This document shows, in pieces, positions 1 through 38,349 of a DNA stretch of 38,349 nt. Source of the stretch: Luteolibacter sp. (lineage in GTDB: Bacteria > Verrucomicrobiota > Verrucomicrobiia > Verrucomicrobiales > Akkermansiaceae); the NCBI GenBank assembly GCA_030696085.1, contig JAUYNL010000035.1, forward strand, positions 1-38,349. Reading direction: 5' to 3'. The position numbers and the translations under genes are program-made. The notes beneath the pieces were generated by a model that saw only the letters and a program-made list of their open reading frames with translations, was not told the DNA's origin and did no database searches. Within the stretch, counting starts at the first letter, position 1, and the number at the start of each line of letters is the position of its first letter.

Positions 1-150
1 TCCGCCGAAACCGTGTCCGGCGACCAAATCCTGATAGATGCGCTGCGCGCTCAATCCGAGTTCGAGCATCGGCGCAATGACCTCCCGCAACCCGCCGCAC
101 AAGCTGCGCGAGCCGCTGATCACCTGGGTGGTGCACTTTGGGTGATCGCC
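1..150 (-). mobile_element. IS21-type transposase (IstA-like) remnant, runs off left edge
   Basis: Read on the minus strand in the frame whose last visible codon is 1-3, about 50 codons are recognisable, including SGSRSLCGGLREVIAPMLEL followed by GLSAQRIYQDLVAGHGF. This matches the conserved stretch just after the N-terminal helix-turn-helix of IS21-family IstA transposases (SLCEP...GLSAQRI.QDLV.EHGF). The C-terminus would lie left of the window. Upstream of about position 150 I cannot recognise the HTH, so this copy is probably degenerate or truncated at its 5' end. No start codon is assigned. The identification rests on one motif block remembered from the family, not on a search. Confidence 0.5.
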
Positions 151-283
151 GACAGGTGCCTGGAGCAGGACACAACGATCTGTTTGAAATCGCAGACGAG
201 CACATCATCCACCAAGTGGCAGACTTCGCCAAACGCGTGAGCCGGTAGGATGAAGACACCGACAAAAAAACGACGGAATCGTA

Positions 284-305
284 TGTCTCAAAATTAGTGC
301 AGACA
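284..305. repeat. Short inverted repeat upstream of the Y1 transposase
   Basis: TGTCT at 284-288 pairs with AGACA at 301-305 across a 12-base spacer containing AAAATTAGTGC, about 55 bases before the transposase start. Y1 (HUH) transposases of the REP-associated group act on imperfect hairpins at their ends, and AATTAGTG.AGACACC-like sequences are often seen near such genes in my recollection. I found no matching copy downstream of 1465. The rest of 151-358 shows no gene that I can support. Confidence 0.25.
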
Positions 306-358
306 CCATTTATTGATATTTTCCTTGACCTTGGAAATGACGGCGAGCACACACAGGC

Positions 359-1465
359 ATGGCCAGACCACGATGGATCGTCCCATGGGCGGAGTCCGGG
401 GAGAAACCGGCGATCTACCACTGCATCTCACGCGCGGTGGACAAGCGATTTGCCTTCGAGGGCAAGGACAAGGAGCAATTCCGCACCTACATGCGGATGT
501 ATGAGAATTTCTCGGGCTGCCGGGTGCTCTCCTATTGCCTGATGTCCAATCACATCCACCTGCTACTGGAGGTCCCGCCAATGCCCCGAAGCGGGTTCTC
601 GGACGAGCAGCTAGTCGCCCGCATACGCGCGATTTACAACGACGCCCAAGTGGCGGAGGTAGCCAAAGAACTGATAGAAGCCCGCAAGGTGGTGGCTGAA
701 GGCCGCGTGCGCGATGGGGAGGCTTATGTACTCGAAATCCACGAGCGCTTCACCTATCGGATGCACGATTTGAGTGAATTCATGAAGGGGCTGATGCAGC
801 GCTTCACCCAATGGTATAACCGCAGCCATGAGCGCCGCGGCAACCTTTGGGAGGAAACTTTCAAGAGCGTGGTGGTTGAGGATGGTGTCGCATCACGGAC
901 GGTTGCCGCATATATCGACCTGAATCCGGTGCGCGCGGGCATTGTGGAAGATCCGGCGGATTACCGCTGGAGCAGCTACGGTGAGGCGACCGGGGGCGGG
1001 GGCATGGGCAAGGGCAAAAAAGCACGCGCCGGCCTGGTGCGCGCGATCATGGCTGACAAGGGCTGGGAAGCGCACGAGTGCCATTGGGCCGGGCGTGTAT
1101 CCCGGGAATACCGAATGCTCTTTCTCCAGCAAGCCGAGGAGCGTGCTGAGGAAACCATCAACCCACAGGGCGAATTGGAAACCAAAATGCTCAGAAAGGG
1201 CATGAACCCCGTGCAAGCGACGGCGCAATTGGAGCGACTGGAGAGCAGGCGCGATGTCGCACTGGCGCAGGTGCTGCGCTGGCGCGTGAGATACTTCACG
1301 GACGGCGCGGTGATCGGCAGCCGTGGCTTTGTGGATGATCTGTTCAGCCGCTGCCGAGAGCGCTTCGGTATCAAGCGCATGAGCGGAGCACGCAAGTTGA
1401 GAGGTACAGCCGCTGCGGCAAGCGGACTGCTCTGGAGCATGCGGGATCTGCGAAAGGAGATATAG
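359..1465 (+). CDS. Y1 (HUH) transposase, REP-associated tyrosine transposase type
   Basis: Product of 368 residues. The HUH metal-binding motif is visible as NHIHLLLEV with His65 and His67. The likely catalytic tyrosine is Tyr153 in FTQWYNRSH, just before GNLWEE. The block AAYIDLNPVRAG...DYRWSSYGEA is the diagnostic end of the Y1_Tnp domain in the REP-associated family. These single-strand transposases cut and join DNA through a 5'-phosphotyrosine and act at hairpins. The C-terminal third, after about residue 210, is longer than in minimal IS200 TnpA and probably binds DNA (inferred). The reading frame is intact. It converges on the primase-helicase gene, with only 51 bases between the stops. 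ATG 359 is the first start that keeps the conserved IYHCISRAVD block. Confidence 0.88.
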   Translation: MARPRWIVPWAESGEKPAIYHCISRAVDKRFAFEGKDKEQFRTYMRMYENFSGCRVLSYCLMSNHIHLLLEVPPMPRSGFSDEQLVARIRAIYNDAQVAEVAKELIEARKVVAEGRVRDGEAYVLEIHERFTYRMHDLSEFMKGLMQRFTQWYNRSHERRGNLWEETFKSVVVEDGVASRTVAAYIDLNPVRAGIVEDPADYRWSSYGEATGGGGMGKGKKARAGLVRAIMADKGWEAHECHWAGRVSREYRMLFLQQAEERAEETINPQGELETKMLRKGMNPVQATAQLERLESRRDVALAQVLRWRVRYFTDGAVIGSRGFVDDLFSRCRERFGIKRMSGARKLRGTAAAASGLLWSMRDLRKEI

Positions 1466-1516
1466 AATTTTCTAACACAATTTCCAAAGGTATGAATTGA
1501 TTGAGATAGTGCGATA

Positions 1517-4363
1517 TCAAACCGATGATCCAGACATCTTCGCGCGGCGCAAATGCGTGATCGCCCGCAGAACGGCATCGAGTGTGGAATCGAGGTGTTT
1601 TGATAGATCTTCGGCCAGGGAACGCATTACATAATAAGCGTTTTCCTGAAGCAGTGCATCCTTGCGGCGGTCACATCGATAGGCCGCTGGATCGGAGAGG
1701 TGCTGAGGACCGTCGATTTCTATGACGAGCTTGAGATCCGCACAGAAAAGATCGACCTCCATCTCGCTCCATTGATCAAATGGAATCGGCAGTTTCACAT
1801 TGAGGCGGAACAAGCCGGCTGTCTCCGGCAGGGACTCAAGGCGTTGGAAAAGGAAGGCTTCGGACGCGCTGCGGGCCCGCTGATCATCGGAAGCAGGGCT
1901 GGCGGCGGCGACAAACAGATTTGCGAGCGGCTTGTCCACACCATCGCGTATGAGACGGCGCACGCTGGCGGAGTAGTCCTTTTTCCAGACCGGATCGATA
2001 GGCAAGGGGACGTCATCAGGCCAACCGGGCAGGGCACTGGCCGGCAGCAAAATGGTATAACCCACAGCCTCGTAGCCGGCACAACGCTTGTCGAACATGC
2101 GCGCGAACATCGGCACATCGAGATCGGCATAGTCGTGGATGCGAACCTCGCGTTTGCCATCGTGCAGGCGGTGGAGACGTCCGGCGTATTGGGCGATGAT
2201 GCCACGCCATGAAACGGGCATGGTGAGAAACAATGTATCGAGCCGGGAATCATCAAAGCCCTCGCCGACAAACTTGCCGGTGGCGATCACGACACGCGCT
2301 TCGCTTTCCGGAACGGCGGCGAGTTTTTCCATGGCTTCGCGCAACGATTTGCGACCCATGCCGCCTTGTAGGATGATCAGGTGCGGCACATGTGGACTCA
2401 GCATGGATGACAATGAGCTGACGTGCTCGGTTCTTTCCGTTAGAACCAAGGGCGAGCGTCCGCCGAGCACGGCGGCCAAGACCTCGTCCCGGATCATGTT
2501 GTTGCGGCGCTCGCAGCGCATGATCTCGGCGCAAAGATTTTGATACTCGATGCGGCGGTCGGGATCCGGTTCCGCCAGCGAACGAAAGCCAGTTGGTCGG
2601 ACGATGACATGATGGGAAAAAGGCCGGGCTTCCGCTTGTTGCTTCGCATCGACACTGTGGCGAATGGGACCGCACTGCATGAAGATGATGGGATGATGAC
2701 CATCCTTGCGCGTGACGGTCGCGGACAGCCCCAGCACGTATCGTGCCTTGGCCCGGCGGGCGACCAATTCAAAACTATGAGCTGACAGATGATGACATTC
2801 ATCGACGACGAGATGGCCGTAATCCGCCACGCGGTCATCGACCACACCCTTGCGAACAAGACTCTGGATCAGAGCGACATCGAGGTTTCCGGTGAGTTTC
2901 TTATGTCCACCGCCGAGTTTTCCGACTGACATTGCCGGCAGATCAAGAAATGAGGAAAGCCGCTCCACCCACTGCTCCATCAGTTGTTGACGATGCACCA
3001 ATATGAGCGTGTTGACGCCACGGGCGGCGATGAGATGGGCGGCAAGAACGGTTTTGCCGAAGGCAGTGGTGGCGGCGAGCACGCCTGTCTCATGTGCGAA
3101 CATGGCGGCGGCGGCGATTTGCTGTTCCGGGCGGAGCGTGCCGGTGAAACACACATCGAGCGGATGGCCAGCCACACGCTCATCGCGGATGCGGGCCTTG
3201 ATTCGGAGGCTTCCGAGAAGTTGCAGCAACTCATCGAGCAACCCGCGCGGCAAGCCGATGTGCGCGGACAGATCCTCCGCGCAGCCGATGATACGAGGTT
3301 TACCATAGGTCGATAAGCGCATCGCCTGGGCACGGTAGAACTCGGGATTCTGGAATGCGGCGAGGCGGAGCAGGCGGTTGCGCAATGCGGCCGGCAGGAG
3401 ATCCTTGGCGAGATAGATCTGATCACCGAGAATCACTTCGATCTCTTTTGGCAAAGGCCCGGTGATCGGTTCATCGCGATACCGCCGCGATGGCGGCGAG
3501 TTCCATGGTTCGGCATCATCTTGCGCCGCAAGAGTGAAGCGCACGCCCGTCACGCGGCCGCTGGTTTCGGCATCCCGAGCCATGGCCTCCACCTGCGTGC
3601 GCGACAAGCGATGGATGGCTGATAGGAACGCCCATTGATCCGGCCATGGGACCAATGCCTCGTCCAAAAACAGGCTGTGGCCGCTGTCACGAGGAACCTT
3701 CTGCAGGGGTAGAGCGATGAGATTGCCGAAGCCGCCTTTTGGCAGGGTGTCCTGGTTGGGAATGAGCCTGTCATAGGATGCGAGACCGAGTTCCGGTCGA
3801 CGCTCCATCGTTTCCGTTAGAACGAACGATCCCAACCTGCGTGCGAGCGTTGCGGGAACCGCCTCCGTGAAGAACAACCAGATATGGCCTCCATTCCCGG
3901 AGCGTGATCTTTCCAGCGCGGCGGGAATTTGCAGAAGACGGCACGTTTCCATCACCGCCAACACATCATCCCTCCATGATTCCTTGTCGAAATCCATAGC
4001 GAGGAAATAACAGGTCTCGTCGGCGAGCATCGGATAGACACCGGCAACGAAGTCCTGTCCGGTCTTGTTCTTACCTGATAGATGCCATTGGATGACTTCA
4101 TCGGTCACCGGCAGAAAAGCGCGGTGCGGGCAATCGCCGCATTTGATCCGGGATTTCTCGCAAACGCCACGCACCCATTCGTTGCCACAGGCCGGAGCAT
4201 AACCTGCGCGGCCGCTCCTGAGATTTTCAAAACGCCTCGGATACAAATCCCCGCGCCCGCGAAACAAGCGGCGGAAAAGCGCGATTTTCGCTGCCACCGG
4301 GCTGCGGGCATGAACCTTGGCACTGCCAAAGTCCGCGTAGTCGCTGTAGCCGTGTCCGGGCAT
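1517..4363 (-). CDS. AEP primase - SF2 helicase - DUF559/Vsr-like nuclease fusion protein
   Basis: Residues are numbered from the TTG at 4513; I prefer ATG at 4363 (residue 51), with ATG 4483 as the alternative. An archaeo-eukaryotic primase domain starts at KIALFRRLFRGR (76-87), with a Cys cluster (C109, C118, C125, C128), catalytic MDFD (174-176) and SGNGGHIW (205-212). It resembles the primase module of TOTE-type conflict systems. An SF2 helicase follows: Walker A TTAFGKT (482-488), DECHH (571-575), LGLSAT (594-599), then a second RecA-like lobe. The C-terminus, VIEIDGPQHL (930-939) with an upstream D921 and the later RRKDALLQENAYYVMRS, fits a Vsr/DUF559 PD-(D/E)XK nuclease. All catalytic residues I can place are present and the frame is open throughout. 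Families with this layout are thought to act in genome defence or element conflict; the role here is inferred. It lies divergently beside pdhA. Confidence 0.82.
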   Translation of the reverse strand: MPGHGYSDYADFGSAKVHARSPVAAKIALFRRLFRGRGDLYPRRFENLRSGRAGYAPACGNEWVRGVCEKSRIKCGDCPHRAFLPVTDEVIQWHLSGKNKTGQDFVAGVYPMLADETCYFLAMDFDKESWRDDVLAVMETCRLLQIPAALERSRSGNGGHIWLFFTEAVPATLARRLGSFVLTETMERRPELGLASYDRLIPNQDTLPKGGFGNLIALPLQKVPRDSGHSLFLDEALVPWPDQWAFLSAIHRLSRTQVEAMARDAETSGRVTGVRFTLAAQDDAEPWNSPPSRRYRDEPITGPLPKEIEVILGDQIYLAKDLLPAALRNRLLRLAAFQNPEFYRAQAMRLSTYGKPRIIGCAEDLSAHIGLPRGLLDELLQLLGSLRIKARIRDERVAGHPLDVCFTGTLRPEQQIAAAAMFAHETGVLAATTAFGKTVLAAHLIAARGVNTLILVHRQQLMEQWVERLSSFLDLPAMSVGKLGGGHKKLTGNLDVALIQSLVRKGVVDDRVADYGHLVVDECHHLSAHSFELVARRAKARYVLGLSATVTRKDGHHPIIFMQCGPIRHSVDAKQQAEARPFSHHVIVRPTGFRSLAEPDPDRRIEYQNLCAEIMRCERRNNMIRDEVLAAVLGGRSPLVLTERTEHVSSLSSMLSPHVPHLIILQGGMGRKSLREAMEKLAAVPESEARVVIATGKFVGEGFDDSRLDTLFLTMPVSWRGIIAQYAGRLHRLHDGKREVRIHDYADLDVPMFARMFDKRCAGYEAVGYTILLPASALPGWPDDVPLPIDPVWKKDYSASVRRLIRDGVDKPLANLFVAAASPASDDQRARSASEAFLFQRLESLPETAGLFRLNVKLPIPFDQWSEMEVDLFCADLKLVIEIDGPQHLSDPAAYRCDRRKDALLQENAYYVMRSLAEDLSKHLDSTLDAVLRAITHLRRAKMSGSSV

Positions 4364-4522
4364 GCCCCAGCGTGGCCCATCCGTCCCCTGTTGTCGATCC
4401 ACCCGTGCCCACCGGCATCGAGAATCAAAATCCTTGCCTCCCGGCCTCTGCTCCGCAACGGTTCCGCCTCGCCGATTTGCCATCGCAGCATCCACAACCC
4501 GCGGAATTTTCAACGCCCCGCC

Positions 4523-5599
4523 ATGACCACCGCCAACCTCTCACCCCTCGATTTCGCCAACTCGCCGATCAATCAAACGCTCACGCCCGAGCGGAAAATC
4601 GAGCTGTTCACCCAAATGGTCCGCATCCGGCGCTTCGAGCAGGCCGGCTTGAAATACTACCAGGGCGGAAAAATCGGCGGATTCCTCCATCTTTACATCG
4701 GCCAGGAAGCCGTGGCCGTCGGCACCATTTCGCTGGGAGGCCCTGATGATCACTTCATCACCGCTTACCGCGACCATGGCCATGCGCTGGCCGTCGGCAT
4801 GGGCATGAACGAATGCATGGCGGAAATGTTCGGCAAGCAAACCGGCTGCTCGAAGGGCAAGGGCGGATCGATGCACTTTTTCGCGCCCGATAAGAATTTC
4901 TGGGGCGGCCACGGCATTGTCGCCGGCCAAACCCCGCTCGGTCTCGGGCTGGCATACGGGCTCAAATATCTCGGACGGGAAGGATGCTGCCTCTGCTATC
5001 TCGGCGATGGCGCGGTGAACCAGGGCGCTTTCCACGAATCGCTCAACCTCGCCGCGCTTTTCGACATCCCGGTGGTGTTCGTGATTGAAAACAACGGCTA
5101 CTCGATGGGCACCTCGCAGGAGCGCTCATCCGCATACGGCGGCTGCCTCGCCCAACGCGGCGAAGCCTACGGCATGGAGTGGGACGTCATCGATGGCTCG
5201 GACATCTACGAAGTGCGCGCCAAGACCCACATCGCCATGGAGCGCGCCCGCAAGGAATTCAAACCCACCTTGCTGGAAATCGACACCTACCGCTACTACG
5301 GGCACAGTATTGCCGATGCGAATCACAAGAAATACCGCACACCGGAGGAAATCGAGAACTACAAGCAGAACCATGATCCGATCAACGTGTTCCGCCGCAA
5401 GTTGATCGCCGAGGGACTGCTCACCGAAGACAGCGCCACCACCATCAACAAGACCGCGCAGGATGAAGCCGCCGCCGCTGTGAAATTCGCCGATGAATCG
5501 CCCTCTCCCACCATCTCCGATATCAGCACCGACGTCTATTGGGAGACCGACAACCAATCGCCGGCATCCAAGATCGGGCGCCACTTTTTCGACAGCTGA
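4523..5599 (+). CDS. pdhA: Pyruvate dehydrogenase E1 component, alpha subunit
   Basis: Product of 358 residues, the usual size for the alpha subunit of a heterotetrameric E1. The thiamine diphosphate/Mg motif GDGAVNQGAFHESLN begins at Gly161 and ends with the NNGY element (VIENNGYSMGTS). The phosphorylation-loop equivalent YRYYGHSIAD is present. With E1 beta it decarboxylates pyruvate and acetylates the lipoyl group of E2. The frame is open upstream to 4082, but homology begins near LTPERKIELFTQMVRIRRFE, so ATG 4523 is chosen. E1 beta follows after 12 bases, in one operon. The gene is divergent from the primase-helicase gene. Confidence 0.96.
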   Translation: MTTANLSPLDFANSPINQTLTPERKIELFTQMVRIRRFEQAGLKYYQGGKIGGFLHLYIGQEAVAVGTISLGGPDDHFITAYRDHGHALAVGMGMNECMAEMFGKQTGCSKGKGGSMHFFAPDKNFWGGHGIVAGQTPLGLGLAYGLKYLGREGCCLCYLGDGAVNQGAFHESLNLAALFDIPVVFVIENNGYSMGTSQERSSAYGGCLAQRGEAYGMEWDVIDGSDIYEVRAKTHIAMERARKEFKPTLLEIDTYRYYGHSIADANHKKYRTPEEIENYKQNHDPINVFRRKLIAEGLLTEDSATTINKTAQDEAAAAVKFADESPSPTISDISTDVYWETDNQSPASKIGRHFFDS

Positions 5600-5611
5600 A
5601 CCACTCCTGCC

Positions 5612-6598
5612 ATGTCACGCACACTCACCTACCGTGAAGCTCTCCGCGAAGGCCTCGATGAGGAACTCGCCCGCGATCCCAACGTCGTCATCATGGGCGA
5701 GGAAGTCGCCCAATACAACGGCGCCTACAAGGTCACCGAAGGCCTCTGGAAAAAATGGGGCGACAAGCGCATTGTCGATACTCCGATCTCCGAGGCCGGC
5801 TTCATCGGCATGGGCATCGGCGCCTCCATGCTCGGCGTGCGCCCGGTCATGGAACTGATGTTCTGGTCCTTCCACTCCGTCGCCTTCGACCAGCTCGTTT
5901 CCAACGCCGCCTGCGTGCGCTACATGTCCGGCGGGCTTTGCAATTGTCCCATCGTCGTTCGCGGCCCGGCCAATGGCGGCACCGGCGTCGGTGCCACCCA
6001 CTCGCACATCCCGGAAGGCCTCTTCGCCGCGTTTCCAGGCCTCAAAGTCTGCGCTCCCGCCACCCCGGCGGACGCCAAAGGTCTGATCAAAGCCGCCATT
6101 CGCGACAACGATCCGGTCTATTTCATGGAAAACACCCTGCTTTATGGCAATTCCGGCGAAGTCCCCGACCCCGCCGACGGTGATTTCGTCATTCCTCTGG
6201 GAGTCGCCGACCTCAAGCGTGAAGGCACCGACATCTCGCTCATCGCCCACGGGCGCTCCGTCATTCATTGCCTTGCCGCTGCGGAGACCCTCCAAGCCGA
6301 GCATGGTATCAACGCCGAAGTGCTCGACCTGCGTTCGATCCGTCCGCTCGATGTGGATGCCATCCTCAAGACGGTTCAAAAAACCAACCGCGTGCTCCTG
6401 GTGGACGAATCGAAACCTTTCGGTGGCGTTTCCGCCATGGTTTCCACCATCATCATGGAAAACGCCTTCGATTACTTGGACGCCCCGGTCCAGCGCGTCT
6501 GTTCCATCGATGCCCCGGCCATCTACTCCCCGCACATCGAAAACGAGCAGCTTCCCAACCCGCGCCGGATCATCGAGAAGGTGCTGAAGATGGGTTGA
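5612..6598 (+). CDS. pdhB: Pyruvate dehydrogenase E1 component, beta subunit
   Basis: Product of 328 residues, typical of PDH/branched-chain E1 beta. It opens with RTLTYREALREGLDEELARDPNVVIMGEEVAQYNGAYKVTEGL in short conserved steps, followed by SEAGFIGMGIGASMLGVRPVMELM and FDQLVSNAA. The C-terminal transketolase domain is visible as DLRSIRPLDVDAI and DESKPFGG. It pairs with the adjacent alpha subunit to form the E1 heterotetramer in the cytoplasm. The start ATG 5612 lies 12 bases after the pdhA stop. Its stop is only 4 bases from the stop of the convergent secreted-protein gene, leaving no room for a separate terminator. E2 is found 3 kb downstream, not adjacent. Confidence 0.96.
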   Translation: MSRTLTYREALREGLDEELARDPNVVIMGEEVAQYNGAYKVTEGLWKKWGDKRIVDTPISEAGFIGMGIGASMLGVRPVMELMFWSFHSVAFDQLVSNAACVRYMSGGLCNCPIVVRGPANGGTGVGATHSHIPEGLFAAFPGLKVCAPATPADAKGLIKAAIRDNDPVYFMENTLLYGNSGEVPDPADGDFVIPLGVADLKREGTDISLIAHGRSVIHCLAAAETLQAEHGINAEVLDLRSIRPLDVDAILKTVQKTNRVLLVDESKPFGGVSAMVSTIIMENAFDYLDAPVQRVCSIDAPAIYSPHIENEQLPNPRRIIEKVLKMG

Positions 6599-6602
6599 GG
6601 CC

Positions 6603-7523
6603 CTATCGAGTTTCCAACACATTCAGCCTGAAAAAGCGGCTCGCATCGAGTGGCGGTGTCAGGCGCAGCCGCAGGGTCGCCGGGTTTTCCGGATCATTTT
6701 CGAGAGTGCCATCGGCCTCCATCCAGGAAATTTCCGGACTGCCGGAGGATTCCAGACTGTAGCGGATGGCACCGAGGCCGGGCACGTGGTGAAAGCGAAC
6801 CCACATGCCACCCTCGCCATCCGGCAGAATTTCGCATGGTGCAGGATCCGCGCCGGACTCCGGGTTTCCGCCAGTCGCGTATTCGAGGAAATTCGAGCGA
6901 CCGTCATGATCCGCATCCGCGCCGGGAAGTCGCATCGCAGGATCGGTGATCGCGGAAAACCCAGCCAACCAGGTGGTGAAACTACCGACCGACGGAGCGG
7001 CGGAGGTGGCGAGTCTGGCGCTGCCGAAGCGGCTTCCCACAAGCACTTTGGCATCCGCGAGATGGAGCGAGAGCAGCGGCTCCAGTCCGGTTTCGGTTTC
7101 CGCCTCGAACACCATGCCTTCGAAACGCGCGACCAGAAACTCGTCGTCAGCCGCCTGGATCAGCAGCGAAACCGTTTCCCCCACCCATGCCGCGGGTGCC
7201 TTGTCCTTCACCGCGATTTCAAAACCACCCGCAGCGCCATCCACGCCCTGGCCGATCGCACAGGCATCGCCAAACTGAACGAACGCGGCCGTCACCTGCG
7301 CGAGACCACCCAGCGCGGCGGCGTCCAGGATCTCGCCGTCATCCAGCCCGGGAAAGGCCCCGACCAGCACCTGCGTTCCCTCGGCGAGCGGAACGCCCGC
7401 CAGCGAGGTCAGCGGTTCTAGCCCGTGCACCTCGTCCGGCACCGAGGTGATGAGCACGGTCCCGGCCATCATGGGCAGCGAGGTGACCAAGATCGGGATG
7501 ATAGTGCGGAGTGCGTGTGACAT
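6603..7523 (-). CDS. Secreted protein with calcium-loop motif, unknown function
   Basis: Product of about 306 residues from ATG 7523 (GTG 7550 is an in-frame alternative). The N-terminus, MSHALRTIIPILVTSLPMMAG, reads as a signal peptide. The middle has no family I recognise. Near residues 205-225 there is DADHDGRSNFLEYATGGNP, a thrombospondin type-3-like calcium-binding loop common in secreted Verrucomicrobia proteins. The end, RLTPPLDASRFFRLNV, is also a common ending of such proteins, in a probable beta-sandwich. It is convergent with pdhB and sits between the E1 and E2 genes, with no evident metabolic link. No SD sequence is visible before either start. Confidence 0.7.
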   Translation of the reverse strand: MSHALRTIIPILVTSLPMMAGTVLITSVPDEVHGLEPLTSLAGVPLAEGTQVLVGAFPGLDDGEILDAAALGGLAQVTAAFVQFGDACAIGQGVDGAAGGFEIAVKDKAPAAWVGETVSLLIQAADDEFLVARFEGMVFEAETETGLEPLLSLHLADAKVLVGSRFGSARLATSAAPSVGSFTTWLAGFSAITDPAMRLPGADADHDGRSNFLEYATGGNPESGADPAPCEILPDGEGGMWVRFHHVPGLGAIRYSLESSGSPEISWMEADGTLENDPENPATLRLRLTPPLDASRFFRLNVLETR

Positions 7524-7774
7524 GGGAGGAAGTTGGTTAGAAATCAACACTGATTTTCAGTCGATAGAACGAACGGCCTTGGCCTGATGGCAGGTCGAAG
7601 GTCATGCGACCGTCAGGGTGGCGCACTGGTGGTGAGGATGGGTTTAACGCCTCCCACGTCTGGAGATCCGTAGAGGTTTCGTTTGTTGGAAAATTGTTAC
7701 GGCTGGCACACGGTCAACCGGGCGCTCTCAAATGTCCGCAACGAGCTTGAACAGCCCCCACTGCCCAAAGTATT

Positions 7775-7808
7775 TTCACTTGCCGTGTTTTTTCACTTGC
7801 CGTGTTTT
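7775..7808. repeat. 17-bp tandem duplication in leader of barrel-protein gene
   Basis: TTCACTTGCCGTGTTTT occurs twice back to back (7775-7791 and 7792-7808), ending 11 bases before ATG 7820. It lies in the 5' untranslated region or promoter of the following gene. The rest of 7524-7774 contains no gene that I can support. Confidence 0.85.
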
Positions 7809-7819
7809 TTCGGAGCCCC

Positions 7820-8854
7820 ATGCTCTCTTTCATGAAAATCACCGCTGCTTTTGGGATCATCTTTCTCACGAGCGCGGTTTCCATCGCGAACCCCGCGGTA
7901 TCCGAAATCAATGGCAAGTTCGGAGCCATGCACGGAAGCATGGACTCGGAAAGCATGACCAGTTTGGAAGGCAGCATCACCTGGCCGATTCAGGAATGCT
8001 TCGGGATGCAACTGGATGGCCTATATTCAACCATCGGGCAAAGGGCATACGGTTATGCCCGCGTTGATGATATCGATTTCGGCGGATTGGGGGCGCATTT
8101 TTTCTGGAGGGACAGCGAGACGGCTATGGTCGGATTGGAGGCAGGGTATGTTTTCAGCGATCCGGTGGATTCCTGGGAACTTGGGATCGAAGCCGAACGC
8201 TATTTCGAATGGCTCACTCTCGGTGCCAAGGCGGGCGTCGCCTCGATCCGCTTCGAGTCATCTTCCACGCTCATCGAAACCGACAAGGACGCATTCTTCT
8301 GTCAGTTCTATCTTGGCGCATATCCCATGGATGATCTGTGGATTTCCCTGATTGCCGAGAACCGCTTCGACAACACGTTTTTCGGGTTGGAAGTGGAGTA
8401 TGAACTGCCAGTGGCGGGCTTGAGTATTTTCGCCAACGCGATGAAAGGCGACCACGGCTATGACCACGCCCTGATCGGGATGAAATACTATTTCGGCGAG
8501 GATAAGCCGCTCAAGAATCGGCACCGCGAAAGCGATCCAAAGAACCATCTCCACGGAATTCGGTATGGCATCGGCACTTATCAGGCGGAAATCCACGAGC
8601 AGGTCGTAAAGTCCGTCTCTCACGTCGATAGCGGAACCGGGGCTTCCATCGGAGGTTCGGGTTCCATCGGAGGGCAGCCCGGAGGCGGAACCGTGGTCAT
8701 CGGCCCGGGGAACAGCCCGGGAGGCGGAACACTGACCATCGGTCCCGGCAACAGCCCCGGAGGCGGAACACTGACCATCGGTCCCGGCAGCAGCCCGGGA
8801 GGCGGAACCCTGACCATCGGTCCCGGCAGCGGCTTCAGTTTCGATATTCCATGA
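7820..8854 (+). CDS. Putative outer-membrane beta-barrel protein with C-terminal Gly-rich repeats
   Basis: Product of 344 residues. The start ATG 7820 has a GGAG four bases upstream; GTG 7802 and ATG 7832 are alternatives. A signal peptide is evident (MKITAAFGIIFLTSAVSIANP). The next 200 residues alternate polar and aromatic residues in strand-sized blocks with turns (SWELGIEAERYFEW, LWISLIAENRFDNTFFGLEVEYEL, ALIGMKYYFG), as in small outer-membrane barrels. After about residue 260 comes a Gly/Ser-rich linker, then four 13-residue units PGGGTLTIGPGNS (residues 287-338), ending FSFDIP. Function is unknown. The barrel is inferred from pattern only; the repeat tail may face outward. Neighbours are other envelope proteins. 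Confidence 0.65.
   Translation: MLSFMKITAAFGIIFLTSAVSIANPAVSEINGKFGAMHGSMDSESMTSLEGSITWPIQECFGMQLDGLYSTIGQRAYGYARVDDIDFGGLGAHFFWRDSETAMVGLEAGYVFSDPVDSWELGIEAERYFEWLTLGAKAGVASIRFESSSTLIETDKDAFFCQFYLGAYPMDDLWISLIAENRFDNTFFGLEVEYELPVAGLSIFANAMKGDHGYDHALIGMKYYFGEDKPLKNRHRESDPKNHLHGIRYGIGTYQAEIHEQVVKSVSHVDSGTGASIGGSGSIGGQPGGGTVVIGPGNSPGGGTLTIGPGNSPGGGTLTIGPGSSPGGGTLTIGPGSGFSFDIP
8678..8833 (+). repeat. Four in-frame 39-bp tandem repeats
   Basis: Units at 8678-8716, 8717-8755, 8756-8794 and 8795-8833 each encode PGGGT[VL][VT]IGPG[NS][SG]. The last three are nearly identical at the DNA level, which suggests recent expansion by slippage or unequal recombination. The length keeps the reading frame, so copy number can change without breaking the gene. 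No spacers are present, so this is not CRISPR. Confidence 0.95.
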
Positions 8855-8933
8855 GGAAACACAGGCTGGCCTCCTGCGAGGATTTCTCCGTCTTTTTCAT
8901 TGCCAAGCGGAGCGGTGATTCTAGCATTCCGCC

Positions 8934-9011
8934 ATGATTACCCGCTTGCTGTTTGCCGGAGCATCCGCTGTGCTTGCCTTGTCCATGGCCTCCTGCTGCT
9001 GCCTGTTCTGA
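8934..9011 (+). CDS. 25-residue lipoprotein-like micropeptide
   Basis: ATG 8934 to TGA 9011 encodes a 25-residue peptide: MITRLLFAGAS, VLALSM, then ASCCCLF at the C-terminus. It has the layout of a lipoprotein signal peptide: a positive N-terminus (Arg4), a hydrophobic core, and a lipobox-like SMASC followed by two more Cys and almost no mature part. If processed at the first Cys, the mature product would be the lipidated residues CCCLF. The next gene also starts with a signal peptide ending SSCC, so this may be a mini-paralogue, a leader peptide, or a decayed lipoprotein. Entericidin-like lipoproteins are comparably small, but I see no sequence match. The only support is the composition and the neighbour. 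Confidence 0.45.
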   Translation: MITRLLFAGASAVLALSMASCCCLF

Positions 9012-9040
9012 TCATTCCTCATCAAAACCATCCACAAATC

Positions 9041-9445
9041 ATGAAAAACCTCACCCTGCTCCTGTCCTTGGCCGCCCTTTCGCTCGGCTTCTCCTCGTGC
9101 TGCTCGATGTTTGGAAACCCCAGCCAGGCTGGACACTACCGCACCGAAACCCGCCAGGTCAAAACCTGCGGATATGACATCATCACCGAGGAAATTGTAA
9201 CTCCCGGCGACGCTAAAAGCGGCAAGGGCGGCATGGTCCAGACCATCGAAAAGAAAGTGCCGCGTTACAAGACCGTCACCAAGAAGGTGCGTGTTTCCGG
9301 ACGTTCCTGCGCACATTTCTTCTGCCCGAAAAAGGATCATTGCGGCACCACTTCCGACTCGACCCGCAATCTGGCCACCGCCCAAGGTGGCGTGGGAAGC
9401 CCGCACATCGGCTTGATTCCGACGATGAAACCACTCGCTCCCTGA
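9041..9445 (+). CDS. Small putative lipoprotein, unknown function
   Basis: Product of 134 residues from ATG 9041, chosen because MKNLTLLLSLAALSLGFSSCC is a textbook lipoprotein signal with the lipidated Cys at about residue 20. The frame extends upstream to 8900 without signal character. The mature part is basic and Cys-containing, with a KKVPRYKTVTKKV segment and a C-terminal region holding SCAHFFCPKKDHC (Cys/His-rich, possibly metal-binding or disulphide-bonded). I do not recognise the family. It follows the 25-residue SCCC peptide by 29 bases and is followed by a good intrinsic terminator. Confidence 0.65.
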   Translation: MKNLTLLLSLAALSLGFSSCCSMFGNPSQAGHYRTETRQVKTCGYDIITEEIVTPGDAKSGKGGMVQTIEKKVPRYKTVTKKVRVSGRSCAHFFCPKKDHCGTTSDSTRNLATAQGGVGSPHIGLIPTMKPLAP

Positions 9446-9466
9446 TCGCAATTCCACTTTGATTTC

Positions 9467-9502
9467 AAGCGCGGCGGAGGAAACCAACTCCCCGCGCTTT
9501 TT
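9467..9502 (+). terminator. Intrinsic terminator after lipoprotein gene
   Basis: AAGCGCGG (9467-9474) pairs with CCGCGCTT (9492-9499), and the right arm runs directly into a T run. The 17-base loop is long, but the 8-bp GC-rich stem and T tail 21 bases after the stop fit Rho-independent termination. It isolates the lipoprotein from the E2 gene at 9580. Confidence 0.6.
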
Positions 9503-9579
9503 CGTTTTCCGCCCACCCGCTTAAAAAGACTGGAATTCACTGCACATTTTCCCATCCTCACCGCACTTCCCCACAGCCC

Positions 9580-10899
9580 ATGTCCGTCAATATCGAAATG
9601 CCCAAGCTCTCGGATACCATGACCGAGGGCACCCTTGTAAAATGGCACAAACAAGTCGGCGATTCAGTCGAAATCGGCGACGTGCTCGCCGATGTGGAAA
9701 CCGACAAAGCCACGATGGAGATGGAAGCTTTTGATGATGGCGTGCTCACGGAAATCCGCATTCAAGCCGGTGAGAAAGCGCCCATCGGTTCCATCCTCGC
9801 GGTGCTCAATGGGGATTCCAGCCACACTTCCGACGTAACACAAACAGATGCGGCACCGATCCCAGCCACCGCGCCGCCGCCACAAGTTTCAGCCGTTTCC
9901 GCACCTGTTTCCACCACGGTCGCCATCGAGACCTCCGGTGACCGTATCCTCGCGTCCCCCCTGGCACGCAAGGTCGCGACAGAACTCGGCATCGATCTAG
10001 CAACAATCCCCGGATCGGGCCCGGCGGGCCGAATCACCCGCAGCGATGTCGAAGCAGCGGCTAGTTCTCCCGCGAAACCCGCCCCCTCCGCCGAAGCCAC
10101 CGCTGCGGCAGCGCTTGCCGAGTCGATCAAAAACAAAGTCGCCGCACCTCTACCCCCAGCCACCGCGCCGGCACCAGCCGCACAAGCCATCCTTCCGATT
10201 GTCAAAGCAGGCGATGAGACCATCGAACTCAGCACGATGCGCAAGGTAATCGCCTCACGCCTGCTCACCTCCAAGACCACCATCCCGCATTTCTACCTGC
10301 ATGTGGAAGTAAATGCCGCGCCACTCATGACTCTGCGCAAACAGGTGAACGACCAAGCCGAAAAAACCCACGGCAACAAATACTCGGTCAACGATTTCAT
10401 CCTTAAAGCCGTGATCAACGCCACCCTGGCCGTACCTGCGATCAACGCCTCCTTCGCCGGCGATCACATCGTCAAATACAACCACATCGGCCTTTCGGTG
10501 GCAGTCGCAGTCGATGACGGCCTCGTCACACCCGTCATCAAGGAAGCGGAAAGCAAATCCCTGCTCGCCATTTCCCGCGCCGTAAAGGACTTCGCTGTCC
10601 GCGCCAGGGACAAGAAGCTCCGCCCCGATGAATTTGACGGCGGGACCATCACCGTTTCCAACCTCGGCGCATGGGGCATCGAATCCTTCGACGCCATCAT
10701 CAATCCACCCCAAGCCGCCATTCTGTCGGTGGGAGCCGCCATCGAGAAACCGGTTGTCCAAAACGGCCAGATTATTCCCGGTTTGCGGATGAACCTGGGT
10801 CTTTCCTGCGACCACCGGGTCGTCGATGGCGCAGTGGCCGCCCAATTCCTCTCGGAGGTCAGGAAACTCATCGAGCAACCCGCATTGATGCTTCTATGA
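9580..10899 (+). CDS. pdhC: Pyruvate dehydrogenase E2 (dihydrolipoamide acetyltransferase)
   Basis: Product of 439 residues with three standard parts. One N-terminal lipoyl domain (1-78) has the lipoylated lysine at Lys43 in ETDKATMEM. An Ala/Pro linker leads to a peripheral-subunit-binding domain (125-160: ASPLARKVATELGID...GRITRSDV). A catalytic acetyltransferase core begins near residue 210 and carries SCDHRVVDG with active-site His412 and Asp416. It transfers acetyl groups from lipoamide to CoA and forms the core of the PDH complex with the E1 encoded at 4523-6598. Having one lipoyl domain fits the short form of E2. No lipoamide dehydrogenase (E3) lies in the window. It probably has its own promoter, since a terminator precedes it. 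Confidence 0.95.
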   Translation: MSVNIEMPKLSDTMTEGTLVKWHKQVGDSVEIGDVLADVETDKATMEMEAFDDGVLTEIRIQAGEKAPIGSILAVLNGDSSHTSDVTQTDAAPIPATAPPPQVSAVSAPVSTTVAIETSGDRILASPLARKVATELGIDLATIPGSGPAGRITRSDVEAAASSPAKPAPSAEATAAAALAESIKNKVAAPLPPATAPAPAAQAILPIVKAGDETIELSTMRKVIASRLLTSKTTIPHFYLHVEVNAAPLMTLRKQVNDQAEKTHGNKYSVNDFILKAVINATLAVPAINASFAGDHIVKYNHIGLSVAVAVDDGLVTPVIKEAESKSLLAISRAVKDFAVRARDKKLRPDEFDGGTITVSNLGAWGIESFDAIINPPQAAILSVGAAIEKPVVQNGQIIPGLRMNLGLSCDHRVVDGAVAAQFLSEVRKLIEQPALMLL

Positions 10900-10925
10900 T
10901 CTGACGGGAGCCTCCTCGTTCATGA

Positions 10926-10960
10926 ATCGGTCCCATGAGTTGCATGCTCATGGGATCGAT
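10926..10960 (+). terminator. Long hairpin after E2 gene, possible terminator
   Basis: ATCGGTCCCATGAG (10926-10939) pairs with CTCATGGGATCGAT (10947-10960) around a TTGCATG loop: 13 Watson-Crick pairs and one G-U. It lies 27 bases after the pdhC stop. The sequence that follows (CCATTTTGGG) has only a weak T run, so it may be an RNA-stabilising or Rho-related structure, or a protein-binding palindrome. The remaining bases to 11255 show no gene that I can support. Confidence 0.45.
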
Positions 10961-11255
10961 CCATTTTGGGATCTTTCTGATGAATATGTGATTTTTTGAC
11001 CTCATAAGATCTTCTTCTTCATAGTGTGAACAAGGTCCGAAAACCCGCGTTCCCCGGCTTCATTCCGTGTGTTCCACGGCAACAACAACCTGGGCATGAG
11101 ACTTGCCGGCATCCTGATAAGCCGATTTTCGAGCCATCCTGATTCCTGCTGTCCCCGGCTACCCCCGGGTTATTCCCAAGCCTTTCCCATGTTTTTGGAA
11201 AATCCCGCAAGCACCCTTGTCGGAAGCCATCAAATCATTCCATCCTCCGCCTGCG

Positions 11256-11906
11256 ATGCAGACTGAAACGCAGCATGCGGTGATCACCGGCGGCACTGGT
11301 TCCTTGGGCCGTGCCCTGGTAGCGACCTTGCAGAATGACTGCTGCCTTGTTGCGGCTCCCGGCAGCAGCGAGCTTGATGTCCGGGATTCTGAGGCCATCG
11401 CCGGGTATTTCGCGCAGCGCCGAGTCGATCTTCTAGTCTGTGCGGCAGGAATTATCCGCGATGGACCGCTAGTCCGACTTTCTGAAAACACATGGGACGA
11501 AACCTGGGCCGTGAATTTCGCGGGAGCAGCCGCCTGTGCCAACGCCGTGCTTCCGCAAATGAAGCGACGTAAAAGCGGACACGTTATTTTCATATCAAGC
11601 AATTCGGCCCTTCACCCACCGGCGGGACAAGCCGCCTATGCCGCTGCGAAAGCCGCTTTGTTAGGTCTGGTGGGCGATCTGGCCGGGCCCTGTGGCGACT
11701 TCAACATCCGCGTGAATGCGGTTCTTCCCGGATTTCTCGCAACCCGGATGACCGAATCTGTTAGCAACACCCGCCGGGCGGAAGTGCTCGCCGCGCACGC
11801 GCTGGGCCGGTTCAACACATGCGAGCGCACGGCGGCCTTCATCCGCTTTCTTCATTTCGAGCTGCCGCACACATCCGGCCAGGTTTTCCAGTTGGACAGC
11901 CGTTGA
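11256..11906 (+). CDS. Short-chain dehydrogenase/reductase (SDR), FabG-like
   Basis: Product of 216 residues from ATG 11256 (TTG 11217 is an in-frame alternative that would add 13 residues). A Rossmann fold with the cofactor loop TGGTGSLG (11-18) is followed by the CAAGI element. The catalytic set is Ser115, Tyr128 and Lys132 (ISSNSALHPPAGQAAYAAAK in short pieces), and then NAVLPGFLATRMT follows. It is on the short side for classical SDRs (about 250) because the stretch after the Gly loop is compressed. The reaction is NAD(P)-dependent oxidation or reduction of an unknown substrate; the FabG-like layout does not fix it. It stands alone and converges on nth. Confidence 0.85.
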   Translation: MQTETQHAVITGGTGSLGRALVATLQNDCCLVAAPGSSELDVRDSEAIAGYFAQRRVDLLVCAAGIIRDGPLVRLSENTWDETWAVNFAGAAACANAVLPQMKRRKSGHVIFISSNSALHPPAGQAAYAAAKAALLGLVGDLAGPCGDFNIRVNAVLPGFLATRMTESVSNTRRAEVLAAHALGRFNTCERTAAFIRFLHFELPHTSGQVFQLDSR

Positions 11907-11924
11907 GCCTTGCGAGAGACATTC

Positions 11925-11953
11925 CACCGGGAATTCCGGGCTTCAGCCCGGTG
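11925..11953. terminator. Paired GC hairpins between convergent SDR and nth genes
   Basis: CCGGGC-TTCA-GCCCGG (11936-11951) is a perfect 6-bp hairpin with a 4-base loop. It overlaps the alternative pairing CACCGGG (11925-11931) with CCCGGTG (11947-11953). It lies between two convergent stops (11906 and 12014), a natural place for bidirectional termination. No strong T run follows on either side. Confidence 0.4.
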
Positions 11954-12013
11954 TGAGTTGATATGCAATTATTGTTCGTAAAATCGTGTGCCGCGCTTAT
12001 CCCGATGGTACCC

Positions 12014-12634
12014 TCACTCGAACAGCTCGCGGCAGAGCAGACAGGATTTTCCATCGCAGTTGCGGGCGCTGCAATGTTCGCGGCCGTAGAAGATGATTTG
12101 GAGATGAAGCTTGTTCCATGACTCGCGGGGGAAGAGTTGTTTCAGGTCGCGCTCGGTTTGGACGACGTTTTTGCCGGAGGTAAGTTTCCAGCGGGTGGCG
12201 AGGCGGTGGATGTGGGTGTCCACAGGAAAGGCGGGTACGCCGAAGGCCTGTGCCATCACGACGGATGCGGTTTTGTGGCCCACACCAGGCAGGGCTTCGA
12301 GCGCCGCGAAGTCGGCGGGCACCTTGCCGCCGTATTGCTCGATGAGAATTGCGGAGAGTTTTGATATGGCGGCGGACTTGCGCGGTGAAAGGCCGCAGGG
12401 CCGGATGATGGCGCGGATTTCCTCCACTGGAATCTTCATCATATCACGCGGGTTGTCGGCCAGGGCGAACAAGGCGGGAGTGACCTGATTGACGCGCACA
12501 TCGGTACATTGGGCGGAAAGCAGTACGGCGATGAGCAGGGTGTAGGCGTCCTTGTGATCGAGCGGAACCGGTGTCTCCGGATAGAGTTCTCCGAGGCGGC
12601 GCAGGAGATGGCTGGCGCGTTCGTGCTTGAGCAT
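12014..12634 (-). CDS. nth: Endonuclease III (DNA glycosylase/AP lyase)
   Basis: Product of 206 residues from ATG 12634, close to the usual 211. It removes oxidised pyrimidines and nicks abasic DNA in base-excision repair. The helix-hairpin-helix LPGVGHKTAS carries the catalytic Lys121, and Asp139 lies in VDTHIHRLATR. Four C-terminal cysteines (188, 193, 198, 201) fit an iron-sulphur cluster, but the spacing is x4, x4, x2 instead of the classic x6, x2, x5. The open frame extends upstream to 12925, but that part has no Nth homology. It is divergent from the NlpC-like gene at 12721. Confidence 0.93.
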   Translation of the reverse strand: MLKHERASHLLRRLGELYPETPVPLDHKDAYTLLIAVLLSAQCTDVRVNQVTPALFALADNPRDMMKIPVEEIRAIIRPCGLSPRKSAAISKLSAILIEQYGGKVPADFAALEALPGVGHKTASVVMAQAFGVPAFPVDTHIHRLATRWKLTSGKNVVQTERDLKQLFPRESWNKLHLQIIFYGREHCSARNCDGKSCLLCRELFE

Positions 12635-12720
12635 GGCGGCAGTGTTTCGCGAGGCGGCGCGGGATGCAAGACCAGGGGGGGGGGCTTGAAGCGGCGGGGC
12701 AGGGGGTTTATGCTCCGCGC

Positions 12721-13497
12721 ATGAAAGGATGGCGATGGCTGCTGATCCTGCCGCCGATTCTGGCCTGCGGCGGGTTGTGGTGGTTCCGCGCACCGCTGGC
12801 CGCATGGGTGCGCAGCACCACGAGCAGTGTGGAAATGGGCGTGCGGATGGTTCCCAAGCCGGATCCGAAAACTTATGCGGTATTGGTTTCCGAGCTGCAA
12901 GTCTGGCGCAAGGACCTTGCAACACGCCATCAGCGGGCGCGCGGTGAGGAGGAACGCGCTGCGGTGGAGCGGGACGCGAGGCTGATTCTGGAGCTGGCCT
13001 TGCCGGAAATGATGCGTTGCTGGCTGGGCACGCCCTATGATTTCAACGGCACCGCGGCGGTGCCCGGCGGCGGGCGGATCGCCTGCGGATATTATGTGGC
13101 CACGGTGCTGATGGACGCGGGCTTTCAGGTGGATCGCTATCAACTCGCCCAGCAGCCATCGGAAAACATCCTGCGCTCGTTTCTCGAAAAGGACGCCTGC
13201 CGCCTGAGCGTGGGACAACCCTACGCCGCCTTTGCCACGGATCTCGGCCACGCGGAGCCCGGCATCTATCTGGTGGGGCTCGACACCCATGTGGCCTTCG
13301 CCATCACGGGTGCGGGCGGTGGTTTCCGATTCATCCACGCATCGGGATCGCGGCCATGGTGCGTGGTGGACGAGGGCCGGGACGAGGCGCTGGTGCTGCA
13401 ACGCTCGAACTGGCGGATGCTCGGCAATCTGACAGCCGATCCCACGGTGATCCGCCGCTGGTTGAAGGCGGAGAAGATTTTCGTCCGCGGCGCGTGA
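12721..13497 (+). CDS. Membrane-anchored NlpC/P60-like putative amidase
   Basis: Product of 258 residues from ATG 12721. An N-terminal segment (MKGWRWLLILPPILACGGLWW) is a signal anchor or signal peptide. The papain-like core has the probable nucleophile Cys122 in RIACGYYVATVL and a histidine, His190, in GLDTHVAFAI, followed by FRFIHASG. A Cys at a helix start plus a His in a following strand is the NlpC/P60 layout, which often cleaves peptidoglycan peptides. No SH3 or LysM domain is attached. The family assignment is by motif layout only and the substrate is unknown. It converges on the MscS gene, with 10 bases between the stops. Confidence 0.6.
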   Translation: MKGWRWLLILPPILACGGLWWFRAPLAAWVRSTTSSVEMGVRMVPKPDPKTYAVLVSELQVWRKDLATRHQRARGEEERAAVERDARLILELALPEMMRCWLGTPYDFNGTAAVPGGGRIACGYYVATVLMDAGFQVDRYQLAQQPSENILRSFLEKDACRLSVGQPYAAFATDLGHAEPGIYLVGLDTHVAFAITGAGGGFRFIHASGSRPWCVVDEGRDEALVLQRSNWRMLGNLTADPTVIRRWLKAEKIFVRGA

Positions 13498-13507
13498 TGA
13501 CCCGCCA

Positions 13508-15886
13508 TCACTTCCCGCCGTCCTGGGACCACTGGACCTGGATCGGCTTGTCGGTGGTGAGGTGCATGTCGCGCTGCGGGTATGGCACGCCGATTCCGGC
13601 TTCGGAAAGCCGTTTCTCGATCATGAGACGCAGATCGCTGGTGACGATCATGGGGTTTGTCGCGCCGCCGAGCCTGACCCAGAAGTAGAGGCTGAAGATC
13701 AGGGCGTTGTCGCCGAAGTCCTCAAAGACGGCGAAGGGGGCGGGCTCCTTGATGATGAGTCCGTGGCGGCCCGCGGAATCGGTTAGGATTTCCATCACCT
13801 GTTGCGGATCGCTGCCATAGGCGACTCCCAGGCGCAGGCTGCGGCGCATCCTGGAGCTGCTCAGCGTCCAGTTGGTCACCCGGTTTTCGAGAAAGACCGA
13901 GTTGGGGATCATGGTCTCCACGTCATCGGCGCCGCGGATGATCGAGGAGCGGGTGTTCACTTCGGTGACGGTGCCGATGATGCCATCCACATCGAGTACA
14001 TCGCCGACGCGGATCTTGCGCTCAGCGAGCACGATGATGCCGCTGATGAAATTCTTGATGAGCGTTTGCATGCCAAAGCCCAGGCCGATGGCGAGCGCGC
14101 CGCCGAAGAATGCGAATACCGTGAGCGGGATCCTGAGGAAGGAAAGCGTGCCGATGGCGAGAAACACGCCAACGACGATCATGACCCAGTTGCGCAAGGT
14201 TCTGGCATTTGTTTCCACGATGTGTCCGCGCGAGACGAGGGTGGACTGGATGCGGTTGGCCATGAGAGATGCGATCCAATAGCCGATGACGAAAAACAGC
14301 AGGGCGCGCAGCAACATGCCGAGGGTGACGGGCACCTTGCCGGTCAATGTCTCGCCATCGACCTCCACCTTGTTTTCATAACTCGTGACTTCGAAGGCCC
14401 AGATTTTTTTGAGGGTCTCCCAGGCGGTGGCTCCGAGTTTGGAGATGCGATGGAATGGTTTATCTTCGGACGGATCCGGGGTGAACTCGAGCACCCAGCG
14501 GCGGAGAAGTTTGCGCTGTGCGGTCACGGTATTGCCGATGCGCTGGGCCAGAGTGATTTTCTCGTTGGTGACGGCGCGCAGGTCGTTGAGCAAGGCGAGG
14601 CGCGGGTCATCCGCACTGATGGCGGCGGCGCGCGATTCCAGATTGTCGAGATCGGCGGTGATGCCGGAGATATCATTATCAATGACGTTTTTCCATGAGC
14701 TCAGGCGTTCGTTCAGAAGCGTGAGTGATTCCAGGGATCTGGCCCGATCCGCCGGTTTCCCGGCATCGATGAAAGCCCTGCGTTCCTGATAGGCCGTGAC
14801 GCTGAGGTTATGCAGTTGAATGAGGCTTTCAAGCCCCTCGATGAGCGACTGCATGCCATCCATGCGGCCCTCGGCGACTTCGAGGCGTAGTTTCGCCAGG
14901 GTGAGTGCTTCCGGCGGTGCTGCGGTCGCAGCAGTGAGTTTGTCGAGATCCGCTTGTGACTGATTGCGGGCGGTGCTGGCGGACTTGAGGCGCTTGGAAA
15001 TGACGTCGATTTCCTTCTGGGCGGCGGCTTTTTGTTCCTTGGAGAGTTTTTCAATGGCGGCGAGTTCCTCGTCGCCGAAGCGGGAGTTTGCCTTGGCCGC
15101 CTTGATCTTGCGATCGATCAGCGCGAGATCGACGGTGATGGCGGCGATACGGTCCTTGAGGGTTTCAAGGCTGCTGCGCATCAGGCCGGCGCGGGTGGCG
15201 AGCAGGCGCGATTTGGCGCGGGCGGCATCCAGACGCCACTTGGCGGCCTCACGCTCGGCCTCATTCGCGGCCTGCATGGCGAGAATCCTGGAATTGACGG
15301 ATTCTTCGGCGGCTTTGGTTTCACCGACGAGGCTGGTATGCAGATGTTCGAAGGTGGCGTGCGAGGCCTTGGAGGAGGTGAGGTTTGCCTGGATGGCGTC
15401 GCGTTGGTTGAGCAGCTCGTCGATGAGCAGGATGGAATAGGGCGGCGGCTCGGTGAATCCGGTCCATGCGGTATCGTCGGCGCGGGATTTTTCGAGTGCC
15501 TTGCGCGCCTCGTCGATGGCGTTGAGGGACTTGAGGGAGCGGGAGGTGGTGAGCACCATTTGCTCCAGATTGTTGCGGCGCAGTTCGGCATCTGCGGCGG
15601 TGATGCCCACGGGAAGTCCTGCGGTGGGTGCGGACTCATCGAGGCGGCCCAGGGCGTCGCGCGCTTCCTGAAGCCATAGTTCGAGTCGTTTGCGGGCTTC
15701 TTCGGGGGTCTCGGGAGCGATGGGTTTCGCGGGTTCCTCTTTGCCAACGGCCTTTTTCAAGGCGTTGATCTGGCCGTGGGCGGGGGAAAGCGCGAACGGC
15801 AGGCAGACGGCGAGAATCCGGAAAATGAGGCGGGATTTCACACGGAGGGATTTCATGCGGGTGTGGGGTGCTGAGCGGCTGTGCAT
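13508..15886 (-). CDS. Large mechanosensitive channel, MscS/MscK type
   Basis: Product of 792 residues. The signal peptide (IFRILAVCLPFALSPAHGQ) is followed by a periplasmic domain of about 440 residues rich in coiled-coil helices. Transmembrane segments then lead to the MscS pore helix and beta domain: FAFFGGALAIGLGFGMQTLIKNFISG in short blocks, GDVLDVDGIIGTVTEVNTRSSIIRG, and IPNSVFLENRVTNWT. It releases solutes upon membrane tension in the inner membrane. The start is ATG 15886, whose A is also the last base of the rsgA TGA stop (TGATG), so translation is coupled; ATG 15856 is an alternative. It is the last gene of a four-gene minus-strand operon. Confidence 0.9.
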   Translation of the reverse strand: MHSRSAPHTRMKSLRVKSRLIFRILAVCLPFALSPAHGQINALKKAVGKEEPAKPIAPETPEEARKRLELWLQEARDALGRLDESAPTAGLPVGITAADAELRRNNLEQMVLTTSRSLKSLNAIDEARKALEKSRADDTAWTGFTEPPPYSILLIDELLNQRDAIQANLTSSKASHATFEHLHTSLVGETKAAEESVNSRILAMQAANEAEREAAKWRLDAARAKSRLLATRAGLMRSSLETLKDRIAAITVDLALIDRKIKAAKANSRFGDEELAAIEKLSKEQKAAAQKEIDVISKRLKSASTARNQSQADLDKLTAATAAPPEALTLAKLRLEVAEGRMDGMQSLIEGLESLIQLHNLSVTAYQERRAFIDAGKPADRARSLESLTLLNERLSSWKNVIDNDISGITADLDNLESRAAAISADDPRLALLNDLRAVTNEKITLAQRIGNTVTAQRKLLRRWVLEFTPDPSEDKPFHRISKLGATAWETLKKIWAFEVTSYENKVEVDGETLTGKVPVTLGMLLRALLFFVIGYWIASLMANRIQSTLVSRGHIVETNARTLRNWVMIVVGVFLAIGTLSFLRIPLTVFAFFGGALAIGLGFGMQTLIKNFISGIIVLAERKIRVGDVLDVDGIIGTVTEVNTRSSIIRGADDVETMIPNSVFLENRVTNWTLSSSRMRRSLRLGVAYGSDPQQVMEILTDSAGRHGLIIKEPAPFAVFEDFGDNALIFSLYFWVRLGGATNPMIVTSDLRLMIEKRLSEAGIGVPYPQRDMHLTTDKPIQVQWSQDGGK

Positions 15887-16989
15887 CAGACGTCGCCGCG
15901 TTCGTCGCGTTCGAGCTGGATGCGGTCGTTGAGATTGCGGGCTTTGACGCGGCGGTTGCGTTTGGCCCAGCGTTCGACGGCCATTTGGCGCTTTTCGGCG
16001 CGTTTTTTATGGGCGGCGATTTCGTTTTCGAGATTGAGGAAACTTTCGTGGCGCGCGGGCTCGAGTTCTCCTTTGGCCACGGCCTCGCGGATCGCGCAGC
16101 CGGCGTCGTGGCGGTGGCTGCAATCCGAGTATTTGCAATCCGCGGCGATGGATTCGACATCGGAAAAACTTTCGCGCAGCGTGGATTCATCGGTCCACAT
16201 CTGGATTTCGCGCATGCCGGGATTGTCGATGAGCATGCCGCCGCCGGAGAGCGGGACGAGTTCGCGCGCGGTGGTGGTGTGGCGGCCCTTGCCGGTGGCT
16301 TCATTGCACTCGCTGGTCCACTGCCATTCCTCGCCGTAGAGTTGATTGACGAGGGTGGATTTGCCGACTCCGCTGGAGCCGACGATGCACATGGTGATGC
16401 CTTTTTTGAGATATTTTTTGAGGGTTTTGAGTCCCTCGCCTTTGAGGGCGCTGGTGATGTGAACGCTGGCTCCCTGCCACAAGGTGGCGATTTCCGCAGC
16501 GGCCTTTTCGTTTTGCTCCTTCGGGAAGAGGTCGGACTTGTTGACCAGCACGATGGCTTTTGCACCGCTGCGCTCGATGAGCATGAAGTAGCGTTCCATG
16601 CGGCGGAGGTTGAAATCCGGGCCGGCATCGGTGACCACGGCGACGAAATTGATATTGGCCCCGATGACCTGTGCCTGGGAGCTGTTGCCGGGCATTTTCC
16701 GCGAGAAACAGGACTGCCGTGGCAAGGTGGCGCGGATCACGTGATCCTGGTTTTCGTTTCCGAGCTCAAGCGCTACCCAATCGCCGACGGCGGGCAGATC
16801 CGCATCGCAGGTGGCCTCGTGCCAGACACGGCCGCAGAGCACGACATCGATTTCCTCGCCATCGCCGAGGAAGGCGCCGAAATTGATGGGTGACTCGCGG
16901 ATCAGGCGCGCGGGCACCCGGCCTTTGGCGCGATGTGGAGCGAAGGCGGCTTCAAAATCAGAATTCCAACCGAGTTCCTTGAGAGTCAT
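15886..16989 (-). CDS. rsgA: Ribosome small-subunit-dependent GTPase A
   Basis: Product of 367 residues. It shows the circularly permuted GTPase order: NKSDLF (G4), then SALKGEG (G5), then P-loop GSSGVGKS (204-211, Lys210), then DNPGMREI (G3). The N-terminal OB-fold precedes this. The C-terminal zinc site is CKYSDCSHRHDAGC (C-x4-C-x-H-x5-C), as in the family. It helps late 30S assembly and checks decoding-site maturation. Its ATG overlaps the stop of the LysM gene by one base and its stop overlaps the MscS start by one base, so all three are translationally coupled. Confidence 0.95.
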   Translation of the reverse strand: MTLKELGWNSDFEAAFAPHRAKGRVPARLIRESPINFGAFLGDGEEIDVVLCGRVWHEATCDADLPAVGDWVALELGNENQDHVIRATLPRQSCFSRKMPGNSSQAQVIGANINFVAVVTDAGPDFNLRRMERYFMLIERSGAKAIVLVNKSDLFPKEQNEKAAAEIATLWQGASVHITSALKGEGLKTLKKYLKKGITMCIVGSSGVGKSTLVNQLYGEEWQWTSECNEATGKGRHTTTARELVPLSGGGMLIDNPGMREIQMWTDESTLRESFSDVESIAADCKYSDCSHRHDAGCAIREAVAKGELEPARHESFLNLENEIAAHKKRAEKRQMAVERWAKRNRRVKARNLNDRIQLERDERGDV

Positions 16990-17978
16990 CAGCGGGGCGG
17001 GATCACCAACTTGCGGCCAAGGAGCACCACGTCGTTTTTCATGCCATTGGCCTTCATGATTTGTCGCGGATCCGCCTGATATTTTCTGGCGATGCGGGTG
17101 AGCGTGTCCCCTTTGATGACGGTATGGAAACGGGGCTTTGGAGGCTCGGGCGGAGTGGGAGCCGTGACGGGAGGGGCTGCGGGTGCCACGCTGTGAGCGG
17201 GCGTTTTCTCCATTACTGCGGGCTTGTCAGGGATGGCGGTTACAAGTCCGGTATCGGACTCCAAGATTGGCTTTACCGGCATCGGGGGCGGCGGGGTTTC
17301 GAGCACTTCCGGTGTGGGTGGTGCGTCCGCGTTTTCCGGCAGTGACGGCGGCTGTTCCACGGACGCGGCAGGGGTGATTTCGACAGGCCGGAATTCTTCT
17401 CCCACTGCGACCGGAGGAGGAGGAGGAGGAGGAGGTGGTGGTGGTGGTGGTGGTGCCTGCGGTGGGGGTGTGACCGGGTTTTCCGACTCCAGTCGGATCG
17501 CCTGGGAATCCGCGCCGTTGACTGGGGGTGGACTTGACTTTCCGGTCGGGAAAACCAGCAGTACGGTTGCGATGCCGGCGATTGGAATGAGGATCGCCAA
17601 AGCCATTTTGATCTTGCCGTCGCGACTTGCGAGCAGGGTCCGTAATGTGCAATTCCCGTTTTCGTCGTCGGAAGTTGTTTGTGTGCGGGCTGCCGCCCTC
17701 GTCACAGGCTGCGATTTCGCCGGTGTAGTTACGACGAGTGGTTGCGCTTCGTCAGGGGATTTGGGCAGCCGCAGGGTCTCGTGGCAGGATGGGCAGATCA
17801 CATCCGTGCCATTGAAATCCCCGGCCACGCGAAAAACAGTCCGGCAGCCCGGACAGACATAACCGTTCCAGGTTCTGGCTTTTACTTGCTCGTCATCCAC
17901 GGCGCGGAGGCTGTGCGATGAATCCACCCCGGGCAAGTCCGAAGCAGGGGCCTCTCGCCCGTTCCCTTGGCTGCGCAT
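16989..17978 (-). CDS. Zinc-ribbon / transmembrane / poly-proline / LysM protein
   Basis: Product of 329 residues. The N-terminal zinc ribbon has CPGC (42-45) and CPSC (62-65), like the cytoplasmic ribbons of envelope-regulatory proteins. One membrane segment (MALAILIPIAGIATVLLVF) starts near residue 130. A Pro-rich periplasmic linker includes an unbroken run of about 14 prolines. A C-terminal LysM domain, FHTVIKGDTLTRIARKYQADP to GRKLVIPP (about 284-328), should bind peptidoglycan glycan chains. The layout links the cytoplasm to the wall; the exact role is unknown. It starts 9 bases after the helical-repeat gene and is coupled to rsgA. ATG 17978 is the first start before the ribbon. Confidence 0.8.
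   Translation of the reverse strand: MRSQGNGREAPASDLPGVDSSHSLRAVDDEQVKARTWNGYVCPGCRTVFRVAGDFNGTDVICPSCHETLRLPKSPDEAQPLVVTTPAKSQPVTRAAARTQTTSDDENGNCTLRTLLASRDGKIKMALAILIPIAGIATVLLVFPTGKSSPPPVNGADSQAIRLESENPVTPPPQAPPPPPPPPPPPPPPVAVGEEFRPVEITPAASVEQPPSLPENADAPPTPEVLETPPPPMPVKPILESDTGLVTAIPDKPAVMEKTPAHSVAPAAPPVTAPTPPEPPKPRFHTVIKGDTLTRIARKYQADPRQIMKANGMKNDVVLLGRKLVIPPR
17413..17454. repeat. (GGA)7(GGT)7 microsatellite encoding poly-proline
   Basis: On the plus strand seven GGA triplets are followed by seven GGT triplets. In the minus-strand LysM gene they are read as CCA and CCT codons, giving a proline run. Triplet slippage would change linker length without a frameshift. Confidence 0.95.
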
Positions 17979-17987
17979 TGATCTGAG

Positions 17988-19238
17988 TTAGGGCTGCGAG
18001 TTGATCTGGTGGTCGAAATGTTTCTTCACGGATGAAGGCAGCGGATGGGTCTGCATCCAGGTGGTCGCGGCCGCAGGGTCGCGTTCCAGCCAGCGGCCCA
18101 CCGCCCGGGTGTACATTTGATTGCGGGTGTTGGCATCGGCGATGCGGGAGATTTGGCTGATGGCTGCGGCCGGGGAATTTCCGAATGAATGCCAGATGAA
18201 ATTGCGCACCACATCGTCATCCACATCATCTGCGAAGCGGTCCATGAGCGTCATCGCCTTGGCGGGATCTGTGACGGCCACACTGCTGACCATGCCGCGC
18301 AGGGCGTTGCGGCGGGCTGCTCCCTTGGGCAAGGTGGAGAGCGAAGTCATGGCCGCCTGCTCGTCCTTGCGGGCCCAGGCGCTGTAAATGTCATCCATGC
18401 GGCGCTGGGTGGCTTCGCCGGGATTGGCGAGCAGCCAGGCGACGGTGCCGGCCGGGTCTTTCGCGGCCAGGCTTTCCGCCGCGCGGGTCATCGCGCCGCT
18501 TCTGAGGGCTTCATCGGACAGCCCTTCGATCCATGCGCGGGTGGCTTCGGTGCCCATGGTCAGCAGATGCGGGAGCATGGCATCCAGAGCATCGCCGCGT
18601 TCGCGGCTGCGCGGCATGCCGGTGAGGAGTTGGGTGGCCCGTTGCGGATCCTCTGCGGCTAGGCTGCGGAGGATACCGGCGAGGTGCGGATTGGCCCCAT
18701 CACCGGTGTGGTTTGCCTGGGCCCAGCGGATGGCGGCATCCGGATCCAAGGAGGCCCAGGTGGTGAGAATGGTATCCATCGCGAAACGGTTGTTGGTCTT
18801 GTCCTTGGCGTAGGCGAGTGCGCTGAGCGGATCCGCTTTCGCCCAGGCGGAAAGCAGCAGGGTGTATTCGCCGAGGCGGCTATCGGTGATCCCGAGATCG
18901 CGGAAACGGGTGACGGCTTCCTCGAAGTCTCCCGGGCGGAGTTGATCGATGAAGGCGAGCAGCGCACGGTTTCGATCAAGCGGATTCTCACCGCGGAGGA
19001 TGGTTTCCAGGCGCTTCAGACGCTCTGCGGAGGACAATGCGGACAAGCGCGTTGTGCGTGGGGTTCCGGAGTTGGTGGCGTCGTCGGACCAGGCGCCGGA
19101 AGCCCGCGCGGAGCGCGTGGCAGCAGGACCGGCATTCGTGGCGGAATGCGAAGCGGGCGAAGTGATGCGTCCGGCGAAGAAACCCATGGTGCCGATGAAA
19201 ACCAGCGAGGCGAGCAGGGTGAGGGAGGATGTTTTCAT
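17988..19238 (-). CDS. Exported helical-repeat protein, unknown function
   Basis: Product of 416 residues from ATG 19238. It has an N-terminal signal or anchor (MKTSSLTLLASLVFIGTMGFFAGRI). The rest consists of repeated helical units of roughly 35-40 residues with the recurring pattern W...DP..A..W, for example SAWAKADPLSALAYAK, TTWASLDPDAAIRWAQ, ESLAAKDPAGTVAWL and SAWARKDEQAAMTSL. Similar exported repeat proteins are frequent in Verrucomicrobia; they probably form a right-handed solenoid for protein binding. Function is unknown. It is the first gene of the operon with LysM protein, rsgA and mscS. The upstream open frame to 19547 lacks repeats and is not included. Confidence 0.72.
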   Translation of the reverse strand: MKTSSLTLLASLVFIGTMGFFAGRITSPASHSATNAGPAATRSARASGAWSDDATNSGTPRTTRLSALSSAERLKRLETILRGENPLDRNRALLAFIDQLRPGDFEEAVTRFRDLGITDSRLGEYTLLLSAWAKADPLSALAYAKDKTNNRFAMDTILTTWASLDPDAAIRWAQANHTGDGANPHLAGILRSLAAEDPQRATQLLTGMPRSRERGDALDAMLPHLLTMGTEATRAWIEGLSDEALRSGAMTRAAESLAAKDPAGTVAWLLANPGEATQRRMDDIYSAWARKDEQAAMTSLSTLPKGAARRNALRGMVSSVAVTDPAKAMTLMDRFADDVDDDVVRNFIWHSFGNSPAAAISQISRIADANTRNQMYTRAVGRWLERDPAAATTWMQTHPLPSSVKKHFDHQINSQP

Positions 19239-19376
19239 AATCGGGGGCGGGCGGACAATACCACCGATCAGGCAGCGGTCGCGCGAAATTGTTCCCAATC
19301 CCCGGACTGCGGATGCCCGCCACCCGCGCGGTTTTTGCCCTTGGAAAAGAAGGTTTGGCGGTGGAAACTGCCGCCG

Positions 19377-19853
19377 ATGCCAAATCTCGTCCGGGTAGAA
19401 CCGATCGCGCTGCTGCCGACACAGGCGGGCTGTGCCGTTTTTTTGGGAGATGGCACGAAGGCGATCGTGTTTTACATCGATCCCGGCGTGGGGGCGTCCA
19501 TCAACGCCTCCTTGAGCGGCCAGCTCCCGCCGCGACCGCTGACGCATGACCTATATCTGCTGACGCTGGAGGCTTTCGGCGCGAAGGTTTCGCGGGCGGT
19601 GATCGTGAGCATGGCGGACGAAGTTTATTTCGCCCGGCTGATCCTGGAGGCGGAAAATGAAATCATGGAGCGCAAGATCATCGAGCTGGATGCGCGCCCG
19701 TCGGACTGTCTGGCGGTGGTGGTACGCTGCGGAGCGCCGCTTTATGTGGTGAGGGAGCTCTGGGAATCCCTGGAGGACATGTCTTCCGTGCTCGCTGAAA
19801 TGCGGGAAAGCGCTGGCGAGGGCGAGGGTGGCAAGGACCATCCTTCGGTCTAA
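19377..19853 (+). CDS. Bifunctional nuclease (BFN/DUF151) domain protein
   Basis: Product of 158 residues from ATG 19377. It matches the BFN family in order: a first strand block (LVRVEPIALLPTQAGCAVFLGD), then RPLTHDLYLLTLEAFGAKVSRAVI, FARLILE, and the highly conserved end ELDARPSDCLAVVVRCGAPLYV. The family was named from plant and thermophile proteins with reported DNase/RNase activity; in most bacteria the role is not known. It is transcribed divergently from the helical-repeat operon. The frame is open upstream to 18684, but that part is antisense shadow. Confidence 0.88.
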   Translation: MPNLVRVEPIALLPTQAGCAVFLGDGTKAIVFYIDPGVGASINASLSGQLPPRPLTHDLYLLTLEAFGAKVSRAVIVSMADEVYFARLILEAENEIMERKIIELDARPSDCLAVVVRCGAPLYVVRELWESLEDMSSVLAEMRESAGEGEGGKDHPSV

Positions 19854-19917
19854 CGAAGGAGTTTTTTCGGGATTCGTCGCTTGCGGCGGAAATGATCGGC
19901 ATTATTCTCGCCGCACC

Positions 19918-21132
19918 ATGAGTGCCACCCCCGCTTCCGGCCTGCCCGCATACTTGCGCGAAGAAATCCTGCTCCATCCCGGGAAGCGCGAGTTTCCATC
20001 CTTCGATCTGGTGCGTCTGCTGGGCACCGTTTTCGCTCCCACGCAGGGCTGCCGGGTTTGCGTGCTGGTGGACTTCGATGAACCCGCGGAACTCATCAAG
20101 GACTTCGCGTTTCTCGATCATGACGGCTTTCCGGTGCAGAAAAACGCCTATCAATACTTCTATCAGGGACTTCGCGGCAGCGGTCTCGAGGCGCTGGGCA
20201 TGACGGGCGGCGAAATGTTCGCCTTCCGCTGCACCCACGGATCCAACCTCGATCTCGAGGATGACGTCTGGGACACCGCCGGAAATCATTTGTCGCTGGA
20301 TCGTGATATCTATCCGAATTACGATCTGATCCTGTGCATCTCCACGTTTTCCGCCACCGCGCCGCTGACGGCGAAGTGCAGGGAATACGGGTTCCGCGGC
20401 GCCACGCTGCACGGACTCAACCATGTGATCCTCAACTCCGGCCTCGCGGTGGACTACCATCAGGTCTCGGCGGACGCCGAGCGCCTGCGCCTCGCGCTCA
20501 CCCGGGCCGATTCGATCGAAATCGACTTCGCGCTTGAAGACGGCCGGGTGCTCACCGCGTGGCTCGGACTCAATGGCCAGGAGGCGCAGAAATCCCACGG
20601 CCTCTGTCTCGGCAGGACGCCGGATATCGCGAACCTGCCGGCCGGCGAGGTGTATTTCGTGCCCGGCGATGCGCGCGGCCAGTTCCCGATGAAATACGAG
20701 GATGGCACGCTCGGCGTGCTCGATGTGGAAAACCGCTGCATCGTGCGCTCCACCCTCATCGCCGGAAATCCGGCCACCATCGCGGCGCACAACGCCCGCC
20801 TGGCAGATGATCCGATGACCGGCACGCTCGGCGAGCTCGGCTTCGGCACGCAGGTGCTGCCGGTTTCCGGCGCGGACATCCAGGACGAGAAAGTGCTCGG
20901 CACCTGCCACCTCGCGACCGGCCGCGACGACCACCTCGGCGGCGACATCCTGCCCTCGATGTTCAAGAAACACGAGAACTCGACCCACGACGACATCCTT
21001 TTCGCCCCGCACAAGACGCCGAATTTCAACATCAGCCAGGTGCGGATGAAACGCGGCGCGCAGGAGGAAATCCTGATCGAGAACTTCCGCCCGTCCCGCT
21101 ACCTGATGGACGCGCTGGCTGCCGGCCGCTGA
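19918..21132 (+). CDS. M29-like metallo-aminopeptidase family protein
   Basis: Product of 404 residues from ATG 19918. The C-terminal third resembles the metal-binding core of M29 (thermophilic) aminopeptidases: GELGFGTQ, then DEKVLGTCHLATGRDDHLGGD in short blocks, then ENSTHDDILFAP. These supply the Glu, His and Asp residues expected for a two-metal centre. The first 200 residues (DLVRLLGTVFAPTQGCRVCVLVDFDEP...GGEMFAFRCTHGSNLDL) resemble the alpha/beta half of that fold. It likely cleaves N-terminal residues from peptides in the cytoplasm, but the match is distant. A PfkB kinase follows after 63 bases. Confidence 0.5.
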   Translation: MSATPASGLPAYLREEILLHPGKREFPSFDLVRLLGTVFAPTQGCRVCVLVDFDEPAELIKDFAFLDHDGFPVQKNAYQYFYQGLRGSGLEALGMTGGEMFAFRCTHGSNLDLEDDVWDTAGNHLSLDRDIYPNYDLILCISTFSATAPLTAKCREYGFRGATLHGLNHVILNSGLAVDYHQVSADAERLRLALTRADSIEIDFALEDGRVLTAWLGLNGQEAQKSHGLCLGRTPDIANLPAGEVYFVPGDARGQFPMKYEDGTLGVLDVENRCIVRSTLIAGNPATIAAHNARLADDPMTGTLGELGFGTQVLPVSGADIQDEKVLGTCHLATGRDDHLGGDILPSMFKKHENSTHDDILFAPHKTPNFNISQVRMKRGAQEEILIENFRPSRYLMDALAAGR

Positions 21133-21195
21133 GCTTTCTTTTGATTGCGGATTGCGGCTTGACGTTTAAAAGACGGTCGCCATCCGCAGATCCCC

Positions 21196-22158
21196 ATGAC
21201 CCCGATCCCCGCTTCCCCATCCACCATCATCGTTGGTGGCACCATCGCCATTGATCACGTCAAGACGCCTGATTCCGAGGCATCCGATCTGCTCGGTGGT
21301 TCCGCCGCCTATGCCGCGCTGGCCGCCTCGTTTTTCAGCAGGCCGGTCTCGCTGGTCGGCATCATCGGCCATGATTTCCCGCAGGAACACCTCGACATGC
21401 TGGAAACCCGCGGCGTTTCCCTCGACGGCGTGGAGCGCTCGGAAAACGAATCGTTCACATGGTCCGGCGAATACCACGCCAACATGAACGAGCGCACCAC
21501 CCACCGCGTGGGCCTCAACGTGCTGGAAAACTGGGAGGTCAAGGTGCCTGCCGCTCTGGCCGCCGCGCCGATCGTGGTGCTCGCCAACATGTCTCCCGAC
21601 AATCAGATCGAGATGCTCACCCAGTGCGGCATCGATGTTTCAACTCCGGGAAACCCGGACTCGCGTTTTGTCATCGCCGATACGATGGACCTGTGGATCG
21701 AGATCGCCAACGCGCGGCTTCACGACGTGCTGCCGCATCTCGATTTGTTCGTGCTCAACGAGGGTGAGGCCCGCGAGCTGGCCGGCACCTCCAATCTCGT
21801 GCGCGCCGGGCGGATCCTGTTGGAGAAAGGCCCGCGCCATGTGGTGGTGAAACTCGGTGAATTCGGGGCGATGATGTTTTCAAGGGACGGCGGGATTTTC
21901 CGCTCCAGCGCCTGGCCGCTCGATGCCGTGGCCGATCCCACGGGTGCCGGCGACACCTTCGTCGGCGCGATGGCCGGCTACCTCGCCGCGCAGGGACCGC
22001 CGCCTTACGATGGCGCGCAACTGCGCCAGGCCATCATCCAGGGCTCGATCCTCGCCTCATTCACTTGCGAGGCCTTTTCCACGCGGCGTCTTGAATCGCT
22101 CGTTGCGGCGGATCTTGCACAGCGGCTGGAGGATTTCCGCACGAGCACCCACTGGTGA
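21196..22158 (+). CDS. PfkB-family sugar/nucleoside kinase
   Basis: Product of 320 residues, usual for ribokinase-like kinases. The N-terminal glycine-rich substrate motif is visible as LLGGSAAYAALAASFF (about 33-48). The C-terminal signature is DPTGAGDTFVGAMAGYLA, with catalytic base Asp253. Motifs VVVKLGEFGAMMF and DLFVLNEGEARELAG are also typical. It phosphorylates a sugar, nucleoside or sugar phosphate; the substrate cannot be told from sequence (adenosine-kinase-like and unclassified sugar kinases share this layout). It may be cotranscribed with the M29-like gene, and its stop is 16 bases from the stop of the convergent pseudokinase. Confidence 0.9.
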   Translation: MTPIPASPSTIIVGGTIAIDHVKTPDSEASDLLGGSAAYAALAASFFSRPVSLVGIIGHDFPQEHLDMLETRGVSLDGVERSENESFTWSGEYHANMNERTTHRVGLNVLENWEVKVPAALAAAPIVVLANMSPDNQIEMLTQCGIDVSTPGNPDSRFVIADTMDLWIEIANARLHDVLPHLDLFVLNEGEARELAGTSNLVRAGRILLEKGPRHVVVKLGEFGAMMFSRDGGIFRSSAWPLDAVADPTGAGDTFVGAMAGYLAAQGPPPYDGAQLRQAIIQGSILASFTCEAFSTRRLESLVAADLAQRLEDFRTSTHW

Positions 22159-22174
22159 GGCACGGGCCGGGCGC

Positions 22175-23503
22175 TCAGTCCACCAACTGGATCGCGGCGC
22201 GGTTGGTGATCTCGATTTCGGGTCGCTCGCGGCCGAAGTCCTTGCGCACCACCACTTTTCCGGTGAGGCGGACTTTTTTCCCGATGAGCGGGGCGAGCGC
22301 GTCCTTGCTGAGGCTGGTGGGTGCGTTTTTCACCACGATCGCCCCGCGCGGTGCGTCACGATCCGTTTTTTCCGTGAAAAACAGATAGAGCGTCTTGCCC
22401 GAGGTGGAGGGGCGGATTTCAAGCAGTGTGCCTTTGAGCGAGGCGATCCGGTTCTTGTGCCTCACCAGCAAGGCGGCTTGGTCGGTAGTGAAAACTCCGC
22501 CTTGTGATTCGAACAAGGCCTGTTGCGCGGCCAACTCGGCCTCGTCCGCCTGCCTCGCCCCGGCGGCTTGCGCGCTCAAGGTCGCCGCTCGTTCCTCCAC
22601 CCGGGTTTGTTCGGATGTTTTGCCCGAATCGAGCCCACCGCCGCCTGGCGGTTTCGGGGAATTCGCGTGTTGACTCGTCAGCAGCCAGCCAATCAGTCCA
22701 ATCACGACGAGGCCCAGTCCGAGAGCCAAAAACCACGGGGTTTTCGCGGTCGCCGGACCGGAGCGGACGGGCGGGGCAAGCTTGGCGGCGTTGACAATCT
22801 GCCTGGCGGGTGGTGGAGGGTCCGCCCCCTCGGCGGCGGCAAGGTTTTCCCGGACTTCACGCAAACTGGTGGTGGCCGCCGCGCCACGCAGCCAGTTGAG
22901 CCAGCCACCCAGACCCCGGCCGGCCTGATCATTCACCACCCGGCCCTTCCAGTTCATGATGTCCTCGGTCAGGGCGATGATCGATTCCAAGCCGCGCGCC
23001 TGTTCGTTTCCGCCCAGCCATTTCAACGGGGAAATCCAGAAGGTGAAGCCGCGGCCGCTTTTCTCGCTGCCCAGCACGATGGTTTGGAGATCCGTCTCCA
23101 CCCAGACAGCCTCCTCGGCGAGCACGTGTGAGAGCAGTTCGCACACTTCGAGACCCTGGGTGAGGAGTTCCACCGTCTCGCAGGCAGTGAGCGGTCCATG
23201 TTCGAGGACGATGTCCAGAACCGTGCCTTCGATCCATTCGGTGGCGATGTAGGGAATGCCATCCACCGGATCGCAGCCGCCGCTAACCACCGAACGCAGC
23301 GCCGGATGGCTCAATCCCGCCAGTCGTCCAAGCGCGATGTTGTAGGCGGTCTGCTCATCGGGGTGCAGGCCGCCACCATCGGCGCCGAACGGAAAAAAGC
23401 GGCGCAAGGCCACGATGCGCCCGGTCTCCGTGTCCAATGCGCGGAATACCACACCCGACAGGTCCTGAACGATAAGATCTTCAATCTCGAAGCGGCGGAT
23501 CAC
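22175..23503 (-). CDS. Membrane-anchored pseudokinase with C-terminal OB-like domain
   Basis: Product of 442 residues, GTG start at 23503 (no better in-frame ATG before the kinase region). The N-terminal 170 residues follow a Ser/Thr kinase fold (LSGVVFRALDTETGRIVALRRF; hinge IATEWIEG). The VAIK lysine is Arg34, the catalytic loop reads VETDLQTIVL instead of HRDLKPSN, and DFG is replaced by ISP, so it should be inactive. A transmembrane segment (WFLALGLGLVVIGLIGWLL) starts near residue 256, then an Ala/Glu-rich helical segment. The C-terminal 110 residues (LEIRPSTSGKTLYLFF...GKKVRLTGKVVV...IEITNRAAIQLVD) look like an OB-fold nucleic-acid-binding-like domain outside the membrane. Role: probably a scaffold or sensor; unknown. 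Confidence 0.7.
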   Translation of the reverse strand: MIRRFEIEDLIVQDLSGVVFRALDTETGRIVALRRFFPFGADGGGLHPDEQTAYNIALGRLAGLSHPALRSVVSGGCDPVDGIPYIATEWIEGTVLDIVLEHGPLTACETVELLTQGLEVCELLSHVLAEEAVWVETDLQTIVLGSEKSGRGFTFWISPLKWLGGNEQARGLESIIALTEDIMNWKGRVVNDQAGRGLGGWLNWLRGAAATTSLREVRENLAAAEGADPPPPARQIVNAAKLAPPVRSGPATAKTPWFLALGLGLVVIGLIGWLLTSQHANSPKPPGGGGLDSGKTSEQTRVEERAATLSAQAAGARQADEAELAAQQALFESQGGVFTTDQAALLVRHKNRIASLKGTLLEIRPSTSGKTLYLFFTEKTDRDAPRGAIVVKNAPTSLSKDALAPLIGKKVRLTGKVVVRKDFGRERPEIEITNRAAIQLVD

Positions 23504-23570
23504 TCAGACGCTTCTACCATGAAATATGGAGCAGGCAAAGCATCCTGTGCGACTTGGTCTAAAACGCCGG

Positions 23571-24170
23571 TCATTTGGCAAGCGCGGCGAATGCGATCTG
23601 TGGAAATCGCTCCGGCCGGTGGAAATCCGGTTCACCGGCACCTAGATCCGCCGCCGTGAGGCATCGCTGCTCCGGCGATCCCACGATGAAGGTGACATTG
23701 CCCCGTGATCGCGGCCCGAAATCGAGCCGGGCTTTCAACAGATCCACCGGGATCGCCATGGCCGCGAGCCACGCCCCATCCGGAGCCATTTCGGAAAATG
23801 TGGCGATGTCCGGCATGGCAATGTCCGTCTCCTCGGCGCGGACGCGGGCTGCCGTGAATTCGCAAGTCCACCAGGCACCGTTGGGCGCGAGATTGAATTC
23901 GAAATACCGCCCGCTCGCGGGATCCGCGATGAACAACTCCGCCACATCATGCTGCCATAGGCCGGCCTGGAACACTCCGGGGCGCGCCTGCGGATGCAAA
24001 TCCGCCGCTTTGCGATGATGCGCGAGAAACCACAAGCAGCGGTCATCCGTCGCCAGCGAAAAACCTGCCGGCGGCTCCACGGGCTGTCCGTGCCAGTCCT
24101 TCGTGATCCCTAACAGCGGCAGGTCCAGTTCACCCCACTTCAGAGGAACAGGGCTGGTGAAAATCGTCAT
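23571..24170 (-). CDS. CBM9/DOMON-like beta-sandwich protein
   Basis: Product of 199 residues without signal peptide. It has the order seen in carbohydrate-binding family 9-like domains: CLWFLAHHRKA, then LWQHDVAELFIADPASGRYFEFNLAPNGAWW in short blocks, then MAPDGAWLAAMAIPVDLL and the closing GNVTFIVGSP. The DVAELFI...YFEFNLAPNG pattern is the clearest. Such domains bind sugars or haem as modules of secreted enzymes, but here it is alone and apparently cytoplasmic, which is seen for stand-alone members. Function is unknown. It lies downstream of nothing obvious on its strand: the pseudokinase starts 67 bases beyond its stop in the same direction, so the two could be cotranscribed. Confidence 0.6.
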   Translation of the reverse strand: MTIFTSPVPLKWGELDLPLLGITKDWHGQPVEPPAGFSLATDDRCLWFLAHHRKAADLHPQARPGVFQAGLWQHDVAELFIADPASGRYFEFNLAPNGAWWTCEFTAARVRAEETDIAMPDIATFSEMAPDGAWLAAMAIPVDLLKARLDFGPRSRGNVTFIVGSPEQRCLTAADLGAGEPDFHRPERFPQIAFAALAK

Positions 24171-24331
24171 GCCGGAATCTGGCTGGCAGCAGCCGCTGCT
24201 GTCGAGACGTGAAAATCAAGCCACTTGGGGCCATATCCGGCCATAATGGTAATTCGTTGAATAATTTCAGGAAAAACATCGCTTTTTGCAGAGTGATATG
24301 GTTTTTACGCCCCAGCCAAAAACTTTTTTCC

Positions 24332-25087
24332 ATGGCACGTTCCCGTCCCGGATTTTACAACACCATCGAATACATCGGCCCGCGTCCGCAAAAGCCGAAG
24401 AAGCGCCATTTTTTCGGCGGCTGGGTGATTCTGGTGATCGCGGTGGGCATCGCATTCTGGTTTGGCCGGCCGCTGGTTCCCTTCCTGAAGGCGACTCAAC
24501 TGGGAGTCTCGTTGGAACAGGCTTCGTTGCTCATTTCCTCGTTGGAAGCATCCAAGGAACCCGCCGACCGCCTCGCCGCCATCGCCCTCGCCCATTCCGG
24601 CGAGGACATCACCTTTGATCCGGCCTATTACAAGATTTCCTATCCGGGAGGTGACATCGCTCCCACCAAAGGAGCCGCCGCCGATGTGATCATCCGCTGC
24701 TATCGCAAACTCGGCATCGACCTCCAACAGGAAGTCCACGAGGACATGAGCGCACATTTCCGCCTCTACCCGCAGCTTTGGAACGCGCCCGCTCCCGATC
24801 CCAGCATCGACCACCGCCGCATCGAGAATCTCGAACGCTTCTTTGAACGCAAGGGGCAAATCCTCACTCCCACCCGTGAACCGGCCGACTATCGCCCCGG
24901 CGACATCGTGATCTGGTCGCTCGCCAATGGCGACAAACACATCGGCATCGTCGTCCCAGGCCCGGCCGAGCGCTCCAACGAGGCATGGGTCGTCCACCAC
25001 AAGGACACGAACGTGAAATGGGAGGATGTCCTCTTTGATTTCAAAATCGAGGCCCACTTCCGGCATCCCATTGCTGCGGGGAACTGA
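24332..25087 (+). CDS. DUF1287 family membrane-anchored protein
   Basis: Product of 251 residues from ATG 24332 (the open frame back to 24209 is not similar to the family). A transmembrane anchor (WVILVIAVGIAFWFG) lies near residue 30. The DUF1287 core follows: ITFDPAYYKISYPGGDIAPTKGAAADVIIRCYRKLGIDLQQEVHEDM, seen here as PAYYKISYPGGD, the ADVIIR helix and VHEDM. It ends with PGDIVIWSLANGDKHIGIVV and VVHH. The fold is NlpC/P60-like, and family members are presumed peptidases or amidases of the envelope. In many members the residue before DVIIR is Cys (CTDVVIR); here it is Ala-Ala, so the nucleophile appears to be missing and the protein may be non-catalytic. Confidence 0.82.
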   Translation: MARSRPGFYNTIEYIGPRPQKPKKRHFFGGWVILVIAVGIAFWFGRPLVPFLKATQLGVSLEQASLLISSLEASKEPADRLAAIALAHSGEDITFDPAYYKISYPGGDIAPTKGAAADVIIRCYRKLGIDLQQEVHEDMSAHFRLYPQLWNAPAPDPSIDHRRIENLERFFERKGQILTPTREPADYRPGDIVIWSLANGDKHIGIVVPGPAERSNEAWVVHHKDTNVKWEDVLFDFKIEAHFRHPIAAGN

Positions 25088-25108
25088 GCAAGTCCCGGGG
25101 CGGTCGTC

Positions 25109-25135
25109 ATTAAAACGCAAACCGCTTGCATTAAT
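25109..25135 (+). promoter_or_regulatory. Candidate metal-repressor operator upstream of znuA
   Basis: An AT-rich imperfect dyad: ATTAA (25109-25113) and GCAA (25117-25120) face TTGC (25126-25129) and TTAAT (25131-25135). The centres of the two arms differ by one base. It lies 27 bases before the GTG start of the importer operon, in an otherwise GC-rich context, where a Zur/Fur-type site would be expected. No consensus match is claimed. Confidence 0.3.
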
Positions 25136-25161
25136 CTTTCCGCTGCATCAGGTTTCGCCGC

Positions 25162-26061
25162 GTGAGAACAAGCATGCTTTCCTGGTTGGTTTCGTGGTGT
25201 GGAGTGGCACTTGCCGCTGCCGCTCCGCTGCAAGTCTGCGCATTGCACCCGCTGATGGCGGATCTCGCGCATCAGGTCGGCGGTGACCGCGTGCGGGTCT
25301 TCGATCTGGTGGGCGAGGGAGGAAACCCGCACCGCTTCGAGCCTCGGCCCGCGGACCTGAAACAAATGCAATCCTCCGCGCTGGTCCTGGCTGCCGGCAA
25401 GAATCTGGAACCCTACCTGGATCGGCTCAGATCCACTTTAGGCGGTGTGACCATCATCGAAGTGGGCCGCACCATCCCCTCGCTCACCGTGGGCAAGGAT
25501 GCCGTTTACACCTGTTGCCCCTCCCACGGCACGGGCTCGCTCGACCCGCACTGGTGGCATGGCATCGACAACACGCGCCGCGCCGCCCGGGTTGTGGAGC
25601 AGGCCTTCGCCGAGAAGGATCCCGCCGGAAAAGACATCTACGCGGCCAATGCCGCAGCCTACGGCCAGCGACTCGACGCCCTGAAAAAATGGACCAGGGC
25701 GGAGCTCGGAAAAATCCCGCGCGACCAGCGGAAACTGGTCACCGCGCACAATGCCTTCGCATATTTCGCCAAGGAATTCGGCTTTGATGTCATCGCCGTG
25801 GCGGGGCTCAACAAGGAGCAGAACACCACCCCGCAGGAGCAGGCGAAGACCATCGAATCAGTGAAACAATCCGGCGTGCGCGCCGTGTTTCCGGAAAAAG
25901 GAGCTGGCACGAAATCCGTGCAAGCCATCGCCTCCGCCGCCAGTGTCCGCCTTGCTTCTCCGTTGATTTCCGATGGTAACGGCAGCGGTCAAAACGCGGG
26001 TTTCGAAGCCATGATCCGCCACAATGTGAACACCATCACTGCGGCCCTCGCCACCCCATGA
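25162..26061 (+). CDS. znuA: Zinc/manganese ABC transporter, substrate-binding protein
   Basis: Product of 299 residues with GTG start at 25162 (ATG 25174 is possible). Signal peptide MLSWLVSWCGVALAAAAP. Cluster A-1 metal-binding features: NPHRFEPRPADL (His57), CCPSHGTGSLDPHWWHGIDN (DPHWWH), HNAFAYFAKEFGF, and EKGAGTKSVQAIA supplying the acidic region. It captures Zn2+ or Mn2+ in the periplasm and hands it to the ZnuBC pump. The His-rich loop typical of proteobacterial ZnuA is reduced to CCPSH. Its stop overlaps the next start (ATGA), so the operon is coupled. Metal specificity is not fixed by sequence; gene symbol by role. Confidence 0.88.
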   Translation: MRTSMLSWLVSWCGVALAAAAPLQVCALHPLMADLAHQVGGDRVRVFDLVGEGGNPHRFEPRPADLKQMQSSALVLAAGKNLEPYLDRLRSTLGGVTIIEVGRTIPSLTVGKDAVYTCCPSHGTGSLDPHWWHGIDNTRRAARVVEQAFAEKDPAGKDIYAANAAAYGQRLDALKKWTRAELGKIPRDQRKLVTAHNAFAYFAKEFGFDVIAVAGLNKEQNTTPQEQAKTIESVKQSGVRAVFPEKGAGTKSVQAIASAASVRLASPLISDGNGSGQNAGFEAMIRHNVNTITAALATP

Positions 26062-26516
26062 GCGCATTCCGTTGGCTTGCATCACCCCTCACCGGCACCG
26101 CCGGCGTACTCGCCGGCCTCTGCTTGATTGCCATTCCCTTGCGCAGGCTCACCTCCGCCGCTCCCGTGGCGGCGGTCCAAGCTCCATCCGCCGTGGTTTC
26201 CGCCGCGGAAATCCCAGCCGTCCTGCGCTTGAAGCTGCTCGCTCCCGCGAGGCATCTCACCTTGAAAAGCACCGATGGAATTATTTTGTTAGATAAGCCG
26301 TCGCTTCCCGCAGGTGAATCCGGGCACGACGTAGCGCTGCGTCTCATTGATGGCGAACTCGACATCGAACTGCACGCGGACTTCGGCGATCATGCGGCCG
26401 AAACGGCGGTCTTTCTCACCGTCATGCCGGATGGCTACGAGGAACAAACGCGCTACGTCACCGGCGGCGGTTTGATGGATGAAACGCTGAGATATGATTG
26501 GCATCCCGCCCATTGA
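26058..26516 (+). CDS. Small membrane-anchored protein inside the metal-importer operon
   Basis: Product of 152 residues, ATG overlapping the znuA stop (ATGA). One N-terminal membrane segment (LTGTAGVLAGLCLIAIPL, about 11-28) is followed by a periplasmic domain of about 100 residues rich in beta strands (AVLRLKLLAPARHLTLKSTDGIILL...DGELDIELHADFGDHAAETAVFLTVMPDGYEEQTRYVTGGG). The end, YDWHPAH, and HADFGDHAAE contain histidines and acids. I do not recognise the family. Its place between the binding protein and the ATPase, with coupling on the 5' side, suggests a role in metal transfer or in the importer assembly (inference from context only). Confidence 0.7.
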   Translation: MSAFRWLASPLTGTAGVLAGLCLIAIPLRRLTSAAPVAAVQAPSAVVSAAEIPAVLRLKLLAPARHLTLKSTDGIILLDKPSLPAGESGHDVALRLIDGELDIELHADFGDHAAETAVFLTVMPDGYEEQTRYVTGGGLMDETLRYDWHPAH

Positions 26517-26526
26517 TTCTGAAACC

Positions 26527-27294
26527 ATGGTCAATCCCGCCCACGAATCCTGCGCCCACTGCGGCCACCACCACGAACTCCAGGTCGAGGGTCTTGCCGT
26601 GCGCTACCGCGAGGTGGACGCGCTGCGCGATGTGTCCTTCTCCACATCCTGCGGCGCATGCGTCGCCTTGATCGGCCCGAATGGCGCGGGTAAAAGCACC
26701 TTGCTCAAGGCCATCGCCGGCCTGCTGCCCGTCGCCGCCGGCCGCATTCTCTGGCGCGGCACCAAGGTCGCGCGCTGGAGCCGCGAGATCGCCTATCTCC
26801 CGCAGCGCGAGAATGTGGACTGGCAGTTTCCCATCACCGTGCGCGGCGTCGTCCGCATGGGCCGCTTCCCCCAGGCCGGATGGTGGCGGCCGTTTTCCAG
26901 AACCGACGAATCCGCCATCGACCGCGCCATCGGCATGATGGGCCTCGCCGATCTGGAAAATCGCCAGATCAGCCAACTCAGCGGAGGCCAGCAGCAACGC
27001 GTGTTCCTGGCCCGCGCGCTGGCGCAGGAGGCGCATGTGCTGCTGCTGGACGAACCCTTCACCGGCCTCGACCGCACCTCGAAAGCCGCCCTCGCCGGGA
27101 CCTTGAAACACCTAACGGAAGAAGGGCGGCTTGTCATCGCCTCGCACCACGACATGGACACCGTGAAGGACATCTATGACGAGGTGCTGCTGCTCCACCG
27201 CCGGGCGGTGGCCTTCGGTCCGGTGGCGGAGGTTTTCACTGCGGCGAAACTCGATGAAACCTTCGGCCCCCCGGATGGAAAGGAGGCCGCATGA
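26527..27294 (+). CDS. znuC: Zinc/manganese ABC transporter, ATP-binding protein
   Basis: Product of 255 residues from ATG 26527 (ATG 26494, overlapping the previous gene, is an alternative). Walker A GPNGAGKST, Q-loop LPQRENVDWQFP, signature LSGGQQQR, Walker B VLLLDEP and switch ASHHD are all present. VDWQFPITV is typical of the metal cluster-A importer ATPases. The N-terminus carries ESCAHCGHHHEL, a Cys/His cluster ahead of the ATPase fold that could bind metal; this is unusual for ZnuC/MntB. It powers the ZnuA-fed permease. Coupled to the permease by an ATGA overlap at 27291. Confidence 0.93.
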   Translation: MVNPAHESCAHCGHHHELQVEGLAVRYREVDALRDVSFSTSCGACVALIGPNGAGKSTLLKAIAGLLPVAAGRILWRGTKVARWSREIAYLPQRENVDWQFPITVRGVVRMGRFPQAGWWRPFSRTDESAIDRAIGMMGLADLENRQISQLSGGQQQRVFLARALAQEAHVLLLDEPFTGLDRTSKAALAGTLKHLTEEGRLVIASHHDMDTVKDIYDEVLLLHRRAVAFGPVAEVFTAAKLDETFGPPDGKEAA

Positions 27295-28154
27295 TCGACT
27301 GGCTGATGGAACCGTTCCAACACCCCTTCAACCAGCGCGCCATCCTTGCCGCCCTGTTGATCGGCTGCACCAACGGATATGCCAGCGCCTTCGTGGTGTT
27401 GCGGAAATCCGCGTTGAAAGTCGGCTCGCTGTCGCATGCCTTGCTGCCCGGCATCGCGGTGGCCATCCTGGTCTTCGGCCTGCACGATTGGAGCGCCTTT
27501 CTCGGCAGTTTGTTCGCCGCACTGCTCATCGGCCTCGGTTCGCTGGCCGTTTCGCGCGGCTCGCGGCTCGATCAGGATTCGGCTCTGGCCATCCTTTACA
27601 CCGCAGCCTTCAGCGGCGGCATCATCCTGCTGCGCCGCATCGGCGTGACCCAGGAAATGGAGGAATGGCTTTTCGGAAACATCATGGGCCTGCGAGATGG
27701 CGATCTCTGGACCAACTTCTGGATCTCCTTCGGTGCGCTCGGCATTCTCACCGCCCTGCACCGGCCGCTGCTCATGACCCTCTTCGATGCCGAGGTGGCC
27801 GCCACCCTCGGCGTGCCGGTGCGCGCGCTCAACTACCTGCTGCTCGCCGTGCTCATCGTGGTGCTCATTTCCTCGCTCCAGGCCGTCGGCTGCATGCTGG
27901 CCCTCGGCCTGCTCGTCACCCCGGCGGCGACGATCTACCTGCTGACGGATTCCACCCACGCCATGTTCTGGGGAGGAGCCTTGTTGGGTGGCCTGGCCGC
28001 GGCCTTCGCCGTGCTCGCCGGCTGGTGGCTCAATATCGAGCAGGGCCCCTCCATCGTCCTGGTGCTCGGCGCGGTGTTCGCCCTCGCCTTCCTCTTCAGC
28101 CCGAAATACGGACTGATCGCCCGCGTCCGGCGGCCGCGGGATCGGCAGGCATGA
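27291..28154 (+). CDS. znuB: Zinc/manganese ABC transporter, permease
   Basis: Product of 287 residues with eight or nine hydrophobic segments, as in ABC-3 family metal permeases. Recognisable blocks: FNQRAILAALLIGCTNGYASAFVVLRKSAL near the start, SHALLPGIAV, and GALGILTALHRPLL. The later QAVGCMLALGLLVTPAATIYLLTDS is the conserved metal-path helix region. ATGA overlap with the ATPase gene gives coupled translation and a stoichiometric pump. The operon appears to end here: 40 bases separate it from the HAD gene, with only a weak GCTTGC/GCAAGC pairing between. Confidence 0.93.
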   Translation: MIDWLMEPFQHPFNQRAILAALLIGCTNGYASAFVVLRKSALKVGSLSHALLPGIAVAILVFGLHDWSAFLGSLFAALLIGLGSLAVSRGSRLDQDSALAILYTAAFSGGIILLRRIGVTQEMEEWLFGNIMGLRDGDLWTNFWISFGALGILTALHRPLLMTLFDAEVAATLGVPVRALNYLLLAVLIVVLISSLQAVGCMLALGLLVTPAATIYLLTDSTHAMFWGGALLGGLAAAFAVLAGWWLNIEQGPSIVLVLGAVFALAFLFSPKYGLIARVRRPRDRQA

Positions 28155-28194
28155 GGCTTGCCTAGGTGCCCATTCCCTTGCAAGCATTCCGGCC

Positions 28195-28803
28195 ATGAAA
28201 CGCCTCGTGTTATTCGATCTGGACGGGGTGTTGCTTCACTCGCAGGAAAACATGCGTCAGGCATGGGATGTGGTGTTGAGGAAAACCGACATCAATCAGC
28301 CGTTCGAGGCCTACTTTTCCCTGATTGGCCGCCCGTTCAAGGACATCATGGCATGCCTCGGCGTGACATCCGACGTCGAGAAAATCGAAAAAACCTACAT
28401 GACCGCATCCTTCGATTTTCTGTCCCAGGCGACATTTTTCCCCGGCGTGAGGGAGGCATTGGCCGAGCTCCAGCAAATGGGCGTGAAAATGGGCGTGGTG
28501 ACCTCGAAGGACCTGCCGCGCACCAAAGCGGTGCTCGCCCAGCTCGACATCAGGTTTTCCTCGGTCCAATGTCCTAACGGAAAATTCCGCGGAAAACCCT
28601 CGCCGGACCATGTGCTGGTGGCGATGGCGGAAGCGGGCGAGGATCCCGCCGACACCTTGTTCATGGGCGACATGGAGACCGACTGGCAGGCCGCGCAACG
28701 CGCCCGCATCGACTACGTCCACGCCAACTGGGGCTATGGCCGCCCGCTTGAATCCACTCCGGCGCTTGACTCCATTTTGGATCTTCCCAAATTCATCCAA
28801 TGA
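28195..28803 (+). CDS. HAD-superfamily phosphatase coupled to kdsB
   Basis: Product of 202 residues. HAD motifs: FDLDGVL with nucleophile Asp8 and Asp10 (motif I), VVTSKD (motif II), KPSPDH (motif III) and MGDMETD (motif IV). A helical cap between motifs I and II (residues 15-80) makes it a C1-type phosphatase like phosphoglycolate phosphatase, not a capless KdsC. Its last codons overlap the kdsB start (ATGA at 28800), so it probably acts in the same pathway, for instance removing the phosphate from a Kdo-8-phosphate-like or related sugar acid before CMP activation. That substrate is an inference. Confidence 0.85.
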   Translation: MKRLVLFDLDGVLLHSQENMRQAWDVVLRKTDINQPFEAYFSLIGRPFKDIMACLGVTSDVEKIEKTYMTASFDFLSQATFFPGVREALAELQQMGVKMGVVTSKDLPRTKAVLAQLDIRFSSVQCPNGKFRGKPSPDHVLVAMAEAGEDPADTLFMGDMETDWQAAQRARIDYVHANWGYGRPLESTPALDSILDLPKFIQ

Positions 28804-29543
28804 AGACCGCAGCCGTCATCCCATGCCGATACCAGTCCTCCCGTTTCGCGGGCAAGCCCCTGGCACTCATCGGCGACAAACCCATGATGTGGCATGTTTA
28901 CCAGCAGGTGAGCAAAGCCAGCTCCATCGACGTGGCATACATCGCCACGGACAGCGGGGAAATCGCCGCGGCTTGCGAAGAGCTGGGTTTGAAATGGATC
29001 ATGACCTCCGACCAGCATCTCACGGGAACCGACCGCGTCGCCGAATGCGCCCGCAAGCTGGATGCGGATGTGATCGTGAACGTCCAGGGAGACGAACCCT
29101 TCATTCTGCCAGAGTCGATCAATGCGGTCACAAAAGCGCTGCTGGAAAGTTCCATCAGCGGCCTGGCGGCCACGAATGGCTATGGCATCATCGATTCGGA
29201 GGAGGAAGTGACCGATCCGGGTGTGGTGAAGGTGATCTTTTCGGCCTCCAGCCTGGCGCTCGCCTATTCCCGGCTGCCGATCCCGCTGGCTTTCAGGAAG
29301 GATGCGTCCCACTACCGTCAGCTCGGTCTCTATGCCTTTCACAAGGACGCGCTGGAATTCTTCGCGGCGGCGAAACAAGGGCCCGTGGAAGAGTCGGAAT
29401 CCGTGGAGATGTACCGTTTCATCGAACATGACAAACCCGTGCTGATGGTCCAGGTCGAGGAATCAGGTGTCGCGGTGGACACTCCCGCTGACCTCTACAA
29501 GGCCCGCCAGATCTATGACAAAATGAATGCGCCGAAGGCCTGA
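28800..29543 (+). CDS. kdsB: 3-deoxy-manno-octulosonate cytidylyltransferase (CMP-Kdo synthetase)
   Basis: Product of 247 residues, the normal length. Signature blocks: IPCRYQSSRFAGKPLALIGDKPMM split over residues 6-29, MTSDQHLTGTDRVAECA, and VNVQGDEPFI. The later SRLPIPLAF and HKDALEFF blocks and the QVEESGVAVDTPADL end also fit. It activates Kdo (or a close 3-deoxy acid) with CTP to CMP-Kdo for lipid A core or capsule assembly. Coupled to the upstream HAD phosphatase and followed after 14 bases by a DUF115-like protein, so all three likely form one operon. Window neighbours include CMP-sugar transferase-like proteins. Confidence 0.95.
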   Translation: MKTAAVIPCRYQSSRFAGKPLALIGDKPMMWHVYQQVSKASSIDVAYIATDSGEIAAACEELGLKWIMTSDQHLTGTDRVAECARKLDADVIVNVQGDEPFILPESINAVTKALLESSISGLAATNGYGIIDSEEEVTDPGVVKVIFSASSLALAYSRLPIPLAFRKDASHYRQLGLYAFHKDALEFFAAAKQGPVEESESVEMYRFIEHDKPVLMVQVEESGVAVDTPADLYKARQIYDKMNAPKA

Positions 29544-29557
29544 CACCTTTCCATGTC

Positions 29558-30544
29558 ATGACTCCGCTAGAAATCTATCTGAATTCCAGAATGGGGAAAC
29601 CCGTGCTCAGGCGGATCGCATGGGAGCATCGCAGCCGGGGCTTTCCCGCTCCTCTGGGGGACTTCATCCGACACAAACTCTGGAAGTGGCCATACCGCCA
29701 CATGCGCTCCTACCCGTGGTCCGTAGGACTTGAGCCGCACCGGTCGGGATCATGGACGATTTCCCTCGGAGCGAACACCGTCACCACCACGGTTCCCTTG
29801 TCGGAGTGGATCGGCCCGATCGACCGCCCCGTGACGATCGTCGCGGGCGGACCATCCGCACGGAACCATCCGGTCGGCGAACTCGCCTCCGGAAAACGCC
29901 TCATCATCGCGGTGAATGGAGTGCCCGCGTTTCTAGCAGAGAAGGGAATCCGCCCCGACGCGTGGATTGTTTCCGATCCACGCCTCGCCACCCAGATTGA
30001 GACGAATTTCCCCCATGCCGCCGGCACCCCGCTCGCCGTTCCGGCCAACGTCGCCGCATCCATCGCCATCCGCTCTCCGGGTGAACTCGCCCGCCGCCCG
30101 CTTTGCCTGATCGAGCGCGTGAATCAATGGCACGGGGTCCGTTCGTTAGAGGACAAGCCGCTTCTCGAACTCAACGAACGCTCGGGATCGCCATTTCTTT
30201 TTCCGGCGAAGGGCGTCGTGAAATCGATGGTCGGATGGAGCCGCAGGCCCGAACTGGGATTTTTTTCCGGCTGCACGGTCGTCTTCGCAGCGCTTCAGAT
30301 TGCCATCGGACTGGGCGCGCGCGACATCGAAATCGTCGGCATGGATCTGAGCGACCAGGGACACGCCTACAGCGAGGGAAAAATCGCCCTGGCCAGTTCA
30401 CTGGGCATGAATTACGAGGAACGCATCCTGCCATCGTTCGAACTGATGCACGATGCCCTGCATGAAACCGGCGTCGAGGTGCGAAACCTCTCGCCGGTCT
30501 GTCCGCTGCCGCAGCGGCTGTTCGCAGCGTCACGAGAACAATGA
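29558..30544 (+). CDS. DUF115/MptE-like (GT42-like) surface-glycan protein, copy A
   Basis: Product of 328 residues. The Rossmann-like core shows VTIVAGGPSARNH (GGPS at 97-100), IIAVNGVPAFLAEKGIRPDAWIVSDPR, and FFSGCTVVFAALQIAIGLGARDIEIVGMDLS (split here; Cys239 region and IVGMDL at about 259-264). This order (nucleotide loop, PD..v.D, then G.tV..al..A..lGa..I.i.G.Dl) is shared by DUF115/MptE-like proteins and by GT42 sialyltransferases. The short N-terminus is basic (RRIAWEHRSRGF) and may sit on the membrane. It directly follows kdsB, so transfer of Kdo or another CMP-activated acid is the natural hypothesis; the biochemical role is not established. A paralogue converges on it from the other strand. 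Confidence 0.6.
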   Translation: MTPLEIYLNSRMGKPVLRRIAWEHRSRGFPAPLGDFIRHKLWKWPYRHMRSYPWSVGLEPHRSGSWTISLGANTVTTTVPLSEWIGPIDRPVTIVAGGPSARNHPVGELASGKRLIIAVNGVPAFLAEKGIRPDAWIVSDPRLATQIETNFPHAAGTPLAVPANVAASIAIRSPGELARRPLCLIERVNQWHGVRSLEDKPLLELNERSGSPFLFPAKGVVKSMVGWSRRPELGFFSGCTVVFAALQIAIGLGARDIEIVGMDLSDQGHAYSEGKIALASSLGMNYEERILPSFELMHDALHETGVEVRNLSPVCPLPQRLFAASREQ

Positions 30545-31486
30545 GCGGGGTAGGGCGCACACGGGTGAGAGGTTGCGCACCTTGATCTCGCTGCCCTTCA
30601 GTACTTGGGCCATCATTTCGAACGAGGGCAGGATGACCGGTTCATAATGGTACATGAGCGTATTGCGCACCGCATGTTCCCCATCGTCGTAAACCCTACC
30701 CGCACCGCTGAGATCCATGCCGACGATTTCAATATCCCTCGCACCGAGGCGGACCGCGATCTGCAAGGCCACGAATGCCACCGTGCAGCCGGAAAAATAA
30801 CCCAACTCGGGCGCGGCGCTCCACCCGGTGCGGTAATGGGGATCCCGTGTATTCGCGAAATGGAACGGCGAGTCCGATTTTCCGTTGAGCGCCAGCAGCG
30901 CCTCATGCGGGAGCTTGGGCAGCCCATACCACGAGTTGATTTGTTCGATCAGGGAAAACGGCCGGCTCACAAGCTCGTTGCGCGATTCGGTGGCGAGAAA
31001 CGAGGCCGCACGCAGCACCGTGACCATCGGAACGCCCGCGGCGTTGCGAATATGTTCGATGCCATAGCGGGCGAAACGGCTGTCACTCACCACGAGCAGA
31101 TCCGGCCGCACACCCACGCTTTTTAGAAACGTGGGCGCTCCGGCCACGGCGATCACGAAGCGCCCGCCATCACGCAGTTCCTCCCAGTCATGATCCTTAG
31201 CGGATGGGCCGGTCGCCACAATGGTCACCGGCCGGTCGATTCTCCCGACCAAGTGCCCGAGCGGCCGACTTTGCGCGACAGCCTGCGTGCCGTGCCGCAC
31301 GGTCCAGCCGCTGTCGTCATTCCTCCGGAACGAGATCCTTGAGGCGATGGACCTCATGTGACGGCGCACCAGGCGTTTTTCGGCAAGACGCGCGATCGGT
31401 GCTGGAAGAAATTGGTAAAGCCGCTCCACCAGGGCTGCCGAATCACGCGGATCCCGTTCGTTGAGGAATTTTTCCAGCGGAGTCAC
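30530..31486 (-). CDS. DUF115/MptE-like (GT42-like) surface-glycan protein, copy B
   Basis: Product of 318 residues. GTG 31486 is chosen because the protein then begins VTPLEKFLNERD, aligned with MTPLEIYLNSRM of copy A. It shares the whole length: VTIVATGPSAKDH, PDLLVVSDSRF, LIEQINSWYGL, FFSGCTVAFVALQIAVRLGA, DIEIVGMDLSG and RNLSPVCALPRSLF. Its 3' end overlaps the 3' end of copy A by 15 bases on the opposite strand. It lies last in a minus-strand operon after the ELM1-like and sialyltransferase-like genes. Function as for copy A: possible CMP-sugar-dependent transferase or enzyme of glycan assembly, not proven. Confidence 0.6.
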   Translation of the reverse strand: MTPLEKFLNERDPRDSAALVERLYQFLPAPIARLAEKRLVRRHMRSIASRISFRRNDDSGWTVRHGTQAVAQSRPLGHLVGRIDRPVTIVATGPSAKDHDWEELRDGGRFVIAVAGAPTFLKSVGVRPDLLVVSDSRFARYGIEHIRNAAGVPMVTVLRAASFLATESRNELVSRPFSLIEQINSWYGLPKLPHEALLALNGKSDSPFHFANTRDPHYRTGWSAAPELGYFSGCTVAFVALQIAVRLGARDIEIVGMDLSGAGRVYDDGEHAVRNTLMYHYEPVILPSFEMMAQVLKGSEIKVRNLSPVCALPRSLFS

Positions 31487-31524
31487 GCATGCAGCGTGGG
31501 GCGGGAGCACGGGAGATCACAAGG

Positions 31525-32550
31525 TCAAACGTCCGTCATTCCGGCGACCTTGGGGAAATCCGCAGGAAGACGCCCGTCGCGGATCCATGTGGGAATCGAC
31601 ACTCCGTTGATATCCCCGGCGAAGCAATGGACTCGGGCACCCGTCAAGGCCGCGTAGTAACCCAGCGAGGTGAGCGCGAAGAGCAGCACGTCTTGCTGTG
31701 TCAGGTTCTTCTCGACCGGAAAATCCGCTTGCAAAAGACCCATGCGGGGGCCGCCGCCATCGGCCAGGCGCCGGCGGACGGACTCGCACCTAAGGGCGGC
31801 ATCGGCATCTGCGAAGTGGAATTTGACGAGCAGTTTGCCGGACGGGGCGGCCATGTCGCGCACGGCGGCCACCAGCGCGTTTTCATAATCCTCCCAGAGG
31901 ATGCCGGCATGAAGATAGGACGCGTCCAGAATTAGATAGGTTTTCCCCGGCGGGCTGCCCGCGGGGAGCGGCGGGACGTAGGCGGACACATCCGTTCTCC
32001 CGGGCATTCCGAGGAAGGCCTGCCCGGAGACGGCGTAGGCCGCCCGGAAGTGAGGCAGGGAGTGGACAAACATCGGCAGCTTGAAATTATAGCGCGGTCG
32101 AATCCACCAGCTTCTCAAGTAACTCCGGAAAATCTTGGCCGGGGTGAATCTGGCGTTGCGCCGGGTGCTCCAGGCCATCGAGGTGAATCCCTCCTCGATG
32201 AAGGAATAGCCCGCGCACAGCGGGTGGCTGATGATTTCCTGATAGAGAATCTTGTTCGCATGGGGGATGTAAGCCTCGAAGGGCCGGCTACCCGTCAGGG
32301 ATTGCAGCGCCGCATCCAGGCGCGCATACGCATCCTGATAGCCCTTGCGGTCGCACTTCCTGAAACGAAGCTCCAGCTCGTCGGATAAATCGTCGAGGTT
32401 CATTCCGATGCCGGAAAACGGCGTGTCGCGCCGCGCGATCCAGCGGACCTCCTCCGCCGGAATGGCGAGCAGGCGCATGGCGGCCTCGAAGATCTGGGTG
32501 ACGAGCGGCGAGTGGGTCACGCACAGGTGGCAGGGTGCTTGTTGGATCAT
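31525..32550 (-). CDS. Sialyltransferase-like (GT52/polysialyltransferase-type) protein
   Basis: Product of 341 residues from ATG 32550, which overlaps the preceding stop (ATGA); ATG 32559 is three codons upstream. The N-terminus (CHLCVTHSPLVTQIFEAAMRLL) resembles the ..TPLQ..IA.. start of GT52 and related bacterial sialyltransferases. FEAYIPHANKILYQEI and GYSFIEEG follow. The second half has KLLVKFHFADADAAL (a K.H motif in place of K.HP), FPVEKNLTQQDVLLF and ALTSLGYYAALTGA, which fit the GT-B CMP-binding half of that group. It probably transfers a nonulosonic or Kdo-like acid. The match is by motif layout only and substrate is unknown. Confidence 0.45.
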   Translation of the reverse strand: MIQQAPCHLCVTHSPLVTQIFEAAMRLLAIPAEEVRWIARRDTPFSGIGMNLDDLSDELELRFRKCDRKGYQDAYARLDAALQSLTGSRPFEAYIPHANKILYQEIISHPLCAGYSFIEEGFTSMAWSTRRNARFTPAKIFRSYLRSWWIRPRYNFKLPMFVHSLPHFRAAYAVSGQAFLGMPGRTDVSAYVPPLPAGSPPGKTYLILDASYLHAGILWEDYENALVAAVRDMAAPSGKLLVKFHFADADAALRCESVRRRLADGGGPRMGLLQADFPVEKNLTQQDVLLFALTSLGYYAALTGARVHCFAGDINGVSIPTWIRDGRLPADFPKVAGMTDV

Positions 32551-33572
32551 GCGTCCCATTGGAGGCGGTTGATGAGTTCACGGATGCTGCCCGAGTAATC
32601 AATCGCCAGCGGTCCCGCCGGCAGTTCCGGAAGCTCCCCGGCGCGGGCCGGCGCGATTCGTGAGATGAAACCCTGCGTGGCGAGATCCAGCGCGTATTGA
32701 AGGTGCGTGTTGGACCGCTCTTCCGTTAGATCCGCAGGGCAGAGCGCGCAGGTGGGCCGCCCGGAGGCAACCGCCTCGGTCAGCATGGTGAGGCTGTCTA
32801 TCGTCACGAAAACACGGTCCGCCATCCCGAGGAAGGCCTTGGTCACCTTGCGGGGGGCCTGCGAATACCAGACGGCTTCCAGGATGGCGTCCGGCTCGAT
32901 CTGCCGCCTGAGTTGATCTTCGAGTTCGCGGCCCGTGCGGTAGGAGGTGGTGATCAACCATTGGGTCCCCTCTTTTTTCCAAACCTCGTTCACGAACCGG
33001 GCGATTCCGTTCCAGTCTTCGGGTGCGAAGCGGATTTTCGCCGAGGAATTGCCGATGAACAAGGCGTTCACCGGCCCCTCCGCGCGTGCGCGGCCCTCCG
33101 CCAGATATGCCGCTTTCGCCTCGTCCGCCACCTTCGGGGTGATCTCGGTGAAAAGCAGCGGGATGAAGATGTAATCTTCGCGCCGGCTGCCTTCGAACGG
33201 GCGCATGATGACGGTCACCATTCCCTCCGGCACATGCAGGGTGCCTTGCACGAACACGCTCGGGCAGCCGTAATGCCTCGACAGAAATGACAGCGCCGCC
33301 AGCGAATGCGGGCCGCTGGAAACGACCAGGTCTGGTGTCGTTAGCGGTAGCTTCATTGCCGGGTGCAGGCAGCGGAACAGCCACTTTTCCGGAAGCAGGC
33401 GCAGCAATCGTTTCACCGTCGAACGGCCCAGGCGGCCGGGAATCACGCATCGAACCGGGACTTCGGAAACATCAAGTGGCAGCGCCTTGGCCAGCTCGCG
33501 GATCAGCCCGCGCGATTGGACGAGATGCCCTTGGCTACCCTCATCGAGAATCCAGACGTGCTTGGTGTTCAT
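32547..33572 (-). CDS. ELM1/DUF1022-like glycan-cluster protein
   Basis: Product of 341 residues from ATG 33572. It follows the ELM1 (DUF1022) pattern: VWILDEGSQGHLVQSRGLIREL (.W.L.DG..GH..Q..gL) in short steps, TPDLVVSSGPHSLAAL, VFVQGT, FIGNSSAKIRFAPEDW, LITTSYRTGREL, and ADRVFVTIDSLTMLTEAVASGRP. The fold is GT-B-like. Bacterial members occur in polysaccharide and lipid-A-region clusters; the plant protein after which the family is named affects mitochondrial fission. It heads the minus-strand operon and is coupled to the sialyltransferase-like gene. The open frame upstream to 33791 is non-homologous and excluded. Confidence 0.7.
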   Translation of the reverse strand: MNTKHVWILDEGSQGHLVQSRGLIRELAKALPLDVSEVPVRCVIPGRLGRSTVKRLLRLLPEKWLFRCLHPAMKLPLTTPDLVVSSGPHSLAALSFLSRHYGCPSVFVQGTLHVPEGMVTVIMRPFEGSRREDYIFIPLLFTEITPKVADEAKAAYLAEGRARAEGPVNALFIGNSSAKIRFAPEDWNGIARFVNEVWKKEGTQWLITTSYRTGRELEDQLRRQIEPDAILEAVWYSQAPRKVTKAFLGMADRVFVTIDSLTMLTEAVASGRPTCALCPADLTEERSNTHLQYALDLATQGFISRIAPARAGELPELPAGPLAIDYSGSIRELINRLQWDA

Positions 33573-33790
33573 GACGAAGTGCTGGCTGTCCCTGTCAGGC
33601 TCATTCCGGACACGATAATGATTGGGACACGCTTGGCAAGTGGCTGAAAGGCGGCATCCCGGAGTCGCGGATGCCGGAGCTTGTGCTGGACCCGTCCGGG
33701 CACTTGCTTTACCAGCTCTTGGCGGAGCCGGTGGCACGCGAAAGCCTCCACACGCGCCCGACCTTTCGCACGACTCGCAGATCATCAGCA

Positions 33791-34768
33791 ATGAGCACGC
33801 CCGTTAACAGTTTCATTTCGTTGTTGGAGACGATGCCGAGCTCCCTCGTTCCGTATTCCAAATACCCATTCCTTCGGCAGCTTGACCAGCAGGACATTGT
33901 CCGGGAGACCCTCGTCAAGCCCTTGTCTTCCGAAGCGGAATCCGGAGCCGTCGAAATTATCGAGATCCAACGCGAAGGGCAGGTTTGTTATTTCGTCTTG
34001 CGATATCTGGATTGGGATACGAAGTACTTTGGCTCCCCGGTTTTCCGGATAGAAATGGTTTTGTCAGAGAATCCAGGTCCCGAAGGAATCAACGGGGCGC
34101 TGGGATTGTTTGTTGAGACGATGAAAGAGAGGCCGAACGCCTATTTTTTCCTCGATGTGCCCTCGGAAGACATCCGCTTGATCCAAGCCCTGGGGGCCAG
34201 CCGTTTCATGCTGATCGAAACCCGGTTGAACTATTCCCTTTCCAACATCCAGCAGTATGGGAATCCGGCTCGATTCGCGGTTCGCGATGCCACGCCTGAG
34301 GATGCGCGGGCGCTGAGGTCAGTTGCCATGAGGATGAGAAACCAATATGACCGGGTCCACGCTGATCCCGCCTTTTCACCATGCCAGGCCGACGAATATC
34401 TCGGCACTTTCATCGAGGAAGCGATCAAGGGATTCGCGGACCTCGTCCTCTTACCCAATGTGGAGAACCTCCCACCGTTTGGCTTCCTGGCGGGTAACAA
34501 GCCCGTGGATGTTCTCGGGCATCGGGTTTCCAAGCTCGTTCTGGCAGCCATCGACAATTCGATCGAGAAGGGCTGGCTTTATCAACTTCTCTCGGAATTC
34601 ATTTTCCGAATCAAGGATTGCGAAGCCGGGTATTTGACGACCATTACCCAAGCCTCAAATCGTCCTGCCATACGGACTTGGGAGAAAGCCGGTTTCAACC
34701 TTTATTCTGTGACTCATGTCTTTTCGTTCAGTAACCGGGCTTCCGGGCATGAAGCCCATTCTCCGTGA
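33791..34768 (+). CDS. WecD-like GNAT N-acetyltransferase
   Basis: Product of 325 residues from ATG 33791. The hallmark RYLDWDTKYFGSPVFRIEM (about 76-94) is the N-terminal element of WecD-type enzymes that N-acetylate dTDP-4-amino-6-deoxy sugars. The GNAT domain occupies the C-terminal half: VRDATPEDARALRSVA, LAGNKPVDVLGHRVSKLVLAA, TTITQASNRPAIRTWEKAGFNL. It is longer than E. coli WecD (about 224) by an N-terminal extension. The aminotransferase that would make its substrate is the broken DegT gene at 35838. The open frame continues upstream to 33575, with a possible alternative start at 33671. Confidence 0.72.
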   Translation: MSTPVNSFISLLETMPSSLVPYSKYPFLRQLDQQDIVRETLVKPLSSEAESGAVEIIEIQREGQVCYFVLRYLDWDTKYFGSPVFRIEMVLSENPGPEGINGALGLFVETMKERPNAYFFLDVPSEDIRLIQALGASRFMLIETRLNYSLSNIQQYGNPARFAVRDATPEDARALRSVAMRMRNQYDRVHADPAFSPCQADEYLGTFIEEAIKGFADLVLLPNVENLPPFGFLAGNKPVDVLGHRVSKLVLAAIDNSIEKGWLYQLLSEFIFRIKDCEAGYLTTITQASNRPAIRTWEKAGFNLYSVTHVFSFSNRASGHEAHSP

Positions 34769-34773
34769 CGGAG
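34737..34773 (+). terminator. Two hairpins at the 3' end of the GNAT gene
   Basis: GGGCTTC (34737-34743) pairs with GAAGCCC (34751-34757) inside the last codons. CTCCG (34761-34765) and CGGAG (34769-34773) enclose the TGA stop. A further longer-range pair, GGCTTGAC (34788-34795) with GTCAAGCC (34821-34828), reaches the convergent gene's stop. There is no strong T tail; possible bidirectional termination zone. Confidence 0.3.
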
Positions 34774-34821
34774 ACCGTTGAATCAAGGGCTTGACTTGCT
34801 CGAATAGGCCGGCATGTCCCG

Positions 34822-35841
34822 TCAAGCCTTGCCCTTGCGGGTTTTTCGCGACCAATGGCGTTCCCGCTTTCCGGAGGAAAGACGAATTGGAAGATCCCCG
34901 AAGGCGATCCTCCAGAGATTCCCAGCGGACGGCGAGACCTTCATGAGGCGGGTCGCCGAGCCAAGCCAGAGACGCCATGGAGCTTCCGCCAGTGAGTAAC
35001 GTCGCAAGCGTTCGCGCTCCCTGTCCATGCGGATCATGTGACGCAGCCGATTCGCCAGCTTTGACGGAAACGAGGAATGCCGAACGGCATGATCGATGTC
35101 CCTCGTGAACTGTCGGCCATAACTTTGCCGCATCCGCAGATCCTTCATGATCCTGAGCCGCGCGGCCTTGGTGGACGATCCCCCAAGGTAGTTCGTCATG
35201 TTTCCGGAGTGGGTGCGCCACTTCAGCAGTGGTTCCGCGAGATATTGGATTTCCCCAAGCAGGAGCGCACGGACCCAGTAGGACCGGTCTTCGGGCCGAT
35301 TGCACACGTCCAAGGGTCCGAATGTCCTGAAAATGTCCGCCCGATACCCGGCGGCCGCACCGGGCCCCTTGCCACCCGCATACACGCAGGTCGGTTGGAG
35401 GTCGTATGAAAACGTCTTGTCCTCTCGGTGCTTGCATGAACCAGGAAGAACATCACCCGCATCGTCGATCAGAACGTAGTTTGAATAAACCAACATGCAG
35501 CGCGGGTTGCCGGCGAAAATCCCTGCGATTCGTGAGACGCGGCTAGGCAGGGAAATATCATCTCCAGCCATGGGAATGATGATGTCTCCGGAACACATCG
35601 CCATGCACCGGTTGAAATTGGAGAGAAGGCCGGCATTGGTTTCGGAGTGCGCCCGCACCAGTGTGATGTGCGGCGGGCAATGCCTGAGTTCCTCCTCCAG
35701 GATCGCGCGGGTGTCATCCGGGGACGCGTCATCACACACCACCAGTTCAAGGTGGGGGTAATCCTGCGCCATCGCCGAACGGATGGCGCTGGCGACAAAT
35801 CGCGATTGATTGTATGCAAGGAACAGGATGCTTGCTTTCAT
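34822..35841 (-). CDS. Family 2 (GT-A) glycosyltransferase
   Basis: Product of 339 residues from ATG 35841. It opens with [43 protein letters not shown] in the standard GT2 order (strand, AYN, helix, nucleotide-binding [11 protein letters not shown]). Then [23 protein letters not shown] supplies the DXD-like GDD. An acceptor-side stretch with [15 protein letters not shown] follows, and the C-terminus is basic ([15 protein letters not shown]) and could bind the membrane surface. It transfers a sugar from a nucleotide donor to a surface glycan. Its ATG overlaps the stop of the aminotransferase fragment (ATGA), so it may lose translational coupling or promoter access because the IS interrupts the upstream gene. 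Confidence 0.9.
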
Positions 35842-36512
35842 GAGTTTCCTATGGAACGGGCTTGGCAATCCCACGCCTTCAGGGCCTGGCATACGTGATC
35901 GACGTTTGAGCCCGGAGTGTGGGGGCCGATGGGAAGGCTCAGAATCTGATTGGCGAGCTGTTCGGCGATGGGTAGCGCGCCCCGGCTCAGACCGAGGTGT
36001 TGATACGCGCCGGATAGATGGGGTGGAATCGGATAGTGGATGATCGTCTGGATGCCCAGCCCGGTGAGGTGCTCCTGCAAGGCGTCCCGCTCCGGATGGC
36101 GGATGACGAACAGATGCCAGACGGGAGCCGCCCAATCGGGCGCGGCAGGCGGGACAAGGCGGTAATCGCAGCCGGACAGCCCTGATTGATATTGAGCGGC
36201 GAGCACGCCCCGGCGTGCGTTCCAATCATCGAGGCGGCGGAGTTTGACGCGGAGAAAGGCGGCTTGGAGTTCATCGAGCCGCGAGTTGTATCCCGGCACT
36301 TCGTTGTGATAGCGCACACGGGATCCGTAGTTGTGGAGAACCCGGATTTTATCCGCCAGGCCGGCGTCGTGGGTCGTCACTGCGCCTGCCTCGCCATAGG
36401 CCCCGAGGTTCTTGCTCGGATAGAAACTATGGCATTCGATGTCCGCGATGCCGCCGACGCGCCGGTTCCTGTAGCGGGCACCATGGGCCTGGGCGTTGTC
36501 GATGGCCAGCTT
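35838..36512 (-). pseudogene. DegT/DnrJ/EryC1 sugar aminotransferase, 5' half lost at IS630
   Basis: The frame is open from the IS edge (36512) to TGA 35838, about 224 codons. It begins mid-domain at [14 protein letters not shown], continues with [25 protein letters not shown] (the PLP lysine lies in PSKN) and GAVTTHD, and ends with [17 protein letters not shown] and [11 protein letters not shown], all typical of DegT-family aminotransferases. The first 150-165 residues, with the PLP-phosphate loop and substrate-binding part, are missing and are not found on the far side of the IS. A GTG at 36380 could start a 180-residue remnant without the lysine. The intact enzyme would make a 4-amino-sugar nucleotide, the kind of substrate a WecD-like enzyme acetylates. 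Confidence 0.88.
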
Positions 36513-36513
36513 A

Positions 36514-37602
36514 CTGATTAGTCCTTGGCATAGGCTACACTTGGCGCGTGAAAACAGGATTTGACGAGCTTTGGGTTTGATTTGATTGCCGCCAAGTCAG
36601 CTATAACTCGTTCCTTTAAAGACACATTTTGCTTCAAAGGCTTTTTGGATACACCATTTGTCTTCGCATGCTGCCAGACAAACTCATCTGGATTGAGATC
36701 CGGTGCGTATGGCGGAATGAAGTGAAGCTCTAACATTCCGCGTGTCCCCTGCACATATGATTTTACGAGTTTTGCATGGTGGCTGGGATGACCATCAACC
36801 ACGAGGAACACGCGCCCCCGACCTCCTTTACGGAAATCCTTCAAGAATTCCACGAATCGTCCGGCATTGAACATTCCCGTATAGACCTTGCTCCAGAATC
36901 CTCCTTTGGCGCTCACGGCACTGATGGCGTTGACTTTCTGTCTCTGGCCCGTGGTGGTGACAGTTGGTGTTTCACCCTTCAACCCATAGGTCCTACCCAG
37001 GTTCGGTTCGGATGTGAAGCCCGCTTCATCCAGGAAGAAAATTGTAGCGCCAAGGAGTTTGGCGCGGCGGCGTAGCTTTGGATAGGTCTTCTTGGTCCAC
37101 TCTTCGACCGCCTCAGGATTTCTCTCGTATGCTCTACGCAACGGCTTTTGTGGAGTGATGTTCAGACTGGCCAAAAGACGTCCCACGGCTGTCAGCTGCA
37201 TCGCAATACCGAATTTTTCCAAAATCATCTCTGCCACGATCTTCCGTGTCCATAGTCCGAAGTCGAAACCATACTGCCGGGGATCTTTTCCAATAATCCA
37301 ACCGCGCACTTTCTGTTTCTGCTTGTCATTGAGCTTTGAAGTCGGTCCCTTGGCCTTGCTTGCCTTCAAGGCATCAAGCCCTCCCTTGTCATACTTTCTC
37401 AACCACGGATAGATGGTGGTCCGGCATAACCCCAGAGAATCCATGACCTCAGACGGACTTTCTCCATCCTCTCTCACACGACGAACAGCCAAAATCCTAA
37501 TGTGTTCGCTTGTCCCATGATCCAGTTTTCTCCCATCAATCTTCGGCATGCGGAAGACAATGACAGAGTATTGACTTGTAGTCTATCCTAAAGACTTGTC
37601 AG
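36514..37602 (-). mobile_element. IS630-family insertion sequence, complete
   Basis: An element of 1089 bp flanked by TA on both sides (36512-36513 and 37603-37604), the target duplication expected for IS630/Tc1-mariner transposons. The 25-base terminal inverted repeats at 36514-36538 and 37578-37602 (both starting CTGA..AGTC.TT.G.ATAG) agree at 19 of 25 positions by eye. The transposase stop codon lies inside the left terminal repeat. The genes on the two flanks are unrelated (aminotransferase and DNA methyltransferase), so this is not a simple single insertion into one gene. Confidence 0.92.
36518..37549 (-). CDS. IS630-family DDE transposase, intact
   Basis: Product of 343 residues. The N-terminal HTH region ([31 protein letters not shown]) is followed by a second winged-helix part ([15 protein letters not shown]). 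The DDE catalytic set is visible: FFLDEAGF (first Asp), [14 protein letters not shown] (second Asp) and [12 protein letters not shown] (Glu). The frame is uninterrupted, so the element may still be mobile. It cuts and pastes the IS into TA sites. ATG 37549 is the first start that includes the HTH. Codon usage looks less GC-biased than the flanking glycan genes. Confidence 0.95.
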
Positions 37603-38244
37603 TACTGTAGCATTTACGTAGTTTCGAAACAGTGAAATCCACAGCTTTGAATTCAGCAGACCGATGACATCATCTGGCGATTTAACCTCCAAGAAAAGTG
37701 TAGATCCCGCCATATCAAATAGCGCGCTTCCACTCTCGCGAAATGTCGGCGAATACATGCCGGTGTGCGAGAACGTGATGCCTCGTCTGAAGTAGAAGTC
37801 TTGATTCCTTAAAGCAGACGCCAAGGTTCTATTGTAGTTTGATTTCCCTTGTGGAACCGCTTTTTTTTGACGTCGGTAGACATCGGCAATCGTGTCGGAG
37901 CGCAATGACCTTACGGCAGAATCACTCCAGTCAATAAAGTATTCAGTCGGCAATAGATATTTAGGCAACCAACCCCCTTGGGCGTCACCCTCGCCACCCT
38001 TATCATATGGAACAATGTATTTCCCCCCGAAGTAGCGTAGCGACTTCTTATCGCTTGTTGAAATCCCTCGCTCAATAATCTCATTGCGGAGTTCATCGTT
38101 AGACCTAATTAGTTCAAGATCTTGGTGAGAGAGCAAGAAGGAACTATATTCCTCAATTGAACGATAGGAGCCACGGGCATCTGGATTTTGAAAAAGATAG
38201 CTGTCGTTAGGGGAAATTTTTCTTTCCGTTAAATCGTTAGAATT
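37603..38244 (-). pseudogene. Fragment of Eco57I/PglX-like adenine-specific DNA methyltransferase
   Basis: About 214 codons are open from a TGA at 38245-38247 to the IS edge; the frame then enters the IS and stops at 37588 (VLTSL). The stretch KYIVPYDKGGEGDAQGGW (as in the .W.PY.KGGE.. block), EYFIDWSDSAVRSL, then FRRGITFSHTGMYSPTFRES, GSALFDMAGSTLFLE, and DVIGLLNSKLW match the region after the catalytic core of large class I N6-adenine methyltransferases, around the target-recognition part (Eco57I type, BREX PglX). The SAM-binding core (NPPY) is absent from the window. The DNA is visibly more AT-rich than the rest. It is broken at the IS. Confidence 0.7.
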
Positions 38245-38349
38245 TCAGCGGTCTGGCTGATGGACATTCGATAGGAGAATCCGATCTCACTTGCAAGCTC
38301 CGAAGGTTCTCCCGTGCTGGGACGGGACGGTGGAGCCGACGAGGAGCGG
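38229..38349 (-). other. Unidentified partial open frame at right edge
   Basis: On the minus strand a frame enters from the right and is open for about 40 codons (including PSELASEIGFSYRMSISQTAE), ending at TAA 38229-38231. I do not recognise it and the stretch is too short to prove coding. It would overlap the beginning of the methyltransferase fragment by a few bases. It could be the end of an upstream defence or mobile gene, or non-coding. Confidence 0.2.

Follow-up and report, generated by a model that had tools for sequence, protein, structure and literature searches.

The window analysed here is the whole of contig JAUYNL010000035.1 (G000:C23; 38,349 bases) from Luteolibacter sp., assembly GCA_030696085.1. 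On its minus strand lies a gene that fuses a primase, a helicase and a nuclease, and its immediate neighbours are a RAYT gene and pdhA. The features of this region are as follows:

359..1465, plus strand: RAYT-like Y1 transposase (Pfam), convergent with the fusion gene and judged to stand outside the system
1517..4363, minus strand: primase-helicase-nuclease fusion gene, 948 amino acids from ATG
1526..1888, minus strand: Vsr/DUF559-type PD-(D/E)XK nuclease, residues 826-946 (Pfam, nuclease alignment, domain model)
1712..1759, minus strand: nuclease acidic residues E869, D871, E882 and D884 (alignment)
2051..3166, minus strand: SF2 helicase, XPB/Rad25-like, approximately residues 400-771 (ResIII, XPBII match, Foldseek)
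2168..2191, minus strand: QYAGRLHR, residues 725-732; Q725, G728, R729 and R732 invariant in 83 sequences
2789..2803, minus strand: Walker B DECHH, residues 521-525, invariant in 83 sequences
3050..3067, minus strand: Walker A TAFGKT, residues 433-438, invariant in 83 sequences
3584..4288, minus strand: AEP primase-polymerase domain, residues 26-260, PF22548 (Pfam AEP-TOTE, E 8.4e-93)
3884..3901, minus strand: AEP motif SGNGGH, residues 155-160; S155, G156 and H160 invariant in 89 alignment rows
3986..3994, minus strand: AEP motif DxD (D124, D126; MDFD at 123-126), invariant in 83 different sequences
4130..4189, minus strand: candidate zinc-binding cysteines C59, C68, C75 and C78 in the AEP domain (alignment, 83 different sequences)
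4507..4547, no strand: approximate junction, the onset of similarity to relatives that lack the gene here
4541..5599, plus strand: pdhA (pyruvate dehydrogenase E1 alpha), adjoining host gene (Pfam E1_dh)

Residues are numbered here from the ATG. An upstream TTG at 4513 is an alternative candidate start (1517..4513, minus strand) and would give 998 amino acids, the numbering used in the original prediction. The bases preceding the two candidate starts favour neither, and similarity to homologues usually sets in within the first 26 residues of the fusion protein. The gene is present in a single copy in its own genome, and its third-codon GC (0.66) is below that of the two pdh genes (0.77-0.78), which hints at acquisition.

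The original prediction had read three domains on this one chain, and Pfam together with fold matches bears this out: an AEP-TOTE primase, an XPB/Rad25-like SF2 helicase and a Vsr/DUF559-type nuclease. The primase scores 310.6 bits on the AEP-TOTE profile (cut-off 27), which together with the intact DxD and sxH motifs places it in the AEP-TOTE/CAPP_A-like primase-polymerase family, and it matches the solved CAPP-type domains 7nqf/7nqd by sequence (E 5.5e-6). Its four cysteines, of which C68, C75 and C78 are invariant and C59 is kept in 82 of 83 different sequences, are candidate zinc ligands. In the helicase, Pfam ResIII covers residues 409-551 (E 1.9e-19), the sequence matches archaeal XPBII (6p4f, E 3.9e-16) and the fold matches XPB by Foldseek; several of the best structures are of archaeal XPB complexed with the endonuclease Bax1. 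A SAT motif stands at residues 547-549, with T549 kept in 82 of the 83 different sequences, and QYAGRLHR is what we take to be helicase motif VI. Walker A, DECH, SAT, motif VI and the XPB-like fold together make this domain XPB/Rad25-like. Nevertheless, it reaches 57.5 bits on the NCBIfam equivalog repair_heli_XPB, whose cut-off is 610, and is thus a relative of XPB and no true XPB. The structure prediction of the whole chain gave a pLDDT of 77.4 and a pTM of 0.52, with the XPB-like motor fold that Foldseek recognised.

The assignment of the C-terminus to the PD-(D/E)XK nucleases of the Vsr/DUF559 group, which was to be given up if no such profile matched, stands by profile, acidic residues and fold. 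Pfam DUF559 matches residues 870-935 (E 1.3e-8, 35.1 bits against a cut-off of 20.6), and E869, E882 and D884 are invariant while D871 is kept in 82 of 83 different sequences (the motif VIEIDG occupies residues 880-885). Modelled alone (pLDDT 90.8), the domain aligns with the Vsr-like endonuclease 3hrl (Z 13.0, rmsd 1.9, 94 aligned), I-Bth0305I (Z 12.1) and Vsr 1cw0 (Z 10.7), and with Bax1 6p4w at Z 8.6. Foldseek E-values for the nuclease domain are weak (best 2.6e-3), and mitochondrial ribosome chains occur among the matches.

The 80 genome loci that we compared yielded 74 unbroken full-length frames; the remaining six are split or broken in draft contigs. Our full-length alignment has 89 rows, corresponding to 83 different proteins over residues 24-930 with six genes present twice, the structure alignment has 54 rows and the nuclease alignment 35. 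As predicted from the single sequence, the motifs are intact: no catalytic residue of the primase, helicase or nuclease is changed in more than one of the 83 different homologues. Mean column identity is 70% (54 rows). In comparison with six relatives, dN/dS lies between 0.04 and 0.12 in all three domains with synonymous sites near saturation; for one further relative (present twice) two domains are saturated, and the close pair L025-L027 gives approximately 0.08-0.22. The values of 0.04-0.12 in every domain indicate that all three are under purifying selection and, together with the conservation across phyla, exclude chance.

The original prediction had placed the gene among transposase genes at an accessory edge. 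The accessory character was upheld; the plural was not, as only one RAYT-like Y1 transposase is present. There are 13 Y1_Tnp matches in the same genome, 12 of them above the cut-off, and 50 of the 59 genomes that we searched, its own among them, have RAYT relatives, so we judge this RAYT to be an ordinary one. The same convergent RAYT was found 3' of the fusion gene in another genome (G035, locus L153). As RAYT matches number at least 34 in G035 and RAYTs are spread over 50 of 59 genomes, the pairing was judged a coincidence and the RAYT was rejected as mobiliser or partner. Window positions 1-6000 contain only short imperfect repeats, none bracketing the fusion gene, and a cassette with terminal repeats was therefore rejected.

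On the other side of the gene, the full fusion shares a contig with pdhA in one of 14 relatives (G022), and in none of nine other relatives examined does it stand beside pdhA. Upstream of pdhA, eight of these nine have in common a different block of approximately 2-3 kb; G014, the ninth, differs. Both flanks of the gene are the same in G018 and G028, and one flank is common to G001 and G013. The gene thus stays in place when passed down over short spans, and over longer ones it turns up at other sites.

The fusion gene is real and widespread. A scan of GTDB genomes found at least 578 encoded relatives; the best 80 of these, which we analysed, represent Verrucomicrobia, Planctomycetes, Acidobacteria, Accumulibacter, Omnitrophota, Riflebacteria and other groups, and their best segments are 63-84% identical to the fusion protein. 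Among 58 related genomes, the full-length fusion is present in 14, pieces of it in three (G014, G019, G048), and a 42-43% identical form ending ahead of the nuclease in four. Other copies within the genus are 65-84% identical. When 387 genomes were sampled evenly across the host phylum, with a match defined as E 1e-50 or better, relatives with or without the nuclease were found in 51 (own included), and this survey agrees with the accessory, patchy gene that had been proposed. An ordinary housekeeping helicase in a fixed place, the alternative that the original prediction had named against itself, is ruled out by this patchiness and by the shifting positions. Besides the window, 47 of the 55 matches in this sample start near the N-terminus, and of these 23 extend into the nuclease, 22 end ahead of it and two are short pieces. 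In the phylum of Accumulibacter, 16 of 398 genomes sampled match, and the nuclease is reached only in the Accumulibacter centre of that sample.

We also searched for genes that accompany the fusion. No neighbour cluster occurs in more than six of the 80 loci, many of which are short-flanked, and the largest cluster is spread over several positions; this is in line with the earlier view that no partner gene is needed. Likewise, no family appears more than twice among 37 abutting ORFs (from 30 long-form and seven short or PLD-like loci), one of which is a Y1 transposase, so that a conserved upstream partner was rejected. The seven abutting upstream genes scanned, out of 15 short or PLD-like loci, encode HipA, a DUF4143 ATPase, Fic (twice), DUF2293, SLFN_AlbA and RhuM.

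For a broader view, ORFs lying within three of the gene were collected. From 29 loci 141 were eligible, and removal by hand of eight (three pieces of the fusion gene, and five from L080, a near copy of L063) left 133 ORFs from 28 loci; the far control comprised 133 of 187 ORFs at least five away, from 29 loci including L080. All of these ORFs were called mechanically and some are spurious. Pfam, applied to the near ORFs, found PIN, RES, AbiEii and DUF4143 in two to four of them each, and no integrase, transposase or replication protein was among the families present in at least two of the 133. PADLOC matched JetD, ZorD, DrmMII, Fic, AbiE and methyltransferase models in the near ORFs. In total 92 PADLOC models were matched for the 133 near ORFs against 5 for the 133 far ones, counts that refer to models and not to proteins: one methyltransferase alone accounts for 14 models, and four of 20 hand-picked near ORFs matched when scanned singly. 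We regard this contrast as a mild hint of a defence context.

In order to place the nuclease in the history of the family, a tree was built from 91 core sequences (residues 24-771), including 22 long forms picked randomly from those not yet selected. The tree was made by a quick maximum-likelihood run with SH-aLRT as the sole measure of support; it was midpoint-rooted for drawing and has long branches for L194 and L160. All 42 nuclease-bearing rows fall on one side of a branch with SH-aLRT support of 98, and nuclease-free rows lie outside. Most simply, the Vsr/DUF559 domain would have been gained once, provided that the root lies outside the nuclease clade. Elsewhere in the tree, three rows (L160, L172 and L173; support 99) carry a PLD-like tail, a nuclease-type tail of a different fold from Vsr/DUF559. 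Pfam PLDc_2 passes its cut-off in L173 and falls short of it in L160; in L172 Pfam does not report it, and the tail was read by eye. An HxK(x4)D motif is present in the tail of L173 only, and the tails of L160 and L172 may be inactive.

The novelty of the fusion had been overstated in the original prediction: the same fusion, more than 60% identical, is present in several phyla, and the primase-helicase core, of which the nuclease-bearing form is a variant, is already known from the 2021 description (PMC8211822). New here, as judged from the sequences compared, would be that the nuclease-bearing forms make up one clade among nuclease-free ones and that a second lineage has a PLD-like tail. In the section concerned, Zabrady et al. 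(2021, PMC8211822) give a helicase type as the third architecture of CAPP_A (CRISPR-associated Prim-Pols), and report that primase-polymerases are common outside CRISPR loci, where the helicase architecture is the commonest and typically lies in mobile or transposable elements. The fusion protein has the same order, an AEP followed by a helicase domain; however, the section on CAPP_A makes no mention of a Vsr/DUF559 nuclease at the C-terminus (PMC8211822). ARMADA also has a helicase with a predicted Vsr-type nuclease at its C-terminal end, but this helicase belongs to the YprA family, the system has several genes, and the text excerpts mention no primase on the chain (PMC12458937). Our open-literature search found no description of an AEP-helicase-DUF559 fusion; one may stand in Aravind 2022 or Iyer 2005. 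Cas1 has no match on the contig of the fusion gene (C23), which extends only 1.5 kb on one side, and its matches lie on other contigs (C71 and C11); an association with CRISPR was thus rejected for this locus.

Since a motor, a primase and a nuclease are joined on one chain, no partner recurs, and the gene is patchy and relocating, the best fit in our judgement is an enzyme that works alone, from a single gene, against invading DNA; we put the odds of this at about even. The XPB-like motor would load at ends, forks or replication intermediates of the invader and open its DNA there, the AEP domain would prime or extend DNA on the exposed strand, and the Vsr-like nuclease, tethered on the same chain, would cut DNA during this processing. 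That the activities act on one molecule, the order of the steps, the sparing of self and the phage or plasmid target are what we infer. In favour of an enzyme against invading DNA are also the toxin- and defence-type genes nearby, the lower third-codon GC, the constraint on all domains and the different-fold nuclease-type tail that the core bears in a second lineage. Several observations argue against it. In the window the gene adjoins a host pdh gene on one side and an ordinary RAYT on the other, which form no defence island. As 22 of the 45 near-complete phylum relatives besides the window stop before the nuclease, cutting is dispensable for the job of the core. A column identity of 70% suits, in our judgement, an enzyme that works on ordinary DNA better than a sensor that evolves fast, and with two of three PLD-like tails lacking HxK(x4)D, the second tail may not cut.

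The strongest rival is an accessory enzyme of host DNA repair or fork restart, in which the helicase would open damaged DNA, the nuclease incise it and the AEP domain re-prime or fill in. We consider it unlikely, yet the likeness to XPB-Bax1 and the strict conservation keep it a serious rival: the helicase is closest to XPB in both sequence and fold, the nuclease matches include Bax1 (6p4w, Z 8.6), and conservation of the sequence is very strong. Archaeal XPB-Bax1 resembles the fusion in combining an XPB-type motor with a nuclease of a fold like that of the C-terminal domain; it consists of two proteins, without a primase, whereas the fusion is one chain with an AEP domain. Another AEP, the Ppol of Thermus, reportedly keeps AddAB balanced and protects genome stability (PMC9751324). 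A repair role is less easily reconciled with the 336 of 387 phylum genomes that have no match at E 1e-50, with the shifting places of the gene, and with the toxin- or defence-type genes found near some copies.

Rather improbable, in our estimate, is a role in replicating or transposing mobile elements, played by a protein that was left in, or serves, the chromosome. Short, nuclease-free forms do occur on alphaproteobacterial plasmids and beside TniB/TniQ (L104 and L191), TniQ (L186) or a set of three tyrosine recombinases (in each of L105, L187 and L189), and many AEP-helicases have been proposed as element replication proteins (PMC5862659). For the nuclease-bearing form, however, integrase, transposase and replication families are absent among those seen in at least two of the 133 near ORFs. 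Of 50,697 phage records 615 match, none with one place covering 80% of the fusion protein, and the 15 listed matches cover the helicase part only. Of 215 plasmid records 30 are listed; in none of these does the match extend into the nuclease, and most of the 30 name the protein only 'DEAD/DEAH box helicase'. One IMG/VR contig of 23 kb (L166), whose viral nature is putative, carries the nuclease-bearing form.

Characterised proteins of mobile elements and phages offer a comparison, here taken from excerpts of the papers cited. In ICETh2 of Thermus thermophilus, a mobile-element primase-polymerase is encoded together with a helicase (PMC7693054), but Ppol and Hel are separate genes for which the excerpts report no nuclease domain (PMC7693054, PMC9751324), and Ppol is dispensable for replication of its element (PMC7693054), which speaks against the mobile-element reading. 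A defence role was proposed for Ppol from the raised transformation of ppol mutants (PMC7693054); addAB mutations were later found in every ppol mutant (PMC9751324). The four-in-one replicase GP55 of phage 1706 also joins a helicase and an AEP domain on a single chain, but it has a family B DNA polymerase instead of the nuclease and is replicative (PMC12205980).

The original prediction's link to TOTE systems did not hold. TOTE stands for TPR, OB, TBP and Effector (Aravind, Iyer and Burroughs 2022, as cited in the excerpts of PMC12458937), and the only likeness is that the AEP domain family is named AEP-TOTE in Pfam. A true TOTE effector, which on that account has TPR, OB and TBP partners, is highly improbable and is refuted at this locus, barring unlinked, unrecognised partners, by the missing TBP: PF00352 has no match in the genome (95.99% complete), whereas four of 14 control genomes are positive, and none of the families found in at least two of the 133 near ORFs is TBP. 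For a TPR-CSD/OB component, which would lie next to the effector, the genes seen in that position are the RAYT and pdhA. Taken as a whole, the original prediction is partly supported, with the architecture, intact motifs and patchiness standing, TOTE membership unsupported, novelty overstated and the defence role a proposal.

If the enzyme acts against invading DNA, a further and tentative possibility is that this widespread single-gene family that primes, unwinds and cuts is a defence class of its own, with a common core, a Vsr/DUF559 or PLD-like tail, and a one-gene cassette spread across phyla, in which synthesis by the AEP domain would help to recognise or block the invader. That synthesis would then serve neither replication nor the making of CRISPR spacers. 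The tails attached to the primase-helicase core appear to be modular, and our results suggest that, for members that stand alone, TOTE can be a misleading Pfam label. With its built-in nuclease, conserved active sites and no recurrent partner, the role of this protein can be addressed with one gene and three active-site mutants.

The fusion gene is convergent with a RAYT-like Y1 transposase gene, 40-50 bases away, in two genomes, that of the window and the related genome G035:

Window 359-1465: RAYT-like Y1 transposase, convergent with the fusion gene
L153 (fusion gene locus of G035) 10554-11651: RAYT-like Y1 transposase, convergent with the fusion gene

The two fusion genes found in this arrangement are only 65% identical, and RAYTs are strongly amplified in the genus, with at least 34 matches in G035. 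Cas1 matches in the genome of the window lie on two other contigs (C71 and C11), unlinked to the fusion gene.

Two acidobacterial genomes have, close to their complete fusion gene, an additional stand-alone ORF that matches the C-terminal nuclease part only:

L042 6768-7316: nuclease-part ORF
L060 14844-15377: nuclease-part ORF

Both match only about residues 770-941 of the window protein; they are perhaps a decayed second copy.

In three relatives (loci L160, L172 and L173) the Vsr/DUF559 nuclease is replaced by a C-terminal PLD-like tail, in which the HxK(x4)D motif is kept only by L173. A toxin- or regulator-like gene abuts the nuclease-free (short) or PLD-like gene upstream in seven loci (L161-L164, L169, L172 and L173), and its family differs among them: HipA, DUF4143 ATPase, Fic (twice), DUF2293, SLFN_AlbA and RhuM.

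Short forms were also found on plasmids. In three alphaproteobacterial plasmids (L105, L187 and L189) the gene is followed by three consecutive convergent tyrosine recombinase genes. In plasmid loci L104, L186 and L191 the nuclease-free primase-helicase gene lies next to an annotated TniQ gene, and TniB is also present beside it in L104 and L191. In L104 the primase-helicase and TniQ genes have the same orientation and share a few bases. The neighbourhoods of these last three loci resemble the TniQ (and TniB) arrangement of Tn7-like transposition modules.
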